Below, piece after piece: positions 1 through 64,000 of a DNA stretch of 64,000 nucleotides. The DNA is from Kyrpidia tusciae DSM 2912 (GTDB lineage Bacteria > Bacillota > Bacilli > Kyrpidiales > Kyrpidiaceae), in the NCBI RefSeq assembly GCF_000092905.1, contig NC_014098.1, positions 3,224,001 to 3,288,000 on the forward strand. Direction: 5' to 3'. How positions within the stretch are numbered: position 1 is the stretch's first letter; each line of letters opens with the position of its first letter. The notes beneath the pieces were generated by a model. It did not search any database and had not been told where the DNA came from. It was given only the letters and a program-made list of their open reading frames with translations. Made by a program: the position numbers and the translations under genes.

Positions 1-1
1 A

Positions 2-754
2 CTACAGCGACATCTTCTTAAACACCCGCTCGGGCACCGCCCGCACCCCGGCCATGATCCAGCGCCAGAATCCGGGCACATACACCACATCCCGCCCTTT
101 CTTGAGCGCCTTCATCACCCCCCGGGCCACCGCTTCGGGGCTCGCCACCAACATCATCCCTTCCTTCCCGAAGGTCATCGCCGTATCCACAAACCCGGGC
201 TTCACCGTCAGCACCCGCACTCCGGACCTGGCCAGCCGGTTCCTCAGCCCCTGGAGAAACAGGGACAAGCCCCCCTTCGCCGCCCCGTACATGTAGTTGC
301 TCTGGCGCCCCCGGTCCCCGGCCACAGATGAGAACACGCACAGCCAACCCCGCCCGCGCTGTTCCATATGTGCCGCAAACTGGTGAAGGACTGACACGCA
401 CGAGACAAAATTCGTCTCCACGATCCGCCGCGCTTCTTCAAAATCCCGCTCGGCCCGCTTCTGGTCCCCGAGGTACCCGTAGGCCAGCACCACCCCTTCC
501 AACTCCCCGCCAAACTCCCGTATCGCCTCTTCCAGGCACTCCTCAACAAAAGCCGGGTGGCTCTTCTCATCCAGGGCGTCAAACCGCCGCGCCCGGGCCG
601 GGGCGCCGTACCGGATCCCGAGGTCCGCCGCCAGGGCCTCCAACTCCTCCAGATCTCTTCCCGCCAAGATCAGCCCGTACCCCTCCCGGGCCAACTCCCC
701 GGCCAGGGCCCGGGCGATTCCCGACGTCGCCCCCAGCACCACCGCCGTCTTCAT
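2..754 (-). CDS. SDR-family reductase, DprE2-like
   Basis: A 250-residue short-chain dehydrogenase with an N-terminal Rossmann glycine motif (GATSGIA, residues 8-14) and a catalytic serine followed by Y156-x3-K160. It overlaps the upstream FAD oxidase gene by 4 bp (ATGA), so the two are translationally coupled. In mycobacteria the DprE1/DprE2 pair epimerises polyprenyl-phosphoryl ribose at C2 through a keto intermediate, DprE2 being the NADH-dependent reductase. The pairing, more than the SDR fold, supports that role here; the true sugar substrate is unknown. It is the last gene of the polysaccharide operon within the window. Another keto-sugar reductase is possible. Confidence 0.75.
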   Translation of the reverse strand: MKTAVVLGATSGIARALAGELAREGYGLILAGRDLEELEALAADLGIRYGAPARARRFDALDEKSHPAFVEECLEEAIREFGGELEGVVLAYGYLGDQKRAERDFEEARRIVETNFVSCVSVLHQFAAHMEQRGRGWLCVFSSVAGDRGRQSNYMYGAAKGGLSLFLQGLRNRLARSGVRVLTVKPGFVDTAMTFGKEGMMLVASPEAVARGVMKALKKGRDVVYVPGFWRWIMAGVRAVPERVFKKMSL

Positions 755-2112
755 TGGACTCCCTCCACCACGTGCAGCCTCCGGGCCAGGGAGGATGAGA
801 ACCGGTTTTCCGGATCGATCCGCCCCTTGATCTCCCGAAACCGCCCCAACCTGGGATACATCGCTTCAAAAATCTCCGGCGCCAACTCCGCGTCCTTCGT
901 CAAATACACCCGCCCGCCCATTCTCAGCACCCACTCGTCCATCTCCCTTAAGAACCCGAACAAGCCCGCGTCCCGAAAGGGGATGTCCAGGGCCAGGGTA
1001 TACCCCGGGCGGGGGAAAGACAACAGCCCCGGCCCTTCCGCCCCAAAGCGTTTTAACACGGCCAAAAAGGACGACCGGCGGTCCTTGGCCAGGCGTTCCA
1101 GGAGGGCAATGAGCCCTTCCCGGCTCGTCTCAAAGGGGAGTACCACCTGGTACTGCAAAAACCCCCGCCTGCCGTACAGCCGGTTCCAGTGCAGCACCGA
1201 ATCCAGCGGATAAAAGAAAGGATCGTAGTGGACCACCGCCCCGGGCGCCCCTTTGGACACCCGGTAATACAGCGCGTTAAACGCCCGAATCGATACGTAG
1301 TTCAATGTCACCGACGGAAAATCGAAGGGCACGACGAGCTTCCCCTTTTTCCCGGTCGCCAGGGGCTCCCCCCTCAGCTTCTCCGGCAGTGCCTCGGCCG
1401 GTACGTGATTCCCCCGCATCAGCACGGACCGGCCCAGGGACCGCCCGCCCGCCAAACAGTCGATCCAAGCCACCGAGTACTGGTACTGCTCATCCGTCGC
1501 CTCGAACACCTCAAAGGCCTCATCAATATTTTTCGCCTTAAAATAATCCACCCGCAGGTATGACGAGGAAATCGGCACCAGCCGCAGCGATGCCCGAAGA
1601 ATCACCCCGGTCAGTCCCATTCCCCCCACCGTGGCCCAGAACAGGTCGGCGTTCTCCCGGGGGGTGCAGCGAACGATCTCTCCGTCTGCCGTGAGCAGAT
1701 CGAAATCCAGGACAAAATTCGAAATCGACCCGTCCTTGTGGTGATTTTTCCCATGGACGTCCGAAGCGATCGCCCCGCCGAGGGTCACGAACTTCGTCCC
1801 CGGCGTCACCGGCAAAAAATACCCCCGGGGCACGAACACATCGAGGATTTCCGCCAGAGACACCCCGGCCTCGCACCGAATCACCCCCGCCGCCTCATCA
1901 AAGTTGAGAAACCGGTTGCGCCTCGTCTGCAGAATCACCCCGGCCCCCTCGTTCAGCGCCGCGTCGCCATACGCCCGCCCGAGTCCCCGGGCGAGGACGC
2001 TCCTCTCCTCCCCGGAGACCACCACCTCTTTCAGCGCCCGCAGGGATTCCGGCCGGTACACCCGACACCGCTGCACCGGGTACCTTCCCCAGCCCGACAG
2101 TGAAACTTCCAC
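751..2112 (-). CDS. FAD-dependent oxidoreductase, DprE1-like
   Basis: A vanillyl-alcohol-oxidase-type flavoprotein of 454 residues. The GTG start at 2112 is chosen because GGGAGG lies just upstream; the frame stays open further upstream without a better site. The FAD-binding part has GRAYGDAALN (about residues 45-54), PGTKFVTLGGAIASDVHGKN (about 104-123) and WATVGGMGLTG, all closely resembling mycobacterial DprE1. The C-terminal part keeps the YxxKD lysine region. The position matching the benzothiazinone-target cysteine of DprE1 (NICVDFP) reads TLALDIP, an alanine. It lies between a GT-C glycosyltransferase (16 bp upstream) and a DprE2-like SDR (4-bp overlap), which suggests polyprenyl-phosphate pentose epimerisation for a surface glycan. 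Confidence 0.8.
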   Translation of the reverse strand: MEVSLSGWGRYPVQRCRVYRPESLRALKEVVVSGEERSVLARGLGRAYGDAALNEGAGVILQTRRNRFLNFDEAAGVIRCEAGVSLAEILDVFVPRGYFLPVTPGTKFVTLGGAIASDVHGKNHHKDGSISNFVLDFDLLTADGEIVRCTPRENADLFWATVGGMGLTGVILRASLRLVPISSSYLRVDYFKAKNIDEAFEVFEATDEQYQYSVAWIDCLAGGRSLGRSVLMRGNHVPAEALPEKLRGEPLATGKKGKLVVPFDFPSVTLNYVSIRAFNALYYRVSKGAPGAVVHYDPFFYPLDSVLHWNRLYGRRGFLQYQVVLPFETSREGLIALLERLAKDRRSSFLAVLKRFGAEGPGLLSFPRPGYTLALDIPFRDAGLFGFLREMDEWVLRMGGRVYLTKDAELAPEIFEAMYPRLGRFREIKGRIDPENRFSSSLARRLHVVEGVQ

Positions 2113-2128
2113 GAAAAGCCCTCCCGTT

Positions 2129-3688
2129 CTAGCCCTGCTCCTCGGCTGTTTTATCAAAAGCCGCCCGGTGCGCCGCAAACGCCACCCCGACAATCCAAAA
2201 CCCGTAGATCGGAAACAGGTACCTCGGCTGCCCCTCGGACGCGAAAATCACGGCCGTCACGAAGGCGATCATGAGCACATTCACGCGATGCGCCGCCCCG
2301 AGCCGAAGCCCCGCGATCCTTCGCAGCCCCATCGCCAACACGTACACCCAGCCGCCACCGATCACCACCAGGGCCGCGGCCCGGGCCCCCTGCAACAGCG
2401 GCTCCACCCATCGCCGGTCGATCCGCAGCTCGGCCGGAGCCACCGACCAGTCCGCCACATCCCCGGCAAGATTGAAATAGCTCGCGCTCAGTCGATCGAA
2501 CCCCAGGCGGACAAACCCCAGCGGGTGCGCCCGGATCCAGGCCATCCCCTCGTCTTTGGCCCGGGCCATGGCCACCGCCTCGTCGTACACCCCGTCCGGT
2601 CCCAAAACCCGATCGGTCTTAAAAATCGAATTCGGCACCTGCAGCGGATCCAGATACCAGCCCCGGTTGGCGTCATTGTTGTTGATGTACAGGACAAAAT
2701 CTCCGTTGGTGGAGATGGGGATGAACCGGTGAAACACCAGGGCGTTGCGAATGGTCCACGGGGCAATGACTGCCGCCGCCGCCGCGCCGCTGACCACCAG
2801 TGCCAGGATCGCCCGCCGCCAGGCGGACCCCGCCGTCCATGGCCTGAGCCACCCCCGCAGCCCTGCCCCTGGGTGTCGAAGCGCCGTCACCGGTTCCACC
2901 TGGGGACTGCGGCCCGCCGGGATCCCCACTACATCCGCCGGTGAACTCTGGCGGGCCAAGGCCGTCGCCGCGCCTCCCGGCCGTCCTCGCTCCACCGGGG
3001 CCACCGCCGCCCCCGGCTCTCCCCTTTCCTCCCGGGCCCGCAGGTAGTGCAGTGCCCCGTACAACGCCGGCATCACCGCAAAATACGGTTTGACCAGGGC
3101 GAGCCACCCCATCAGGGCGCCGAGCGCCGCCATCCCGGCCGGCTTCCGGTCAAAACCCCGGACGTGCAGAGCGGCGATCACCGTCACCAGACCCGCCGAC
3201 AGGGTCTCGGTCCCGAGCACGCTGCTGTACGCCACGGAGGTGGGGAACACCGCGGCGACTCCGGCCGCAAGAAGCCCGGCCCTCTTTCCTCCGGCCGCCG
3301 CCGCCAGGGTGTACACCGCCCAGATCCACAGGCCGTCCAGGGCCACATTGGCCAGCTTCGCCGCCAGGACCGACGGATAAACCGCATAAACCGCCGTGAG
3401 GAAAAAGGGGTAACCCGGCGGCCGGAAAGCTGTGGGATAATGCACCCCCGTTTTCACGTAGGGTGTGTCCATTTTGATGTAATCCAGCCCCTCGGGCATC
3501 TCATAGCGCCCCTGATGGAGCAGCGACATGGCCAAATCGTGATAATGCAAGAAATCCGAGATGGGCTGGGTGTTCACCGCCCAGATCCACCCCAGGCGCA
3601 GGGCGATCCCGAACAGGAGGATCGCCGCGAGCCAAGGCCTTCCGCCGCGCCCCGGACCGGGCACCCCGCCCGCCGCCCGGAGCCTCAT
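2129..3688 (-). CDS. GT-C family membrane glycosyltransferase (PMT/ArnT-like)
   Basis: A 519-residue polytopic protein with about ten hydrophobic segments. It begins with a transmembrane helix followed by a loop with paired acidic/histidine residues (SDFLHYHDLA, about residues 39-48) and an RPPGYPFF motif, as in dolichyl-P-mannose:protein mannosyltransferase and ArnT-type enzymes. These use polyprenyl-phosphate sugars outside the membrane. A Pro/Gly/Arg-rich insertion of about 50 residues interrupts the middle (about 225-280). The start overlaps the Wzz gene stop (ATGA). Its neighbours are DprE1/DprE2-like enzymes, which would fit a polyprenyl-phosphate pentose donor. The acceptor is unknown. 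Confidence 0.7.
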   Translation of the reverse strand: MRLRAAGGVPGPGRGGRPWLAAILLFGIALRLGWIWAVNTQPISDFLHYHDLAMSLLHQGRYEMPEGLDYIKMDTPYVKTGVHYPTAFRPPGYPFFLTAVYAVYPSVLAAKLANVALDGLWIWAVYTLAAAAGGKRAGLLAAGVAAVFPTSVAYSSVLGTETLSAGLVTVIAALHVRGFDRKPAGMAALGALMGWLALVKPYFAVMPALYGALHYLRAREERGEPGAAVAPVERGRPGGAATALARQSSPADVVGIPAGRSPQVEPVTALRHPGAGLRGWLRPWTAGSAWRRAILALVVSGAAAAAVIAPWTIRNALVFHRFIPISTNGDFVLYINNNDANRGWYLDPLQVPNSIFKTDRVLGPDGVYDEAVAMARAKDEGMAWIRAHPLGFVRLGFDRLSASYFNLAGDVADWSVAPAELRIDRRWVEPLLQGARAAALVVIGGGWVYVLAMGLRRIAGLRLGAAHRVNVLMIAFVTAVIFASEGQPRYLFPIYGFWIVGVAFAAHRAAFDKTAEEQG

Positions 3689-5130
3689 CTCACGTCCGGG
3701 CGCTCCAGCCAGCCCGGCATCGCCACGGCCCGCGTCCGGGCGAACAAACGGCCCCGGGCCGGCCCGTCGGCTTCCCAGAGCACGGCGCCCAGCACCCTGG
3801 CCCGGGCCAGATCGAGCAGCCGGGCAGCCTCTTCCACCGCTTCCTTCCGCACCCGCCCCCCGCTCAGAACCACCAGCACCCCGTCGGCCACGTGACAGAA
3901 AATCCTCCCCTCCACCGTGCCCAACAAGGCCGGCCCTCCGATCACCACCTGATCGTAAACCCGCCGGGCCTCGTCCACCAAAGCAGCAATCTGCTCGTCG
4001 ACCCCGGGGCCGCCCTTTTCCTCCCCGGCGCCCACACAGAGCCTCTCAAGTCCCTCCACGCCGGTGGGCTGCACCTTCGACCGCCAGTTCGCTGGCATCC
4101 CCCCGGATCCGGTCCAATCGATGAGCAACGTCCTCCGTCCGGCTTCCGCCTCGACCCGGGCCAGGGATGCCGCCGTCACCCGGCTGTCAGCGCCGGGCAC
4201 ACAACCCGCCACCGCCAGCACCCGGGGCATGCGGTCCCCGGCGGCAAAGGCCACATTGACCCGGAGCGCCCGGTAGATGGCCCCGGCATCCGCCCCGGCG
4301 CCCGTCCCGTCCCCGGAAGCCCCGAAACCCTCCGCCGCCGGCGCCGACCGCCGGACCGCGGACAACACCCGGACCCCCAGGTGCCGCTCCACCTCCCGGA
4401 CCGTGCGCACCATGGGAGTGGTGTACTCCCGGACCAGCGCCGCCCCCGCCCCCAAGATCAGCCCGAGAACGACCGCCACCGCCACCTTGGCCAGGGAGTG
4501 AGAAGCCGGCGAAGGAGCAGCCGCGGCCACCGCCGCCGGCGCACTCACCACACTCAAACTCTGGGACTGGGGAATGCGCTTCATCATCTCCCCGAGCACA
4601 TCGATGGCCGCCTGGGCCAAAACCGTCGCCCCTTCGGCCGACCGATCCTTCGCCGTGATCGAGAACAGGTGGCCGGACCGGGCCACCGACAACGACGCCC
4701 CGTCCGGAAGCGCCCCGGCACCGACGGCACCCCCGGGCGCAGCCCCCGCACTCGCCGAGCCGGCACTCCCCGAACCCGCCGTCCCCCCGGCGTACACCCG
4801 GGCCACCGCCTGTTGAAACGCCTGGCTCTGCATGAGAGCCAAATCACTGCCCAGCACCGCATCCACCGCTTGGGCGGCGTCCGCCGCCGACCCCGCGGCC
4901 ACCCCGGGCCCGCCCGGCCCCGACCCGCCGGCCGCCCCGGGCGTCACCTGCACGTAGATCGCCGCCGTGGCCGTGTATGTAGGCGCGGGGGCCGGCTGCC
5001 CCCGAAAACTCACCCAGGCTCCCAGAACGGCGACCACAGCCGTTATCAGGGCAATCAGCGGGATCTGCCGGCCCAGGGCCCGCAGCAGATCCCGCAGATC
5101 CACCACATCCTCCATCTGCCGCTCGTTCAC
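3685..5130 (-). CDS. Wzz chain-length regulator fused to degenerate BY-kinase-like domain
   Basis: A 481-residue protein from a GTG at 5130 that overlaps the previous stop (GTGA). Residues 24-41 and about 214-233 are transmembrane, enclosing an Ala/Gly-rich extracellular loop, the usual Wzz topology. The C-terminal cytoplasmic half follows the BY-kinase layout: beta-strand plus P-loop position (about 304-318), LLID strand (335-338), and YDQVVIGGP (392-400) at the Walker B position. The P-loop reads AGCVPGADSRVTA with no GK(S/T), and the aspartate-rich motifs are lost, so ATP binding is doubtful. It probably sets polymer length together with the ligase/polymerase encoded just upstream. A conventional active tyrosine autokinase is unlikely. 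Confidence 0.75.
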   Translation of the reverse strand: MNERQMEDVVDLRDLLRALGRQIPLIALITAVVAVLGAWVSFRGQPAPAPTYTATAAIYVQVTPGAAGGSGPGGPGVAAGSAADAAQAVDAVLGSDLALMQSQAFQQAVARVYAGGTAGSGSAGSASAGAAPGGAVGAGALPDGASLSVARSGHLFSITAKDRSAEGATVLAQAAIDVLGEMMKRIPQSQSLSVVSAPAAVAAAAPSPASHSLAKVAVAVVLGLILGAGAALVREYTTPMVRTVREVERHLGVRVLSAVRRSAPAAEGFGASGDGTGAGADAGAIYRALRVNVAFAAGDRMPRVLAVAGCVPGADSRVTAASLARVEAEAGRRTLLIDWTGSGGMPANWRSKVQPTGVEGLERLCVGAGEEKGGPGVDEQIAALVDEARRVYDQVVIGGPALLGTVEGRIFCHVADGVLVVLSGGRVRKEAVEEAARLLDLARARVLGAVLWEADGPARGRLFARTRAVAMPGWLERPDVR

Positions 5131-6776
5131 CGTTGACCCCCCTTGACGGGCTCCGTCCGCGGCCGATACCGGAAGAGAATCGACACCGCCGCCCCGAACA
5201 GGACCCAGACCACCCCCGAAAGCCCGATCACCGAGTCGTTGACAAGACCCTGCACCAGCCAGGCCACCCAGGCCGCGAAAAGCGGCACCAACAACCGCAC
5301 CGCCTGCCCGGGCAGGATCCGCCGCCAAAGCGTGGCCACCATGCGCCAGGCGTGCAGCGCAAACAGCGCGAGCAGCGCCACAAGGGCCGGCACCCCCGCC
5401 CCGAAAGCCCAGGCCAGATACATGTTGTGGGGCTTGTCCACGATAATGTTATAATCGTGCAAATTGCTGTTCTTGGCCGGATCGTCCTGGGGAAAATAAA
5501 ACATGAAGGTATCCATGCCGTGCCCCAGCCAAGGAGAGTCGGCGATCATCGACACCGCCCACTTCCAGATGTACAGCCGTCCGCTCCCGGCTCCTGTCTC
5601 GGCGGGAGGCAGGTAGATCCCATCCGGAGCATTGGGTTTCGGCCCCCCGACCGGCTGGCCCGCGGCCGCCTCAGCTCCGGCTGCCTGGGCGGACCCCGCC
5701 TTCATCGGAGATGCCCCCTGTTCCGCCGCCACCGCCCGTGGATAACCCGCCTCTAAAAGACCCGAGGCGCTCGGCGCCCCCCGCTGCTCCAATCCGCCGA
5801 GATTCACAAAAGTCCCGATGGTGTTCTGCCACACCGCCGGGTTGTGCGGACTCATGACGACAAACACCCCAACGAAAGCCACCAGAGGCACGGCAAAGCC
5901 GAGCCACCCCCGCCGGGGGCGCAGCCGCAAGCCCGCCACCGCCAACACCACGAGGATGCCGACCAAGGTCGCGAATCCGCTCGTGGAGGTGGAGGCAAGA
6001 ACGGCGGCGAAAGAAATCATCGCCAGCACCACGTCGACAACCCACCGGTACCACCGGCCACCGTCCCACATCGCCCGGGCCCAAAACAGGGTGGTCGTCA
6101 CCGCCGCAAACCCGCTGAGATAGTTCGGGTTGGCCAGGGAGGTGACCAGATACCCCGTCGTGTGTTCGGACCCCGGCCCCGGCGGCACGATCAGCCCCCG
6201 GAACCAGGGGATTTGAAACATGTCGTGTCCATAAAAATACATCAGCGAAATGAGGACGTTCACGACCACCGGAACCGCCAGGCCGTACATGAGCAGTTCC
6301 ACCCGCCGGTCGGTGTACTCCGTATTCGCCGCAATGAGGAAAAGGGCAAAATAACACAGGTAGGTCAAGGTCCCTTCAAATCGGCTGGGATCGCCCCCCA
6401 GGGCCAGGGACATGTACGGTGCGGCCAGACCCGAAGCCAAGAAAAGCACAAAGGCGACGGCCAGCGGCGGATTTATGTACCCCGGGCGGATCTCGTAACG
6501 CCCTTTGGTCATTTTGTAAAGAAAGAACGCCGCCGCAACCGCCGTCACAACCAGCAGAAAGACGTATTTATAATAGTTGAACACATCCCCCTTGCCGCCG
6601 GTGCCCATCGCCCCGGGATACAGCACCGGGCTGATGAACAGAAACGCTTTCACCCGCATAATGATGGGCACCAGCGCCACAAAAACGATCAGAATTCCCG
6701 CAACCCATCGGTCCACCTTTTGTTGCGTTTCCAAGTGGACCGACCGGAGAAGTGCACGACTCACCCGCTTTTTCAC
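5127..6776 (-). CDS. O-antigen ligase / polymerase family membrane protein
   Basis: A 549-residue protein with roughly a dozen hydrophobic helices and a large extracytoplasmic loop in the C-terminal half containing WLGHGMDTFMFYFPQ, typical of Wzy/WaaL-family proteins. An Ala/Gly/Pro-rich stretch (about residues 330-385) precedes that loop. The family joins or polymerises polyprenyl-linked glycans at the outer face of the membrane. The first GTG (6776) lies against a GAGGTGA sequence, so the in-frame GTG at 6764 may be the real start. Partners are a TPR protein 103 bp upstream and the Wzz-like gene with a 4-bp overlap. Ligase and polymerase cannot be told apart by sequence. Confidence 0.8.
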   Translation of the reverse strand: MKKRVSRALLRSVHLETQQKVDRWVAGILIVFVALVPIIMRVKAFLFISPVLYPGAMGTGGKGDVFNYYKYVFLLVVTAVAAAFFLYKMTKGRYEIRPGYINPPLAVAFVLFLASGLAAPYMSLALGGDPSRFEGTLTYLCYFALFLIAANTEYTDRRVELLMYGLAVPVVVNVLISLMYFYGHDMFQIPWFRGLIVPPGPGSEHTTGYLVTSLANPNYLSGFAAVTTTLFWARAMWDGGRWYRWVVDVVLAMISFAAVLASTSTSGFATLVGILVVLAVAGLRLRPRRGWLGFAVPLVAFVGVFVVMSPHNPAVWQNTIGTFVNLGGLEQRGAPSASGLLEAGYPRAVAAEQGASPMKAGSAQAAGAEAAAGQPVGGPKPNAPDGIYLPPAETGAGSGRLYIWKWAVSMIADSPWLGHGMDTFMFYFPQDDPAKNSNLHDYNIIVDKPHNMYLAWAFGAGVPALVALLALFALHAWRMVATLWRRILPGQAVRLLVPLFAAWVAWLVQGLVNDSVIGLSGVVWVLFGAAVSILFRYRPRTEPVKGGQR

Positions 6777-6879
6777 CTCTTCCCGATCCGCGTTCCGGCC
6801 ATGCGGGGTACTCGCGACGCCGTGCCCCTTGACGTCCCCGCGTGTCGACTTACCCCAGGCCGGGCCCGATCCTCGCCCT

Positions 6880-7389
6880 CTATGGCTTTGCCCGGGCCTG
6901 GGCTTCTTTCGCCTGGATCTTGTCCAGCCACGACTTCGCTTCCTTCGCCAGATCGGTGCCGCCGTTCAGCGACACGCTGCGCTCCAGATACTCCTTCGCC
7001 CGGGCGAGATCCCCTTTGGCGTACAGAAGTTCTCCATACTGGGTCACGTACAGTTGGTCGTTCAGCAAAAAGGGCCGCTGCTCCCTCGCCTTGGTGAAAT
7101 ACTCATCCGCCAAGTCGTAGTGTTTCAGTCCGAATTGGCAAATTCCATAGTTCCAAAGCGCCATGAAGCTGTGCGGCTGGGCCTCGACCACCTTCTTCAG
7201 CAGCGGTTCCGCCTGGGCGTACTGCTGCTGTTGCATCAGGGTCTGGGACTGTTGAAACGCCTGGAATGTCTTAAGAAATTGTTTATTCTGGTCCGAGGCG
7301 ATGTTATACCCGACCAACAGCCCCACCACGGCCGCCGCGGCCAGCACGTACACCACGGCATTTCTCACCGGTCCGGTTATCGCCGCCAT
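6880..7389 (-). CDS. Membrane-anchored TPR protein
   Basis: A 169-residue protein starting at the ATG at 7389, preceded by a G-rich ribosome site (GAGGGGGG). One N-terminal transmembrane helix (about residues 11-30) is followed by three or four TPR-like helical pairs with repeated YAxAEPLLKK and LARAKEYLERS-type patterns. TPR proteins often accompany O-antigen ligase-type proteins as assembly scaffolds. It is the first gene of the operon, 19-25 bp downstream of a sigma-A promoter. No enzymatic motif is present. Confidence 0.75.
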   Translation of the reverse strand: MAAITGPVRNAVVYVLAAAAVVGLLVGYNIASDQNKQFLKTFQAFQQSQTLMQQQQYAQAEPLLKKVVEAQPHSFMALWNYGICQFGLKHYDLADEYFTKAREQRPFLLNDQLYVTQYGELLYAKGDLARAKEYLERSVSLNGGTDLAKEAKSWLDKIQAKEAQARAKP

Positions 7390-7414
7390 CCCCCACCCCC
7401 CTCGTCCACCAACG

Positions 7415-7443
7415 ATTCTATTGAACTTTCCCGGCTCCGTAAA
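7415..7443 (-). promoter_or_regulatory. Sigma-A-type promoter of the polysaccharide operon
   Basis: Read on the minus strand, TTTACG (7443-7438) and TAGAAT (7420-7415) are separated by exactly 17 bp. The predicted start of transcription lies about 20 bp before the TPR gene. Confidence 0.6.
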
Positions 7444-7479
7444 GGGTAGATGGGCCCGGTCGGCCCCATGCGGCACCCC

Positions 7480-7530
7480 GAAACAACAAAGCGGTCACCG
7501 CCCGTCCCCGCGGACCGGCGACAACCGCTT
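7480..7530 (-). terminator. Rho-independent terminator after the RND pump gene
   Basis: On the minus strand AAGCGGT pairs with ACCGCTT, extended inward by wobble pairs and CGCC/GGCG, and is followed by TGTTGTTT. It lies 13 bp past the RND stop and separates the efflux operon from the polysaccharide operon. Confidence 0.6.
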
Positions 7531-7542
7531 CATCGCCAAGGC

Positions 7543-10500
7543 TCACGCCTCGGCCTCCCGGCTCCGGCGGCCGAAAACCCGCCCCAACCGGCGCCGGATC
7601 CAGTGGCCGAAATCGTCAAAGAGGGTGTACACCACAGGTACCAGCACCAGGGTCACCAGCGTCGACACCGTGAGCCCGAAGGCCACCACCGTGGCCATGG
7701 GCGCCTGGGCCTCGGCGCCCTCACCGTAGCCGATCACCAGGGGCAACATGGCCAACACCGTGGTGGCGGTGGTCATCAGGATCGGGCGCAGCCGGATCGG
7801 GCCCGCCTGCTCAATGGCGTCGTTGCGCGCTAGCCCCCGCTTGCGCAACTGGTTGATATAGTCCACCAGCACGATGGCGTTGTTCACCACGATCCCGATC
7901 ACCATGATCATGCCGGTCAGCGCATCGATGCTCAGCGCCCGGTGGGTCACCACCAGCCCCAGGGCCGCCCCGATGAAAGTCGGCGGCAGGGAGAACATGA
8001 TGATAAAGGGACTGAACAGGGACTCGAACTGACTGGCCATGACCATGTAGACGAACACGATGGCCAGTGGCATCGCCAGCCCCAGGCTTCGGAACGAGTC
8101 GTTCAGGTCATTGGCCTGGCCGCCGAGTTGCACCGTATAACCGTCGGGCAGCGGAAGTTCCTGCAGCTTGGCCCTCACCGCCTGCTGGGCGTTCCCCAGG
8201 GGCACGTTGAACAACTCCGCCGATACGGTGACCGTCCGGTTCTGGTTGACCCGGGTAATGGTCGCCGGCCCCACCCCGGGCACGATCTTCGCCACGTCCC
8301 CCAGGGCCACCTGACCCCCGGTGGGGGCTGCGATCATGATCTGACTGAGGTTCGAATACTGCCGGGTGAAGGAGTCCGGGTATTTCACCAGCACGTCGAT
8401 GGACGCATCCGCTGCCCGGTACTGGGTGGCCACACTCCCCGCCGACGCCGTCCTCACCGCGGAGACAATGCTCCCCACCGACAGCCCGTACTGGGCCGCC
8501 CGCTGTCGGTCGACCAGGATTTGGAATTGCGGCACCTGGCGGTCCAGAGAGCTCTGGATATTCCGCAGGCCCGGCACCGCGGAAAGCGCTTTTTGCACCT
8601 CATCGCTCAGTTGTTGTAACACCGCGACATCCGGTCCGGAGATCTGAACCTGAATGGGGGCGCCCCCCGCTCCAATCTGGGGCCCGGCCCCGGCGCTCAC
8701 GGTGATTCTTGCGCCGGGAATGCGGGACACCTCCTGGCGGAGTTGCTCCATCACCTGTTCGGTGGACCGGTGCCGCTCGGCCAGAGGCTTGAGTTCCACC
8801 TGCAGGTTCGCCCGGTCGGTGGAAGCGGCGGCGCCAAAGCCCATCTGCCCCCCGCCGCCGAGCTGGGTGAACACCCGATCGACCTCCGGAATCCTGTGGA
8901 GAACGGTTTCGACCTGGGTCGCCACCCGATCCGTCGTTTGCAGATTGGTGCCCGTGCCCGTTTCAATGGAAACCCGAAACTGCCCGTTGTCCACGGTGGG
9001 CGTCAGCTCGAATCCGATCAATGGCACCATGGCGACACTCGCCACAAAGAGTGCCAGGGTCGCGGCAATCACCGTTTTGCGATGTCCCAGCGCCCAGCGG
9101 AGCAGGTGCCCGTACCCCCGATTCAGGGTCTGAATCCCCCGGCCGAAGGCCGCCACCGGGTTCCACCGGGCCGCCCGGCGAAGTTCCTCCTCCTCGTTCA
9201 TCTCGGGAATCCATCGCGCCGCCAGCATGGGCACCAGCGTAAGGGCGCCGAACAATGCGGCGATATGGGAGAAGCTCACCGTCAGGGCAAGGGGGCCGAA
9301 CAACTGCTGGGCCAGCCCCTGGGTGAAAGCGATGGGCAAAAACACCGCAATCTGCGACAGGGCCGATGCCATGACGGCGGTGCCCACCTCCGCCGTCCCC
9401 ACCTTCGCCGCTTCCTTGGGGCCGGCACCCTCGCTTCGGTGGCGGAAGATACTTTCCAGCACCACCACGGCGAAGTCCACGAGGGACCCCAGTCCCAAGG
9501 CCAGACCCCCAAGAGTGATCACATTGATGGTCTGTCCGCTAAAATAGAGCAACGAAAAGGTGCTGATCACCGAGATGGGGATCACCACGGCGATGACCAG
9601 CGTGGTGCGCACCCGGCGCAAAAACAGATAGAGCACCACCACCGAAAACAGGGCCCCGAGCAGGGTGTGGTTGACAACGGTATCGATGGATTGTTTGATA
9701 AACGTCGCCTGGTCAGAAATGACACTGAGTTTTACCGTCGGCGGCAAAAGCTTTTGCAAGGTGTCGAGCTCCTTCCGGACGTTGTCCGACACCTGGACGG
9801 TGTTGCCGTCCGACACTTTGTACACATCGATGCTCACACTCTGCTGCCCGTTGAGTCTGGCCGACTGAGTGACCTCAGCGAAGGTATCCTGGATGTCGGC
9901 GATGTCCCTCAGGTGCAGGACCGGAACCCCGGGAACGTCCCCGGCGGAGCCCGGGCCAGCGGCGCCGGACGGCGACCCGGAGAGATGGATGGGCACATCC
10001 CCAAGATCCTGGACCGATTGAAAATCACCGATCACTCGCACGGTGACCCGCCGGGTGCCCTGGTCCACCACTCCGGCATCCGCCGACGTATTGTCCCCCT
10101 GAATGGCCTGAAGCACCTGATTGATCGAGATCCCGTAAGCCTGCATTTTGGCCGGACCCAGGACCACCTGGATCTGCCGCTGCCGCCCCCCGCTCACCGT
10201 GGCCGAAGCCACCCCGTTCACCCGGGACAGCCGGGGCTCCACCACATCCGACGCCAGCCGCTGCAACTCGACTGGGTCCATCGGGCCGGACATTGCAATG
10301 CTCAAGATCGGCATGCTGTTCGGGTCCAGCCGCATCACCTGGGGCGTGTCCGCCCCGTCGGGCAAAGCCTTTCGCACCCGATCCAGTTTGTCACGCATGT
10401 TGAGCATGGCCTGGTCGAGATTGACGCCATAGTTGAAATGCACCACGACCAAGGATCCGCCCTGTCGGGAGCTGGAATCGACCTCGCTGACCCCCTGCAC

Positions 10501-10719
10501 CGTCGCCATGGCGGCCTCGATAGGCTTACTCACCTGCTGCTCCATCTCTTCCGGGGACGCTCCGTTCCAGGTCGTCGTCACCACCGCCACCGGAATGCTG
10601 AGGGTGGGGTAGAGATCCACCCGCAACAGCGGCAGGGCGATGCTTCCGAGCAGGATCAGCACCACCATGATCATGGAGATCGTGACCGGACGTTCTACCG
10701 AAAAATCCGCGATCTTCAT
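7543..10719 (-). CDS. RND efflux transporter (AcrB/HAE1-type), pump 1
   Basis: A full-length 1058-residue RND pump with the duplicated layout: N-terminal helix, large porter domain, TM2-6, second porter domain, TM8-12. It opens with ADFSVERPVTISMIMVVLIL, typical of HAE1 proteins. The TM4 position that carries the proton-relay pair DD in AcrB reads GSLVDFAVVVLES: the first Asp is kept and the second is Phe. The start overlaps the stop of the HlyD adaptor gene (ATGA). Likely role: proton-driven export of amphiphiles or lipids together with that adaptor, possibly with the TolC-like protein encoded at 16.5-18.0 kb. Substrate unknown. Confidence 0.9.
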   Translation of the reverse strand: MKIADFSVERPVTISMIMVVLILLGSIALPLLRVDLYPTLSIPVAVVTTTWNGASPEEMEQQVSKPIEAAMATVQGVSEVDSSSRQGGSLVVVHFNYGVNLDQAMLNMRDKLDRVRKALPDGADTPQVMRLDPNSMPILSIAMSGPMDPVELQRLASDVVEPRLSRVNGVASATVSGGRQRQIQVVLGPAKMQAYGISINQVLQAIQGDNTSADAGVVDQGTRRVTVRVIGDFQSVQDLGDVPIHLSGSPSGAAGPGSAGDVPGVPVLHLRDIADIQDTFAEVTQSARLNGQQSVSIDVYKVSDGNTVQVSDNVRKELDTLQKLLPPTVKLSVISDQATFIKQSIDTVVNHTLLGALFSVVVLYLFLRRVRTTLVIAVVIPISVISTFSLLYFSGQTINVITLGGLALGLGSLVDFAVVVLESIFRHRSEGAGPKEAAKVGTAEVGTAVMASALSQIAVFLPIAFTQGLAQQLFGPLALTVSFSHIAALFGALTLVPMLAARWIPEMNEEEELRRAARWNPVAAFGRGIQTLNRGYGHLLRWALGHRKTVIAATLALFVASVAMVPLIGFELTPTVDNGQFRVSIETGTGTNLQTTDRVATQVETVLHRIPEVDRVFTQLGGGGQMGFGAAASTDRANLQVELKPLAERHRSTEQVMEQLRQEVSRIPGARITVSAGAGPQIGAGGAPIQVQISGPDVAVLQQLSDEVQKALSAVPGLRNIQSSLDRQVPQFQILVDRQRAAQYGLSVGSIVSAVRTASAGSVATQYRAADASIDVLVKYPDSFTRQYSNLSQIMIAAPTGGQVALGDVAKIVPGVGPATITRVNQNRTVTVSAELFNVPLGNAQQAVRAKLQELPLPDGYTVQLGGQANDLNDSFRSLGLAMPLAIVFVYMVMASQFESLFSPFIIMFSLPPTFIGAALGLVVTHRALSIDALTGMIMVIGIVVNNAIVLVDYINQLRKRGLARNDAIEQAGPIRLRPILMTTATTVLAMLPLVIGYGEGAEAQAPMATVVAFGLTVSTLVTLVLVPVVYTLFDDFGHWIRRRLGRVFGRRSREAEA

Positions 10720-12218
10720 GACAGGTTACCTCGCGCCCGATTGCTTTGGTCCCGTGAGGCCCACCCGTCCCAGGATGCCGAGGAGGAGGCGCCCATGACA
10801 GCCGACGTCGCGCGACCGGCCGATGATCCGCGCGAAGACGCACCCGGCCCGCCGGGCGCGAGGCCGCCCTTGACCGGGCTGCCCGCGCCGCCAGAATTGT
10901 TCACCCCGCCGTTTGCGGCGGCGCCCGGAGTTCTCGCACCGGGACTCCCGTTGCCGCCCGAGCCGCCGCCCGAACCCGGTTGCACAATGGTCACCGCGGC
11001 GCCCTCGCCGAGCAGGTCCTGGCCGGAGATGACCAGCACATCCCCTTCTTTGAGGCCTTTCAGGACCTGGACGTGCTGGCTGTCCACCGCCCCGACCTGG
11101 ATCAAGTGCTGGTGGGCCGTGTTATTCTCCACGGTGAAGACCTTCGGGCCATCCGGCGTCTCCACCATGGCCGAAGCCGGGATAACCAGCCCCCGGGCCG
11201 GGGTCAGCCCGTCGATCGTAACCTGGGCCACCATCCCGGGTTTGAGCCGTCCGTCCCCGTTCGGGATCTCCACCTCGGCGCCGTAGGATTTTGTGGTATT
11301 ATCCTCCACCGGATCAATCCTCGACAGGGTGCCCGACGCATCCATCCCCGCCGCCGGGACCTGCACCTTGACGGACATCCCGGCCTTGAGATCGTTTATC
11401 CGGTTCTCCGGCACCTGGATCGTTACTTTAGCCGGATTGATCTGTGCAATGGTGACCACCGACGACTGCGGGCCGGCAAACTCCCCGGGCTCTACGTCCC
11501 GGGAGGCCACCACCCCGGCAACGGGCGAGGTGACCGTGGCCTCGGCCAACTGGCTCTGCAGGGTGGCAAGGGCCGTCTGGGCCTGATTCACCTGGGCCTG
11601 GGCCACTTTAATCCCATCCTGGTTAAGCGGATTGCCCCCCGGAGCCGCGGTCTGCACCTGTTGGAGCGCCGCGTCATACGCCGCCTGTTTGGTCTGCAGG
11701 GTCACCGTTGCGGCATCGAGCTGCTGCTGGGAGGCCGCGCCGGCATCAAACAGATTTTTCGTGCGCTCATAATTGGTCTTTGCATCATCCAGGGCCACTT
11801 TGGCCTGGGTCAAGGCAGAGTTCGCCTGGGTGTACCCGTTTTGGGCGTCCGAGCGGGCCTTGTTCAGTTGGGCCTCGGCGACCTGGAGCGCCGCCTGCTG
11901 TTGGGCAATCTGATGCTCCAGATCGCTGGTGTCGATCCTGGCCAGGGCTTGTCCGGCGGCCACCGCGTCTCCGGCCTTCACCAGGACTGCGGCGACTTTC
12001 CCGGATAGCTTTGGCGCCACTTTGGTCACTGCGGTCGCCTGGACCTGTCCGGTCAGGGTGAGGCTCCCCCCGATATCCCCCATCCGGACCACTGTAGTTT
12101 CGACGGGGATCGGTTTAGCTTGGCGCGTGGCGGCAGGCTTGCCCCCAGCGCACCCCGCGAGGGGCGCGCCCAGGACAAGGGCCGCAACCAGCGTGAGTGC
12201 GAGGCGGTGTGGTCTCAT
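10716..12218 (-). CDS. HlyD/AcrA-type periplasmic adaptor lipoprotein
   Basis: A 500-residue protein from ATG 12218 with GGGAGGAG just upstream. The signal peptide ends in a lipobox (LAGC, about residues 21-24), so it is probably lipid-anchored to the outer face of the membrane. A biotinyl-lipoyl half-motif, a long Ala/Gln-rich coiled-coil hairpin, the second lipoyl half (ATVTSPVAGVVASRDVEPG) and a beta-barrel follow in the usual order. The last 80 or so residues are an unusual Gly/Ser/Ala-rich tail. It is coupled by a 4-bp overlap to RND pump 1 and should link the pump to an exit duct or the cell wall. Confidence 0.88.
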   Translation of the reverse strand: MRPHRLALTLVAALVLGAPLAGCAGGKPAATRQAKPIPVETTVVRMGDIGGSLTLTGQVQATAVTKVAPKLSGKVAAVLVKAGDAVAAGQALARIDTSDLEHQIAQQQAALQVAEAQLNKARSDAQNGYTQANSALTQAKVALDDAKTNYERTKNLFDAGAASQQQLDAATVTLQTKQAAYDAALQQVQTAAPGGNPLNQDGIKVAQAQVNQAQTALATLQSQLAEATVTSPVAGVVASRDVEPGEFAGPQSSVVTIAQINPAKVTIQVPENRINDLKAGMSVKVQVPAAGMDASGTLSRIDPVEDNTTKSYGAEVEIPNGDGRLKPGMVAQVTIDGLTPARGLVIPASAMVETPDGPKVFTVENNTAHQHLIQVGAVDSQHVQVLKGLKEGDVLVISGQDLLGEGAAVTIVQPGSGGGSGGNGSPGARTPGAAANGGVNNSGGAGSPVKGGLAPGGPGASSRGSSAGRATSAVMGASSSASWDGWASRDQSNRARGNLS

Positions 12219-12487
12219 TATTCTCCTCCCTCGAGGACGGTTTCTTCCCGGAATTGGCGTACCTCTGACGACGCACGAGCGGAGATGCGCCGCCCGCGGC
12301 CCCGAACGGGTGCCCGGCGAAGGTCCGGGCTCCGCTCCCGCCCCGATCCAGAGGCCGGCGGCGCCGCACCCCCGCGCCGCCTCCGTGACGAGGCGGGCGA
12401 GGCTGCATCTGAGGCCATTGTATCGCCGGATTGTCGACGGGTTGTGAAAAACTCTTGAAGATCCTGTGGAGTACAACACCAAGTGCG
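12219..12487 (-). other. Intergenic spacer between MFS and HlyD genes
   Basis: A 269-bp gap. On the minus strand a TACAAT hexamer lies in GGCGATACAATGG near 12420, but no well-spaced -35 box was found. No convincing terminator was seen, so read-through from the MFS operon into the HlyD-RND pair is possible. Confidence 0.4.
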
Positions 12488-14167
12488 TCATCCTTCAGCC
12501 TTCGCCGGAGCGGCCGAAGCCGCAGGGGAACCGGTGTGGGCCGGCTGGGCCTTCGGCCGGCTCCTCAGGAAGAAAATGAGCGGCAGGGCAAAGAACAGCG
12601 GGATCGACGCCACCATGAACGTGTCGGCGACGGCCCGGGTCACCGCCTCTTTCTGGATGAGGCCCGCCAGGACCGCCGCCGCTCCGCCCGCAGCTGTCGC
12701 CGGATCCAACCCGGCCTGGCCCAGACCGGCACTGACCTGGGCCTGGAGCTGGGCGAAGGGCACCGAGTCGATGGTCACCCCGTCGCTGATCCGGGACAAT
12801 TGCACCGCCGAACGCTGCTGGAGAATCGTGGTGAGCGCCGCGATGCCGAATGAGGCGCTGATCTGCCTCACCATGTTGCCCAGCCCCGACGCCCGGCCGA
12901 TTGTGTCGGGCGGCAGCGCGTTCATCCCGGAGGTGGTCAACGGCATCATCGAAAGACCGATCCCCAAACCCCGAAGGACCAAGACCCACGTCAGCCAGGA
13001 ATTCGGCGTATCCAAGGCCAAATTGTGCAGATGATACGTCATGGCGGCCAGGAGCAGCACTCCCACGACCCCCAAAGGCACCGGGCCTATCTTGTCAAAT
13101 AATTTGCCGGAGACGGGCATCATCAGCGCCATGGCCAGAGCCTGGGGCATGAGAAGCAGTCCCGTGTCCATCGCCGACAGGCCCTGGATATTCTCCAAGT
13201 ACAGAGGTGTCAGAAACACCCCTCCGAACAGCCCCACCATCACGAGACTGGAGGTGATGGTGCTGATGGTGAAGGTCGGGTTCTTGAACAGCCGCAGGTC
13301 CACCAGGGGTTTGGCGGTGCCGAGCTCCACCCAGACCAGAAGGCTCAGGGCGGAGACGGCGATAAAGAAGAGACTGACAATGTAAAAGGACCCCCAGCCC
13401 TCTTTTTGGCCGTCGCTGAGCGCCAGCAAAAGTGTCCCGGTGCCCACCATGGAGAGGATGAACCCCGCCGTGTCGAAACCGAGGTCTGTCTGGATCGGCG
13501 TTTCCCGGAGCAATATCATCCCGAAAAGGGCGGCTAGCAGTCCAAAGGGTACGTTGACCAGAAACAGCAGGTGCCAGGAAAAATATTGAATCAAGTAGCC
13601 TCCAAAAGTCGGGCCCACGGCGGGCGCTGCCATGGACGCGATCCCCCAGATTCCCAGCGCCAGCCCGATCTGGTGCCGGGGAATGATCTTGTAGATGATC
13701 GTCATGCTGAGGGGCATCAGCGTCCCCCCGGCCAACCCCTGCAAAATCCGGAAACCGATCAGGGCCGAAGTGCTCCATGCGACCGAGCACAGAAACGACG
13801 CCGCGACAAATAGCACAACGGAGATCAAATAGGATTTTTTGTAACCGAACCGGTCACCGAGAAAACCACTCAGGGGCACCACCATGGCCGAAGCCAGGGT
13901 GTAGCCGGTCAGCACCCACTGGATCTGGTCCGTGGAGGCCCCGAAAAAATTCGCGAGTTGGGGCAGGGCGACGTTAATCAGGCTGTTGTTGAGGATCGCC
14001 ATAAAGGCCCCGAGGATGATGACGACCAGAGCCAGCCACTGGGCCTCCACGACCTCATCGGGGGCGGCCGGCCCTCCGGACCCGGCCCCGGGACCCGGGC
14101 GATCCCCGGCGCCAGCCGCCGGGCCGCCTGGACCGCCCGGCTGCGCGGCCACGTCCTCCCGGCTCAC
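12488..14167 (-). CDS. MFS drug transporter, DHA2 (EmrB/QacA) family
   Basis: A 559-residue, 14-helix transporter starting at a GTG that overlaps the HlyD stop (GTGA). Hallmarks: an N-terminal helix with NNSLINVALPQL, motif A as GFLGDRFGYKKSYL, and motif C-like GPTFGGYLIQ. The N-terminus is preceded by a Pro/Gly/Ala-rich stretch of about 35 residues. It forms one operon with two HlyD/EmrA adaptors immediately upstream, like EmrAB-type systems, and probably exports hydrophobic compounds by proton antiport. Confidence 0.9.
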   Translation of the reverse strand: MSREDVAAQPGGPGGPAAGAGDRPGPGAGSGGPAAPDEVVEAQWLALVVIILGAFMAILNNSLINVALPQLANFFGASTDQIQWVLTGYTLASAMVVPLSGFLGDRFGYKKSYLISVVLFVAASFLCSVAWSTSALIGFRILQGLAGGTLMPLSMTIIYKIIPRHQIGLALGIWGIASMAAPAVGPTFGGYLIQYFSWHLLFLVNVPFGLLAALFGMILLRETPIQTDLGFDTAGFILSMVGTGTLLLALSDGQKEGWGSFYIVSLFFIAVSALSLLVWVELGTAKPLVDLRLFKNPTFTISTITSSLVMVGLFGGVFLTPLYLENIQGLSAMDTGLLLMPQALAMALMMPVSGKLFDKIGPVPLGVVGVLLLAAMTYHLHNLALDTPNSWLTWVLVLRGLGIGLSMMPLTTSGMNALPPDTIGRASGLGNMVRQISASFGIAALTTILQQRSAVQLSRISDGVTIDSVPFAQLQAQVSAGLGQAGLDPATAAGGAAAVLAGLIQKEAVTRAVADTFMVASIPLFFALPLIFFLRSRPKAQPAHTGSPAASAAPAKAEG

Positions 14168-15444
14168 GGGGTCTTCCCTCCCTGCACCTGGACCTGGGCG
14201 CCGTCTTTGAGATCAGTCGGGGGCTGGATGACCAGTTTATCGCCGATGCTCACCCCGGACGCGGCGATAAACCAGTTGTTGTCTTTCTGCTTCCCTTGCA
14301 CCGCCACGCGACGAGCCTTGTCCCCTTCCAGTTTGAAAACCGCCGTTTGGCCACCCTGCTTGACCAAGGTGCTCACCGGGATCTCCACCCCGGCCTCGCC
14401 GCCGGCAAAGGTCACGTCCGCCACCATCCCCGCCCGAAGCTGGCCGCCCGAGTTGGGCACCGTGACTTCCACCGGGAAGGTGTTGTTGTTTTGATCGGAC
14501 ACCGGGCTGAGGAAGGTGATCGTCCCTGTGAAGATCTGATCCCCCAGTTCGGCCACGTGCACCGCCACCGTCTGGCCGGTGTGAAGCCCGGGCAAAAGGG
14601 TCTGGGGCACACTGGCGTCCACCTTCACCGTGTCGAGATTCACCAGGGTCATCAGGGGCACCCCCGGGGCCGCCATCTCCCCCGGATTGATGTTTTTCGA
14701 CGCGACCACGCCGTCCATGGGCGCGGTGATCTTCGTGTTCGCCAGGTTATTCTGCGCCGCCTGCAATGCGGCCTGAGCCTGGTTCACCGCCCCCCGGGCC
14801 TGGTCGACCTGGGCCCTGAGCGCCGCGATGGTGTTCGCCGTGGCCCCGGCCTGGGCCAGACTGAGCTGGGCTTTGGCCTGATCCAGTGCCCCCTTGGCCT
14901 GGGCCAACCCGAGCTGGGCCTGATCCAGCGCCGACTGGGGTGCGGCCCCGGCGTTAAACAGGTTTTGCGTGCGGGTCAAGTTGTCCTGGGCGGTGTCATA
15001 CGCCGCCTGGGCCTGCTCCACCGCCGCCTGGAGCTGTTGAATCTGTTGCTCCCGGGCGCCGGCAAGGGTGTCGGCCAGCTTCGCCTGGGCGGCCGCGAGT
15101 CCGGCCTGGGCCTGTTGCAGCCCGGCCTGGGCCTGGTTGACAGCGGCGGTATAGTCGGTGGGATCGAGTTCCACCAGGACCTGCCCCTTATGTACCCGGG
15201 ATCCCTCGCTGACGTGGACCGCCGTCACCCTTGCCCCCAATTTCGAGGAAACCTGCACAGAATCGGCCGCCGCCACCTTGCCGGTCACCGTCTGGCCGCC
15301 GCCGGCCACGGTGAACACCTGGACCACGGGCCCGGTCAGCGCCGCCGGCGCCGATGTGGCTCCGGAGCCGCAGCCGGAGAGCAACAGCAGCAGCGCGGAA
15401 GAGGCGGCGATGAACAAACCAAGGTTCTTCGGACCTCTTTTCAT
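14164..15444 (-). CDS. HlyD-family efflux adaptor lipoprotein
   Basis: A 426-residue protein, ATG at 15444 after GGAGGGGG. Signal peptide with lipobox LLSGC (residues 21-25). Lipoyl halves bracket a long Gln/Ala-rich helical hairpin, then a beta-barrel with TITFLSPVSDQNNNTFPVEV. It sits 12 bp after the EmrA-like gene and overlaps the MFS gene, so this MFS pump appears to have two adaptors of different length. Confidence 0.88.
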   Translation of the reverse strand: MKRGPKNLGLFIAASSALLLLLSGCGSGATSAPAALTGPVVQVFTVAGGGQTVTGKVAAADSVQVSSKLGARVTAVHVSEGSRVHKGQVLVELDPTDYTAAVNQAQAGLQQAQAGLAAAQAKLADTLAGAREQQIQQLQAAVEQAQAAYDTAQDNLTRTQNLFNAGAAPQSALDQAQLGLAQAKGALDQAKAQLSLAQAGATANTIAALRAQVDQARGAVNQAQAALQAAQNNLANTKITAPMDGVVASKNINPGEMAAPGVPLMTLVNLDTVKVDASVPQTLLPGLHTGQTVAVHVAELGDQIFTGTITFLSPVSDQNNNTFPVEVTVPNSGGQLRAGMVADVTFAGGEAGVEIPVSTLVKQGGQTAVFKLEGDKARRVAVQGKQKDNNWFIAASGVSIGDKLVIQPPTDLKDGAQVQVQGGKTP

Positions 15445-15456
15445 CCCGTCCCCCTC

Positions 15457-16113
15457 CTATCCTTTGATGTGAATGCGGATCTCCGCGCTCATCCCCGGGG
15501 AAAGGTCCGCCCCGTGCTGGTCGTCAATGCTGATCTTGATCGGGATCCGCTGGGTGACCTTGGTGAAGTTGCCGCTGGTGTTGAGCGCCGGAATGGCCGA
15601 GAACGTTGAATTGGTGGCCTGGCCGATGTCCATCACCCTACCCGTAAAACGAAGGCCGGGAAAACTGTCCACCGTAAAATCCACCGGTTCGCCGAGACGG
15701 ATCTTCCCGAGGTTCGTCTCCTCAATGTTCGCTTCCACGTACAGATTCTTCTTGTTGACGATGAGCGCGACCGGTTGTCCCGGTGAAACCACCTCCCCCA
15801 CCTTGGCCAGGGTCTTGATCACCGTCCCGCTGGCGGGCGCCCGGAGCAGGGCGTTGTCGAGCAGGCTGTTCGGCAGATTGCTGACATCTTGCTGGCCCAC
15901 GATCTGGTCGGCCACCACGTAGTCCCCTTCGCGGATGTTCAACGAGGTGAGCTTCCCGGACGTCCGGGGCATCACCCGGTAGATGTCCCCGTCGATCCGT
16001 GCGTCGTCGGTGGTTACGTAATGGGACGCCTGGTACCAGTAATAGGCGCCGATGCCCCCGCCGCCGACGACGATCGCAATCACGAGGATGATGAGGATGA
16101 TCTTTCGCTTCAT
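15457..16113 (-). CDS. Short EmrA/HlyD-like membrane fusion protein
   Basis: A 218-residue protein starting at ATG 16113. It has an N-terminal transmembrane anchor (residues 4-24), then the EmrA signature TTDDARIDGDIYRVMPRTSG, and a beta-barrel ending SPGMSAEIRIHI. It lacks the long coiled-coil hairpin found in the next gene (the lipoyl halves join almost directly near residues 66-80). GGGAGG is 16 bp before the ATG, farther than usual, so a non-standard start slightly upstream cannot be excluded. First gene of the MFS operon. Confidence 0.82.
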   Translation of the reverse strand: MKRKIILIILVIAIVVGGGGIGAYYWYQASHYVTTDDARIDGDIYRVMPRTSGKLTSLNIREGDYVVADQIVGQQDVSNLPNSLLDNALLRAPASGTVIKTLAKVGEVVSPGQPVALIVNKKNLYVEANIEETNLGKIRLGEPVDFTVDSFPGLRFTGRVMDIGQATNSTFSAIPALNTSGNFTKVTQRIPIKISIDDQHGADLSPGMSAEIRIHIKG

Positions 16114-16302
16114 GACCGCGTCAATGGTCCCTCCCTCTTTCTTCGCCCGATGCCCGGCGCAAGCCCGGGGTGGGCGTTCTCTCTGTCGGGTTTGCCGTAG
16201 CGGCAGCGCACAGGCACCAGCGACATGATTCTTTACGCACAAAAAAAGACTCGTCGTGCCCAATTGCCGGATATGGCCGAGGCTCCCACCGCCCTCCTTC
16301 CG

Positions 16303-16330
16303 CGAAATCGTTAGTGTGCGAACGATCTCG
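16303..16330. promoter_or_regulatory. Palindromic operator, TetR/MarR-like
   Basis: Two 12-bp arms, CGAAATCGTTAG and CGAACGATCTCG, form an inverted repeat with 10 of 12 matches around a 4-bp spacer. It lies immediately downstream of the predicted -10 box, a place where a bound repressor would block the MFS/EmrA operon. No regulator gene is adjacent. Confidence 0.55.
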
Positions 16331-16336
16331 GTGTAT

Positions 16337-16366
16337 TCTATATTAACGCAAAGCGGCAAACGTGAA
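16337..16366 (-). promoter_or_regulatory. Putative promoter of the EmrA-HlyD-MFS operon
   Basis: Minus strand: TTCACG (16366-16361), 18 bp, TATAGA (16342-16337). TAGAAT overlaps it 2 bp downstream and could serve instead. Confidence 0.45.
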
Positions 16367-16373
16367 CAGAGTT

Positions 16374-16412
16374 TGAAAAAAGAAAGAACGCCGGCCACAA
16401 GTCGCGGCCGGC
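16374..16412 (-). terminator. Terminator following the TolC-like gene
   Basis: Minus strand: GCCGGCC, 9-nt loop, GGCCGGC, then GTTCTTTCTTTTTT. It separates the TolC-like gene from the MFS operon promoter. Confidence 0.7.
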
Positions 16413-16520
16413 CAAGGGAGGGGCTTTTGCGCCGGATTTCTTGCCTTTTTATCATCTGGGAAGGATTGTTGTTTGGCTGTTGCGTGGTTCAGAAAAGGTG
16501 GATGCCCCGACCCCGCCGGA

Positions 16521-18035
16521 TCAACCCGCGGACCCGCCGCTCGAGGTGCCGGATGTGCTCCCCGATCCGCCGGCCACCCAGGGCTTCTCAAAAACCATCT
16601 TGAGATTGTCGAACTGGGCCGCGGTGTTGGCGAGCTGCTGCTTCAATTGATCCACCTTGGCCTGGGCCGCCACCACGTCGGCCTGGATGCCGGTCCCGTA
16701 CTGATACTGGATCTGGGCGAGCTTCAGGCTTTGCTCGGCGGCCGCGAGCTGGGACTGGAGCGATTGATACTGATCCCGGAGCTCAAGCAGCCCGTTGTAG
16801 GCGGAGCGCACCGCCCGGGAAAGTTGGTCTTGCAGATCCTGAACGGTGTTGGCCGCCTTTTGCACATCAATCTGCTTCGCCTCATACGGGTCCGGGTTCA
16901 TCTTGTCGTTGAAGGTGTACAGGTCAAGCTGCAGCTTCGCGAGGTTGACCTGTTGCTCGGCCTGCCAGATCGCCGGGCTGTCCGAAGTCACCCGGGCCAC
17001 CTGGGCTTCGGGATCCACGTTGTTGAGATCGTCGACCCGGGGCTGGTCCACCACCTGGTACTTGGCATCCGTGGGGAGCCCCGTCAGGCTGTTGAGCCGC
17101 TGGTAGGCGTCGGTCACCGCCTTGTTGGCCGCCTCAAGACCGGCTTTCGCGGCTTGGAGCCCCTGCATGGCCTGTTGCCACTGGATGTCGCTCACAGTCC
17201 CGTACTGATGGCCAACCGTGGCAATGTTCGCCTGGACCTGGGCGTTTTTCAGCGCCGCTTCGGCCGCCTGTTGCTGAGCCTCGGCTTGGAGGATGCCGTT
17301 GTACGCCTGTTTTACGGCGTAGGTCACCACATCCTGGGCCATGGTGTACGCCCGGAAGGACATCTGGTGGGCGATGGATGCCTGGGCATACCCCGCATAG
17401 ATCTGGGTGGTCGTGGTATCGCCGCCCCGGGCGGGCACGAATTCCACGTTATCCGAGACTTTGTCCAGAACCTTGCTGGTCCGCGTGATGTCTTCCAGGG
17501 CATTCTTCACCTTGTAACTATTGGCGTAGGCCAGCTCCAGCGCTTTCTCGTAGGTCAAGGGGACATTCGTCGTGTCCGGAGAGACCCCGGAGGTAATCGC
17601 TCCCTGGGTCGACAACACCAGGGTTTTCCTGCCGTCGATCCACTCGCTGTCCCCGCCCAGCCACTGCGCCACGGGGTTCGGCGGAATGAGGATTGACCCG
17701 TTCAACGCCATGGGCGCCGCCGGCAACTGAACCTGACTGCCGCCCCGCCAGGCCATGCCGGAGCCCACAGTGAGCGTGACGGTTTGCGAGCCCTTGGACA
17801 GCGTCACGGTTTTCGCCCCATCATCTTGCTTGAGTGTCGCTCCGAAGGCCTTCGCCAACTGGTCGGCGGGCACAAACACCTGGCCGTTCACCCACTGGGG
17901 CATGAAGGTCCACTGCTGGGCCTGGCCGTTGACAACCACCTGCACCGGCTGCGGTTGAGCATCCGCCGCGAACACCGGAACGCCCCCCGCCAGCATCGAG
18001 GTCAATGTCAGAACCGCCACTGGCTTCCACTTCAA
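16521..18035 (-). CDS. TolC-family alpha-hairpin protein with N-terminal CuAO-N domain
   Basis: About 504 residues, with a TTG at 18035 favoured because GGAGGAG lies 9 bp upstream (another TTG is at 18041). A signal peptide (about 25 residues) is followed by a region resembling copper-amine-oxidase-N repeats (about 30-150, with FVPADQLAKAFGA and SILIPPNPVAQWLG). Two outer-membrane-efflux-type repeats follow (about 155-330 and 330-490), rich in Ala/Gln heptads, with YGTVSDIQWQQA and YGTGIQADVVAAQ at equivalent positions. The segments where TolC has its membrane beta-strands are short or absent. In an apparently monoderm cell it may form a helical duct or spacer through the wall or S-layer for the adjacent pumps. 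The Ser/Gly-rich C-terminus is probably flexible. Confidence 0.75.
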   Translation of the reverse strand: MKWKPVAVLTLTSMLAGGVPVFAADAQPQPVQVVVNGQAQQWTFMPQWVNGQVFVPADQLAKAFGATLKQDDGAKTVTLSKGSQTVTLTVGSGMAWRGGSQVQLPAAPMALNGSILIPPNPVAQWLGGDSEWIDGRKTLVLSTQGAITSGVSPDTTNVPLTYEKALELAYANSYKVKNALEDITRTSKVLDKVSDNVEFVPARGGDTTTTQIYAGYAQASIAHQMSFRAYTMAQDVVTYAVKQAYNGILQAEAQQQAAEAALKNAQVQANIATVGHQYGTVSDIQWQQAMQGLQAAKAGLEAANKAVTDAYQRLNSLTGLPTDAKYQVVDQPRVDDLNNVDPEAQVARVTSDSPAIWQAEQQVNLAKLQLDLYTFNDKMNPDPYEAKQIDVQKAANTVQDLQDQLSRAVRSAYNGLLELRDQYQSLQSQLAAAEQSLKLAQIQYQYGTGIQADVVAAQAKVDQLKQQLANTAAQFDNLKMVFEKPWVAGGSGSTSGTSSGGSAG

Positions 18036-18158
18036 GCGCAATCTCCTCCTTTCCCATTCGAAGGTTGTTCACCCGCCGTTCTCAGACCCGCCGGGCATGC
18101 AGAACAAGCGCCGTGAGCCCATTTGGTTGCCTCGGGCAACTTTCCCCATGAAGGGGAA

Positions 18159-18177
18159 GGGCCCCATCATGGGGCCC
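18159..18177 (-). terminator. Hairpin downstream of the S-layer locus
   Basis: GGGCCCC-ATGAT-GGGGCCC on the minus strand, followed by a second short hairpin (TTCCCC/GGGGAA). It has no long T tract, so termination is plausible but not certain. Confidence 0.45.
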
Positions 18178-18212
18178 TCCGGATCGGGGCGCAGCGGCAT
18201 CCTCGATCTTCC

Positions 18213-18593
18213 CTACCACTGGGAGGTAATGATCGCCTCTTGCGCGCTCTCGTCCCAATACGTATAACCGTTCAGCGCGAGACCAACCCAGCGAACCGGG
18301 AGCACCAGGCGACCGTTCACCAACTCCGGAGCCACGTCCATCGTCACCGGCACTCCGCGTGCGATGAGGCGTGTGGAGCCGGCGGTGAAGATCGCCGACA
18401 GGCTTCCCTTGGTGAGGGCAACGGATTGGTCGCGTTCATCCCACGCGATCCCTTCCCCGTTCACCCCCAGGGCTTCGGCGGCGTATCTCAGCGGAACCAT
18501 CATACGCCCGTCCCTTATGTAGGGCGCGACATCCATCGCTATCGATACGCCGTTCAGCCTGTACGCCGCCCTCCCAGCCGTGAATATCGCGAC
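18213..18593 (-). pseudogene. Extra CuAO-N module in frame after the S-layer gene stop
   Basis: The codons directly after the TAA stop of the upstream gene stay in the same frame for 126 codons. They encode another CuAO-N repeat: VAIFTAG near the start, MDVAPYIRDGRMMVPLRY, then MDVAPELVNGRLVLPVRWVG, ending ITSQW. It matches the C-terminal repeat of the upstream protein position by position. The first ATG falls well inside the repeat and has no well-placed ribosome site. It could be a remnant cut off by a nonsense mutation, or an extension made only by stop-codon read-through. Confidence 0.7.
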
Positions 18594-21098
18594 TTATTGC
18601 TGGGTCGTCACCGTCACGGTCTGAGTCGCCTGATCCCAGCTGATGTTGGCGTTGAGCGCCTGGCCAACCCAGCGGATCGGGAGCATCACGCGACCGTCGT
18701 TGTACAGTTCAGGCGCCACGTCCATCTGGACCGCCGTGCCGTTGACGATCAGGGTGTTGCTGCCAAGGGTCATCTTCACGACGCTGCCGCCCTTGAAGAT
18801 CGTGACGGACTTATCATTCTGGTTCCAGATGATGCTGTCATCGCTCACGCCCAAGGCGTTTGCGACAAAGCGCACCGGCAGCATCACCCGGCCGTCATTC
18901 TTGAGGTACGGCGCCACGTCCATGGTCTGCTGCTGGCCATTGACCGTGTAGGTGGTGCTGCCCACCGTGAAGGTCGCCACGTTCGACCCAGACTGAGCCG
19001 GGGTGGTGACGGTGGCAATGGTCGTGCTGGCAGCGGTGGTGTTATTGTCCTGCCATGTCTGCACCGCAAACGGACTGTTGAGATCCGGGTTGGCGTCTTT
19101 GGCGTACGCCGTGTAAGACACCGCCGGCCCTTTTACCTTGAGGACAATGTCGCCCTGCGGGACCGTGCGGTCAAGTTTCAGCTTTGCATTCGAGATCGTA
19201 ATCTGGCTCGGCGTCGTGCTCTCGGCATCCACATAGAAGTCGAGATATCCTTTATTGTTGGAGCCGAGCCCGGACGACACATCCTTAATCCGCAGATCGC
19301 CCTGGGTGACTTCGACCGTCGGAGTTCCGTCAAATTGCACGCCGTACGGCAACTCGATGTGCACCTGGTTATATCCCGATCCCACATCCGAGTTCTTGGC
19401 AAATCCGCCCGCCACGTTCTCGGTCAGTGTAATTGTACCGATTGCCTGACCGCCCGCACCGACGATCACGTTCGGCGTCGTATCCGCCTTCACAGAGATG
19501 GGCGTCTGGACGGTAGCTACCGTGATGTTCCCGGTCACACCCTCGCTGCCACCGAGCTGAATTGTCAAATCTCCACTGAATCCGGGTTGCAAGGCAACCT
19601 GCATATTCCGAAGGTCAATCTCGCCTGGGTTCGTGGAATTCTTGTTGGAATTCCCGTTGACGATCAGCTTCAGGGTTCTGCGGTCAGTGTCCGTATAAAC
19701 TACCTTTGGAGTGCCTAGGCCGTTGGTGGCGGTAATTGACCCCACATAGTTGCCATTTTGTGCATCTTTACTGTTTTCGAAGGGGGTTTCCCATCGGGCT
19801 CCATCAGGGAGCTGCAACGTCACGGTACGGCCATCGATGAAGGAACCAGGTACTGTCTCTTTGATGATGATATCGCCGATGATCTGCTCCTTCTTACCTG
19901 CAATGAGCGTCGGCTTGCTCACCACAGACGATTCAAAACCAACCTGACCATAATGGCCAACAACCAGACTCGACACGTTTGTGCTGGATGCACCGGTGAT
20001 CTGAACCGTTACGTCACCGTTTCGAGCCACGGTTTCGTCATCAACATAGAAATGCAACCCTGTAATTAGCCAGCCGCTAGCTTGTGTAGTCGAGTCCGTT
20101 GTTGAGATCCAAAGGTCTTGATCCTGAACGTGAATTTGCAGATTAGTTTTCGCCTTCGCATCTTGGCCGTACACCAGAGCTGCGGGCGCATTTTGTGAAT
20201 CTGTATACCACTTAAACCCGCTGGGCAGTTTCAATTTCAGCGCATTGGTGCTCGTCTTAAGAGATCCAGCAACTTCCTCGTTCACGGCAAGGTTGAACGT
20301 GAACTCATCGCTGCTGCTCTGGGTGTCCGTGGCTGCCAGATCGACCTTTCCGGAAGACACCACATTCGCAACAGTTACAGTGCCCGTCGGCAATGCACTG
20401 TTCGATGGCGCAATCAACGTCGCATTAACGGGACCGTCGGAAGGACCAGTCACATTGATGTTGGGCAGGTGCACAAGGAGATGCACATCATCGATTTGAC
20501 TCCAGCCTGGCTGAGGATTAAATTTTATCTTTAACAATGTGGCGCTCGGGATCTGCCACTCTACACCCACCGTACCGCTAAATACCCCCGAGGTCGTTGC
20601 CAAGTCCACATACGGCGCCGCCACCCGCTTGGTAACATTATCTTGAGCAGTCATCGGACGGCTATTATTTACAGGGGCTACTGTGATCCCATAGCTTACA
20701 TTATTATTCATCTGCTCATTATAGGAAATAGTGGACGGTGTAGTGCCACCCGGTAGCGCAGCCACTGATACGTTAGCTGCACTTACCCCTTGAGTAACGT
20801 CGGCCTCAGTCCAGTCGCTTCCAATAACCGCAGGGTCAAACTGAAAGCCGTTTGGCAATAGAAGGGTGACCTGGTTGTCAGAGCCACTCGCCAAAGCGCC
20901 TTTCGGAATGAACAGATCAATCGTGCCCAAGTCGGCGATTTGTGCCGAACTATTGATATTCGGCACGACCAGCGCCGTCGCCGTACCAGCCGCATGGGCC
21001 ACCGTCGCGGTCAAGAAGGGCAACGTCACAGCCGCCGGCGTGGTGCCGAAGAGGGCTGCGGTGGAAAGTACTGCAAGAGCCTTTTTGCCTCGCTTCAT
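18594..21098 (-). CDS. S-layer-like secreted protein with C-terminal CuAO-N repeats
   Basis: An 834-residue secreted protein starting at ATG 21098 with GGGGGAGGAG upstream. It has an N-terminal signal peptide (cleavage probably after AHA, about residue 37) and a long, Thr/Val/Asn-rich region of Ig/cohesin-like beta repeats (for example repeated GxxxGTITLTENVAG and VPGSFIDGRTVTLQLPDG patterns). The last 130 or so residues form a double CuAO-N repeat with MDVAPYLKNDGRVMLPVRF and MDVAPELYNDGRVMLPIRWV. Composition and architecture fit a cell-surface array protein. CuAO-N domains recur in surface proteins of this group and their function is unknown. It has its own promoter and a leader of about 450 nt. 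Confidence 0.78.
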   Translation of the reverse strand: MKRGKKALAVLSTAALFGTTPAAVTLPFLTATVAHAAGTATALVVPNINSSAQIADLGTIDLFIPKGALASGSDNQVTLLLPNGFQFDPAVIGSDWTEADVTQGVSAANVSVAALPGGTTPSTISYNEQMNNNVSYGITVAPVNNSRPMTAQDNVTKRVAAPYVDLATTSGVFSGTVGVEWQIPSATLLKIKFNPQPGWSQIDDVHLLVHLPNINVTGPSDGPVNATLIAPSNSALPTGTVTVANVVSSGKVDLAATDTQSSSDEFTFNLAVNEEVAGSLKTSTNALKLKLPSGFKWYTDSQNAPAALVYGQDAKAKTNLQIHVQDQDLWISTTDSTTQASGWLITGLHFYVDDETVARNGDVTVQITGASSTNVSSLVVGHYGQVGFESSVVSKPTLIAGKKEQIIGDIIIKETVPGSFIDGRTVTLQLPDGARWETPFENSKDAQNGNYVGSITATNGLGTPKVVYTDTDRRTLKLIVNGNSNKNSTNPGEIDLRNMQVALQPGFSGDLTIQLGGSEGVTGNITVATVQTPISVKADTTPNVIVGAGGQAIGTITLTENVAGGFAKNSDVGSGYNQVHIELPYGVQFDGTPTVEVTQGDLRIKDVSSGLGSNNKGYLDFYVDAESTTPSQITISNAKLKLDRTVPQGDIVLKVKGPAVSYTAYAKDANPDLNSPFAVQTWQDNNTTAASTTIATVTTPAQSGSNVATFTVGSTTYTVNGQQQTMDVAPYLKNDGRVMLPVRFVANALGVSDDSIIWNQNDKSVTIFKGGSVVKMTLGSNTLIVNGTAVQMDVAPELYNDGRVMLPIRWVGQALNANISWDQATQTVTVTTQQ

Positions 21099-21543
21099 AA
21101 CCTTCGTTTCTCCTCCCCCGTGTGTGTCTACTGAAATGAGGCGTGATGCAGGTGGTTCTTTTTCTGGATGGTCGTCCCCACTCGGGCCGGAGATCTGCAG
21201 CCGGCTTTCTTCCCTTTGGCTGAGCGCACGACACTGTGCGCGACTCCAATCATCGAAGAAAGCCTGGTTATGTATCCGCCGCCCTGCGGGGCCGCATCAC
21301 TCCCTTCAGTGGCGTGTAGTGGGCCGGGCGCATCGCACCGGGCCTGCATGAACATGCTAATCCTTGGGGTCTCTGCGCTCAGCCCTCCGGGGCGCGATGT
21401 GCGGCTTCGCCTTCACTTCCTCACCCGCAACCCGCTCCCCTCGGGCCTTTCACTAGTACTGACGACGAGACCTTCGAAAAGGTTCCCGGGACCGGGGAAT
21501 CTTTTCTCCCAACCGCTCGCGGGAAAAATAGCCAAAATCCCAC
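21099..21543 (-). promoter_or_regulatory. Long structured 5' leader of the S-layer-like gene
   Basis: About 445 nt separate the predicted transcription start from the ATG. The leader contains several GC-rich hairpins, for example GGCCCGAGGGGAGCGGG near 21430 and GGCCCGG...CCGGGCC near 21330. Long stabilising leaders are known for S-layer mRNAs. I do not recognise a known riboswitch class here. Confidence 0.5.
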
Positions 21544-21550
21544 GAATGCT

Positions 21551-21579
21551 ATTATAGTCTGTCCGCCGGCAAAGGTAAA
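21551..21579 (-). promoter_or_regulatory. Promoter of the S-layer-like gene
   Basis: Minus strand: TTTACC (21579-21574), 17 bp, perfect TATAAT (21556-21551). Confidence 0.65.
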
Positions 21580-21699
21580 GGGCGGCGTCTCTCCTTTCTC
21601 ACCCACCCAGAAATCTTCCGGATCCGCGAGTGCTCTCAGTCTAGTTCATTTTTCCGGCCGGCGCAAATTCGCAAATCATCGTTTCTATGCGAAGGATTT

Positions 21700-22773
21700 T
21701 TAGAGGGACCTTTTCGCCAGGATTTCGGCGTACACCTCCTCCGTTTTCCCCACCATGCGCTCTAGCGAGTACAGGCTCGCCACGGCGTCCGGATCGGGGA
21801 GGACCACCCGTTCCCGGACCATGCCGTCCACCGCAGCGGCAAGAGTATAGGGATCCCCCGGGGGCACCAGGCGCACTCCCGCCAACCCCTCGCCCACTTC
21901 GGCGAAGCCTCCCACCCGGCTGGCCACCACCGGCTTGCCACACGCCAGAGCCTCAAGCAGCGCCAGGCCGAACCCCTCGGAGAGAGACGGAAGCACGACC
22001 ACATCCACCGCCCGCAACCACCGCTCGACATCTGGTTGATAGCCGACGATCCGCACCCGCTCCTCCAGACCCGCCTCCTGGATGCGACGGGCGAGCTGCG
22101 TTTTGAGCGGACCGTCGCCAATCCAAACAAAGCTGCCGACAAAGCCCCCCTTGACCAGCTCCCGGGCGGCATCGAGGAGCACGTCATAGCCCTTGGCGGC
22201 GTGCATCCGAGCCACGGTGCCAATCAGCGGGCGGGGCAGGTTGAGAGACACGGCGTCGCCGTCGGGATGAAAACGAGAGATGTCGATGCCGTTGTGGATC
22301 ACCGTGAGGCGCTCGGGAGGAATGCCCCCGGCGGCGAGGTCGTCCCGCAGGGCCCGGGAGACACAGATGAATCGGTCGGTCTGGCGCCGGGTCAGGTGCT
22401 CCAGGCCGACGAAGAGCCACCGTTTGAGGGGGTCGGGATAGTCTGTCGCAAGCACGCTGTGGACGGTAGTAACCACCGGCACGCCCGCTCTTTGGGCCGC
22501 CAGGCGGCCGATGACGTTGGCCCGGACCCCGTGAGTGTGAAGGAGGACGATGTTTTGAGCCCGGGCGTAATCCACCACCTCGGCGATGGCCCGCCAGGGG
22601 GAGCGGGACAAGACCCGCACCGGCACCCCCACCGCCCTCATGCGGGAGGCCAACTCACCCTCGTAGAAGACGGCCAGGCGCGGCTCCACCCGCTTGACGC
22701 TTCGCAGCAGGTCGAAGACGTGCTGTTCCGCGCCGCCGAACTCCCCCGCGCCGATCATGGTGAGCACCCGCAT
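21700..22773 (-). CDS. GT4-family glycosyltransferase
   Basis: A 357-residue GT-B enzyme from ATG 22773 with GAGGAGG 8 bp upstream. The N-terminal domain opens GAGEFGGAEQHVFDLL (acceptor side). The C-terminal domain has GTVARMHAAKGYDVLL and SEGFGLALLEALACGKPVVA, the retaining GT4 EX7E-type region. It transfers a sugar from a nucleotide donor in the cytosol, probably for a surface glycan or S-layer glycosylation. It is monocistronic with its own promoter and lies directly upstream of the S-layer-like gene. Confidence 0.88.
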   Translation of the reverse strand: MRVLTMIGAGEFGGAEQHVFDLLRSVKRVEPRLAVFYEGELASRMRAVGVPVRVLSRSPWRAIAEVVDYARAQNIVLLHTHGVRANVIGRLAAQRAGVPVVTTVHSVLATDYPDPLKRWLFVGLEHLTRRQTDRFICVSRALRDDLAAGGIPPERLTVIHNGIDISRFHPDGDAVSLNLPRPLIGTVARMHAAKGYDVLLDAARELVKGGFVGSFVWIGDGPLKTQLARRIQEAGLEERVRIVGYQPDVERWLRAVDVVVLPSLSEGFGLALLEALACGKPVVASRVGGFAEVGEGLAGVRLVPPGDPYTLAAAVDGMVRERVVLPDPDAVASLYSLERMVGKTEEVYAEILAKRSL

Positions 22774-22805
22774 CCCAAGGCCTCCTCGCGCCGTATTCCC
22801 TTCCG

Positions 22806-22834
22806 ATCGTAGACCACCGGGAGGGCGTTGGCAA
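22806..22834 (-). promoter_or_regulatory. Promoter of the GT4 gene
   Basis: Minus strand: TTGCCA (22834-22829), 17 bp, TACGAT (22811-22806). Confidence 0.5.
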
Positions 22835-23129
22835 GAGGGAAGAGCATCGGCGGTGTGGGCGAGGGGATATTTTGTGGGGGAACAGGTTGTCAGCAGAGGC
22901 TCCTCGCTCGTGGTGCGCCAGGCCGCCGTCGCCCGCGTCACGGTAAGCCCCCCACAGCAGGCCCCCTTGGCCGCAGCACTGCTGACGGAAGGGCTGAGAG
23001 CAAAAGGAAAGACATCGTAGGAGCCGCAGCGGGGCTTGCGGAAGCAAGGACGGCACCTGTATGGAGACGCCCCGCGGAGGCTTCCGCACGTGCCCCGGAA
23101 ACCAGGGATGGTGCAACCGTTCACGGCAC
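22835..23129. other. Intergenic stretch without recognisable content
   Basis: About 295 bp upstream of the GT4 promoter. Open frames exist on both strands but none has a ribosome site or a recognisable protein. It marks the left edge of the accessory island. Confidence 0.4.
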
Positions 23130-23149
23130 AAAAGAACGCCCTTCTCCTA

Positions 23150-23382
23150 TCCAAGGAGAGGGCGCTGTGTGAAAGTGTTCGCACAGTCGATACAGCCGCA
23201 CTCGTCTTCGCGATCATCAATACCACTAGAAAAAACCGCCCCTGAGCCACTGGGTTGACGGTCTTTTCGCCTAATCCGGAGGAGCCGCCCTTGTGAGCGC
23301 TCCTATGCGACCATCGGCGCCCCCGCACCGTTGGCCTTATTTTTTACACATTTACAGTAGCACGAAACATCGCCCGCAGCAG
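23150..23382 (+). pseudogene. Degenerate copy A of the type I toxin module
   Basis: The last 17 or so codons of the holin-like toxin remain (ALVFAIINTTRKNRP, ending at 23245). The first half is deleted and shifted and has no start codon. The flanking hairpin (ACCGCCCCTGAGCCACTGGG region) and a weakened antisense promoter (CTGCTG, 17 bp, TACTGT on the minus strand, 23382-23354) can still be aligned to the intact copies. Confidence 0.7.
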
Positions 23383-23595
23383 TACGTCATCCGCTGTTCA
23401 AGTCCTGTTTCCTCAGTACAGAAGCACGCCCTTGTCGGGGGGTCTCCTGTAAATTATTGGTCAGAACAAAATTGGGCGATAACAAGCGCGCTGTATTATC
23501 GCCACCAAACTTAACATCGATACGTATAATGGTTATAAACGGTTTTAACGACTGGTGGATGAGCTTCGGAAATCCGCGATGCCGAGGTGATCCCA

Positions 23596-23847
23596 TTGCG
23601 CCAAGTATGCCAGTAGGTTACGAAGCTCGGCAACAGCGTCGGCATCACGTTCACAAAGGAGGCGCTGCAGGCTCTTGGACTGGATATGGGGGACGAGGTC
23701 GAGCTTACGGTCAACGAGTCAAACCATGAAATCATCATCCGCAAAGCGCCGAGCATTCCGCCGGGGCTTGACCCGCATTTCTTCGAAGTCTTATCCGCCG
23801 ACATCGAACGGTACCGGGAAACCATTCAAGGATTGAAGGACAGATGA
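23596..23847 (+). pseudogene. Broken AbrB-type antitoxin (copy of the gene at 36.1 kb)
   Basis: About 90 percent identical to the intact antitoxin at 36108-36359, including VTKxGNSVGITFTKEALQAL. The seventh codon is a TAG stop (23614-23616) and the ribosome site is altered from GGAGG to CGAGG. A matching promoter (TTAACA, 17 bp, TATAAA) lies upstream. No functional product is expected. Confidence 0.8.
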
Positions 23848-23946
23848 CATTCTCAGCTATAACGGGTATACGTTCATGATGGAGTCAAAACAGGCGGAAG
23901 ATTTTGTTGTGGATGTCGTCAGTCACAAGTACACGGTGGTGCGATG
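23844..23946 (+). pseudogene. Doc toxin remnant with internal deletion
   Basis: The ATG overlaps the antitoxin stop as in the intact pair. After two codons the sequence jumps to the C-terminal part (YNGYTFMMESKQAEDFVVDVV), so the catalytic Fic-type motif is gone. The remnant runs directly into toxin copy B at GTGGTGCGATGA, which shows that the intervening promoter region was deleted as well. Confidence 0.8.
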
Positions 23947-24033
23947 AGCGTATTCGAAGCACTCATGGTGGCCATCAATGTAGCCATGCTCGTCATCGCG
24001 ATCATCAACGCCAATAGAAAAGACCGCCCCTGA
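23944..24033 (+). CDS. Holin-like type I toxin peptide, copy B
   Basis: A 29-residue peptide: MSVFEALMVAINVAMLVIA as one transmembrane helix, then a basic tail ending NRKDRP. The pattern fits the putative holin-like toxin family (MSVFEALxLMI-type). Unlike copies C-F it lacks the upstream promoter and the GGGAGG ribosome site, removed by the deletion that fused it to the Doc remnant, so it is probably silent. Confidence 0.65.
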   Translation: MSVFEALMVAINVAMLVIAIINANRKDRP

Positions 24034-24136
24034 GCCACCGGGTGCGCGGTCTTTTCGCGTAAACCGGAGGAGCCGCCCCTGGAAGGGCTCCTGGGCGGCC
24101 GTCGGTGTCGCCAACACCGGCGGCCTTATTTTGTGC
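24017..24136 (-). ncRNA. Predicted antisense RNA of toxin copy B
   Basis: Minus-strand promoter TTGCTT (24171-24166), 17 bp, TACGAT (24148-24143) with an extended -10 TG. The transcript would cross two hairpins and end at the perfect 11-bp inverted repeat GAAAAGACCGC/GCGGTCTTTTC (24017-24056), overlapping the toxin 3' end as in TxpA/RatA-type systems. Confidence 0.5.
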
Positions 24137-24383
24137 ATCTTTATCGTAGCATGAAAATATCCCCGAAGCAACGCGGGCTTTGCACCGGAACGGCTTCCAA
24201 AAATCACTTTAACAGCCGGGGACTGTCCGAGTCGTAGCCAAGTGCGAGACAAACCCGCTCGAGAGTCAGAGACCGTCTCTCGGTCCAGAAATACAGCCAC
24301 ACGCACTACGGGAACCACCCTCCCCCCAATGGAAGAGGCGGAGAATTGGCACGGCCATTCGGCCAATCCTCCGCCTCCGTTCT

Positions 24384-24444
24384 TGACCTGCCATCCCCCT
24401 TGCGGCGAACAGCAGCGTTTATATCTGCGATTGATTATACCCAG
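24384..24444. repeat. 61-bp repeat shared with 37167-37228
   Basis: Begins CTTGACCTGCCATCCCCC and is about 90 percent identical to the copy at 37.2 kb. The two copies lie at different distances from toxin copies B and E and mark a deletion junction. Confidence 0.7.
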
Positions 24445-24511
24445 TGCGTATCGAAAACACAATCGTTACCACCCGTCCAAGTTTCTTTGGCCTTGCACGG
24501 CCTATTCCTGG

Positions 24512-24646
24512 TTAGGCTGCACACTGTGGTGTCGGATCTTTGGCAATCCGATCAATGGCGCGGATTGTACGCTCTTTCTGCTTGCGGTCCAGCCGCCGCA
24601 GTGTTGCGGCGGCCTCACGTGACACAATCACGCGCCACTCACTCAC
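24512..24646 (-). pseudogene. Truncated RelE/ParE-type toxin
   Basis: A GTG (24646) overlapping the antitoxin stop (GTGA) begins a 44-codon frame with SEWRVIVSREAAATLRRLD, the N-terminal half of a RelE/ParE toxin (usually about 85 residues). A stop follows IAKDPTPQCAA, so the catalytic C-terminus is missing. Confidence 0.65.
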
Positions 24647-24906
24647 TCCTCCAACTCCTTCCGTAAATCATTCCATTCCACGCACTCCCCGAGTTGGATC
24701 TGCTCCCGACCACGCTGTACCACTTCCTGATCTTCGGGAGACAGCGTATCATCCGGATCAACGAGTCGCACCTTTTTTGACCGCAGCAGAATACCTTCGG
24801 GTACCCGTTCAAATATCACATCGTCGCCCTCCTCGAGGCCAAATGCGCCTCGGATCGACTTCGGGATTGTCACTTGACCGTGGCTGGTGACTTTGCTTTG
24901 TCTCAT
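24643..24906 (-). CDS. AbrB/MazE-type antitoxin
   Basis: An 87-residue protein with an N-terminal swapped-hairpin AbrB domain (KVTSHGQVTIPKSIRGAFGL, residues 5-24) and an acidic C-terminal tail for toxin binding. ATG 24906 follows GAGGTGA. It is intact although its RelE-like partner is truncated; it would also bind its own promoter as autorepressor. Confidence 0.8.
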   Translation of the reverse strand: MRQSKVTSHGQVTIPKSIRGAFGLEEGDDVIFERVPEGILLRSKKVRLVDPDDTLSPEDQEVVQRGREQIQLGECVEWNDLRKELEE

Positions 24907-25163
24907 TCGTCACCTCGCCCCTTCCGTTGGTAGGTTTGCTGATTCATAAATATTATGCCTTATTTCTTATTCTTTGCGCTGTGCACAAAGGGGTCAAAGG
25001 TCGGTCGGCACACCGATGGCCCGGCTCCCGGAAGGCGATGGGCCCCCTCGAACGAGGCCACTGCCGCGACGGCGAATCCTGTGCAATCGGCTGCGGACGA
25101 AGTGGCGCAGCCCCACCGCCCATCGCGCATCACCCGGCGGCGCTCACCGAAGCAACATTTGTG

Positions 25164-25192
25164 CTGAAAAGTGTTGCACAATCAGATATACT
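25164..25192 (+). promoter_or_regulatory. Promoter of toxin copy C
   Basis: CTGAAA (25164-25169), 17 bp, TATACT (25187-25192). The same spacing and hexamer positions occur in copies D, E and F. Confidence 0.6.
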
Positions 25193-25270
25193 GAAGGTGC
25201 GCAGGACAAGGCTCTTGCCAGGGGCGGTTCCTCCCCCATCCCTTATTCAAGGGAGAAGGGAGGTGGGATG

Positions 25271-25360
25271 ATGAGCGTGTTCGAAGCACTCATGATAGCC
25301 ATCAATCTAGCTGTACTCGTTGTTGCGATCATCAATACCAATAGAAAAGACCGCCCCTGA
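25271..25360 (+). CDS. Holin-like type I toxin peptide, copy C
   Basis: MSVFEALMIAINLAVLVVA followed by IINTNRKDRP, 29 residues (30 if the ATG at 25268 is used). GGGAGG lies just upstream. A single membrane helix plus a basic tail suggests a membrane-damaging peptide. Identical in sequence to copy D. The 3' end overlaps a predicted antisense RNA. Confidence 0.75.
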   Translation: MSVFEALMIAINLAVLVVAIINTNRKDRP

Positions 25361-25462
25361 CCGACCGGGATAGCGGTCTTTTCGCTTAGACCGGAGGAGC
25401 CGCCCCTGTGAGGGCTCCTGTGCGGCCGTCGGTGCCCCCGCACCGATGGCCTTATTTTTTAC
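25344..25462 (-). ncRNA. Predicted antisense RNA of toxin copy C
   Basis: Minus-strand TTGCTG (25497-25492), 17 bp, TACTAT (25474-25469) with upstream TG. It ends at the 11-bp inverted repeat 25344-25383 that spans the toxin stop codon. Confidence 0.5.
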
Positions 25463-25693
25463 ACATTTATAGTACCACGAAACATCGGCCGCAGCAATAC
25501 GTCATCTTCTGGAGCCTTTTTCGATGTCCCCTTTTCCCCGAACCTTCAGCACGAATCCCATCGGTGTGGCGAGTTCGGTATGTCCATTATCTGGTTTATC
25601 ATCCACAGGTTGGATGGTTCAGGCCATGCGAAACCGGGGTCAGGTTCTTGGTTACCTGGCCCAGGAGCTCCACCTTCTTCGATCGCGTGCCGT

Positions 25694-26995
25694 TTAGGAC
25701 ACGCTTCGAACCAAGCTCCTCATGCGTTCTTGCTGCTTCTCCCGCACCCTCCCCAATGCCATCGCCAGCATCACGCACAACGCCAAACCGCAACGTATCC
25801 GCATCTTCCTTAGCCCTCGAATGGTGTGCCGTTCAAACCCAAACGAGACGTCCAAGCGACTGTTCACCCGTTCCACCGCAGTCCTGTACCGGTATTCCTT
25901 CGCCCATTTGTAGCTCTCCCGGGCAATCGGCGTGAAGATCCGCCGGTCCACCGCGAGCGCCACCCGCACCCCTCCGGCCACGGGGCACTGTTCCCGCCCT
26001 TGACACGTGATCCCGTACGCCTTGGCTGGACATACTTTTTTCAGCGTCCCCCGGTCTTTCTCGAACCCACCATTGCTCATCTGTTGCCGGGCCCCTGTCT
26101 CTGGACAGTAACAGTACACCGCTCCCCCCTCGTCATACACCACATTCGTGTGTCCCGGTAATAACCGCGTTTGCTCCCCGTCTTTCCACATCCGCCTCGT
26201 GTCGATCACGGGCTTGATCCCATATTCATCCCAGCAGCGACTCAGGAGTTTCGAGTCGTCGTACCCCCGATCCGCCGTCAGGACCTCGGCCTTTTTCAAC
26301 ATCTCCGGATGGCGTTTCTCCATCTCATCCAGCAGGACATGCCCTTCTTTGACGTCCGAGCGCGACCCTTTGGTCACCGTATACGCCACCGGCAATTCAT
26401 GCTGAGCATCCACCACCAGGTGGAGCTTGTAGCCAAACCACCGGACCACTTTCTCCCATGTACTCCCGTCCTCGCGGGTCCCACGATAGGTTTTTACCCC
26501 GTATGCTGCATCCAGATCCCGCCGTCCGTCTTCCTTCTTTTCTTTCGAGGGACGGGACGCCCACGAGGCGATTGCCTTACTGTCCATCGCCAAACGACGC
26601 CCGAACTCCGGAAGTTCCTCACTCAGGGCCTTCACCAGCTCGTCGAACATCGATTCGATCCACGATCCGTGCCTCATCAAGCTGCGGAGAAATCGGGTGT
26701 AAGCGGCTGCGCTGGGAACTGCGCGCAACCCACAGATCGATCGCAACTGCCCGTTTCGAGAGAGTTCCCGACGTAAGCTCTCGATCGACGGGTGTTGAAA
26801 CACGATTCCTGCCAACATCGAGTTCCACATCGCCCGTACCGGGTAGTCATCTCGTCCATGACCTCTCGATTTCTCCAGATGCGCCATGAGTGCTTCGTCC
26901 GGCAGATGTTCCAGAACCAGCCGGAGGCGTTCAAGGTCTCCAAGCGGCTCAATTTCTTCCCAGGAAAACAGTTCGAGTTGTGGTATAATCGCCAT
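25694..26995 (-). CDS. IS4/IS5-like DDE transposase, copy 1
   Basis: 433 residues from ATG 26995, nine bases after GGAGG. The catalytic triad is visible as D138 (MDSKAIASW), D242 (LTADRGYDD) and E375 (YRTAVERVNSRL, the Y-R-E signature). Between D242 and E375 lies a Cys-rich insertion (CYC, C322, C331, C337) that may bind zinc. The protein performs cut-and-paste or replicative DNA transfer at the terminal repeats. Translation is probably attenuated by a hairpin over the ribosome site. Confidence 0.9.
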   Translation of the reverse strand: MAIIPQLELFSWEEIEPLGDLERLRLVLEHLPDEALMAHLEKSRGHGRDDYPVRAMWNSMLAGIVFQHPSIESLRRELSRNGQLRSICGLRAVPSAAAYTRFLRSLMRHGSWIESMFDELVKALSEELPEFGRRLAMDSKAIASWASRPSKEKKEDGRRDLDAAYGVKTYRGTREDGSTWEKVVRWFGYKLHLVVDAQHELPVAYTVTKGSRSDVKEGHVLLDEMEKRHPEMLKKAEVLTADRGYDDSKLLSRCWDEYGIKPVIDTRRMWKDGEQTRLLPGHTNVVYDEGGAVYCYCPETGARQQMSNGGFEKDRGTLKKVCPAKAYGITCQGREQCPVAGGVRVALAVDRRIFTPIARESYKWAKEYRYRTAVERVNSRLDVSFGFERHTIRGLRKMRIRCGLALCVMLAMALGRVREKQQERMRSLVRSVS

Positions 26996-26997
26996 AG

Positions 26998-27064
26998 GGT
27001 GAGTCCTCCTTGTTGGATGGTTTCTGCCAACTACCATTCTAACAAAAAGGGACTCACCTGTCTT
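26998..27064 (-). promoter_or_regulatory. Transposase promoter and read-through attenuator hairpin
   Basis: GGTGAGTCC (27058-27050) can pair with GGACTCACC (27006-26998), which covers the edge of the GGAGG ribosome site. The internal promoter AAGACA (27064-27059), 17 bp, TAGAAT (27041-27036) starts transcription after the first arm, so only transcripts entering from outside would fold and hide the site. Confidence 0.55.
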
Positions 27065-27208
27065 ATTGGACTGGGGTGAATTTGTCCGAACCTATCCCTC
27101 CTCCCATTCAAAACCCCTGTCTTTCCTGGACCCCTTTGGGGGAAAGTTTTCTGGTCCCTTCTCCTTACCCCTTATCCCTCCTGGCCTTTTCGGCATCGAA
27201 AAAGACTC

Positions 27209-27213
27209 TTCTG
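27209..27213. repeat. Target duplication TTCTG shared by both IS copies
   Basis: The same 5 bp occur at 25507-25511, 27209-27213 and 28911-28915, giving TSD-IS-TSD-IS-TSD. Confidence 0.8.
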
Positions 27214-28910
27214 GAGCCTTTTTCGATGTCCCTTTTTCCCCGAACCTTCAGCACGAATCCCATCGGCGTGGTGAGCTTGACATGCCCATTATCTGGTTGA
27301 TCACCCGCAAGTTGGGTGGTTCAGGCCATGCGAAACCGGGGTCAGGTTCTTGGTTGCCTGGCCCAGGAGCTCCGCCTTCTTCGATTGTGTACCCTTTAGG
27401 ACACGCTTCGAACCAAGCTCCTCATGCGGTCTTGCTGCTTCTCTCGCACCCTCCCCAATGCCATCGCCAGCATCACACACAAAGCCAAGCCGCAGCGGGC
27501 CCGCATCTTGGCCAGCCCACGAATGGTATGCCGTTCAAACCCAAACGAGACGTCCAAGCGACTGTTCACCCTCTCCACCGCCGTCCTGTACCGGTATTCC
27601 TTCGCCCATTTGTAGCTCTCCCGGGCAATCGGCGTGAAGATCCGCCGGTCCACCGCGAGCGCCACCCGCACCCCTCCGGCCACGGGGCACTGTTCCCGCC
27701 CTTGACACGTGATCCCGTACGCCTTGGCTGGACATACTTTTTTCAGCGTCCCCCGGTCTTTCTCGAATCCACCATTGCTCATCTGTTGCCGGGCCCCTGT
27801 CTCTGGACAGTAACAGTACACCGCTCCCCCCTCGTCATACACCACGTTCGTGTGTCCCGGTAACAACCGCGTTTGCTCCCCGTCTTTCCACAGTCGCCTC
27901 GTGTCGATCACGGGCTTGATCCCATATTCATCCCAGCAGCGACTCAAGAGTTTCGAGTCGTCGTACCCCCGATCGGCCGTCAGGACCTCGGCCTTTTTCA
28001 ACATCTCCGGTTGGCGTTTCTCCAACTCATCCAGCAGGACATGCCCTTCTTTGACGTCGGAGCGCGACCCCTTGGTCACCGTATACGCCACAGGCAATTC
28101 ATGCTGAGCATCCACCACCAGGTGGAGCTTGTAGCCAAACCACCGGACCACTTTCTCCCATGTACTCCCGTCCTCGCGGGTCCCACGATAGGTTTTTACC
28201 CCGTATGCTGCATCCAGATCCCGCCGTCCGTCTTCCTTCTTTTCTTTCGGGGGACGGGACGCCCACGAGGCGATTGCCTTACTGTCCATCGCCAAACGAC
28301 GCCCGAACTCCGGAAGTTCCTCACTCAGGGCCTTCACCAGCTCGTCGAACATCGATTCGATCCACGATCCGTGCTCCATCAAGCTGCGGAGAAATCGGGT
28401 GTAAGCGGCTGCGCTGGGAACTGCGCGCAACCCACAGATCGACCGCAGCTGCCCGTTTCGAGACAGTTCCCGACGTAAGCTCTCGATCGACGGGTGCTGA
28501 AACACGATTCCTGCCAACATCGAGTTCCACATCGCCCGTACCGGGTAGTCATCTCGTCCATGACCTCTCGATTTCTCCAGATGCGCCATGAGCGCTTCGT
28601 CCGGCAGATGTTCCAGAACCAGCCGGAGGCGTTCCAGGTCTCCAAGCGGCTCGATCTCTTCCCAGGAAAACAGTTCGAGTTGTGGTATAATCGCCATAGG
28701 GTGAGTCCTCCTTGTTGGATCATTTGTCCAACTACCATTCTAACAAAAGAGGACTCACCTGTCTTATTGGATTTGGGGTGAATTTGCCCGAACCCACTTC
28801 CCACTCCCCTCAAAACCCCTGTCTTTCCTGGGACCCATTGGGGGAAAGTTTTCTGGCCCCTCCTCTTCGCCCCTTCTTTGTCTTGGCCTTTTCAGCATCG
28901 AAAAAGGCTC
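27214..28910 (-). mobile_element. DDE insertion sequence, tandem copy 2 (1697 bp)
   Basis: Same ends, same orientation and exactly the same length as copy 1. The copies differ at scattered positions, mostly in the non-coding ends, so this is not a very recent duplication. Confidence 0.85.
27396..28697 (-). CDS. IS4/IS5-like DDE transposase, copy 2
   Basis: 433 residues, same triad (D138, D242, E375) and same Cys-rich insertion as copy 1, with about ten substitutions (for example R108E and S150P). The attenuator stem is longer here: GGTGAGTCCTC (28759-28749) with GAGGACTCACC (28710-28700), hiding most of the ribosome site. Both copies look functional. Confidence 0.9.
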   Translation of the reverse strand: MAIIPQLELFSWEEIEPLGDLERLRLVLEHLPDEALMAHLEKSRGHGRDDYPVRAMWNSMLAGIVFQHPSIESLRRELSRNGQLRSICGLRAVPSAAAYTRFLRSLMEHGSWIESMFDELVKALSEELPEFGRRLAMDSKAIASWASRPPKEKKEDGRRDLDAAYGVKTYRGTREDGSTWEKVVRWFGYKLHLVVDAQHELPVAYTVTKGSRSDVKEGHVLLDELEKRQPEMLKKAEVLTADRGYDDSKLLSRCWDEYGIKPVIDTRRLWKDGEQTRLLPGHTNVVYDEGGAVYCYCPETGARQQMSNGGFEKDRGTLKKVCPAKAYGITCQGREQCPVAGGVRVALAVDRRIFTPIARESYKWAKEYRYRTAVERVNSRLDVSFGFERHTIRGLAKMRARCGLALCVMLAMALGRVREKQQDRMRSLVRSVS

Positions 28911-28915
28911 TTCTG

Positions 28916-29060
28916 CGGCCCTGCACGGCCAAGTGCTGGCTGGACTCTCCACTGTCCACCCAGAGCAAACAAAACGGTCGCCTTGTTTGGCAAAAGGTGG
29001 ACAAAGGGGATAGATGTGCTTGGTTCCTTCCATCCGTTTCCTGCGGCCACGGCCTCAAAG
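28916..29060. repeat. About 145-bp repeat, copy 1
   Basis: About 88 percent identical to 32797-32944 (starts CGGCCCTGCACGGCCAAGTG). In copy D it directly follows the type I toxin module. Here it is separated from copy C by the two IS elements, showing where they inserted. On the minus strand both copies keep an open frame with HIYPLCxPFAKQGDRFV, not recognised. Confidence 0.75.
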
Positions 29061-29135
29061 CCTTTCAATCTTTGGGCATGCGCAGGCAATGGGAAAAGGA
29101 ACGGGCCGGTCAATGATGCACACTTGGACGAAACC

Positions 29136-29557
29136 TTACTCCCGGTAACGGTCCAGCCATTCCCGCGGAGTGACAATGGGAACACCCTGTCTCAAGTTTT
29201 CCGGATAGCAAACATTGCCGGTGATGAGGGGGACGTCCCTGCCAGCTGCCAGCGCCACTTCCAAAAACGGTTCATCCGCCGGATCCGGAGGGCGAACAGG
29301 CAGTGGTAAAGCTACAACGCCCAAGCCCTGCTCACGCAACATATCAAGCACCGTGCGCAACAAGTCTCCGCAAGCCTGAATGTCGGCCTCAGCAGTACCT
29401 CCGTATATTCTGCAAATATCCGTACGTCGTAAACCAAACGAATCTGTCCTCGTACCGCAAGACGAAGAATTACTGCGGGAGCCCCGTACGGATTGACAAA
29501 CCCGGATACGAGAACATTCGTGTCCAGAACAACGAAAGGCCGGGCAACTCGACTCAT
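29136..29557 (-). pseudogene. Frameshifted PIN-domain toxin
   Basis: Frame 1 (from ATG 29557) gives the N-terminal part with the first catalytic Asp: FVVLDTNVLVSGFVNPYGAP through VRIFAEYTEVLLRP. Frame 2 gives the C-terminal part: VVALPLPVRPPDPADEPFLE and AAGRDVPLITGNVCYPENL, ending at 29136. The two join only through a deletion/frameshift near 29395-29410. It belongs to the putative-toxin PIN family with a Phd-like partner. Confidence 0.75.
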
Positions 29558-29845
29558 CCGCGTCGCTTTCCTTTTCGAACAGTCTGAATCTCCTCTTCGA
29601 TTTCTTCATCTGTCAACAGATCGTTCCCCGCCCCCAAGGACATTCGGTGCAAATCTTCCAAAGCCAATTCCGCTCGAACCCGCCGCAGGATCTCCAGTTC
29701 TCGTTTCTAAGAAACGTTTGTCAGCAGGCAGCAAAAGAGCAACCGGCTTTCCATTCAATGTCACCACCACGTCATCCCCGTCACGCAATTGTTTCCACAG
29801 AGACCCCGCGCCCGCTCGAAGTTCTCGTGCTGTAATAAAGCGCAT
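29554..29845 (-). pseudogene. Frameshifted Phd/YefM-type antitoxin
   Basis: ATG 29845 after GGTGGTGAG begins MRFITARELRAGAGSLWKQL and VVVTLNGKPVALLLPADK, a Phd/YefM N-terminus. The expected C-terminus (LEILRRVRAELALEDLHRMS through QTVRKGKRRG) continues in another frame from about 29700 to the TGA at 29556-29554, which overlaps the toxin ATG. One indel near 29705 breaks it. Both members of this pair are therefore inactivated. Confidence 0.7.
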
Positions 29846-29999
29846 GATCTCACCACCTGTGATCAGCTTTGCTGTTCTTTCATCATATCAAACAAGGAGT
29901 TTCGTCGCCGCAGTCATATTCATCTCAATTCACAAACCGGCAGTTGAAGGAGGTTAAAAATAGATATACATTAACCTTGTTTCATGCTAATATATAGTC

Positions 30000-30722
30000 A
30001 TGAAAGACACACAGTATCTACCGATCGGCAAAGTGGCAAAGATGCTGGGACTGAGCGTGCAGACGATCCGTCGCTGGGAAAAGGCCGGGAAGATTCATTC
30101 CATTCGTTCGCCAGGGAACCACAGGTTGTTCGACGTGGAAGAAGTGCGGCGGCTTTTGGGAAAACCGGCCGGGGACCGGACGGCAATCTACGCCCGGGTA
30201 TCTTCGGCCAAACAAAAGGCGGACGGCAATCTCCAGCGGCAACGGGAACGGCTGGAGCGGTACGCGGAAGAACGCGGGTACGATGTGGTCCGGGTGTTTT
30301 CCGAACAGGCGTCGGGAATCAACGAGAACAGGAAACAACTGGCGGCCCTGCTCAAACTCGCCGAAGACGGGGAGATCGACCGGGTGCTGATCGAATACCC
30401 GGACAGGATGGCGCGGTTCGGATACCGGTATCTGGAGCGGTTTTTCGAGAGCCACGGGGTGGCGGTCGAGTCCACCCACAAGACCGAGCCGAAGACATCC
30501 CAGCAGGAGCTGGTGGAAGATCTGTTGACGATCATCACCGTGTTTTCAGCCCGGATGTACGGCAAGCGGTCGCAGGAGTTCCGGAAAAAGATTGGGCAGG
30601 CCATGAAAGAGATGGGAGGTGAGGGAACTGGTCACGGTCATCAAGACGATCCGGATCGGGATTCACAGGGAGGTCCATCGGTGCAAGAGGGAGGCCCTGG
30701 AGAGGACCAAGGACATCTATAA
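30000..30722 (+). CDS. tnpA: IS607-type serine recombinase TnpA, element 1
   Basis: About 240 residues. A MerR-like helix-turn-helix (LPIGKVAKMLGLSVQTIRRW, residues 7-26) is followed by a serine-resolvase catalytic domain with YARVSSAKQKADG (catalytic serine) and a C-terminal FSARMYGKRS helix. The last 35 codons overlap tnpB. IS607 recombinases move a circular intermediate, usually with little sequence at the ends and no target duplication. Confidence 0.9.
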   Translation: MKDTQYLPIGKVAKMLGLSVQTIRRWEKAGKIHSIRSPGNHRLFDVEEVRRLLGKPAGDRTAIYARVSSAKQKADGNLQRQRERLERYAEERGYDVVRVFSEQASGINENRKQLAALLKLAEDGEIDRVLIEYPDRMARFGYRYLERFFESHGVAVESTHKTEPKTSQQELVEDLLTIITVFSARMYGKRSQEFRKKIGQAMKEMGGEGTGHGHQDDPDRDSQGGPSVQEGGPGEDQGHL

Positions 30723-32115
30723 CCAGGTGATTGCGTTTTACATGGACTTTTTCGCCGCACATCTGAACGTGTTGGACGAGCCGGTCCAGGTTCGGAAGAA
30801 GGACGGGTCTATCAAAGAACGAAGGCGCACCAACCAAGAACTGCTGACCTTCGCGGAGTTTCACACCTTGGCGACCAAAGCCCACCCGAACCCGGGGTGG
30901 CCGCTCGACGAACACGTTCCGTCTGCGAAGGGGATGCCGACGGAGTTGCGGCGGGCGGCAATCAACCAGGCCATTGGCAAGGTCCGATCTTGGTCGAGCG
31001 CCGTGAAAGCCTGGGAGGTTGCGCCGCCCGGGAAGCGGGGCCGGGAACCGCAACTGGGCAGGCCCAACGAACCGGTGACGTTTTATGCGGGGATGGTCGA
31101 GCACCCCGCGTATGACCTGACCCCGCGGAAGAAAAAGCGGCACACATTCATCAGCTTGAAACTGCACACCGGGCAGAAGTGGGAAAAGGTGTCGCTACCG
31201 GTTGTGGTTCACGCCCAGGCCGAAGCGCTTCTCGCCGGGTCCGCCCTGGAGAAAGAGCGCATCGCTCGGAAAAGGAAACGGTCAAAGACGGCCCAGGCCG
31301 GTTCCGGCGAAGAAAAAGGGGACCGGACATGGGTGGCGAAATCCCTGACGGTGTACGGGAAGCGGGACAAACGGTATCCGGGCGGGGTGCGGTATGCGCT
31401 CCACATCCCAATGGAGAAATCCGTAGACAAACCCCGGAAGGCCGAGGAACAGCGCCGGGCAAACCCACAGATGCCGGTGGTTGCGGTGGACCTGGGGGCC
31501 AACCGGTTGGCGGTGATGGGAGCGTTCGTGGAAGGGCGGCTGGCGGCCACGAGGTTCGTGGACGGCCGGGCCTTGAACCATCGCCGGCACCGGCTGTTGA
31601 CCGTCATTCACCGCAAGCGGGCGCAAAGCGGACGGCTCCAGCCGGGGGTCCAAGACAACGCGAACTTGTGGAACAAGATCCGGAACCTGGACGAGAACGC
31701 GGCCAAGCAGACGGCCGTGGCCATTGTCCGGTTCGCGAAGAAGCACGGCGCAAAGGTGATCGTGTTCGAGCACCTGCGTCGGTACCGGCCGCCAAAAGAG
31801 AAGATGAGCCGGAGCGGGCGGAAGAACCACAAACGAGCGTATTGGTTGCGCGGACAGATCATGGAATGGGTCCGGGACTTGGCGTTTCGGGAAGGAATTC
31901 TGACGGTGGAGCGCAACCCGGCCTACACGTCCCAGGTCTGTCCGCATTGCAAGGTGCTCGGGGAACGCAAGGGCTCGCGGTTCACATGCAAGAACCCGAA
32001 CCATCGGTACAGCGCGGATGCAGATTTTGTGGGGATGATGAACCTGTACCGGAAATGGACGAAGACATTCGTGTATCCCCAGAGAGGGGATGACCCAAAG
32101 CCAGAGGTTGCCTGA
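30619..32115 (+). CDS. tnpB: TnpB RNA-guided nuclease, element 1
   Basis: Up to 498 residues; GGGAGGTGA suggests that translation begins just after the GTG at 30619, perhaps at the CTG at 30628. The split RuvC site is complete: D291 (VAVDLGANR), E384 (VIVFEHLRRY) and D467/D469 (YSADADF). The zinc ribbon has CPHC, but the second pair reads CKNPNH, with histidine in place of the last cysteine. TnpB cuts DNA guided by an RNA made from the element's right end and helps keep the transposon in place. Confidence 0.88.
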   Translation: MRELVTVIKTIRIGIHREVHRCKREALERTKDIYNQVIAFYMDFFAAHLNVLDEPVQVRKKDGSIKERRRTNQELLTFAEFHTLATKAHPNPGWPLDEHVPSAKGMPTELRRAAINQAIGKVRSWSSAVKAWEVAPPGKRGREPQLGRPNEPVTFYAGMVEHPAYDLTPRKKKRHTFISLKLHTGQKWEKVSLPVVVHAQAEALLAGSALEKERIARKRKRSKTAQAGSGEEKGDRTWVAKSLTVYGKRDKRYPGGVRYALHIPMEKSVDKPRKAEEQRRANPQMPVVAVDLGANRLAVMGAFVEGRLAATRFVDGRALNHRRHRLLTVIHRKRAQSGRLQPGVQDNANLWNKIRNLDENAAKQTAVAIVRFAKKHGAKVIVFEHLRRYRPPKEKMSRSGRKNHKRAYWLRGQIMEWVRDLAFREGILTVERNPAYTSQVCPHCKVLGERKGSRFTCKNPNHRYSADADFVGMMNLYRKWTKTFVYPQRGDDPKPEVA

Positions 32116-32345
32116 GGGCAAAATACCCCTCTGGTCTCGCGGGAGGCTAACCGCCTGGACGGGACAGGGGTTCACGCTTCTGCCTTTCGCGAGTGCCCGT
32201 GTGGTACGGGATGGCTCTGAGCTTCATTCCTTGGGGGCCGGTTTGCCGATCCTGGCTTGCCGGACGCGGGAGGAAGCACACGCCGAGAAGCGCGCCCACC
32301 CCGGGGGTGGCTCCCTTCCGGATGGAAGGAGACAAAGGTCAGGCC
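32116..32345 (+). ncRNA. Candidate omega (re)RNA and right end of IS607 element 1
   Basis: A GC-rich region directly after tnpB with successive hairpins, ending in CCACCCCGGGGGTGG near 32300-32315, similar to the end hairpins of tnpB-bearing elements. The guide would be the sequence just past the true end, which I cannot fix exactly. Confidence 0.4.
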
Positions 32346-32450
32346 GACAGCGGTTTGTTGGATAGCTTTGATCAGATATTCCGGCAACTGTTGATACCAC
32401 CCGTCGAAGTACGCGTAAGGCCGGTCTCCCTGTATCGACGGAAAATTATG

Positions 32451-32479
32451 CTGAAAAGTGTCGAACAATCAGATATACT
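32451..32479 (+). promoter_or_regulatory. Promoter of toxin copy D
   Basis: CTGAAA, 17 bp, TATACT, as in copy C. Confidence 0.6.
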
Positions 32480-32558
32480 GAAGGCGCACAGGACAAGGCT
32501 CTTGCCAGGGGCGGTTCCTCCCATCCCTCATTCCTGGGAGAAGGGAGGTGAGGTTGCG

Positions 32559-32648
32559 ATGAGCGTTTTCGAAGCACTCATGATAGCGATCAATTTGGCC
32601 GTGCTCGTTGTCGCGATCATCAACACCAACAGAAAAGACCGCCCCTGA
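32559..32648 (+). CDS. Holin-like type I toxin peptide, copy D
   Basis: 29 residues, protein sequence identical to copy C, with GGGAGGTGAGG upstream. This copy is uninterrupted by insertion sequences and shows the full module: promoter, toxin, double hairpin, antisense promoter, then the 145-bp repeat. Confidence 0.75.
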   Translation: MSVFEALMIAINLAVLVVAIINTNRKDRP

Positions 32649-32747
32649 GCCAAAGGATCGCGGTCTTTTCGCGTTCTAGGAGCCGCCCCTTGTGAGGGCT
32701 CCTGTGCGGCCATCGGTGTGAGCAGCACCGATGGTCTTATTTTATGC
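32632..32747 (-). ncRNA. Predicted antisense RNA of toxin copy D
   Basis: Minus-strand TTGCTG (32782-32777), 17 bp, TACTAT (32759-32754) with upstream TG; ends at the inverted repeat 32632-32670. Confidence 0.5.
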
Positions 32748-32796
32748 ATTTTTATAGTAGCACGAAACATCGGCCGCAGCAATACGTCATTTTCTC

Positions 32797-32944
32797 CGGC
32801 CCTGCACGGCCAAGTGCTGGTTGGACCCTCCACTTTCCAATCAGGGCGGACAAAACGGTCTCCTTGTTTAGCAAAAGGTGAACAAAGGGGATAGATGTGC
32901 TGGGCTCTGTCCATCGGCTTCCTGCGGCCCACCGCCTCAAAGCT
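32797..32944. repeat. About 145-bp repeat, copy 2
   Basis: Partner of 28916-29060. Preserves the pre-insertion arrangement for the tandem IS pair. Confidence 0.75.
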
Positions 32945-33050
32945 CCTTCGACAACCGGGCGAATCAAAGAAGGTCACTGCTGGTCAGGAACAGTCACTTT
33001 GTCAGGGCGGGCCCATTGCGTTTCCGTTCACCCGGTTCAGCATTTTAGAC

Positions 33051-33075
33051 TATAATATGGCTAGACGGTCTGGCC
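33051..33075 (+). promoter_or_regulatory. Promoter and operator of truncated phd
   Basis: TATAAT (33051-33056) directly followed by the near-perfect palindrome GGCTAGACGGTCTGGCC (33059-33075), a likely autoregulatory site of the Phd antitoxin. The same site occurs at 38963-38979. Confidence 0.6.
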
Positions 33076-33114
33076 AAATCCGCGCTTGCCCATCTGGCGA
33101 GGGAAGGGATGGTC

Positions 33115-33342
33115 ATGGAGAAGACCTGGCAGCTTCAGGATGCCAAAAATCGCCTCAGTGAACTCGTGCACAAGGCCATGCGGAACGGTCCACAGATGAT
33201 TACGGTGCGCGGGAAACCCGCGGTCGTCGTGGTGTCCGTTCAGGAATATGAGCGTTTGGTACGTCCAAAAACCAGTCTGGTTGAATTTTTCCGAAGTTCC
33301 CCTCTGGTCGGGGCTCGCAGCTTCTCGCTTAGATCTCAATAA
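33115..33342 (+). pseudogene. Phd-type antitoxin truncated by IS607 element 2
   Basis: Nearly identical to the intact antitoxin at 39019 (KTWQLQDAKNRLSELV, VVVVSVQEYERL) up to SPLVG. There the sequence changes at about 33312 and ends in an unrelated short tail. The toxin-binding C-terminus and the VapC gene are gone. The ATG at 33115 is chosen by comparison with the intact copy. Confidence 0.8.
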
Positions 33343-33380
33343 ATATTGATATTCTTGTTCATTTTGTGCAATATTATCCC

Positions 33381-34091
33381 ATGAAGGTTTCCATTGGAAA
33401 AGCGGCCAAAGAGCTGGGAGTATCGCCAGAAACGTTGCGCCGCTGGGAAGCGGAAGGAAAGATCCGGGTGGAGCGGACACCTGGAGGTCACCGCCGGTAT
33501 GACCTGGCCAGCCTTCAGGGGTGGTCCCGAAAGGAGCCGGAGCCCAAAGAGCGCATCACGTTGGCCTATGCTCGGGTCTCCAGCCACGACCAGAAAGCGG
33601 ATCTGGTGAGGCAGGTGGAGTTGCTGGAGACCTTTTGCGCCGCAAATGGGTGGCGGTTTGAGGTCCTCCGCGACCTGGGGTCTGGACTGAACTATAACAA
33701 ACGCGGATACGCACCTGTTCTGCCGGGGACTTGGATCAGCTTCGGTTGGTCTGGACTGAACTATAACAAACGCGGATTGCGCGAACTCATCCGCTGGATC
33801 TGTTCCGGCGAAGTGGGCCGGTTGGTGGTCACCCACAAGAGCCGCCTGCTCCGGTTCGGGTCGGAGTTGGTGTTCTCGCTCTGCGAGCATTTCGGAACGG
33901 AGGTGGTGATCATCAATGCCTCGGAAGAGGCGACCTTTGAGGAAGAGCTGGTGCAGGACGTGCTGGAGATCATCACAGTGTTTTCGGCCCGGCTGTACGG
34001 GAGCCGGAGCCGATCGATTAGGGACATCATGAAAACGTTGAGGGAGGCGGCCGATGCCATCCGTCCTGAAAATGCTTCTGGAAGTGGATGA
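33381..34091 (+). CDS. tnpA: IS607-type TnpA, element 2, with internal 69-bp duplication
   Basis: 236 residues from ATG 33381. MerR-like HTH (SIGKAAKELGVSPETLRRW), serine recombinase domain (YARVSSHDQKADL), and FSARLYGSRSRS helix. The sequence SGLNYNKRG, part of the catalytic core, occurs twice because a 69-bp segment is inserted in frame between two 28-30-bp direct repeats (33681-33708 and 33750-33777). The extra 23 residues may disable or alter the enzyme. Confidence 0.85.
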   Translation: MKVSIGKAAKELGVSPETLRRWEAEGKIRVERTPGGHRRYDLASLQGWSRKEPEPKERITLAYARVSSHDQKADLVRQVELLETFCAANGWRFEVLRDLGSGLNYNKRGYAPVLPGTWISFGWSGLNYNKRGLRELIRWICSGEVGRLVVTHKSRLLRFGSELVFSLCEHFGTEVVIINASEEATFEEELVQDVLEIITVFSARLYGSRSRSIRDIMKTLREAADAIRPENASGSG

Positions 34092-35445
34092 ACACACGGC
34101 GGCGATTCTGGACGGGCAGTCGCGAATCGCCAACTGGCTGTACAACCGCCTGCTGGAGGAAGCGAACGAACTGCGCCGGCGGTTCCGGCAGACCCAGGAC
34201 CCGGCTGTGGGAAAGGTGCTGTACACCGAACGCGGCCTGCGGGACCGGGTTCCGGCGCTGAAGAAGGAGCGCCCGTTCCTGCGGACGGTGTATTCGTCGG
34301 TGCTGAAGAACGCGGCCCTGCGGCTGAGCGGAGCGATCCGGAAATACCAGAAGGCCCGCCGCGAAAAGGGGGCATCGAGCGTCGGCTGGCCGAAGTTCCG
34401 GTCGTGGAAGCGGGAATGGTTCTCCCTGCAATACGACGAGCCGTGGAAGGGGTACCGGTTGGAGGGCCGGAAGCCGGAGGTGTCCCTGGGGAAGGTGCTG
34501 GACGAAGGGACGGGCAAAGAGAAGCAAGCCCAGGTGACCGCCCATCTGGCGGAACCCTTGCCCGATTGGTTCGAGCCGGGAATGGTTCGCCAGCTTCGGA
34601 TCGTGAAGGAAGGGAAGCTGTTTTACGCGGTCTTCACGGTCAGGCGGCCTGTGCCGGCCCGGCGGCCTGTGGGGCGGGTCATTGCGATTGACCCGAACCA
34701 CAAGAACCTGGGCTACGGAGTGGGGACCGACGGGGTGGCGACGGAAATCCAAAACCCGTGGTTTCTCAAGATCCTGGACCGGCGAATCGACGAGCTAAAG
34801 TCCCTTCGGGACCGGTGCAAGAGGAAGTCCGTTCGGGTGGTGAGAGAAGACGGGACGGAGGCGTGGCTGCCTTCGCGGCGGTGGCGGAAGCTGAACGAGC
34901 GGCTGGACGAGCTGTGGCGGGTGCGCCGAGAACAGACGAAGACGTACCTGCGGACGGTGGCCAACCGGCTGTACCGGGAGTACGACGGGGTGTTCGTGGG
35001 GGACTATACGCCGCACGGCGGGGGAATCAGCCGGGGGATGCGCCGGGCGATGAACAACCAGTCGCTGATCGGCAGATTCAAGAAAACCTTGAAGTGGACA
35101 GCAACCCGATCCGGGAAAGTGTACGGCGAGTGGGACGAAGACGGGTCCACCCGGAGCTGCCATGCCTGCCACTACGAAGTGCCGGGCGGGATTCCTCCGG
35201 AGGTTCGGGAGTGGACCTGTCCGGAGTGCGGGACGCACCACATCCGGGACGAGAATTCGGCGACAAACGGGCTGGAACAAGTGCTGAACAACTTGGAGGT
35301 GCCTGGCTCGGGCCGTCTGGGAGACAAGATAGTCGTTACGACCAGGCGGGCTTGGCGGTTCGACGGTCTAGGGATCCAAGAGATTCCGGGGATTGTCGGC
35401 GGGCGGGTGGGAGATCACGCCGCCGGCCGCCAAGAAATCAAATGA
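34054..35445 (+). CDS. tnpB: TnpB-like nuclease, element 2, with rearranged RuvC site
   Basis: 463 residues; ATG 34054 after GGGAGG. RuvC D213 (VIAIDPNHKN) and D399 (IRDENSATNGL) are present, as is a normal zinc ribbon (C369, C372, C389, C392). At the usual RuvC-II glutamate position the sequence is VFVGDYTPHGG: G316-D317 replaces Glu. A candidate replacement Glu lies just before the zinc ribbon (E359 or E362 in GEWDEDGSTRSC). TnpB branches with relocated catalytic residues have been described, so activity is possible. The alternative is a nuclease-dead derivative. Confidence 0.85.
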   Translation: MPSVLKMLLEVDEHTAAILDGQSRIANWLYNRLLEEANELRRRFRQTQDPAVGKVLYTERGLRDRVPALKKERPFLRTVYSSVLKNAALRLSGAIRKYQKARREKGASSVGWPKFRSWKREWFSLQYDEPWKGYRLEGRKPEVSLGKVLDEGTGKEKQAQVTAHLAEPLPDWFEPGMVRQLRIVKEGKLFYAVFTVRRPVPARRPVGRVIAIDPNHKNLGYGVGTDGVATEIQNPWFLKILDRRIDELKSLRDRCKRKSVRVVREDGTEAWLPSRRWRKLNERLDELWRVRREQTKTYLRTVANRLYREYDGVFVGDYTPHGGGISRGMRRAMNNQSLIGRFKKTLKWTATRSGKVYGEWDEDGSTRSCHACHYEVPGGIPPEVREWTCPECGTHHIRDENSATNGLEQVLNNLEVPGSGRLGDKIVVTTRRAWRFDGLGIQEIPGIVGGRVGDHAAGRQEIK

Positions 35446-35969
35446 GGGACATGACAGTCCCGAACCCAAATCCTGCGCAAAGTGAGATTTGTGTAGGTTT
35501 GGGAGAGCGGCATCAGAAAATGGCTGGCAAACAGGTTCGCCTCGTTCTCCTGGGCCTTTACCTCGGACTCCTCCTCCACACGGTATACACTCAAATGCAA
35601 CAGGAGATGACCGAGTTCATGAGCCGCGCTAAAAATCCTGCGCTCCACAGAAATTCGATCCCAAGTATTCACCACGATAGCCGGTCCTCCATCCTCTTGA
35701 GCAAAAATCTGCTCTCGGCGATGAAGTTTCTTCGACGCGCGAAACCTCACAGACTTCAACGGTTTTATCGGCACCACCAGCTCCTCAAGTTTGACACCCA
35801 TGGCGGCGACAATGTCTTGGAGCGTAGATACCTTGGGACTCGAGATTCCATTTTCAATATTGCGATAAGCTGCCCTTGAGATGTTGGACATTTCCGCCAC
35901 TTCAACTTGAGACAATCCTTTCGACGCACGAATTCTCCTCAGATTGGCGGTGATGCATCCCGAGTTCAC
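35415..35969 (-). pseudogene. XRE-HTH/ImmA-type metallopeptidase, C-terminally truncated
   Basis: 184 codons from GTG 35969: an HTH_3 domain (LRRIRASKGLSQVEVAEMS, residues 10-28) and an ImmA/IrrE zinc peptidase domain with HELGHLLLH. After NEANLFASHFLMP the family sequence stops and an unrelated tail reads into IS607 element 2. Such proteins usually cleave a partner repressor or act as an antitoxin-like regulator. The zinc site is complete, but the protein is probably shortened by 20-50 residues. Confidence 0.7.
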
Positions 35970-36013
35970 ACACCTTCACACATTGCCAGCGCGCTGTATT
36001 GTCGCCGCCAAAC

Positions 36014-36042
36014 TCGACATCGATGCGCAGAATGGTTATAAT
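36014..36042 (+). promoter_or_regulatory. Promoter of the abrB-doc pair
   Basis: TCGACA (36014-36019), 17 bp, TATAAT (36037-36042). Confidence 0.65.
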
Positions 36043-36107
36043 ACATCAAACGGTTTTAACGACTGGCCGGATGAGTTTCGAAAATCCGCGATGCGGAGGT
36101 GATCCCA

Positions 36108-36359
36108 TTGCGCCCAGTGCGCCGGAAGGTGACGAAGATCGGCAACAGCGTCGGCATCACGTTCACAAAAGAGGCGCTGCAGGCTCTTGGCCTGGATATG
36201 GGGGACGAGGTCGAGCTTACGATCAACGAGTCAAACCGTGAAATCGTCATCCGCAAAGCGCCCAGCATTCCGCCGGGGCTTGACCCGCAGTTCTTCGACG
36301 TCTTGTCCGCCAACATCGAACGGTACCGGGAAACCATTGAAGGATTGAAGGACAGATGA
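36108..36359 (+). CDS. AbrB/MazE-type antitoxin of a Doc toxin
   Basis: 83 residues if translation starts at TTG 36108, which lies 8 bases after a perfect GGAGGTGA site. The upstream GTG at 36099 is inside that site and cannot be used with it. The N-terminus is basic (RPVRRKVTKIGNSVGITF), followed by an AbrB fold (GLDMGDEVELTINES) and an extended C-terminal tail (RYRETIEGLKDR) for toxin binding. It overlaps doc by 4 bp. Confidence 0.85.
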   Translation: MRPVRRKVTKIGNSVGITFTKEALQALGLDMGDEVELTINESNREIVIRKAPSIPPGLDPQFFDVLSANIERYRETIEGLKDR

Positions 36360-36748
36360 CTCGTTACCTGACGCCCGAAGAAATCATCGCCATCAACCTC
36401 CAGGTGATCCGGGAATTCTCCCCCAATGAACAGGCCGGAGTGCGGGCCCCCGAGTTGCTCGATTCAGCGCTGAACCGCCCGCGACAATCTGTCTTTGGAC
36501 AGGATGCCTATCCAACGATCTATGATAAGGCGGCCGCACTGTTTGAATCCCTCGTGCAGAACCACCCATTCCATAACGCAAACAAACGAACCGCATTCCT
36601 GGCACTGCTTCAATTCCTCAGCTATAACGGGTATACGTTCATGATGGAGCCAAAACAGGCGGAAGATTTTGTCGTGGATGTGGTCAATCACAAGTACGCG
36701 TTTGAGGAGATCGTCGGCGCCCTCCGCCGCCATGCCGGGCGGAGGTAG
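36356..36748 (+). CDS. doc: Doc-type toxin (Fic fold kinase)
   Basis: 130 residues with the Doc motif HPFHNANKRTA (H70-A80). Doc toxins phosphorylate elongation factor EF-Tu and stop translation; the antitoxin tail blocks the site. The length matches the family (about 125). Coupled to the antitoxin by ATGA. A broken copy of the pair lies at 23.6-23.9 kb. Confidence 0.88.
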   Translation: MTRYLTPEEIIAINLQVIREFSPNEQAGVRAPELLDSALNRPRQSVFGQDAYPTIYDKAAALFESLVQNHPFHNANKRTAFLALLQFLSYNGYTFMMEPKQAEDFVVDVVNHKYAFEEIVGALRRHAGRR

Positions 36749-36850
36749 GCAGGAACCACGCATCTTTTCAAAACATGCGTGGTTCCTGGGGGTCGGCGGT
36801 CCATCCAAGGGGAGGTTTTCCGCCGAAAGTCCATAACGGAAAAAATGATG

Positions 36851-36879
36851 CTGAAAATTGCCCGCTGTCCGGCTATAAT
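36851..36879 (+). promoter_or_regulatory. Promoter of toxin copy E
   Basis: CTGAAA (36851-36856), 17 bp, perfect TATAAT (36874-36879). Confidence 0.6.
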
Positions 36880-36956
36880 GAAAGGGCTCAGGACAGGCTC
36901 CATCAGGGGCGGCCCTCCCTGATCCCTGATTCCACAGGGAGAAGGGAGGTGGTGCG

Positions 36957-37046
36957 ATGAGCGTATTCGAAGCACTCATGGTGGCCATCAATGTAGCCAT
37001 GCTCGTCATCGCGATCATCAACGCCAATAGAAAAGACCGCCCCTGA
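36957..37046 (+). CDS. Holin-like type I toxin peptide, copy E
   Basis: 29 residues, MSVFEALMVAINVAMLVIA and IINANRKDRP, identical to copy B, with a normal promoter and GGGAGG site. Downstream, the sequence matches the other copies only to the antisense -10 box. The -35 region has been replaced through a deletion, so antisense control may be weakened. Confidence 0.72.
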   Translation: MSVFEALMVAINVAMLVIAIINANRKDRP

Positions 37047-37148
37047 TGCACCGGGCAAGCGGTCTTTTCGCGTAAACCGGAGGAGCCGCCCCTGAAAGGG
37101 CTCCTGGGCGGCCGTCGGTGTCCCCACACCGGCGGCCTTATTTTGTGT
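37030..37148 (-). ncRNA. Possible antisense RNA of toxin copy E
   Basis: The extended -10 element TGCTACGAT (37160-37155 for TACGAT) remains, but the TTGCTT -35 box of copies B and F is absent. Confidence 0.3.
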
Positions 37149-37166
37149 ATCTTTATCGTAGCATGC

Positions 37167-37228
37167 TTCTTGACCTGCCATCCCCCTTGCGGCGAACAGC
37201 AGCGTTTATCTCTGAGTTTATTGTACCC
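37167..37228. repeat. 61-bp repeat shared with 24384-24444
   Basis: Starts 6 bp after the antisense -10 box of copy E; in the copy B locus more than 200 bp separate the same two points. Confidence 0.7.
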
Positions 37229-37284
37229 AATGGGAACAAAAAATTCAACCTCCCGCAATCACTCAGTAGCACCTTCACAAACGA

Positions 37285-37400
37285 GTCATTACCTGAATTC
37301 CCGAAGCAGATTCACCACGATGGCTCTGGTGAATCCCAAACGGAGGAGGTGAAGCATCGTACACCCGTCCATCGATGACCTCTGGGACCACCGAACCCGC
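37285..37400 (-). pseudogene. Uma2-family endonuclease fragment
   Basis: Minus strand: EVIDGRVYDASPPPFGIHQ followed in a shifted frame by ESASGIQ, aligned to the N-terminus of the intact Uma2 gene next to it. Only about 35 codons survive. Confidence 0.65.
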
Positions 37401-37526
37401 TCCCGAGTTCCCCTGTCCTTTCAACCCTTCAGTGAGGCCGGCGCGAAGATACGCACCTGTGTCGAGTTCATCTGCTACACCCACGCGGGATATTTTCCCG
37501 GTTCGGTTCCAGACAAATGCTGTCAT

Positions 37527-38051
37527 TCAAAACACGTCTCTCAATTTGATGACGAGGTCGTCAAAGATGCGCACCGGTATTTCCCCATCCCCGCCGTACA
37601 CATCGGGCTGTTGAAACACATTGTCCTCCCAGTGATAGACCTCCACCGTTTCGTGTTCCGGATCGACGATCCAGTACTCTCTGACCCCCGCTGCACGATA
37701 TTTTATCATTTTGATGCCCCGGTCCTTCTCCGCCGTCGATTTGCCGAGTACTTCGACGATGAGATCTGGAGCACCCACGCAACCTTTCGGGCGAATTTTG
37801 CCCGGATCACAGATCACGGAAATATCCGGCTCCACGTGCTCATCGTCGTCCTCCTTCCACCACACGCCAAAGGGGGCCGGATAGGCAAAACATTCCCGCC
37901 CTTTCAGGTAGATGCTGAACTCCCGAAGCAGATTCGTCACAATTCTTTGGTGAATCTCGGACGGCGGAGGGGACATGTCGTATACCCTGCCATCAATCAC
38001 CTCATACCGTTCAGGCAAAATCGGCTGGCGTGGATCGTGAGCCTGCTGCAT
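37527..38051 (-). CDS. Uma2-family (PD-(D/E)XK-like) endonuclease
   Basis: 174 residues from ATG 38051 (an in-frame TTG lies 12 codons further up). Family features: EVIDGRVYDMSPPP near the N-terminus, EPDISVICDPGKI (catalytic Asp), DLIVEVLGKST (E-x-L/V) and YRAAGVREYWIVDPE. Uma2/DUF820 proteins are restriction-like nucleases common in mobile regions, with unclear biological roles. A second full copy is at 42.7 kb and a fragment adjoins this one. Confidence 0.85.
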   Translation of the reverse strand: MQQAHDPRQPILPERYEVIDGRVYDMSPPPSEIHQRIVTNLLREFSIYLKGRECFAYPAPFGVWWKEDDDEHVEPDISVICDPGKIRPKGCVGAPDLIVEVLGKSTAEKDRGIKMIKYRAAGVREYWIVDPEHETVEVYHWEDNVFQQPDVYGGDGEIPVRIFDDLVIKLRDVF

Positions 38052-38096
38052 CCCGCAACGTCCTTTCCACTCGTGTTTGGGATACAATGCTATTTT

Positions 38097-38298
38097 CTAG
38101 GGGCATTCCCCGAGGAGAAGACAGCGTTGAATGGCCTTTCCGCCAATCTCCATGGACATAATATGGTGTTTGCACGATTTTCGTTGATCCGTGTTCTTCG
38201 CCCCGTAATTGCAGGATTGCCCGCAATGCTTTTTCGCGCAGGCCTCGAAGTCGAAACACGTCTTTTTCTGCTTGAGCGGTGAATTCAACTCTGCTCAT
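38097..38298 (-). pseudogene. RelE/ParE-type toxin with frameshift
   Basis: ATG 38298 overlaps the antitoxin end by 14 bp and begins SRVEFTAQAEKDVFRLRGLR, a RelE/ParE N-terminus. After about 45 codons the original frame degenerates. A second frame continues with SMEIGGKAIQRCLLLGECP to a stop at 38097. A deletion of the central part is likely. Confidence 0.6.
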
Positions 38299-38551
38299 CC
38301 GGCGACTCCAAGTCTATACCCCAGCTGCGGGCGATATCGCGCAAGTCTCGGGTCTTCCCGGCCTTGTATTCGCGGATCGCGTGTTCAGCCAAGGCGTCAA
38401 AGGGATTCTCGCCTTTGACGATTCTCACGCCGTCGGCTTCCGGTTGAAGGTAAAACACATCGCCGGGTTTGGCGTGAAGGGCTTCGCGAATGCTTCGCGG
38501 CAGTGTCAGGCGTCCTTTCTCGTCCATGCGGACAGTGACCACTTTTGGCAT
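38285..38551 (-). CDS. AbrB/SpoVT-type antitoxin
   Basis: 88 residues from ATG 38551 after GGAGG. N-terminal AbrB fold KVVTVRMDEKGRLTLPRSIR (residues 3-22), then an acidic helical tail (FDALAEHAIREYKAGK). It appears intact although its toxin partner is broken. Confidence 0.78.
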   Translation of the reverse strand: MPKVVTVRMDEKGRLTLPRSIREALHAKPGDVFYLQPEADGVRIVKGENPFDALAEHAIREYKAGKTRDLRDIARSWGIDLESPDEQS

Positions 38552-38575
38552 GTTAAGTGCCTCCAGTATAGTGTG

Positions 38576-38590
38576 GTGGGATGGTCCCAC
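38576..38590. promoter_or_regulatory. Palindromic operator upstream of AbrB-type antitoxin
   Basis: GTGGGATGGTCCCAC lies between two TATACT-type -10 candidates on the minus strand, fitting autorepression. Confidence 0.5.
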
Positions 38591-38954
38591 GTATAGTATA
38601 CACCATAGCAAAACGAATGAGCAGTGGACAGAAGGAGAAGAAAACGGCAAAATATAGGCGGAATTTTAGACCCACAATCTAGCCGGAAAACGTATCGTGA
38701 CCGAACCTCCGATGGGCGGAGGGGACAGGGGGGACGACGGACCACGGCGTGGTCGCGTGTGCACCAGTCGTGCCGGTATGCTTATGGTGGCCAGCCAAAA
38801 GCCAGGCAGGACCAGTGTCCCTTCAGACAACCTTGATCTTCTTTTGCACGCGTAGAAGTCTGGCATGGCGGCTGTGCTTGCTGCTGGTCAGGAACAGGAA
38901 ATTTGTCAGGGCCGGCGCATTAAGTATCTGTTCACTTGGTTCAGCATTTGAGAC
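38591..38954. other. Non-coding spacer between two toxin-antitoxin loci
   Basis: About 360 bp. The right part (from about 38880) resembles the region upstream of the truncated phd at 32.98-33.05 kb. No gene was recognised. Confidence 0.4.
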
Positions 38955-38979
38955 TATAATATGGCTAGACAGTCTGGCT
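38955..38979 (+). promoter_or_regulatory. Promoter and operator of phd-vapC
   Basis: TTCACT, 18 bp, TATAAT (38955-38960), then the palindrome-like GGCTAGACAGTCTGGCT (38963-38979), matching the site at 33.06 kb. Confidence 0.6.
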
Positions 38980-39018
38980 AAATTCGCGCTTACCCATCTT
39001 GCGAGGGAAGGGACGGTC

Positions 39019-39270
39019 ATGGACAAGACCTGGCAGCTTCAGGATGCCAAAAATCGCCTCAGTGAACTTGTGAACAAGGCCATGCGGAACGGTCCGCAGA
39101 TGATTACGGTGCGCGGGAAACCCGCGGTCGTCGTGGTGTCCGTTCAGGAATATGAGCGTTTGGCACATCCAAAGGCCAGTCTGGTGGAATTTTTTCGAAA
39201 TTCCCCTCTGGTCGGGGTTGAACTGGACGTAGAACGAGTCCGGGACCATCCGCGGGAGACTGGACTGTGA
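39019..39270 (+). CDS. Phd-type antitoxin
   Basis: 83 residues: KTWQLQDAKNRLSELVNKA and TVRGKPAVVVVSVQEYERL form the Phd/YefM DNA-binding domain. The C-terminal region (VEFFRNSPLVGVELDVERV) should wrap around the VapC toxin. Coupled to vapC by GTGA. Confidence 0.88.
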   Translation: MDKTWQLQDAKNRLSELVNKAMRNGPQMITVRGKPAVVVVSVQEYERLAHPKASLVEFFRNSPLVGVELDVERVRDHPRETGL

Positions 39271-39704
39271 AATACTTACTGGACACCTGTGTCATTTCTG
39301 AACTGGTCAAGAAGGCTCCCGCTCCCGCAGTTCTGCGGTGGGTCGAGAACCAGGATGAGGAGAACCTGTATTTGAGCGTATTGACCCTGGGAGAACTGCA
39401 ACGCGGTGTAAGTAAATTGCTGGATCGCAGTCGTGCAGAACAATTGCAGGCGTGGTTGAATGATGACTTGACCCACCGCTTTCAGAGACGCATCTTGCCT
39501 GTCGACCAAAAGGTGGCAAAGGCTTGGGGAGAAATCAGTGGAGACGCGGCGCGGCGAGGAGAAACACTCCCTGTCATGGACAGTCTCATTGCAGCCACCG
39601 CCCAGGTTCACGGCCTGGTTGTGGTCACGCGAAACGTACGCGACATAGAACGTTGCCGCGTTCCGGTTACGAATCCTTGGCCGGACACGCGCGCCGACCT
39701 GTAA
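39267..39704 (+). CDS. vapC: VapC/FitB-type PIN-domain RNase toxin
   Basis: 145 residues starting at GTG 39267. PIN acidic residues: D6 (YLLDTCVIS), E43 (LGELQRG), D105 (LPVMDSLIAA) and D126 region (TRNVRDIE). VapC toxins cut specific tRNAs or rRNA. Complete and probably functional. Confidence 0.9.
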   Translation: MKYLLDTCVISELVKKAPAPAVLRWVENQDEENLYLSVLTLGELQRGVSKLLDRSRAEQLQAWLNDDLTHRFQRRILPVDQKVAKAWGEISGDAARRGETLPVMDSLIAATAQVHGLVVVTRNVRDIERCRVPVTNPWPDTRADL

Positions 39705-39795
39705 TCGCCCCCTCAAACGATGCGCGGTTCCCCAGGGCGACCCTTTATCCAGCACGCGATGGTTTGCTAAAAGTCTACAACCGGAGAAGATGCTA

Positions 39796-39824
39796 CTGAA
39801 AATTGCCCGCTGTCCGGCTATAAT
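39796..39824 (+). promoter_or_regulatory. Promoter of toxin copy F
   Basis: CTGAAA (39796-39801), 17 bp, TATAAT (39819-39824). Confidence 0.6.
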
Positions 39825-39902
39825 GAAGAGGCTCAGGACAAGGCTCCGTCAGGGGCGGCCCTCCCTGATCCCTGATTCCACAGGGGGAAGGGAGGTGGTG
39901 CG

Positions 39903-39992
39903 ATGAGCGTATTCGAAGCACTCATGGTGGCCATCAATGTAGCCCTGCTCGTCATCGCGATCATCAACGCCAATAGAAAAGACCGCCCCTGA
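39903..39992 (+). CDS. Holin-like type I toxin peptide, copy F
   Basis: 29 residues, MSVFEALMVAINVALLVIA then IINANRKDRP; differs from copies B and E by one residue. GGGAGGTGGTGCG lies just upstream. Promoter and antisense promoter are both intact, so this is the most complete copy of the B/E/F subtype. Confidence 0.75.
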   Translation: MSVFEALMVAINVALLVIAIINANRKDRP

Positions 39993-40095
39993 TGCACCGG
40001 GCAAGCGGTCTTTTCGCGTAAACCGGAGGAGCCGCCCCTGAAAGGGCTCCTGGGCGGCCGTCGGTGTCGCCAACACCGGCGGCCTTATTTTGTGC
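39976..40095 (-). ncRNA. Predicted antisense RNA of toxin copy F
   Basis: Minus-strand TTGCTT (40130-40125), 17 bp, TACGAT (40107-40102) with upstream TG; ends at the inverted repeat 39976-40015. Confidence 0.5.
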
Positions 40096-40210
40096 ATCTT
40101 TATCGTAGCATGAAAATATCCCCGAAGCAACGCAGGCTTTGCACCGGAACGGCTTCCAAGAATCACCTTAACAGCCGGAGACTGTCCGAGTCGTAGCCAA
40201 GTGCGAGACA

Positions 40211-40390
40211 AGCCCGGGCTTTCCCTCCTGTCGCTTGCCGATCTGTCCTTTGATGGCCGGTTTGTATCGACTCAAACTGAAGACCCGGCCTTACGATCAC
40301 CGCGTTGTGGACGGCGCCGAAGCTGCACAGTTCTTGGTCAGAGTTAAAGAGCTGATCGAAGACCCCGAAGCTTGGTTGCCGGAGGGCTGA
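40211..40390 (+). pseudogene. C-terminal fragment of a 2-oxoacid dehydrogenase E2 acyltransferase
   Basis: The frame ending at 40390 reads [17 protein letters not shown] and [14 protein letters not shown], the conserved end of E2 catalytic domains including the DHR active-site motif. The upstream part is missing; it joins the type I toxin module near 40211. Confidence 0.7.
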
Positions 40391-40596
40391 CGCGGCGCCG
40401 GGGGAGGGACGGTGCATCGAATGACCGGCCCGTCCGCATCCTTCGGCAGCGGGTGATCGTGTCGATTCAAAAAAGACGGCTGTTTTATCGCTTCTTTATC
40501 TCCTATTTACTCGAAATTCACAATCCTGCGGCGGTTGGCCTGTATACTGAACTCGTATGCCCGTTTGATGCGATCATGACGGAGGAGTGTATAAGC

Positions 40597-41169
40597 GTGA
40601 TCCCTGCTTCACGAGTTTCGGAAACATGGAACAAGATCCGGGAGCAAAAAGAGACGTTCATAACCGCGCGTACAAAGGCATTCCGTCACACCCTGGAACC
40701 TTTCTTGTACTTGTTGCCCGCAGCCGTCGTTTTTGCCGGTTTTGTCTTCTACCCCTTTTTCAAGACGTTATATATCAGTCTTTTTCTCACCAATCCCGAG
40801 GGGGAAATCGGCCGGGTTGTCGAACTGAAAAACTATGCCGCGGTCTTCACATCCCCCGAATACCTGAACAGCATCCTCGTAACGTTAAAATTTGTGATCC
40901 TTACCGTGCCGGCGGAATTGGTGATCGGCTTTGTCCTCGCCGTATTCGCCAATGTCCAATTAAAGGGGATCGCCGTGTTCCGCACCCTCTATGCTTTGCC
41001 GATCGCCATCTCTTCTGCCTCCGCCGCCGTGATCTGGATGCTTTTGTTTAACCCGGGGAGCGGATGGATCAATTATTTGCTGGGCCTGCGACGCCCCAGC
41101 AAGCCCTGGACGACGCGGAGAAGAGCATCAACAGTGCATTGGATAACTACAATCAGACGGTGGGGATGA
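40597..41169 (+). pseudogene. Truncated UgpA-like sugar ABC transporter permease
   Basis: GTG 40597, 9 bases after GGAGGAG, starts a permease N-terminus: LEPFLYLLPAAVVFAGFVFY (TM1), then four more helices through ISSASAAVIWMLLF and NPGSGWINYLLGL. At 41090 the sequence switches to another gene and the frame runs out at 41169. The remaining helices and the EAA loop are missing. The family imports sugars or glycerol-3-phosphate. Confidence 0.75.
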
Positions 41170-41174
41170 AGTAG
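41091..41174 (+). pseudogene. C-terminal tail of a sugar-binding protein (UgpB-like)
   Basis: Starting at the junction and in a different frame from the permease, TPQQALDDAEKSINSALDNY through VGMK and a stop resembles the last helix of extracellular sugar-binding proteins. A deletion seems to have joined two genes of one transporter operon. Confidence 0.6.
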
Positions 41175-41456
41175 GGCGACACGGGTCAGATCCGAGTTGT
41201 TCATCGATCTGCAATCCCTGACTGACGCTGACCGGCCTTTCAGGGGGCGGGTTTCACCCGTTGCAAGACGCACAATCATGTTTTCGGGGAATGATTCGTC
41301 GTTCTGAGGAACTTTATTGCTGTACGGGAAGTCGATCTCCCCCTAAACGGCTTCCTTAACGGCAGAAACAGGCCGACGCCCGCCGATGGGTTTCAGGATT
41401 CCCTTGAGGCGCGATTGTCGGCCCTTTCTTTCAAAAGACCCTTATCCTTTCAATAT
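41175..41456. other. Non-coding spacer after the transporter scar
   Basis: About 280 bp without a credible gene on either strand. Confidence 0.4.
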
Positions 41457-41468
41457 GCTGACGTGAAT

Positions 41469-41491
41469 CCTCCCGCCACTGAAGTGGGAGG
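41469..41491. repeat. Hairpin resembling an IS200/IS605-type right end
   Basis: CCTCCCGCCACT-GA-AGTGGGAGG within GTGAATCC...GCGTCCACC, similar to end hairpins of tnpB-bearing IS605-group elements. No transposase gene is nearby, so it would be a relic. Confidence 0.35.
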
Positions 41492-41736
41492 CGTCCACCC
41501 ACAGGCACGGGGAGAAGCTTCGGCATCCGGCAGCGGGGACGTCGCCCAGGCTTTCCTGATCACTGATTCCGTGAGCTGCGACCAGATCCGGCCACCCACT
41601 CCTCTCCGCCCTCCCGTCGAGGATCGGCCCGCCGCAGCACACAGGGCCATCGCCACCCGCGCTGCCCGGATATTTGACTGTACCGGACTATTTTTCCGAT
41701 TACTCTGTCCAATGTCTCCCTGTCGCGCACATTTTT

Positions 41737-41805
41737 ACTTAGTAGTTTTTCAAAAGGTGGACACACCACCCCCCTCGATTTTCGACGGCCCATATTCTTC
41801 CACCC
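41737..41805. repeat. About 69-bp repeat, copy 1 (partner at 43389-43457)
   Basis: Begins CTTAGTAGTTTTTCAAAAGG in both copies. On the minus strand both encode EEYGPSKIEGGGVSTF followed by a stop, possibly the end of a lost gene. Confidence 0.55.
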
Positions 41806-41937
41806 GCCACACCCCCACTCAATCCCGCACGCAGCACATCCGATCCCTCACCCGGTCCCCCGCGCCTTCACCACTGCTTGCACTTTCATGTCCCCGGCCT
41901 TGAACAGCCTCCGGTGGACGATCGGATTGCTCATCGT

Positions 41938-42273
41938 CTATCCAACAGAAAGAAAGGTACTGATGAGATCTAAACAGTCCATGACGACTTCATCAGGTGC
42001 GTGGTCTTTAAGTTGAAACTGTCTGGCTCTCCAATCGAGACTTTTTACCTGATCTGTAAGAATCACACCTTCGACACTTAGGCCTGCAGGCAACTCAACC
42101 TCGAATGGGTAGCCCTTTTTTTGGCGCGTGATTGGGCAAACAACGGCAAAACCCGTCCCCGCGTTAAACGATTTTGGAGACAATACGATGGCTGGCCTTG
42201 TACCCGCCTGTTCGTGACCGGCTTGCGGATTGAAGCGCACGTATACAAGATCTCCACGTTCCGGTACAAACAT
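41938..42273 (-). CDS. mazF: MazF-type endoribonuclease toxin
   Basis: 111 residues: PERGDLVYVRFNPQAGHEQA and GTRPAIVLSPKSFN are classical MazF/PemK signatures, with VCPITRQKKGYPFEV and VEGVILTDQVKSLDWRAR further on (catalytic Arg and Thr/Ser region). Cleaves mRNA at short motifs. Paired with a MazE-type gene 3 bp upstream. Confidence 0.92.
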   Translation of the reverse strand: MFVPERGDLVYVRFNPQAGHEQAGTRPAIVLSPKSFNAGTGFAVVCPITRQKKGYPFEVELPAGLSVEGVILTDQVKSLDWRARQFQLKDHAPDEVVMDCLDLISTFLSVG

Positions 42274-42276
42274 TTT

Positions 42277-42519
42277 TTAAAGCAGTTCCTTTCCTTCGGT
42301 CCCCAAGTCAATGTCCTCGTGACGGTTTTCCGGGGTGATCTTCGCCAGCAAGTCCTCTAAAGAGGGTTTTCGGTTTCGCGGAACCACGATAATTGTGCGG
42401 TTTGTCAGCCTGAGTTCGACCTCAGATCCCTGTTGAATCGAAATACTTTCGGCAAACGCACTGGGCAGGCGTATGGCCAGGCTGTTGCCCCACTTCTGCA
42501 CTCTCGTCCTGATGACCAC
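42277..42519 (-). CDS. mazE: MazE-type antitoxin
   Basis: 80 residues if the GTG at 42519 is used (8 bases after GGAGGAG). AbrB-like N-terminus RTRVQKWGNSLAIRLPSAFA, then LTNRTIIVVPRNRKPSLEDL and a C-terminal acidic tail. Together with mazF it forms an apparently intact type II system. Confidence 0.88.
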   Translation of the reverse strand: MVIRTRVQKWGNSLAIRLPSAFAESISIQQGSEVELRLTNRTIIVVPRNRKPSLEDLLAKITPENRHEDIDLGTEGKELL

Positions 42520-42694
42520 TGCGCTCTCCTCCTTACCCGTAAATCCCTTCTCCATCATCATAACGCACCACCCGATTCATGTATATACGAAGTATATACC
42601 ACAACATAAAAATGATACGCTCCCGGGTCAGGAAGCGGGCCCAGAGCCACCGGTGATTCCGTTGATCGACAAAATATGACATGCGAAAAAAGGG

Positions 42695-43210
42695 CTAAAA
42701 GATGTCCTGCAGGTTGATGTTCAAGTCCCCGAAAATACCAACCGCAACCGTGTCATCCTTGCTGTAGACTGCCGGGAACACGTTGTCGTCGGCTAGTCCA
42801 TAAACCTCAACAATCTGGTTCGACGGGTCGGCGATCCAATACTCACGAACGCCTGCGGATCTATACGCCCTCAGCTTGGCGGTCTTGTCCTTCTTGGCTG
42901 TGGCCGGACTCAGGACTTCGATCACCATGTCGGGGACGCCCACGCAACCCTTCGGCTGTATCTTGCTCGGGTCACAGACGATTGTGACGTCCGGCTCCAC
43001 GTAGTTCCCGTCGTCCTCTGTGTCCAACCAAACTCCAAAGGGGGCCGGATATGCCGTACACGTCTTGCCTTTCAAGTAGACGCTGATTTCACGAAACAGA
43101 TTACCGACGATCCTTTGGTGGTCGGACGTTGGCGGCGGCGTCATGTCGTAAATCACGCCCTCGATCCGCTCCCACCGTTCCAAATCGGCTGCAATCGGTT
43201 GGTGCTCCAT
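42695..43210 (-). CDS. Uma2-family endonuclease, second copy
   Basis: 171 residues from ATG 43210 after GGGGGG. Shares with the 37.5-kb protein the features YDMTPPPTSDHQRIVGNLFR, EPDVTIVCDPSKI, DMVIEVLSPATAKKD and YRSAGVREYWIADPS, at moderate overall identity. Same comments on function. Confidence 0.85.
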   Translation of the reverse strand: MEHQPIAADLERWERIEGVIYDMTPPPTSDHQRIVGNLFREISVYLKGKTCTAYPAPFGVWLDTEDDGNYVEPDVTIVCDPSKIQPKGCVGVPDMVIEVLSPATAKKDKTAKLRAYRSAGVREYWIADPSNQIVEVYGLADDNVFPAVYSKDDTVAVGIFGDLNINLQDIF

Positions 43211-43388
43211 GCGCACCCCCCTTTCCGACTTCCTTCCGTATCCATATTGTAACACGAAATGCACGCCCGTCAGCGTGTGTTCCGTGTGCCACAACAGGGC
43301 CATCGCCCCCCTCGCCAGGAGATTCGACGGTTTCGAGAAACTTTTCCGATTAATCTTCCTATTGTCTCCCCACGGTAGACATTTTTTC

Positions 43389-43457
43389 TTAGTAGTTTTT
43401 CAAAAGGTGGACACACCACCCCCCTCGATTTTCGATGGCCCATATTCTTCCAGCCTC
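43389..43457. repeat. About 69-bp repeat, copy 2
   Basis: Partner of 41737-41805, differing at a few positions. Confidence 0.55.
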
Positions 43458-43720
43458 CACTCACACACTCCACCGCCTCGTGGACCAACCGCTCCCCCGC
43501 CTTGCCCATCATCATCCGGGCGCCCACGTCTAAAAAGGCGAGGATCGCGTACTGGGGGGACGTGGAGGTGTGCATCATAAACGCTTCCCCACCGGAGATT
43601 TCAGGAACGCCAGACCGCCGCTGTGCCCGGACGTGTGCCAGGCGTCCTTGAACTCGTTAACATAATCGTACAGCCGCCGGAAAAATGGCAGCATCAGGCT
43701 CCTGCGATATCCCTCCGCCG
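43458..43720 (-). pseudogene. Decayed Orn/Lys/Arg decarboxylase fragments
   Basis: Two minus-strand pieces. LPFFRRLYDYVNEFKDAWHT and SGHSGGLAFLKSPVGK match the N-terminal AWHTPGHxGG region of the family. HTSTSPQYAILAFLDVGARM and GKAGERLVHEAVE match a downstream block of the PLP domain. The intervening PLP-lysine region is deleted and the frame shifts at about 43578. Confidence 0.65.
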
Positions 43721-44013
43721 CCCGGGCAATCCGAGCACATCGAGGAGCTCAAAGAGGAGCTGTCCGCGCTCTTTAAAATAATTTTGTCCTTTATTCATAT
43801 CGACCTGCCAGTCAGGTGAATAAATGGCTGTTAAGACAACGCTGATCTGCGAGACGATCAACTGGCTGAAACCGTGAAGAGACTGAAAAACAATTCGTGG
43901 TATTTCTGGATCCATTTCGTCGGGCACGGGCACGACAAGCGGTTGATGATAGCGCCCTTTGAGTCTGTCTTCAAAGTCATTCGCCCTTCGACATCACAGC
44001 CCCGCCGGCACCC
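43721..44013. other. Spacer at the right edge of the island
   Basis: About 290 bp. A minus-strand frame (43694-43933, containing LLFELLDVLGLPGRRRDI) is open but has no clear ribosome site or family; it may belong to the decayed decarboxylase. Confidence 0.35.
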
Positions 44014-44049
44014 GCAAAAAAGCGCGGGGCTCCAACAACTCCCCGCGCT
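44014..44049 (-). terminator. Terminator after DUF2892 gene
   Basis: Minus strand: AGCGCGGGG, loop, CCCCGCGCT, then TTTTT. Confidence 0.8.
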
Positions 44050-44110
44050 CTCACCGGTCCGGCGGCCGATCTCCTTATCCCCGCCCGACCGTTCATCCGA
44101 AACCCTTCTT

Positions 44111-44341
44111 TTACCGTCCCACCCGTTTCACCGTACACTGGGCGTCTTTGATCCCCAGAGCCCGCAGAATATAATACATCGGGCAAAACCCTGTCAAGGC
44201 CGAGATGATCAGCATCAGCCCGACAAAGGCGTCAAAATACACCCAGTGGGGATGCACCCAAAGCGACAGTCCCGCTCCGATCAAAATGAACACCCCGGCC
44301 ACGATCCGGATGAGGGAACCCTTTCCGGACTCGACGAACAT
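44111..44341 (-). CDS. DUF2892 (YgaP-like) membrane protein
   Basis: 76 residues from the ATG at 44341, 9 bases after GGAGG. Two transmembrane helices (VAGVFILIGAGLSLW and FVGLMLIISALTGFCP) with the DUF2892 signature GFCPMYYILRALG. The cysteine near the second helix is conserved in the family, which often accompanies rhodanese or efflux genes. It follows the RND pump 2 operon after 123 bp. Confidence 0.82.
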   Translation of the reverse strand: MFVESGKGSLIRIVAGVFILIGAGLSLWVHPHWVYFDAFVGLMLIISALTGFCPMYYILRALGIKDAQCTVKRVGR

Positions 44342-44464
44342 CTCCATCACCCTCCCCCTTATGTCAACCGCTTATGTCAACACCCCTACACACCACCGAC
44401 CCCCAAGCGCATTGACCGGCCCCCAGGTGGCCAAACGCCTTCCCGGCAGCCCGTGCGACCCGCC

Positions 44465-47400
44465 TCACGCGTTCGCCTTCGCCTGCGCTTCCCGGCGCAT
44501 CCGCGCCTTGGCCCGGCGGATCTCCACCGCATAGTAGAGCACCGGGATCACGAACAGCGTCAGCACCGTTGAAGCGATCGTGCCAAACATCAGCGAAATG
44601 GCCAGCCCCTGGAAGATCGGGTCGAACAGGATGACAAACGCCCCCACCACCACCGCCGCCGCGGTGAGGAGGATCGGCTTTGCCCGGACCACCCCGGCGG
44701 TCACCACCGCCGCATCCAGATCCTCGCCTTCCTTGCGCCGGCGCTCGGCGAACTCCACCAGCAAAATCGAGTTCCGCACGATAATGCCTGCCAGGGCGAT
44801 CACCCCGATCATCGACGTGGCGGTGAAAAAGGCCCCAAAGAGCCAGTGCCCCGGCACCACCCCGATCATGGTGAGCGGAATCGGCGCCATAATCACCAGA
44901 GGTGTGATAAAGGACTGGAACCAGGCGACCACCAGAAGGTACATCACCACCAGCGCCACCCCGAAGGCCAATCCGAGGTCCCGGAACACCTCGTAGGTGA
45001 TCTGCCATTCCCCATCCCACTTCACCTTGACACCATTTTCCAGCCAAGGCTGATGGGTCAGGTACTGCTCCACCTTGGCGCCGCTCGGCACATGAATCTG
45101 GCCCACGGCGTTCCACATCTTGGCGATATCGTAAGCCGGGCTCTCTTCATAGCCCGCCACATCAGCAAACACGTAGGCGACACTTTGGAGATTCTTCCGG
45201 TAGAGCGTCTGCTCCGCCGTCTCCTGTTGAATATTCGCCACCTCGCCCAAGGGAATCAGCTTCCCGGAGGGCGTCGGCACCTGGATGCTCTTGAGCTCAT
45301 CCAAGCTCGACCGCCGGTCCCGGGGCGGCTGCAGCCAGATTTTGACCGGTTCCAGCTCGTGAGGCGGATGCACCAACCCCACCTGGGCCCCGCCCAACAT
45401 CACTTGCAGCGTCTGGGCCACCTCCTGGTCCGTGATGCCGTTGAGCCGGGCTTGGTCGGTCAGCGTAAACGAATACTGGGTCTGAGGCGCCTGCAGAGAC
45501 GTGTCCACGTCCACCACGCCGGGCGTCTTCTTGAAAATCTCCGCCGCCTGCTGAACCGCGGCGTACTGGTCGGCGGGATCGTTGCTGTACACCTCCAGCA
45601 CCAGGGTATCCTGGACCGGCGGCCCCGGCGGCACCTCCACCACCTTCACGTTGGCGCCGTATTTTTGCCCGATGGCCTGCACCGCCGGGCGAATGCGCTT
45701 CGCGATATCGTGGCTCTGCTGCTCCCGCTCGCCCTTGGCCACCAAATTCACCTGGATGTCGGCCACATCCGGGCCCTGGCGCAGGTAGTAGTGGCGGACC
45801 AAGCCGTTAAAATTAAAGGGCGACGCGGTCCCGATGTACATCTCGTAATCCGTGACCTCGTTGACCGTCGACAGATAATCCCCGATGGCCTTGGTGGCCG
45901 CCGCCGTTTGTTCCAAGGTCGTGCCCCGGGGCATGTCGATGACCACCTGAAATTCGCTCTTGTTATCGAAGGGCAGCATCTTCATGGCCACCGCTTTGGT
46001 GTAGAAAAAGCCCATCGACGCGATGAGCATCAGTACCACGGCGAGGAAGAACAGGTTGCGCTTCTTGCGGCTGTGCACCATGGCCATGAGCACACCCGCG
46101 TACATCCGGGAGATCCGGCCGCCATGCTCTTCGCCGACGTGATCCCCGTTGCCAGAGCGGCCCCCTTCGGCCCCGGGGCCGTCTTCGGACGCGCCTCCCG
46201 TCGACGTCCCCGCCTCCGGCGCATCCCCGGGCGTCACCGTCGGTCCCACGGCCACCGTCCCCTCGCGCCCGCCGCTCACACCGGCCGCCGCGACCGCCGC
46301 CTCCGGCTCATCCCGCTTCAACAGCCGCAGCCCAAACCAGGGCGTTACGACAAAGGCCACGAGCAGCGAGAAAAACATCGCAATCGAGGCGTTGATGGGA
46401 ATCGGCGCCATATATGGCCCCATGAGCCCGCGAACGAAAGCCATGGGAATCAAGACGGCAATGACCGTGAACGTCGCGAGGATCGTGGGATTTCCCACCT
46501 CGTCCACCGAACGGACCGCCGCATCCAAGGGCTTGAGCGTTCGCATCCGGAACCATCGGTGCATATTCTCCACGACGACAATGGCGTCATCCACCAGGAT
46601 CCCGATGGCAAAGATCAAAGCAAACAGCGTCACCCGGTTCAGGGTGTACCCGTGCATGTAGCTCAGGAACAAAGCCAGCGCCAGGGTCACGGGCACCGCG
46701 ATGCCCACCACGATGGCCTCCCGGATTCCGAGCACCACCCCGATGAGCAGGATCACCGACGCTGTGGCAATGAGCAGGTGATCGATGAGCTCATTGGCCT
46801 TTTCCATCGCCGTCTCTCCGTAATCCCGGGTCACCGTGACCTGCACGTCCGAAGGGATGACCTTGCCCTTGAGATCATCCACCTTCTTGATGACGTCGTT
46901 CGCCACCCAGACCGCATTGGTCCCGGGCTTTTTCGAGACGGAGATGGTCACTGCAGGGAAAATGCGCCCTGGGGGCTCGGTCACGCCTTTGTCCGCCGCC
47001 CGGGGCCCGGTCCCGAAGAGAACGTACCGATTGACCTCCGACGGACCATCCGTCACCGTGGCCACATCTTTGAGAAACACCGGGCGCTGATCGTAAACCC
47101 CGACCACCAAGTTCTTGACCTGTTCGGGATCCACCAGATACGTCCCGGCTTTGACCTTGAACTGCTTGTTCGCCTCGGCGAACTGGCCGGCGTCCAGGGA
47201 CTGGTTCCCGCTCTGGAGCGTCCTTTCCAATGTCAGCGGCGAAATCCCGTAGGCCGCCAATCGGGTCGGATCGACCTCCACCCGAACTTGCCGCTCCCGG
47301 CCGCCGATCACCTGGACCTTGGCGACGTTTTCCACCCGGTTGACCTCGTCGGCCACTACAGCAGTGATCCGCCGCAAATCGTAGTCGTTGAGCTTGTTGG

Positions 47401-47848
47401 TCCACAAGGTCACCGAGACGATGGGCACATCGTCGATGGTCATCGGCTTGACCAAGGGCTGGCCCACGCCGGGGGGAACCTCGTCCATGTTGGACATCAC
47501 TTCGTTGTACGTACGGACCACCGCGTCGTTCAGGTCGGTGCCGACATAGTACCGAAGCGTGATCAGCGCCTGGCCCGGTTGGGAAGTGGAATAGATATAC
47601 TCGACCCCTTTGATCTTCCAAAGCTTCTTTTCGAGGACTTTCGTCACCCGGTCCTCCACGTCCTTGGCCGTGGCGCCGGGATAAGGGACGAAAATATCGA
47701 TCATCGGCACGGAGATCTGGGGTTCTTCTTCCCGGGGAGTGTTCAGCACCGCCAGCACGCCCATCAACAGCGCGGCCAGCACCAATAGCGGCGTGATCTT
47801 CGAATTGATAAATGCTTTGGCGATTCTGCCCGAGAGGCCGATCTTCAT
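44465..47848 (-). CDS. RND efflux transporter (HAE1/CusA-like), pump 2
   Basis: A 1127-residue pump with the standard duplicated architecture. TM4 carries both relay aspartates (IGILVDDAIVVVENM). The N-terminal part reads TPREEEPQISVPMIDIFVPY, typical of a Gram-positive/cyanobacterial HAE1 subgroup. A Gly/Pro/Glu-rich insertion of about 60 residues (about 515-575) lengthens the cytoplasmic loop between the two halves. The start overlaps the adaptor stop (ATGA). Substrate unknown; heavy-metal or solvent export is possible. Confidence 0.9.
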   Translation of the reverse strand: MKIGLSGRIAKAFINSKITPLLVLAALLMGVLAVLNTPREEEPQISVPMIDIFVPYPGATAKDVEDRVTKVLEKKLWKIKGVEYIYSTSQPGQALITLRYYVGTDLNDAVVRTYNEVMSNMDEVPPGVGQPLVKPMTIDDVPIVSVTLWTNKLNDYDLRRITAVVADEVNRVENVAKVQVIGGRERQVRVEVDPTRLAAYGISPLTLERTLQSGNQSLDAGQFAEANKQFKVKAGTYLVDPEQVKNLVVGVYDQRPVFLKDVATVTDGPSEVNRYVLFGTGPRAADKGVTEPPGRIFPAVTISVSKKPGTNAVWVANDVIKKVDDLKGKVIPSDVQVTVTRDYGETAMEKANELIDHLLIATASVILLIGVVLGIREAIVVGIAVPVTLALALFLSYMHGYTLNRVTLFALIFAIGILVDDAIVVVENMHRWFRMRTLKPLDAAVRSVDEVGNPTILATFTVIAVLIPMAFVRGLMGPYMAPIPINASIAMFFSLLVAFVVTPWFGLRLLKRDEPEAAVAAAGVSGGREGTVAVGPTVTPGDAPEAGTSTGGASEDGPGAEGGRSGNGDHVGEEHGGRISRMYAGVLMAMVHSRKKRNLFFLAVVLMLIASMGFFYTKAVAMKMLPFDNKSEFQVVIDMPRGTTLEQTAAATKAIGDYLSTVNEVTDYEMYIGTASPFNFNGLVRHYYLRQGPDVADIQVNLVAKGEREQQSHDIAKRIRPAVQAIGQKYGANVKVVEVPPGPPVQDTLVLEVYSNDPADQYAAVQQAAEIFKKTPGVVDVDTSLQAPQTQYSFTLTDQARLNGITDQEVAQTLQVMLGGAQVGLVHPPHELEPVKIWLQPPRDRRSSLDELKSIQVPTPSGKLIPLGEVANIQQETAEQTLYRKNLQSVAYVFADVAGYEESPAYDIAKMWNAVGQIHVPSGAKVEQYLTHQPWLENGVKVKWDGEWQITYEVFRDLGLAFGVALVVMYLLVVAWFQSFITPLVIMAPIPLTMIGVVPGHWLFGAFFTATSMIGVIALAGIIVRNSILLVEFAERRRKEGEDLDAAVVTAGVVRAKPILLTAAAVVVGAFVILFDPIFQGLAISLMFGTIASTVLTLFVIPVLYYAVEIRRAKARMRREAQAKANA

Positions 47849-49107
47849 GAGCCGGTCCTCACTTCCGCCCCGTCGCTCACCCGATCCACACCGGAAACGA
47901 CGATCCGTTCACCGGGGTTCAGCCCGCTCAACACCTCGACCTGATCCCCGGATTCCCGACCCAATGACACATAACGAAGATGGGCCCGGTTCTGATTATC
48001 CACCGCATACACCCCGGTGAATTGCGACCAGCGCACCACCGCCGCCTTCGGGATGAAAATCTTATCATTCGGCCCGCCGGTGCCGAGGACCGCCTCGCCA
48101 AACATTCCCGGCCGCACCTCCACATCGCCGGGAAGGCGTATCTTCATTTTAAAAGTCCGGCTGGCGGGATCGATTCGCGGCGTGATCTCGTACACCGTCC
48201 CGGTAACCGACCGGTTCAAAGCCGGAATGTGCACCGAGACGGTATCGCCGATTTTCATGGCCGCGGCCAGTTTCTCTTCGGCATAGACCTCCAGGGCGAA
48301 GGGCCCTTTTTCCACCGTCAGGAGAGGCATCCCAGGGCTCGCCATGTCTCCTTCATTCACCGTCTTCGAGGTCACGAACCCGTCAAAGGGCGCTTTCAGG
48401 ACGGTGTCGCTCAGATTGGCGGACGCCGCCTGGACCGAAGCCTGGGCCTGACCCAAGGCCGCCTGGGCTTCACCGAGCCGGGCCTGGGCCTCCGCCTTCT
48501 GGGCCAGAGCCCCCTGCAGGGCGGCCTGGGCTTGGTCATACTGAGCCTTTGCCGCCTGGTAGCGCGTCTGGGCATGATCGTAATCCTGGCGGCTCGCCGC
48601 ACCGGCTTCATACAGCGATTGGGTGCGTTCAAAATCTGATTGAGCGCCCTGAAGATTCGCTTGGGCCGCCTGTAGGCTGGCCTGGGATTGCCGGATCGCC
48701 TCGTCGATCTGCGCCTGAACTGACTGGGCAGCCTGAACTCCGGCCTGGGCCTGGGCACTGCCCGCCTGGGCCTGTTTGACAGCCGCCGCCAAGGGTTCCG
48801 GATTCAGGACCACCAAGGTCTGGCCTTGCTTGACAAAATCCCCCTCCTTCACGAGTACCTGCTGCACCGAGGCCATGATTTTGCTGGCGACCTGGGAGGT
48901 CCCGTCGGCGACCACAGTTCCGGGCACCGTGACACCGGTGCGGTCCGCCGATTGTTCCACCGCGGCCACCTTGACCCCGCTGATGCTCGCGGGGGCCCGT
49001 TCGGCGGTGCCTGGGGGAATCTTATGTACGAGGACACCGCTCAGGACCAGGAGGAACCCTCCCAGGGGGACGCCGAGGAACAACACACCCTTCACCCACG
49101 TTTTCAT
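47845..49107 (-). CDS. HlyD-family adaptor of RND pump 2
   Basis: 420 residues from ATG 49107 after AAAGGTGG. A single N-terminal membrane anchor (LFLGVPLGGFLLVLSGVLV), lipoyl halves around residues 70-105 and 240-270, a long Ala/Gln-rich hairpin between them, and a beta-barrel with VPALNRSVTGTVYEITPR. Translationally coupled to the pump. Confidence 0.88.
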   Translation of the reverse strand: MKTWVKGVLFLGVPLGGFLLVLSGVLVHKIPPGTAERAPASISGVKVAAVEQSADRTGVTVPGTVVADGTSQVASKIMASVQQVLVKEGDFVKQGQTLVVLNPEPLAAAVKQAQAGSAQAQAGVQAAQSVQAQIDEAIRQSQASLQAAQANLQGAQSDFERTQSLYEAGAASRQDYDHAQTRYQAAKAQYDQAQAALQGALAQKAEAQARLGEAQAALGQAQASVQAASANLSDTVLKAPFDGFVTSKTVNEGDMASPGMPLLTVEKGPFALEVYAEEKLAAAMKIGDTVSVHIPALNRSVTGTVYEITPRIDPASRTFKMKIRLPGDVEVRPGMFGEAVLGTGGPNDKIFIPKAAVVRWSQFTGVYAVDNQNRAHLRYVSLGRESGDQVEVLSGLNPGERIVVSGVDRVSDGAEVRTGS

Positions 49108-49414
49108 ACCTACCACCTTTCTGCCGTTGAACCGTCCGAAATGCAAGGCGGGGCGAAAGCACCGGTCACCCCTTCGGAGATCTCCCCGAGCCGCGCTTCG
49201 AACGAACCGAAACCTTCCGTCACCTCCCTGGCCTTCCGGGCAAGCCTCGGCATCATACCCTACCCGGTACCCCGATTCCACTCAACATTATTATGGTGGG
49301 AGGGTAGAATCCATGTCAAGGCTGCCTTTGACTTTGCGGATTTTCCGTGTCATCCTGGAAAAAAGAGAGGAAACCGCCAGCGGTATCCGGCGGGCGGCAG
49401 GAGGGGGAGGATTC
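49108..49414. other. Divergent promoter region between HlyD and YigZ genes
   Basis: About 307 bp. It should contain promoters in both directions; a short AT-rich patch near 49285 is the best candidate, but no well-spaced hexamer pair was found. Confidence 0.35.
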
Positions 49415-50107
49415 GTGGAAACTTATCAAACTGTCGGGCGACAAAGCGAGACAGAGATTGTTATCAAGAAATCCCGGTTCATCGGCCGGGCGGCCCGGGT
49501 GTCCACTGAAGAGGAGGCCGCGGCCTTCTTGGAGGCGATCCGCCGCAAACATTGGGACGCCGCCCACAACTGTTACGCTTACACCATCGGCCCGCACTCC
49601 GAGATCCAGCGCTCCAGCGACGACGGGGAACCCGCCGGCACCGCCGGGCGCCCGATCCTCGAAGTCTTGCACCACATGAACCTGCGGGACACCCTCGTGG
49701 TGGTCACCCGGTATTTTGGCGGGGTCCTGCTCGGGGCCGGAGGACTGGCCCGGGCCTACGGGCACGCGGCCTCCGAGGCGGTGCGTGCCGCCGGCATTCT
49801 CCGCCGCCGCCCCCACGTCCGGGTCCGGATTCGCCTCCCTTACCCCGCCTTCGGCAAACTCGAACACCACCTGGCCCAGCGCGGCTGGCCCCGGGAAGAG
49901 CCGGTGTTCGCCGAAGACGTTCGGCTCACCGTTTACGTTCCCCGAGGCCGCGAACACGAATGCCAGTCCGCGGCGGCGGACGCCACGGCCGGTCAGGTGG
50001 ACATTCGATTCGAGGAGGAGGTCTGGTTGGATGAGGTGGACGGGACAGCCCGGGTCCCCTCCTCCTTATCGGAGGATTTCTCCGGTTCCAATTCCCCCGA
50101 AGGATGA
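49415..50107 (+). CDS. YigZ/IMPACT-family protein
   Basis: 230 residues from GTG 49415 with GGAGGGGGAGG upstream. N-terminal UPF0029 domain with KKSRFIGRAARV, AHNCYAYTIG and SDDGEPAGTAGRPILEVL, then VVTRYFGGVLLGAGGLARAY; C-terminal DUF1949-type domain. Function unsettled (linked to translation/stress in homologues). The end overlaps the convergent gene by 115 bp. Confidence 0.9.
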   Translation: METYQTVGRQSETEIVIKKSRFIGRAARVSTEEEAAAFLEAIRRKHWDAAHNCYAYTIGPHSEIQRSSDDGEPAGTAGRPILEVLHHMNLRDTLVVVTRYFGGVLLGAGGLARAYGHAASEAVRAAGILRRRPHVRVRIRLPYPAFGKLEHHLAQRGWPREEPVFAEDVRLTVYVPRGREHECQSAAADATAGQVDIRFEEEVWLDEVDGTARVPSSLSEDFSGSNSPEG

Positions 50108-50652
50108 ATCCGGCGAAGCTCCGCCGGCGGGACCTGTTCCTTTTCCCGGGGCCGCCCCAGCCAAATCGGCAACCGCCGTTCCACCATGCGCAGTTGATAT
50201 AACCACTCGATGTGCCGGGCGCGATTCAACTGTTCCTCCACCGAGCGAAGCCGCTGCCTGAGAGAAATAATGCACCCGGCCACAATGAGTTCCGTCACCC
50301 CTTCCGCCGATACCTGAAGACCTTGAATACAGGAAAGATCGAAATAGCCATAGGCTTCATCTCCGGGGATGAGGGCGGTGCGAACCTTGAGGGGCACCAG
50401 CAGAAATTGGTCGTGGAGCGCCAGGGGCACCAGCAACTTTCTGGCCACCTCCCGGCCATAAATTTCGCGCACTTGTCGCAGATCCACCGCCAGGGAGGCG
50501 GCCAGACTCTTGAGCAGCCGGGAAGCGGAGGTGGGAAGGAGGTCGAATTCTCCATTCTTCCAGAGGACAAGGGTGACATCTCCCATTTGGTTGTAGACCG
50601 GCCAGAACGCCCCGAGTTCCCAGACTTCCCGACCCAAATCCAAAAACTGCAT
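49993..50652 (-). CDS. Unassigned protein, 219 residues
   Basis: Starts at ATG 50652, with a plausible promoter upstream (TTGAGT...GATAAT, spacing 18-19, minus strand, in an AT-rich region). The core (residues 70-150) contains LVPLKVRTALIPGDEAYGYF and a helical C-terminal part. The last 40 residues are Ser/Glu/Asn-rich and antisense to the YigZ gene. I see no transmembrane segment or known catalytic motif. A very distant resemblance to ComK-like regulators crossed my mind but is not supported well enough to name it. Confidence 0.6.
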   Translation of the reverse strand: MQFLDLGREVWELGAFWPVYNQMGDVTLVLWKNGEFDLLPTSASRLLKSLAASLAVDLRQVREIYGREVARKLLVPLALHDQFLLVPLKVRTALIPGDEAYGYFDLSCIQGLQVSAEGVTELIVAGCIISLRQRLRSVEEQLNRARHIEWLYQLRMVERRLPIWLGRPREKEQVPPAELRRIHPSGELEPEKSSDKEEGTRAVPSTSSNQTSSSNRMST

Positions 50653-50909
50653 GTTCGATGAGACCCCCTTTACTTGAATGAAATATTATCAATACAACCA
50701 TAACGAAATACTCAATACTTGTCTAGCGATTAAAACTGATTCGCCTCTTCATTAACCATTTTTAAAAACTCATTCTCCACTTGTAAAAATTCAGCCCCCT
50801 CTACCCCGAGAAGTTGGGGAAACTGACAACCTGACCCCGGGGTTTGCCCGCTTTATCCTCAAAATGCGCGCAATATCCACCGGAGGCCTCCGGGGAAAGG
50901 ACTGGAGAG
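50653..50909. other. AT-rich intergenic region
   Basis: About 257 bp, clearly richer in A+T than its surroundings. It holds the probable promoter of the minus-strand gene. On the minus strand a short frame without a start codon reads EGAEFLQVENEFLKMVNEE before a stop; significance unknown. Confidence 0.4.
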
Positions 50910-51464
50910 ATGATTCCACCCATTCCACCGGATCTGCTGAGCGAAGCCCGGGCCGGACGCCCGGCTGCTGTGGCTGAGCTCTGGCTTCACCTGCGGCCCC
51001 TGGCCGCCATGGTCGCAAGGAAATACCGAAGCATCGATCGGGAAGACGCCGAAGGGGAGGCGGCCCTGATTTACCTTGAAGTACTCCAGATCTGGGACCC
51101 GAATCGCGAAGTGCCCTTTCCGGCTTTCTTCGCCCGAAAATTGCACCACCGGCTGTGGACCCTGGTGAGGCGGATGTCCCGGGAGACGCAAAGACGGGCG
51201 ATGTCTGGAGGGCAAGCGGAGGATGGGGGACCCGGGGACATCTTTGCGCTGCTTCGGGACCCCCGCTGGGCCGAGCCCTTTCTCGAGGTGGAAATCCGGC
51301 TGCTCTTGGCGGGACTCGCGCCCCGGGAACGCCGGATTCTCGCCGGCCTTCTGAGCGGGCTGCCCTTGTCGGCACTGGCGGAACAAGAAGGGGTCACCCG
51401 CCAGAGCGTCACGTATCACTTGCACCGGGCGTTGAAAAAGTTGGGGCGCGACTGGGGAAGATAA
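50910..51464 (+). CDS. Sigma-70 family (ECF-like) sigma factor
   Basis: 184 residues from ATG 50910 (ribosome site GGAGAG is close; AAAGG lies further up). Region 2 is seen as REDAEGEAALIYLEVLQIW and FARKLHHRLWTLVRRM. Region 4 is LAPRERRILAGLLSGLPL followed by a helix-turn-helix ALAEQEGVTRQSVTYHLHRA. No anti-sigma gene is adjacent. It probably directs RNA polymerase to a small stress or surface regulon. Confidence 0.82.
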   Translation: MIPPIPPDLLSEARAGRPAAVAELWLHLRPLAAMVARKYRSIDREDAEGEAALIYLEVLQIWDPNREVPFPAFFARKLHHRLWTLVRRMSRETQRRAMSGGQAEDGGPGDIFALLRDPRWAEPFLEVEIRLLLAGLAPRERRILAGLLSGLPLSALAEQEGVTRQSVTYHLHRALKKLGRDWGR

Positions 51465-51531
51465 AGAGGACAAAGGGGACCTGAACATGCGGCGGGCCGG
51501 GCGGCCGCCCGGGCGGCCCTCCGGCCCTCGT

Positions 51532-51969
51532 TCATTCCGCGGGGGGATCTCCCACCGCAAACATCAACTCACCCTCGGCCACAACCCGGTCCCCCACCAG
51601 GGCCCGGCCTTCGCCCTTGCCCACCGACCCTTTCAAGCGGGTCATCTGGACCTCCAGGCGCAGCTGATCCCCGGGCCGGACCTGCCGCCGGAACCGGAAG
51701 CGGTCGATCCCGGCAAAAAAGCCGATCTTCCCCCGATAGGCTTCGGCGGAAAGGATCGCTACCGCACCGGTTTGGGCCAGGGCTTCCACGATCAGGACCC
51801 CGGGCATCACAGCGTATTGGGGAAAATGCCCGACAAAGAACGGTTCGTTGACGGTGACGTTCTTGAGGCCCACCGCCCGGACGCCGGGTTCCACCTCCAC
51901 AATGCAGTCCACCAGCAAAAACGGCGGCCTGTGCGGCAGGATTTGTTGAATCTGCTCAGTATGAAGCAA
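51532..51969 (-). CDS. fabZ: 3-hydroxyacyl-ACP dehydratase FabZ
   Basis: 145 residues starting at TTG 51969, preceded by GGAGGTGA at good distance. Hot-dog fold with the catalytic pair H48 ([14 protein letters not shown]) and E62 ([10 protein letters not shown]), and the N-terminal [12 protein letters not shown] motif. Dehydrates 3-hydroxyacyl-ACP in fatty-acid elongation. Its position at the end of the flhO-flhP cluster matches B. subtilis. Confidence 0.95.
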
Positions 51970-52102
51970 TGTGTATCACCTCCAGGGGCTAGACGGAGAA
52001 CCACCCATTCCCGAACATCCGGGGGCCTCGGGAGCGCATGATGGGAGGCCGGCGGCCCACACTAGTCATACCGCCCTCTCCTCCGCGGAACCGGGCGTTG
52101 AC

Positions 52103-52136
52103 ATAAAAAGCACCTTCCCTTTCCGGGAACGGTGCT
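52103..52136 (-). terminator. Terminator after the phosphatidyltransferase gene
   Basis: Minus strand: AGCACC-G-TTCCC, 5-nt loop, GGGAA-GGTGCT, followed by TTTTTATG. Confidence 0.85.
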
Positions 52137-52164
52137 CCGGTACATAATCCGGCCCGGCGGCGGA

Positions 52165-52686
52165 TCATGCGGAGGATTGGTTCACTTCGCGAATCTTCAA
52201 CAAATAAATGAAGCTCGTCAGAAACGAGAACCCCACCGTCAGCCACAACAGCTCCGTCATCACCGACCACTCGAACAGAACCGCCACCACGGTGATGTAG
52301 TACAAAACGGTGGTCGCCTTTCCCCAAATCATCGCGGGAACGATCTTCTTGCCCCGGCGGTGGAGCACCCCGGCGCTGACAATCATCGCAGCCTCCCGCA
52401 AGGCCAAAAGCCCGGCCATCCACCACTGCAGCCGGCCGTCGACCACGAAGGAAACGAGAACCGCCACCATCATCAGCTTGTCCGCCAAGGGGTCCAGCAT
52501 GATCCCCAGGTCCGTTATCTGGCGATGCCGCCTCGCCCAATACCCGTCAAGTACATCCGTCAGCCCGGCCATCATGAGCACTACCAGGGCGCCTTCCATA
52601 TTCCAGGGCCGAGGCGAAAAAAACACGATTACATACACCGGGATGAGCATAAACCGGACGATGGTGAGGGCATTGGGTATGTTCAC
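52165..52686 (-). CDS. CDP-alcohol phosphatidyltransferase (PgsA-like)
   Basis: 173 residues from GTG 52686 after GGAGG. Contains the family signature: TDVLDGYWARR, then DLGIMLDPLADKL (D-x2-D-G-x2-A-R-x8-G-x3-D-x3-D). Several membrane helices. Likely makes phosphatidylglycerophosphate from CDP-diacylglycerol, though cardiolipin- or inositol-type members look similar. It has its own promoter and terminator between flhP and fabZ. Confidence 0.88.
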   Translation of the reverse strand: MNIPNALTIVRFMLIPVYVIVFFSPRPWNMEGALVVLMMAGLTDVLDGYWARRHRQITDLGIMLDPLADKLMMVAVLVSFVVDGRLQWWMAGLLALREAAMIVSAGVLHRRGKKIVPAMIWGKATTVLYYITVVAVLFEWSVMTELLWLTVGFSFLTSFIYLLKIREVNQSSA

Positions 52687-52717
52687 GGGGTGACCTCCTC
52701 GAAACAATCCAAACATC

Positions 52718-52746
52718 ATTATACTGCCCCGTGACAGGCCCGGCAA
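52718..52746 (-). promoter_or_regulatory. Promoter of the phosphatidyltransferase gene
   Basis: Minus strand: TTGCCG (52746-52741), 17 bp, TATAAT (52723-52718). Confidence 0.65.
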
Positions 52747-52780
52747 TGAAATTGCACCCCCAAAATCCCAAGTATCCCGG

Positions 52781-53578
52781 TTAGCCCCGCAGATTGTTCG
52801 CCATGCTCATCATCTGATCCGCGGTGAGCACCGCCCGGGCACTGAGGGCGTATAAGCGCTCCGCCTCCATGAGTTTGGTCATCACATCGGTGAGCTCCAC
52901 ATTCGAGGCCTCCAGATACCCTTGCCGCAACCGTCCAAAGCGCAAAGGATCCGCGATGTCCGCCGGGGTGAGGGGAACCTCGGTGCCGGCGTCGTAAAGA
53001 TTGTTCCCAGCCTTGATCAACCGCTGGGGGTGGTCGAACACCACCCGACCGAGCACGGCAATATCCGTTGGCGTCCCTGCCACAGACCCTGTGATTCGCC
53101 CGTCCGGCCCAATAGCGAGGGTCGAGAGATCCACCCCGGTCAAATCGATGGGCGCCCCGTATTCATCCAGTACGACATGGCCGTCCGCCGTCACGAGAGT
53201 GGCTTGACCTGCGGGGTCCACCGACACTTGAAAAGACCCATCCCGAGTGTAGCGCATGCCCTCGGGCCCAGATACGACGAAAAATCCTTCCCCTTCCCAG
53301 GCGACGTCCAGCTTTCGCCCCGTCTCTTGCAGCGGCCCCTGGCTCCAGTCGGATACCCGGGCCGCCGCCCGAACCCCGCTTCCCACCGGCAGCCCCGGCG
53401 GCGTGTCCGGGGCGGGGATCCGAACCCCCGGAGCGTAGTGAACGGCCAATAAATCTGAGAAGGCGAGATCCTCGCTTTTGTACCCCGTGGTGTTCATGTT
53501 TGCCGCATCGTTCGCCATGGCGTTCACCCAATGGCTCGCGGCGCTCATCCCCGATGCGCCGGTCCACAGGACCCTCAT
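52781..53578 (-). CDS. flhP: Flagellar hook-basal body rod-like protein FlhP
   Basis: 265 residues from ATG 53578. N-terminal rod motif (ASHWVNAMANDAANMNTTGY) and C-terminal flagellar basal-body motif (LRQGYLEASNVELTDVMTKL), with the FlgE/F/G-type beta domain between. Partner of the next gene, FlhO. These proteins build the distal rod outside the membrane; there are no other flagellar genes in the window. Confidence 0.88.
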   Translation of the reverse strand: MRVLWTGASGMSAASHWVNAMANDAANMNTTGYKSEDLAFSDLLAVHYAPGVRIPAPDTPPGLPVGSGVRAAARVSDWSQGPLQETGRKLDVAWEGEGFFVVSGPEGMRYTRDGSFQVSVDPAGQATLVTADGHVVLDEYGAPIDLTGVDLSTLAIGPDGRITGSVAGTPTDIAVLGRVVFDHPQRLIKAGNNLYDAGTEVPLTPADIADPLRFGRLRQGYLEASNVELTDVMTKLMEAERLYALSARAVLTADQMMSMANNLRG

Positions 53579-53650
53579 CCTCCGAACCCCCTTCTGCGTC
53601 CCCCGGATCAAAAGTTTTTGGCACGGGGCCCATTACCCGTCCCGCGAAAA

Positions 53651-54472
53651 TTATGCGTTTACCCGCCCGACCTGGTTGACCAGCTTGTCCATGCTCTGGT
53701 CCACGGTGCGAATGACCTTTTGGTTCGCCTCATAGGCTCGGACCACGTCGATCATCTGGACCATCGTCTGACCGGGGTCCACGTTCGACTGCTCCAGGAA
53801 CCCTTGGCGCACCTGGGCCAACGAGGGAACCAACCCGCCCGCCGCGCCCGGTGTGAGCACATAGACGCCCGTGCCCTGTTTCTGGAGCGCGGCCACCGGC
53901 GCGTCCAGCACCGCCAATCCTCCGAACACTTCCGCCCCGGTCCCATCGTAGGTGTGCACCGCCCCCGAAGCGTCCAGCGCCACCGAGGAGCCCGGGATCA
54001 CTTGACCGTTCGGCCCCGCCGCCAGCACCCGATATCCATCCCCGGTGTACAACTGCCCGTTCGGCCCTTCGATAAACTGCCCATCCCGGGTGAGCAGGAT
54101 CTGCCCGTTCGGGCCCTCCACCGCAAAAAAAGCCTCCACCCCGCCGGGCCGGCTTTGCCTCCCCGGCGGATCGATCAAGGCAAAATCCTGGTTGCGCTTG
54201 GTCTCCACCAAGGGGCCCGGCGTAAACCGGGGTGGCGCGTCCTCCATCGTCGCCCCCAGGTTGAGCGGCCCGACCCCGGGGGCGAGGGGGAGAGCGGTGC
54301 CGGAGGCCGGGCTTCCCAGCCGGCGCAGAAACAGATCCCCAAAAGTTCGAAGGGAGGGCTCGTCCTGCTTGTACCCCGGCGTGGAGGCGTTGACGAGGTT
54401 ATTCGCCACGATCTCCTCCCGGCGCTGCTGGGCGATCATCCCCGACGCCGCAATATACAAGCCCCGAATCAT
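53651..54472 (-). CDS. flhO: Flagellar hook-basal body protein FlhO (FlgG-like)
   Basis: 273 residues from ATG 54472. N-terminal YIAASGMIAQQRREEIVANN and NASTPGYKQDEPSLR, C-terminal VRQGFLEQSNVDPGQTMVQM and VRAYEANQKVIRTVDQSMDK, all signatures of FlgG/FlgF-type rod proteins. Same operon direction as flhP, 72 bp apart. Confidence 0.9.
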   Translation of the reverse strand: MIRGLYIAASGMIAQQRREEIVANNLVNASTPGYKQDEPSLRTFGDLFLRRLGSPASGTALPLAPGVGPLNLGATMEDAPPRFTPGPLVETKRNQDFALIDPPGRQSRPGGVEAFFAVEGPNGQILLTRDGQFIEGPNGQLYTGDGYRVLAAGPNGQVIPGSSVALDASGAVHTYDGTGAEVFGGLAVLDAPVAALQKQGTGVYVLTPGAAGGLVPSLAQVRQGFLEQSNVDPGQTMVQMIDVVRAYEANQKVIRTVDQSMDKLVNQVGRVNA

Positions 54473-54804
54473 GCTCCGATTCCCCTTTCGCCCCGTATGT
54501 ATCGCCTCGCTGCGAACACCTTGCTGCCTTAAGATGCGTCCGACGCTGGTGCGATTCCTGCCTGTCGTCGCCAACTTTCCGGCGACGAATCCCGGGCCTG
54601 GGTTGTGGCCCGGAAATCAGTGGACAAACCCGGTGCGACTCAGTGACCAGGATGTGGGGGGCATCGTCATCCCGAGTCGCCGGAAACCTTTGTCAGCCTC
54701 GTCAGCCTTGTCCCGGGACCTGCGAACAGAAGTGGCGACGACGGCGGACGGATGCAAGGCAAGTCGTCCTGCCACTCCCGTTTTCGCCGGCATGGCCGGC
54801 GGTG
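54473..54804. other. Intergenic region where mbl would be expected
   Basis: About 332 bp. In B. subtilis the mreB paralogue mbl lies between spoIIID and flhO. Here no actin-like frame exists on either strand; only an imperfect hairpin (GCGACTC...GAGTCGC, minus strand, about 54640-54680) was noticed. Confidence 0.5.
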
Positions 54805-55092
54805 TCACAACAGCGTGTTCACCATCGTCCGGGGGGATGAACTTTGGCCGTTGCGGTACTTATTCTTCGTGGCCTCCCCGCCCCGCAGGTGCCGAATCGA
54901 CTTGTGATATTCCAGGATCTCTTTGACTCGGCTGGCCAACTCCGGGTTGATCTCCGGCAGGCGCTCGGTCAGATCTTTGTGCACGGTACTCTTGGATACG
55001 CCGAATTCTCGGGCGATCGTGCGCACGGTGTTGCGGGTCTCGACGATATACTCGCCGATTTTGATCGTGCGCTCGCGGATGTAATCGTGCAC
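54805..55092 (-). CDS. spoIIID: Sporulation transcription factor SpoIIID
   Basis: 95 residues from GTG 55092 (GGGAGG 8 bases upstream), giving HDYIRERTIKIGEYIVETRN at the N-terminus, nearly identical to B. subtilis. HTH VRTIAREFGVSKSTVHKDL and LPEINPELASRVKEILEYH, RHLRGGEATKNKY follow. It adjusts sigma-E-dependent transcription in the mother cell. A sigma-E-type promoter lies just upstream, as expected. Confidence 0.97.
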   Translation of the reverse strand: MHDYIRERTIKIGEYIVETRNTVRTIAREFGVSKSTVHKDLTERLPEINPELASRVKEILEYHKSIRHLRGGEATKNKYRNGQSSSPRTMVNTLL

Positions 55093-55128
55093 GCCCTTCG
55101 CCTCCCCACATCTCAAAATGTCTGATAC

Positions 55129-55157
55129 ATTCTATGCGGAGAGGGGGGTGCTATGCC
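55129..55157 (-). promoter_or_regulatory. Sigma-E-type promoter of spoIIID
   Basis: Minus strand: GGCATAGC (55157-55150), 13 bp, CATAGAAT (55136-55129), close to the sigma-E consensus (GKCATATT / CATACAAT). Confidence 0.65.
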
Positions 55158-55265
55158 TAAGCTGTCGACACCTGAAGCATGATGAGGGGAGGACGGGCTC
55201 ATGCCCACTCCCGGAGGTTGACAACCCCCCCGGGGGAGGTTCTCGCCCGGGACAAATCCGCACAC

Positions 55266-55309
55266 AAAAAAAGGGGAAGCGACCTCGGCGGCCGCCCCCG
55301 TCATTCCCC
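55266..55309 (-). terminator. Terminator after spoIIQ
   Basis: Minus strand: GGGGAA ... TTCCCC followed by TTTTTTT. Confidence 0.75.
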
Positions 55310-55318
55310 GTCTCCAGG

Positions 55319-56116
55319 TTACGGAGTTCCGGGTTTGGGCAGCAAGGTTTCCGGATTCACATCTTGACCGTCTTTCTTGATCTCCAAATGCACGTGGTTC
55401 TTGTCCGCCGCTTCGAACTTGTTGAGCCCCGAGGTGCCGATGGGTTGCCCCTGGGTCACCGATTCGCCGGGCTTGACGGAAACATCCGCAAGGGATGCGT
55501 AGTACAGCGTATACCCGTTATCCGCCGCTATCTCCACCACTTTACCCATCAGCGGGTCATCTTCCACCTTGCTGACCTTCCCCGCCGCGGCGGCCAAAAC
55601 CTGGAACGGCTTTCCGTTCTGGGCCGAAAGATCAATACCGTGATGCGGATAGTAGCTGTTGTCGAATTTCACCAGTGCCGCCGCCTGGGCGTCTTTGCTG
55701 AGGGTGTCGTCAAAATTCTTCATCGAAACGCTGACCTGGGCGGAAGGATCTGCCGGCCAGATGAACCCCGGCTGCGCTCCCACGGGAACTGCCGGCGGAT
55801 TGTTGTTGTCAAGGGCGGTGGAGTTCGGCGCCGGCGCCGGCGTCTCGTGAGCAAAAGGCCAGACCTGGGCAGTTTTGGCGTACATGAGGGCGATGATTAG
55901 GACGGCGGCCGTCAAATAAATGGCTGGGTAGAACCACCGTGTCCGCAGAATATTTCGCCACGCACGTTCCCCAGGGCCGACTTGCGTCCCCTCGGCGACC
56001 ATCCTCTCCCCGGGTTCCGCCTGCCCACCCACCGGGGCGGCCGATTCCTGACCCTTGTCGGGCTCGCTCGGTTCCGCATCCCGGGAATGCTCAAAATGTT
56101 GGTCTTCTTGTTTCAC
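55319..56116 (-). CDS. spoIIQ: Stage II sporulation protein Q (LytM/M23 domain)
   Basis: 265 residues from GTG 56116, placed 4 bases after a strong GAGGTGAT site (ATG at 56122 is the alternative). Cytoplasmic acidic N-terminus, one transmembrane helix (FYPAIYLTAAVLIIALMYA), then an extracytoplasmic LytM domain with HHGIDLSA and HVHLEI. The zinc ligands His, Asp and His all appear present, whereas B. subtilis SpoIIQ is degenerate. SpoIIQ in the forespore membrane binds SpoIIIAH and forms the feeding-tube channel. Confidence 0.93.
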   Translation of the reverse strand: MKQEDQHFEHSRDAEPSEPDKGQESAAPVGGQAEPGERMVAEGTQVGPGERAWRNILRTRWFYPAIYLTAAVLIIALMYAKTAQVWPFAHETPAPAPNSTALDNNNPPAVPVGAQPGFIWPADPSAQVSVSMKNFDDTLSKDAQAAALVKFDNSYYPHHGIDLSAQNGKPFQVLAAAAGKVSKVEDDPLMGKVVEIAADNGYTLYYASLADVSVKPGESVTQGQPIGTSGLNKFEAADKNHVHLEIKKDGQDVNPETLLPKPGTP

Positions 56117-56136
56117 TTTCATCACCTCAGTAGGCC

Positions 56137-56165
56137 ATTCTCGCCGGGGATGAGGTGAAATATAC
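56137..56165 (-). promoter_or_regulatory. Sigma-F-type promoter of spoIIQ
   Basis: Minus strand: GTATA (56165-56161), 15 bp, GGCGAGAAT (56145-56137), a perfect fit to GYATA-N15-GGNNANAAT. Confidence 0.75.
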
Positions 56166-56192
56166 CAAGCGAGCCCAGGAATTGTGAGATTT

Positions 56193-57182
56193 TTAACGGT
56201 TCGGCCCTTTTGCCGCCGCCAGAACCAAAGTTTTGGACCAGGGCACCACTCGGGTCCCCCGATAGTAGTACTGTAAAATTTCCTCCGCCGTTTTCCCCTG
56301 CTGGGCCAGGGCTTCGGCGCCGTACTGGCTCATGCCGACCCCGTGGCCGTAGCCCGTCGTCCGAAAGGTCACCTCGCCGCCGGAGACCGCCCAGGTAAAG
56401 GAGGTGGAATTGAGCCCCAAGGCCGTGCGAAAATCGTTGCCGCTCACCACCCGGTCCCCGACGCGGAGCTGGGTGATGCGATGGGTCGGGCTCTCCTCGA
56501 GGACTTGGATAAAGGATCCTCCCGGGGTGGCGGGCACGGCCGTCAGGTGTAAAGCCGCCGCCAAGTCTTTAATGGAGACAGTTTTCGTGTCCTGAAATCG
56601 CGGGGCCACCGAGGCGTCCCAGGGAGATGGGACCGACTGAAGATACGGGAGGTTTTTCCCCCACACTTCTTGGGCGCTGGCCGTATAGCCATTGCTTGTG
56701 GAGAAAAAGGTCGCGTCAATGGGCTGGTCCCCGTAGACGAGGATTTGGCCCGCCGTTTCCTTCACCGCCTGGCGAATGCGGTCGTATTTGGCCGTAAACT
56801 GCGATCCCCACCGGCGGCGAAGATCATCGGGAGAAAGAAACGCTTGATCCCGGGTATGGTCGTCGGTGATATCCGCCCCTCCGGCGGCCCGGCCGGGATG
56901 GGCCAGGGCCCGGACGGCGTTGGTGCGGGCGGCGACGGCCTGGGCTTTGAGCGCCTCCATGTGAAAATTCGCCGGCATTTCTGCCGCGACGACCCCGGTG
57001 ACATAGTCTTCCAGGGGCATGCGAGTGACCGAATGGGTTGCGGCCCGGTACACGCGGATCACCGGCCCGGGATCAGCCGCGGGGAGGGCGGCCGGCCCCG
57101 GGCGGAGGGCGATCACGGCGGCCGCCGGTATGAGAAAGGCGAGGATCACGGGCAGTACGGCCGACCACGAAAAACGCTTCAA
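56193..57182 (-). CDS. spoIID: Stage II sporulation protein D (lytic transglycosylase)
   Basis: 329 residues from TTG 57182 after GAGGGAGGG. N-terminal membrane anchor (residues 8-26), then [20 protein letters not shown] with the catalytic glutamate (E68), [16 protein letters not shown], and [19 protein letters not shown] near the end. It removes peptidoglycan during engulfment. The frame is open upstream to an ATG at 57307 that would add a Cys-rich extension ([12 protein letters not shown]), but no ribosome site supports it. Confidence 0.95.
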
Positions 57183-57428
57183 CGCATTCCCTCCCTCGCA
57201 GTGGATGCAACCGGAGCGGCACTGCCGGACCGGCCTGGGTGGGATTTTGGCACCGCCCGGACAGGAGCCGCAAAGCGCTTCGGGCAATTCATGTTGGTTT
57301 TTATGCATCGGCCCGCTGCAGTATACCGATGCGATCACGGAATCGGCACTTGGGCCCTCAGGATCCCTTGCCGCGAAAAGGAATGTAAAGCGCACATGAT
57401 GAATGTTTGTGAGAAAGGAGTGATGGGC
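57183..57428. other. Divergent intergenic region
   Basis: About 246 bp between spoIID and the chemoreceptor-like gene. No clear sigma-E site was found, although spoIID should have one. Confidence 0.35.
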
Positions 57429-58334
57429 ATGTCGCTGTTGGAGTCGATCGTCGCATGCGCCCCAGTGATCCAACAACTTCAACGAGAACCCGCGGCCGTC
57501 GTTGTGGCCGATACCCAACAATTGGTGGCCGTGTTGCCTCATCCGCGAATCCCCATACCGGGTCAACCGGGAGATTCATTGGAACAATACGATAAGACAG
57601 CCATTTACCGCGCCATCGCTACCGGGCAACCCGTGTTTACACCTGTAAGTAAGGAGGTTTTCGGATTTCCTTACTTCAGTGCCACACAGACGCTTTATGA
57701 GAACGGCAAGCTCATCGGAGCCATTTCGCTCCTTACGTTGACAGAACGGGAGGAGCAACTGAGAGACCAGGCCCATGAATTGTCAGCCTTGGTGGAGCAG
57801 TTGTCCGCCAACGCCGAATCTCTGTCCCGTGCCGCGGCCGAGGTGGCGTCGGCGAACGACGACATGAGCCAGCACGCGGCCTTGGCGCAGGAACGAATCC
57901 AGCTGACCACCGGCGTGCTATCCTTCATCCACGAAGTGGCGGCCCAATCGAACCTTTTGGGTCTCAACGCCGCCATCGAGGCGGCCCGGGCGGGGGAATC
58001 CGGACGGGGCTTTGCCGTGGTGGCGGATGAGATCCGGCGCCTGGCCCAGCGCAGCCAGTCGGCCTCCAAGGAGATCGAGGACAGCCTGTCGCAGATTCGC
58101 ACCGCTGTGGAGCGCATGGTCACTGATATTCAAACGTCCAGTCAATACACGGAATCTCAGGCCAGTGCCGCCGAAGAACTGGCGGCTTCCCTCGGACAGA
58201 TCGCCAGGGCGGCGGAAACCCTGGCCAGACTGTCCCGGGTGGAAAGCGATGACGCGTTCCTCGCCTCCACGGGGTTGGCCGTTGCGGGAAGGTCGGCCGC
58301 GCCGAGGGGAGAAGCCGGCCCGGCGGGTTCATAA
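57429..58334 (+). CDS. Soluble chemoreceptor-like signalling protein
   Basis: 301 residues from ATG 57429, 8 bases after AAAGGAG. No transmembrane segment. The N-terminal 110 residues form a small PAS/GAF-like sensor ([20 protein letters not shown]). The C-terminal part is the methyl-accepting signalling hairpin tip [20 protein letters not shown] followed by [15 protein letters not shown]. YfmS-like soluble receptors have this build. It is inserted between spoIID and murA relative to B. subtilis. Confidence 0.88.
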
Positions 58335-58390
58335 AAATCCCGGACCAGGTGAACACTAGCGCTAACTGTCATCAGTGGGAGTGTTCGCCT

Positions 58391-60178
58391 ATGTCGCTCC
58401 AGCGGAACACTGTATGTCGGCACCCGTTCTCTCCCGCCCCCTCCCCGCGCCGGTCAAGGGGCCGCTGGGCGGGGTGGGTGCTTTTCTTGTGCCTCGTCGG
58501 AGGGGCGTTGCCGGCTTTGTCCGCAGATGCCGAAGCGGCGGGAGCGGCCGAGGCACAAAAGCCTCAAAGGCCGTTGGTGTCGGTCATCCGGGAAGGGGCC
58601 GTCTGGGTGCTCCAGGCGGATGGTCGGTTCGCGCCCGTTCCCAAAACTGAAGGGGCGGACCGGGCGATTTTTTCACCCGACGGCCGGTTTCTCGCCGTTC
58701 ATAGATCCGAGGGCTCTCTTTGGCTGACCACCCCGGACGGCAGGAAAGGATGGCTCCTGGCCAAGGATCGAGTGAGTCCCGATATGGCCTGGTCGCCTGC
58801 GGGCGGACGGCTTGGCTACATCCGTTCCGGAGCTTTGTGGGTGATCCCCTGCGGTCCGGAAGGCCCCAGCGACTGGAGCCTGGCCGCCCCGGAAGCGGAA
58901 CGGTTTGCTTGGAGCTCCGATGGCAGCCGGTTGTACGTGGCCACCCCTGCTTGGTCCGTGGCAACCCCGCCGAAGCCCACAACCCCCACCGTTCCCCGGA
59001 AGCCTGCAGGTCCACCCGGGCGGCCCGGCCCCGATGCAGGCACCCGGGGCGCCGGGCAAGAACCGGGAGACTCCCCGGGAAAGGGCCGGCATGAGGCGTC
59101 GGCAGCAACAACGAATGGCACCTCGCCCTCTCCGGCCCTCGGCGAGGCCGCGGGGGCCACAGGAACGCCGGTCAGGCGGCAGGTGGTTCGCATCCTGGAA
59201 GTGAAGTGGCGGGGAGGCACGCCCAGGGTATGGGGAGAGCTTCCATTGCGAATGGTTGAGGATTTCCAGGAGTTCACGGGTGTGCGGCATAAACTCCCTG
59301 AGCCGAAGAAGGTGGAAGGGATTCGCGTGTACGACGATCAAACGCCTTCTGCGTCTCAAGGATCCCGGGCACCCGGCCGGTCCGGGTGGCCAATCTGGGG
59401 CGTAGAGGGGATCTACCCATCCCCGGGTGGTGAAGCGGTAGCTTTGGTGGTGCGGGATGCACCGGATTCCCGCCGGGCTCTCCACCGGGGCCTCATCAGC
59501 TTCACCGGCCGATCCGCGATTCCCCTTGTGGTCTGGCAGGCGGGACCAGGCTCCCGCCTCGAAATCGCGGGTTGGACCATACAAGATCGACGCCTGTGGA
59601 TCGGTTTTTTGACGGATCGTCGTCGAGAATCCGGACATCGAACAGAGGGGCGCTCTGAAGCCTTTGAGGGGGAATTCCTGGCTTGGAAGGTGCCTGAAGG
59701 AGCAGTTTCGTCGGTGGACCGACCCGTCATCCTGACGCCGGAAACGGCAACGGACCGCAGGGCATCGTCAGATCCCCAGGCTCAGGGGTGGTTGGTGGTT
59801 CGCGCTTTTGCCCATCCGTGGATTCAGGAGCGATGGAGGCCGGCCTCCTTATGGGCCGTTCGCCCGGACGGCCGGGCCATTCAACTGAGCCGTCCGCTTT
59901 TCGGGGCGGAAGATCTGGCCGGGTGGTGGGGACCCGGTGAACAGTGGGTGGGGTTGCGAAAGACGTGGGGCCGCGCCAGGCTCTGGTGGTCTTCCCGGCC
60001 CCTTGGCCGCACCGAAGTGCTGGTGGACGGCCTCGGCCGGGACGTTGCCCCTGGGGTCGTTGATATCGGCTTTGTCCATCCCGGGCCGGATAAAAGCACC
60101 CGGGTGACCGCCGGCGCAGGACTTCCCCGCCCCACCGGCCGGACGGGCGCGGACAAAGGAGCCCCGGGCCTCGGGTGA
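58391..60178 (+). CDS. Secreted TolB-like beta-propeller protein
   Basis: 595 residues from ATG 58391 (GGGAG about 9-10 bases upstream). Arg-rich N-terminus and signal peptide (WAGWVLFLCLVGGALPALSA). Repeated blade motifs such as AIFSPDGRFLAVHRSEGSLW, DMAWSPAGGRLGYIRSGALW and FAWSSDGSRLYVAT indicate a TolB/WD40-type propeller. It is interrupted by a Pro/Gly/Thr-rich linker (about 195-260). No catalytic motif. Function unknown; its end is convergent with murA. Confidence 0.78.
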   Translation: MSLQRNTVCRHPFSPAPSPRRSRGRWAGWVLFLCLVGGALPALSADAEAAGAAEAQKPQRPLVSVIREGAVWVLQADGRFAPVPKTEGADRAIFSPDGRFLAVHRSEGSLWLTTPDGRKGWLLAKDRVSPDMAWSPAGGRLGYIRSGALWVIPCGPEGPSDWSLAAPEAERFAWSSDGSRLYVATPAWSVATPPKPTTPTVPRKPAGPPGRPGPDAGTRGAGQEPGDSPGKGRHEASAATTNGTSPSPALGEAAGATGTPVRRQVVRILEVKWRGGTPRVWGELPLRMVEDFQEFTGVRHKLPEPKKVEGIRVYDDQTPSASQGSRAPGRSGWPIWGVEGIYPSPGGEAVALVVRDAPDSRRALHRGLISFTGRSAIPLVVWQAGPGSRLEIAGWTIQDRRLWIGFLTDRRRESGHRTEGRSEAFEGEFLAWKVPEGAVSSVDRPVILTPETATDRRASSDPQAQGWLVVRAFAHPWIQERWRPASLWAVRPDGRAIQLSRPLFGAEDLAGWWGPGEQWVGLRKTWGRARLWWSSRPLGRTEVLVDGLGRDVAPGVVDIGFVHPGPDKSTRVTAGAGLPRPTGRTGADKGAPGLG

Positions 60179-60219
60179 TACCGTGGGCGATGCCACTGCC
60201 CCCGGCTCTTCCAGCGCCG

Positions 60220-61482
60220 TCACTCCACCCGCTTGATCGCCGCCCCGAGGGCGTGGAGCTTCCCGACGATATCTACGTATCCTCGGTCGATATGGTGAAC
60301 GCCGTGCACTTCTGTTTCCCCTTCAGCGGCCAGGCCCGCCAACAGCAGGGCGGCACCCGCTCGCAGGTCTGTCGAATTCACCCGGGCGCCGGTGAGTTTC
60401 GGCACCCCTTCGATCACTGCAGTCCGCCCTTCCACCCGGATGTCCGCCCCCATGCGCTGGAGCTCGGCCACGTGCATGAAGCGGTTCTCAAACACCGTTT
60501 CCGTCACCATGCTGCTCCCGGGAATGATTGTGAGCAGCGCCATGATCTGCGCCTGCATGTCTGTGGGGAAACCGGGATAATAGTGCGTCTTGATGTCCAG
60601 GGCGCGCTGTCCGGGGCCCCCCGCCACAAAAATCCCGTTCACATCGTCCTCGACGTGAACCCCCGTTTCTTTGAGCTTCGCCAATAAGGGCTTTAAGTGC
60701 GTGCTGATGGCGCCCTCAACATAGATCTCTCCGCCGGTAATGGCACCGGCCAACAAAAAGGTGCCGGCTTCGATTCGATCGGGGATCACCGTGTGCTCCA
60801 CCCCCCGCAACCGATCCACGCCCTCCACCCGGATGACGTCCGTGCCGGCCCCCCGGACCCGGCCGCCCATTTTGTTGATAAAATTGGCCAGGTCAACAAT
60901 CTCCGGTTCTTTGGCCGCATTCTCGATGATCGTCAGCCCGTCTGCCAGGGCGGCCGCCATCATGATGTTTTGGGTCGCTCCAACGCTTGGGATGTCGAGA
61001 TACACGCGATTGCCCCGCAGGCGACCCCGGGGGGCCCGGGCCTCGACATAGCCGTGCTCCACGGTGACATCGGCACCCAGGGCTTCGAATCCCTTAATAT
61101 GCTGATCCACCGGCCTGGCCCCGATGGCGCACCCGCCGGGCAGGGCCACCCGGGCATGTCCAAACCGGGCGAGGAGCGGACCCATCACAACAAAGGAGGC
61201 GCGCATCCGGCGAACCAACTCGTAAGGAGCTTCCGTGTGGGAAACCTCCTCGGCATTGAGCCGGACCACGCCTCCAGGCTCGCGCTGGACATCGACCCCA
61301 AGCGCCTGGATCATGTCACACATGCAATCGACGTCCCGGAGGATCGGTACATCTTCCACCACGCACCGGCCCTCCACGGCCAACAGCGACGCCGCCAGAA
61401 TGGGAAGGGAGGCGTTTTTCGCCCCGCTTACCCTGACCGTCCCCTTAAGGGGTCGACCGCCTTGCACGAGAATGGTCGCCAA
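60220..61482 (-). CDS. murA: UDP-GlcNAc 1-carboxyvinyltransferase MurA
   Basis: 420 residues, standard length. K22-N23 ([11 protein letters not shown]), catalytic C118 ([13 protein letters not shown], fosfomycin target), R-rich substrate loops and the C-terminal [17 protein letters not shown]. First committed step of peptidoglycan synthesis in the cytosol. Cluster position corresponds to murAA of B. subtilis. Confidence 0.97.
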
Positions 61483-61499
61483 TGGTTGTTACCTCCGTC

Positions 61500-62255
61500 C
61501 TAATACTCCACGGTGACGATCGGAGTCCCCACCACTACCCGGGTCTTGTTCCCGTACGCGTCATCGTGTACAGCGATCTGCAAATTCATCTTTTTGCCGC
61601 CCGTTAGTATGTACTCTTTCGTTTGGGGAGAATAGGCAGAGACGCTGGTCACCAGAGGCGTGCGCAGGGCTTCGACCTCCTTGGCCCGGACCGAAGCCAA
61701 CGCTTGAGCAATCCGGTTTTGGCGCTCTGTCTCGCTCATTCTATCACTGAGGCTTCCGTATAGACAAGAGTCAATTCGAGGGGTCTGGCCGGCGGATGCA
61801 ACCGTCTGTTTGACCCGATCGTAGGCCGCCGCCAGGCCGTCGGTGCCCGGTCCGGTATGCTCAACCCGGAGCACCAGGGTTGTATCGGGCTGGGAGTCCG
61901 TTTTGAGGGACGTGATGACCAGCACGCCCGAGGTGCCGCCCGGCCACCAGCCCTGGAGCTGGAAGACCCGCTGATCGCCTTGGTCGTAAACCCACTCCCG
62001 GGTGTCGCGAAGTTGCAAGGTGGCATTGAGTCTCGCCGCCATTCGTTTCAATTGATCGGTGGACATCAGTTCATGGTTGAGGATGGACCAATGATGAACC
62101 CCGTATCCTTCCACCCGGGCGCCGGTGGCCGAAAACGCTTTCTCCAAGAACGCCGTGGGAGCCACCGACTCCGCCAGGGTAAACTGGCCACTATACAAGG
62201 AAATCCACGCCACCACCGCACAGACCGTCAAACCGAGAAAACCGATTTTTCGCAT
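61500..62255 (-). CDS. ywmB: YwmB-family secreted protein
   Basis: 251 residues from ATG 62255 (GGGAGGGG upstream). Signal peptide or anchor ([18 protein letters not shown]), then a TATT-binding-like (DUF1779) domain with [17 protein letters not shown], and a C-terminal [20 protein letters not shown]. Always adjacent to murA and DUF1146 genes in Bacilli; exact function unknown. Confidence 0.85.
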
Positions 62256-62338
62256 AATGGCTTCCCCTCCCTTATCCACAGTGTGGACGGGAGGCGGGGA
62301 TTTTATAGCCATCCGGCCGGGGAAACGCAGACCCTCCC

Positions 62339-62590
62339 TCAGCCCGTGAACAGAGTTTTCAGCATGCGCCAGGCGAACATGTAGGCGCTGATGAATTGGA
62401 CGAGTGTCCACGCCAGGGCGATGGCGAGGAGCAACCGCAGCACCTTGGCCTGGGGACTGCCGCCGTCTTTCAGGAAAATCCCCCATTTCACCTGGCCCAG
62501 GGCGTACCAGGCGATGACCAGGGCAAAAAGAAGGAGCAAGACGGCCAGGGCGCCCGAGGGCCCGGGCGAAGGCAAGAGATCCAGGGGCAT
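62339..62590 (-). CDS. ywzB: DUF1146 (YwzB) membrane protein
   Basis: 83 residues from ATG 62590: two helices around [20 protein letters not shown], the family core, and [15 protein letters not shown]. Conserved neighbour of ywmB-murA; unknown role. Confidence 0.8.
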
Positions 62591-62730
62591 ACCGGCATTC
62601 CCCCTCTTTTGGGCGGTGGAATCGGCCCATTTTCTGTCTTCCGGCCAAGTGTCCCTTACGTCTGCCAGCAAAGGAGCATTGATTATATACGGGTACTCCC
62701 CAAAAACTAAAGGAACGAGGAGGAAGCGCA

Positions 62731-62865
62731 ATGTACGGTGTCTTTGGTCCTGCCACCCGCTGGGCCGTCGTGTTCCTGATCATCTTTGTCCTGTTCTTCC
62801 TGATCGTGCCCCACGGCTACGGCGGCGCGGGGGGCGGTGCTGCGGCGCAGGCTGTCGCCTACTGA
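62731..62865 (+). CDS. Small hydrophobic peptide, YjcZ-like
   Basis: 44 residues with a strong GAGGAGG site. [15 protein letters not shown], a helix [14 protein letters not shown], then [10 protein letters not shown]. Composition resembles small Gly/Tyr-rich membrane peptides of the spore-associated YjcZ family, although the order of the parts differs. Followed by a strong hairpin. Confidence 0.55.
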
Positions 62866-62884
62866 GAACTGACGCCGAGTGCGG

Positions 62885-62910
62885 GAGCCCCGGATCTCCG
62901 TCCGGGGCTC
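62885..62910 (+). terminator. Terminator after the small peptide gene
   Basis: GAGCCCCGGA, 6-nt loop, TCCGGGGCTC. The T tract is short, so it may serve both directions (the convergent MFS gene ends at 62924). Confidence 0.6.
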
Positions 62911-62923
62911 TCGCCATGGTTCT

Positions 62924-64000
62924 CTAGTGGTGGGGTTTTGGCGCCGGTCGGCCCCGGGGCGACAGGGGCCGGTCTTCAGGCAGCCACCAGGCGAGCACCG
63001 CAGCCAGCAAGGGCAACGCGGCAAGAATCTCGATGGCCGTGGTGATGCCGAACCTGTCGGCCACGTATCCCGCCAAAGAGGCGCCGACGCCCCCCATTCC
63101 CACCGCCAAGCCGATCATCAGCCCCGACACAAGACCGATGCGCCCGGGCATGAGCTCCTGGCCAAAGACGACGGTAACGGCAAAGGTGGACAGGACGATA
63201 AAGCCCAGGAGCACGACGTCCACCGCCGCCCATATGCCGTGGGCATAGGGCAGAACCAAGGAAAAGGGAATGGCCCCGGCCATGGAGATGAGGATCAGCC
63301 GGCGCTTCCCGATCCGGTCCGAAAGAGGGCCGCCGATAAAAGTCCCCACCGCCCCGGCCAGAAGGAACAGGGCGGTATAGACCTCCGCCACGGAGGTGGA
63401 CAGACCCCGGACGTTCACGTAGTACAAGGGCAGAAAACCCGACAGCCCGGCCTGCATCCAGGATCGAAAGGTCACGACCGCGAGCAGAAGAACGACCGCC
63501 CCGGCCGCACCCGTCCCGCTCGCGGTGCGCACCACCCGGGGGACTTTGACCTTGGCCTTGGCCCCGTACCAGGGCACGATAGTCGCCAGCGCCCCGGCGG
63601 CGAGCATCGCCGGCACCAGCAGCCAAATGCTGCCATGAAGGCCGGTGTGAACAAACAAGAGGCTCACGACCAGAGGGGCGATGGCCTGTCCGGCGTTGCC
63701 CCCCACCTGGAAAATCGATTGGGCAGTGCCCTTTTGAGCCCCGGCCGCCAGGTGGGCCGCCCGGCTGGCCTCGGGGTGAAACGCAGCCGAGCCCGCGCCG
63801 AGCAGCGCCACCAGAACCAATAACCATCCGTAACTCGGCGCGAACCCCATGGCCGCCGCGCCGGCACCCACGACGAACTCCCCGGCGGGGAGCAGCCATG
63901 CCTTGGGGTGCCGATCCGTCCAAGCGCCAATGATCGGTTGCACCATCGAGGACGTCACGTTGGCGACAAGGACGAGCACGCCCAGCTCGATATAACTCAG
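62924..64000 (-). CDS. MFS transporter, Fsr-like (5' part beyond the window)
   Basis: At least 358 residues; the frame remains open to the window edge (LSYIELGVLVLVANVTSS), so the start lies outside. About eleven helices, with QPIIGAWTDRHPKAWLLPAG (motif A) and GNAGQAIAPLVVSLLF. Closest in style to fosmidomycin-resistance (Fsr) pumps. Confidence 0.82.
   Translation of the reverse strand: MSYIELGVLVLVANVTSSMVQPIIGAWTDRHPKAWLLPAGEFVVGAGAAAMGFAPSYGWLLVLVALLGAGSAAFHPEASRAAHLAAGAQKGTAQSIFQVGGNAGQAIAPLVVSLLFVHTGLHGSIWLLVPAMLAAGALATIVPWYGAKAKVKVPRVVRTASGTGAAGAVVLLLAVVTFRSWMQAGLSGFLPLYYVNVRGLSTSVAEVYTALFLLAGAVGTFIGGPLSDRIGKRRLILISMAGAIPFSLVLPYAHGIWAAVDVVLLGFIVLSTFAVTVVFGQELMPGRIGLVSGLMIGLAVGMGGVGASLAGYVADRFGITTAIEILAALPLLAAVLAWWLPEDRPLSPRGRPAPKPHH

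Follow-up and report, generated by a model that had tools for sequence, protein, structure and literature searches.

A second Cu_amine_oxidN1 domain in frame behind the stop codon of a Kyrpidia tusciae S-layer-like gene is probably the recent remnant of a neighbouring paralogue

Why should a reading frame run on, open and unshifted, for 126 codons beyond a stop codon, and encode there one more complete protein domain? The question is raised by an S-layer-like gene (the label is that of a first-pass annotation) in the hot-spring bacterium Kyrpidia tusciae, on the minus strand of the 64,000-nucleotide stretch of DNA analysed here, hereafter the window. The first-pass annotation had described a TAA at 18596-18594, 126 codons following it without a shift, and a complete repeat encoded by them, and this observation is confirmed; the sense codons reach as far as a TAG at 18215-18213. 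The locus is made up of the following features, with coordinates in the window.

18594..21098, minus strand: S-layer-like gene of 834 codons, ending in QQ-TAA, with a C-terminal PF07833 domain
18597..18980, minus strand: the gene's own C-terminal Cu_amine_oxidN1 domain, the first copy
18594..18596, minus strand: the gene's TAA stop, with G as the next base; a homologous TAA in G001 and G002 is followed by T
18216..18593, minus strand: the tail, 126 in-frame codons with a second complete Cu_amine_oxidN1 domain and no start of its own before 18536
18213..18215, minus strand: the tail's TAG stop, about as far behind its domain as the gene's own stop
18137..18180, minus strand: G+C-rich hairpin, a possible terminator, 86% conserved over 44 nt in G001
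16521..18041, minus strand: next gene, encoding a TolC-like (OEP) protein with an N-terminal PF07833 domain; a conserved neighbour

The tail covers positions 2-108 of the 108 in the PF07833 profile, with an E-value of 1e-27 and 96.6 bits against a cut-off of 24.2. The match is far beyond chance, and with the Pfam gathering score exceeded the tail is a member of Cu_amine_oxidN1 (PF07833). The same profile finds the S-layer-like gene through its end domain (E = 4.5e-40); a Pfam scan of that gene found nothing but the PF07833 domain, and its N-terminus looks, by eye, like a signal peptide. The gene's own domain and the tail share 50% identity in an alignment that starts at the tail's first codon, and the tail's end coincides with the gene's own end. 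About half of the residues differ between the tail and the preceding domain, so it does not qualify as a recent, nearly identical copy. The predicted fold of the tail alone was uninformative (mean pLDDT 39). Two further properties of this stretch were seen: the gene looks mosaic (18597-21098, minus strand), with a GC3 of 0.61 and a low codon fit in its first 707 codons and a GC3 of 0.88 in its end domain, and a 531-codon open frame on the plus strand (18123-19718) lies antisense to the gene's 3′ part and the tail, probably as a by-product of composition.

As the first-pass annotation had noted, the tail has no well-placed start. There is no ATG, GTG or TTG in its frame upstream of 18536, and the first in-frame ATG, at 18536, stands about 32 nt from an SD-like GGGAGGG at 18575-18569; a start there would cut the domain, with the first 19 residues lost and no signal peptide (by eye). 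The SD-like run could be taken to mark a short gene of its own, beginning at this ATG or at a non-standard codon, and stand-alone proteins of one such domain are known in two other genomes (G037 and G021). Those proteins, however, carry a signal-peptide-like N-terminus (by eye), which the tail lacks, and with the ATG so far from the SD-like run and inside the domain a separate gene is very improbable. What the tail presents is the pattern of a gene remnant, with the start and the 5′ part absent and the 3′ end kept.

Whether the stop or the tail is the newcomer can be judged from where related genes end. The genus sample comprised three genomes, namely one K. tusciae strain, Kyrpidia EA-1 (G001) and a third Kyrpidia (G002). 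The EA-1 orthologue is 85% identical over 1-834, and the gene ends in ...TTQQ-TAA in K. tusciae, in ...TSQQ-TAA in EA-1 and in ...SVQQ-TAA in the third Kyrpidia. None of 18 relatives (12 + 6), all of them ending soon after the same end domain, has such a domain directly behind the stop, the comparison for the third Kyrpidia covering under 100 codons past it. A complete in-frame domain directly behind the stop was likewise found in none of 40 phylum stretches and L097; one flagged pair (L125) consists of a partial match and then a separate protein with its own N-terminus. In G037, G148 and K. tusciae, the domain of the TolC-like gene falls in the same frame further downstream, behind more stops and with its own N-terminus. 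The homologous QQ-TAA in EA-1 and the third Kyrpidia, together with the lack of such a tail in all relatives compared, indicates that the gene's stop is ancestral and that the tail is a later addition. The downstream sequence agrees with this order of events: in EA-1, 46 nt lie between the gene's stop and the G+C-rich hairpin, whereas in K. tusciae the conserved hairpin stands behind the tail, so the tail is an addition that separates this hairpin from the stop. No T run accompanies the hairpin, and it is absent from the terminator-scan list; that scan gave 3 sites, against 3.1 in shuffles, and none on the minus strand between the TAA and the tail's end.

This comparison overturns one of the two readings first offered for the locus, in which a recent nonsense mutation cut a longer, two-domain protein. 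The frame does go on without a shift, as that reading has it, but the stop is homologous in both other Kyrpidia genomes and a second end domain follows it in none of the 18 relatives. A sense codon at 18594-18596 in related genomes had been proposed as the check, and none was found when the check was run; a recent nonsense mutation is now hardly credible. A sequencing error at the TAA was considered separately and is unlikely, given the homologous stops in the Kyrpidia relatives.

PF07833 matches that meet a stop occur elsewhere as well. Among the 14 matches in the K. tusciae genome, two others contain a stop (L008 and L014), one of them looking by eye like a shortened gene and the other like a broken fragment; at L008 (G000:C1:1239177-1239431), a TAA cuts short the PF07833 match at the end of a long K. 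tusciae gene. In another genome, a 1047-codon frame (L136, G682:C28:17000-24000, 887-4210) has one TAG right at the end of its PF07833 domain and continues coding-like in frame, for which a nonsense change or recoding is possible.

The gene downstream of the hairpin belongs to a recurrent arrangement. An end-domain gene is followed by a TolC-like (OEP) gene at 9 of 13 loci, in 7 cases one with an N-terminal Cu_amine_oxidN1 domain; for this count the longest downstream frame was scanned, the scan gave no family in G047, and G002, G045 and G014 were left out. The loci of this observation are the window (16521-18041 and 12488-16455, minus strand), L016, L018-L022, L025 and L027. In K. tusciae, HlyD-type and (by eye) transporter genes come after the TolC-like gene. 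That a TolC-like protein of these Bacillota has a domain in common with the adjacent gene product merits attention.

Where, then, did the tail come from? In the joint alignment, the two Kyrpidia domains are 83% identical to each other and the tail is 48-49% identical to both. K. tusciae and EA-1 differ at 74 nucleotide sites, at which the tail agrees with K. tusciae in 25 cases, with EA-1 in 29 and with neither in 20. Two one-residue insertions, present in the K. tusciae and EA-1 domains, are absent from the tail and from the 11 other S-type domains aligned. The balance of site agreement and the absence of both insertions show that the tail was not derived from the K. tusciae gene once the EA-1 lineage had separated, and the site count contradicts a post-split copy of K. 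tusciae's own domain. The trees leave the parent unsettled: in the tree of 22 rows, the tail stands beside EA-1's domain (88/78), and with 78 rows beside two long branches of other families (97/85), while a Kyrpidia clade that includes the tail is not rejected (p-AU 0.35). We also considered a silent cassette recombining with the gene's own domain and rejected it; 153 of 375 nucleotides differ, a divergence probably too great for easy exchange.

The tail's divergence bears the mark of selection. In a branch codon model of 6 sequences and 118 gap-free codons, omega was 0.12-0.13 on the tail's branch against a background of 0.11, with a profile that peaked near 0.12 and a 2-unit drop near 0.35. 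Holding the tail's omega at 1 was 7.4 lnL units worse in the best topology and 10 to 12 units worse in two others. These values indicate that the tail diverged under protein-level purifying selection, though not necessarily in its present arrangement. A model with a functional and then a neutral phase had its optimum at zero neutral time and lost 2 lnL units at about 0.18. Set against tip lengths of 0.47-0.49 since the K. tusciae/EA-1 split, this would confine a neutral phase to about 40% of the elapsed time or less; saturation of the third positions makes these bounds rough.

Simulated neutral decay gives a measure of how much erosion such a domain could bear. Starting from today's K. tusciae or EA-1 domain, with 300 runs each, decay to about 48% identity (130 substitutions) left the frame open in 9 and 12% of runs, and the tail's profile score was reached in 0 of 300 from either start; after 60 substitutions, 18% and 9% of runs were still at that score. 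A profile model built without the Kyrpidia domains scores the tail at 122 bits and those two domains at 182 and 177, and a model of all 19 domains gives the tail 126 bits, against leave-one-out scores of 135 to 201 for the 19. The tail is intact yet more diverged than any of the 19 domains. Its earlier description as still uneroded holds in so far as it diverged under purifying selection, but its score is below that of every relative's domain. The purifying selection and the short bound on a neutral phase suggest that the tail either was orphaned recently or is still translated.

We favour the recently orphaned remnant over a tail that is still translated, and consider read-through the less likely of the two. 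The tail is probably the recent 3′ remnant, that is, the last domain and stop, of a former neighbouring paralogue whose 5′ part was deleted. A paralogue of the S-layer-like gene would have adjoined it, and a deletion would have taken the paralogue's 5′ part and brought its 3′ piece right up to the end of the intact gene, the shared frame being a one-in-three chance. The remnant would now lie between the ancestral TAA and the conserved hairpin, probably as untranslated 3′ sequence of the gene's message (co-transcription of the tail with the gene is likely), and would be uneroded because its reading start was lost only recently. The comparisons establish that the stop is ancestral, that the tail was added and that it evolved in the past under protein-level constraint; we infer its co-transcription with the gene, the recent loss, which gene was the parent, and that the tail goes untranslated.

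The tail's own stop, at the usual distance after its domain, speaks for such a remnant. Against it, a complete second paralogue is present in no Kyrpidia genome examined; the complete parent was not found in 4 family genomes, of which two are drafts with a completeness of 79 and 86%. Other parts of a second paralogue were not seen among the best 5 of 9 matches within the K. tusciae genome, where, besides the gene and the tail, only the domain was matched. One search of genome contigs, in which near records may be left out, gave a single unrelated-looking locus and no Kyrpidia. Under the remnant reading, it is a coincidence that the junction falls exactly after the TAA and in frame.

Neighbouring end-domain genes, as the remnant reading supposes, do exist. 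Two or more complete frames stand side by side in 5 of 40 Bacillota stretches (L108, L117, L124, L128 and L133), and in 4 more a second end-domain gene is cut by the stretch edge (L101, L104, L125 and L137); these fractions are not a rate, because the stretches were chosen as top matches to the tail and some were enlarged for listed neighbouring matches. Such tandem C-terminal Cu_amine_oxidN1 genes in other Bacillota (for example L124 and L108) carry this domain with a similar spacing to the stop, in adjacent copies on one strand, whereas K. tusciae has just the last domain of the second copy, with no start and no signal peptide. Truncated pseudogenes are likewise coding parts deprived of their start, but the tail is still open, shares its frame with an intact relative and follows that relative's stop without a gap. 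PMC3236038 reports 173 pseudogenes for K. tusciae T2. Among the matches listed by literature searches on Kyrpidia tusciae, on the domain and S-layer and on bacterial stop codon readthrough, nothing concerned this locus; PMC5270738 treats transcriptional readthrough and is not relevant here.

Low-level read-through of the UAA, the second of the first-pass readings, would yield small amounts of an extended protein that carries two end domains. Were the protein as abundant as S-layer proteins are, rare read-through events might already supply enough product for selection to keep the tail; that argument relies on an abundance assumed from the look of the gene as one for an S-layer protein. The exact in-frame continuation from the first codon, the complete domain, the purifying selection and a neutral phase that went undetected all suit this reading. 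So does the base after the stop, which is G here and T in 9 of 12 relatives, and PMC5289835 associates +4U with less read-through. The same paper gives UAA, this gene's stop, as the least leaky stop in bacteria, which counts against it; nor is TAA-G out of the ordinary, being found in 4 of 11 TAA-ending frames including this gene, with TAA-T in 0 of 11 (from a crude window set of 47). The RNA fold around the stop is not unusual (z of -0.74 and 0.00). The tail contains 7 AGG, AGA and ATA codons where 1.9 are expected and the gene's own domain has 0; its GC3 is 0.77, compared with 0.88 in that domain. The rare-codon argument is weak, since the codons were picked once the sequence was known and the overall codon fit of the tail, 0.669, is above that of most of the gene (0.616 in the first 707 codons). 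Known read-through extensions are likewise in-frame coding sequence after a stop with past protein-level selection, but here the stop and extension are not conserved across species, the stop is of the strongest type and no unusual structure was found. The UAA, the seven rare codons and the ordinary fold tell mildly against the proposal, and low-level read-through is unlikely. A selected form of it, in which a small share of the surface protein would carry the second end domain and the event that added the tail would also have changed UAA-U to UAA-G, is improbable.

Two other histories would place the tail behind the stop by different routes. An in-place tandem duplication of the domain and stop that predates the separation of K. 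tusciae from EA-1, stayed untranslated throughout and disappeared from EA-1 would account for the tail being one of the domains nearest to Kyrpidia's (48-50%), and the duplicated unit would be just the domain plus stop. It requires a copy untranslated since before the split, however, and such a silent copy is disfavoured by the bound of about 0.18 on the neutral phase against the much longer tips; simulated decay of 130 substitutions never kept the profile score and seldom an open frame, although the lesser decay of 60 substitutions fits. An in-place duplication is distinctly unlikely. Alternatively, another thermophile could have supplied, by recombination, just the 3′ end of a gene of this type. 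The tail's match to a distant Bacillota domain (G762) is as good as that to Kyrpidia's own (50%, 123 bits), AGG, AGA and ATA are commoner in the tail than in the window's genes, and the 78-row tree takes the tail out of Kyrpidia. Long-branch attraction is a likely cause of that placement, the Kyrpidia clade is not rejected (p-AU 0.35), and samples of 398 class and 398 phylum genomes contained no closer donor and none above about 50% identity; an imported 3′ end has a low probability.

The locus illustrates how a gene that looks truncated or read through can be understood by comparing the places where its relatives stop, which here date the stop as old and the tail as new. Should the tail be translated after all, it would count as a rare example, on a bacterial chromosome, of a selected UAA read-through product, and the protein may be abundant enough for direct detection.
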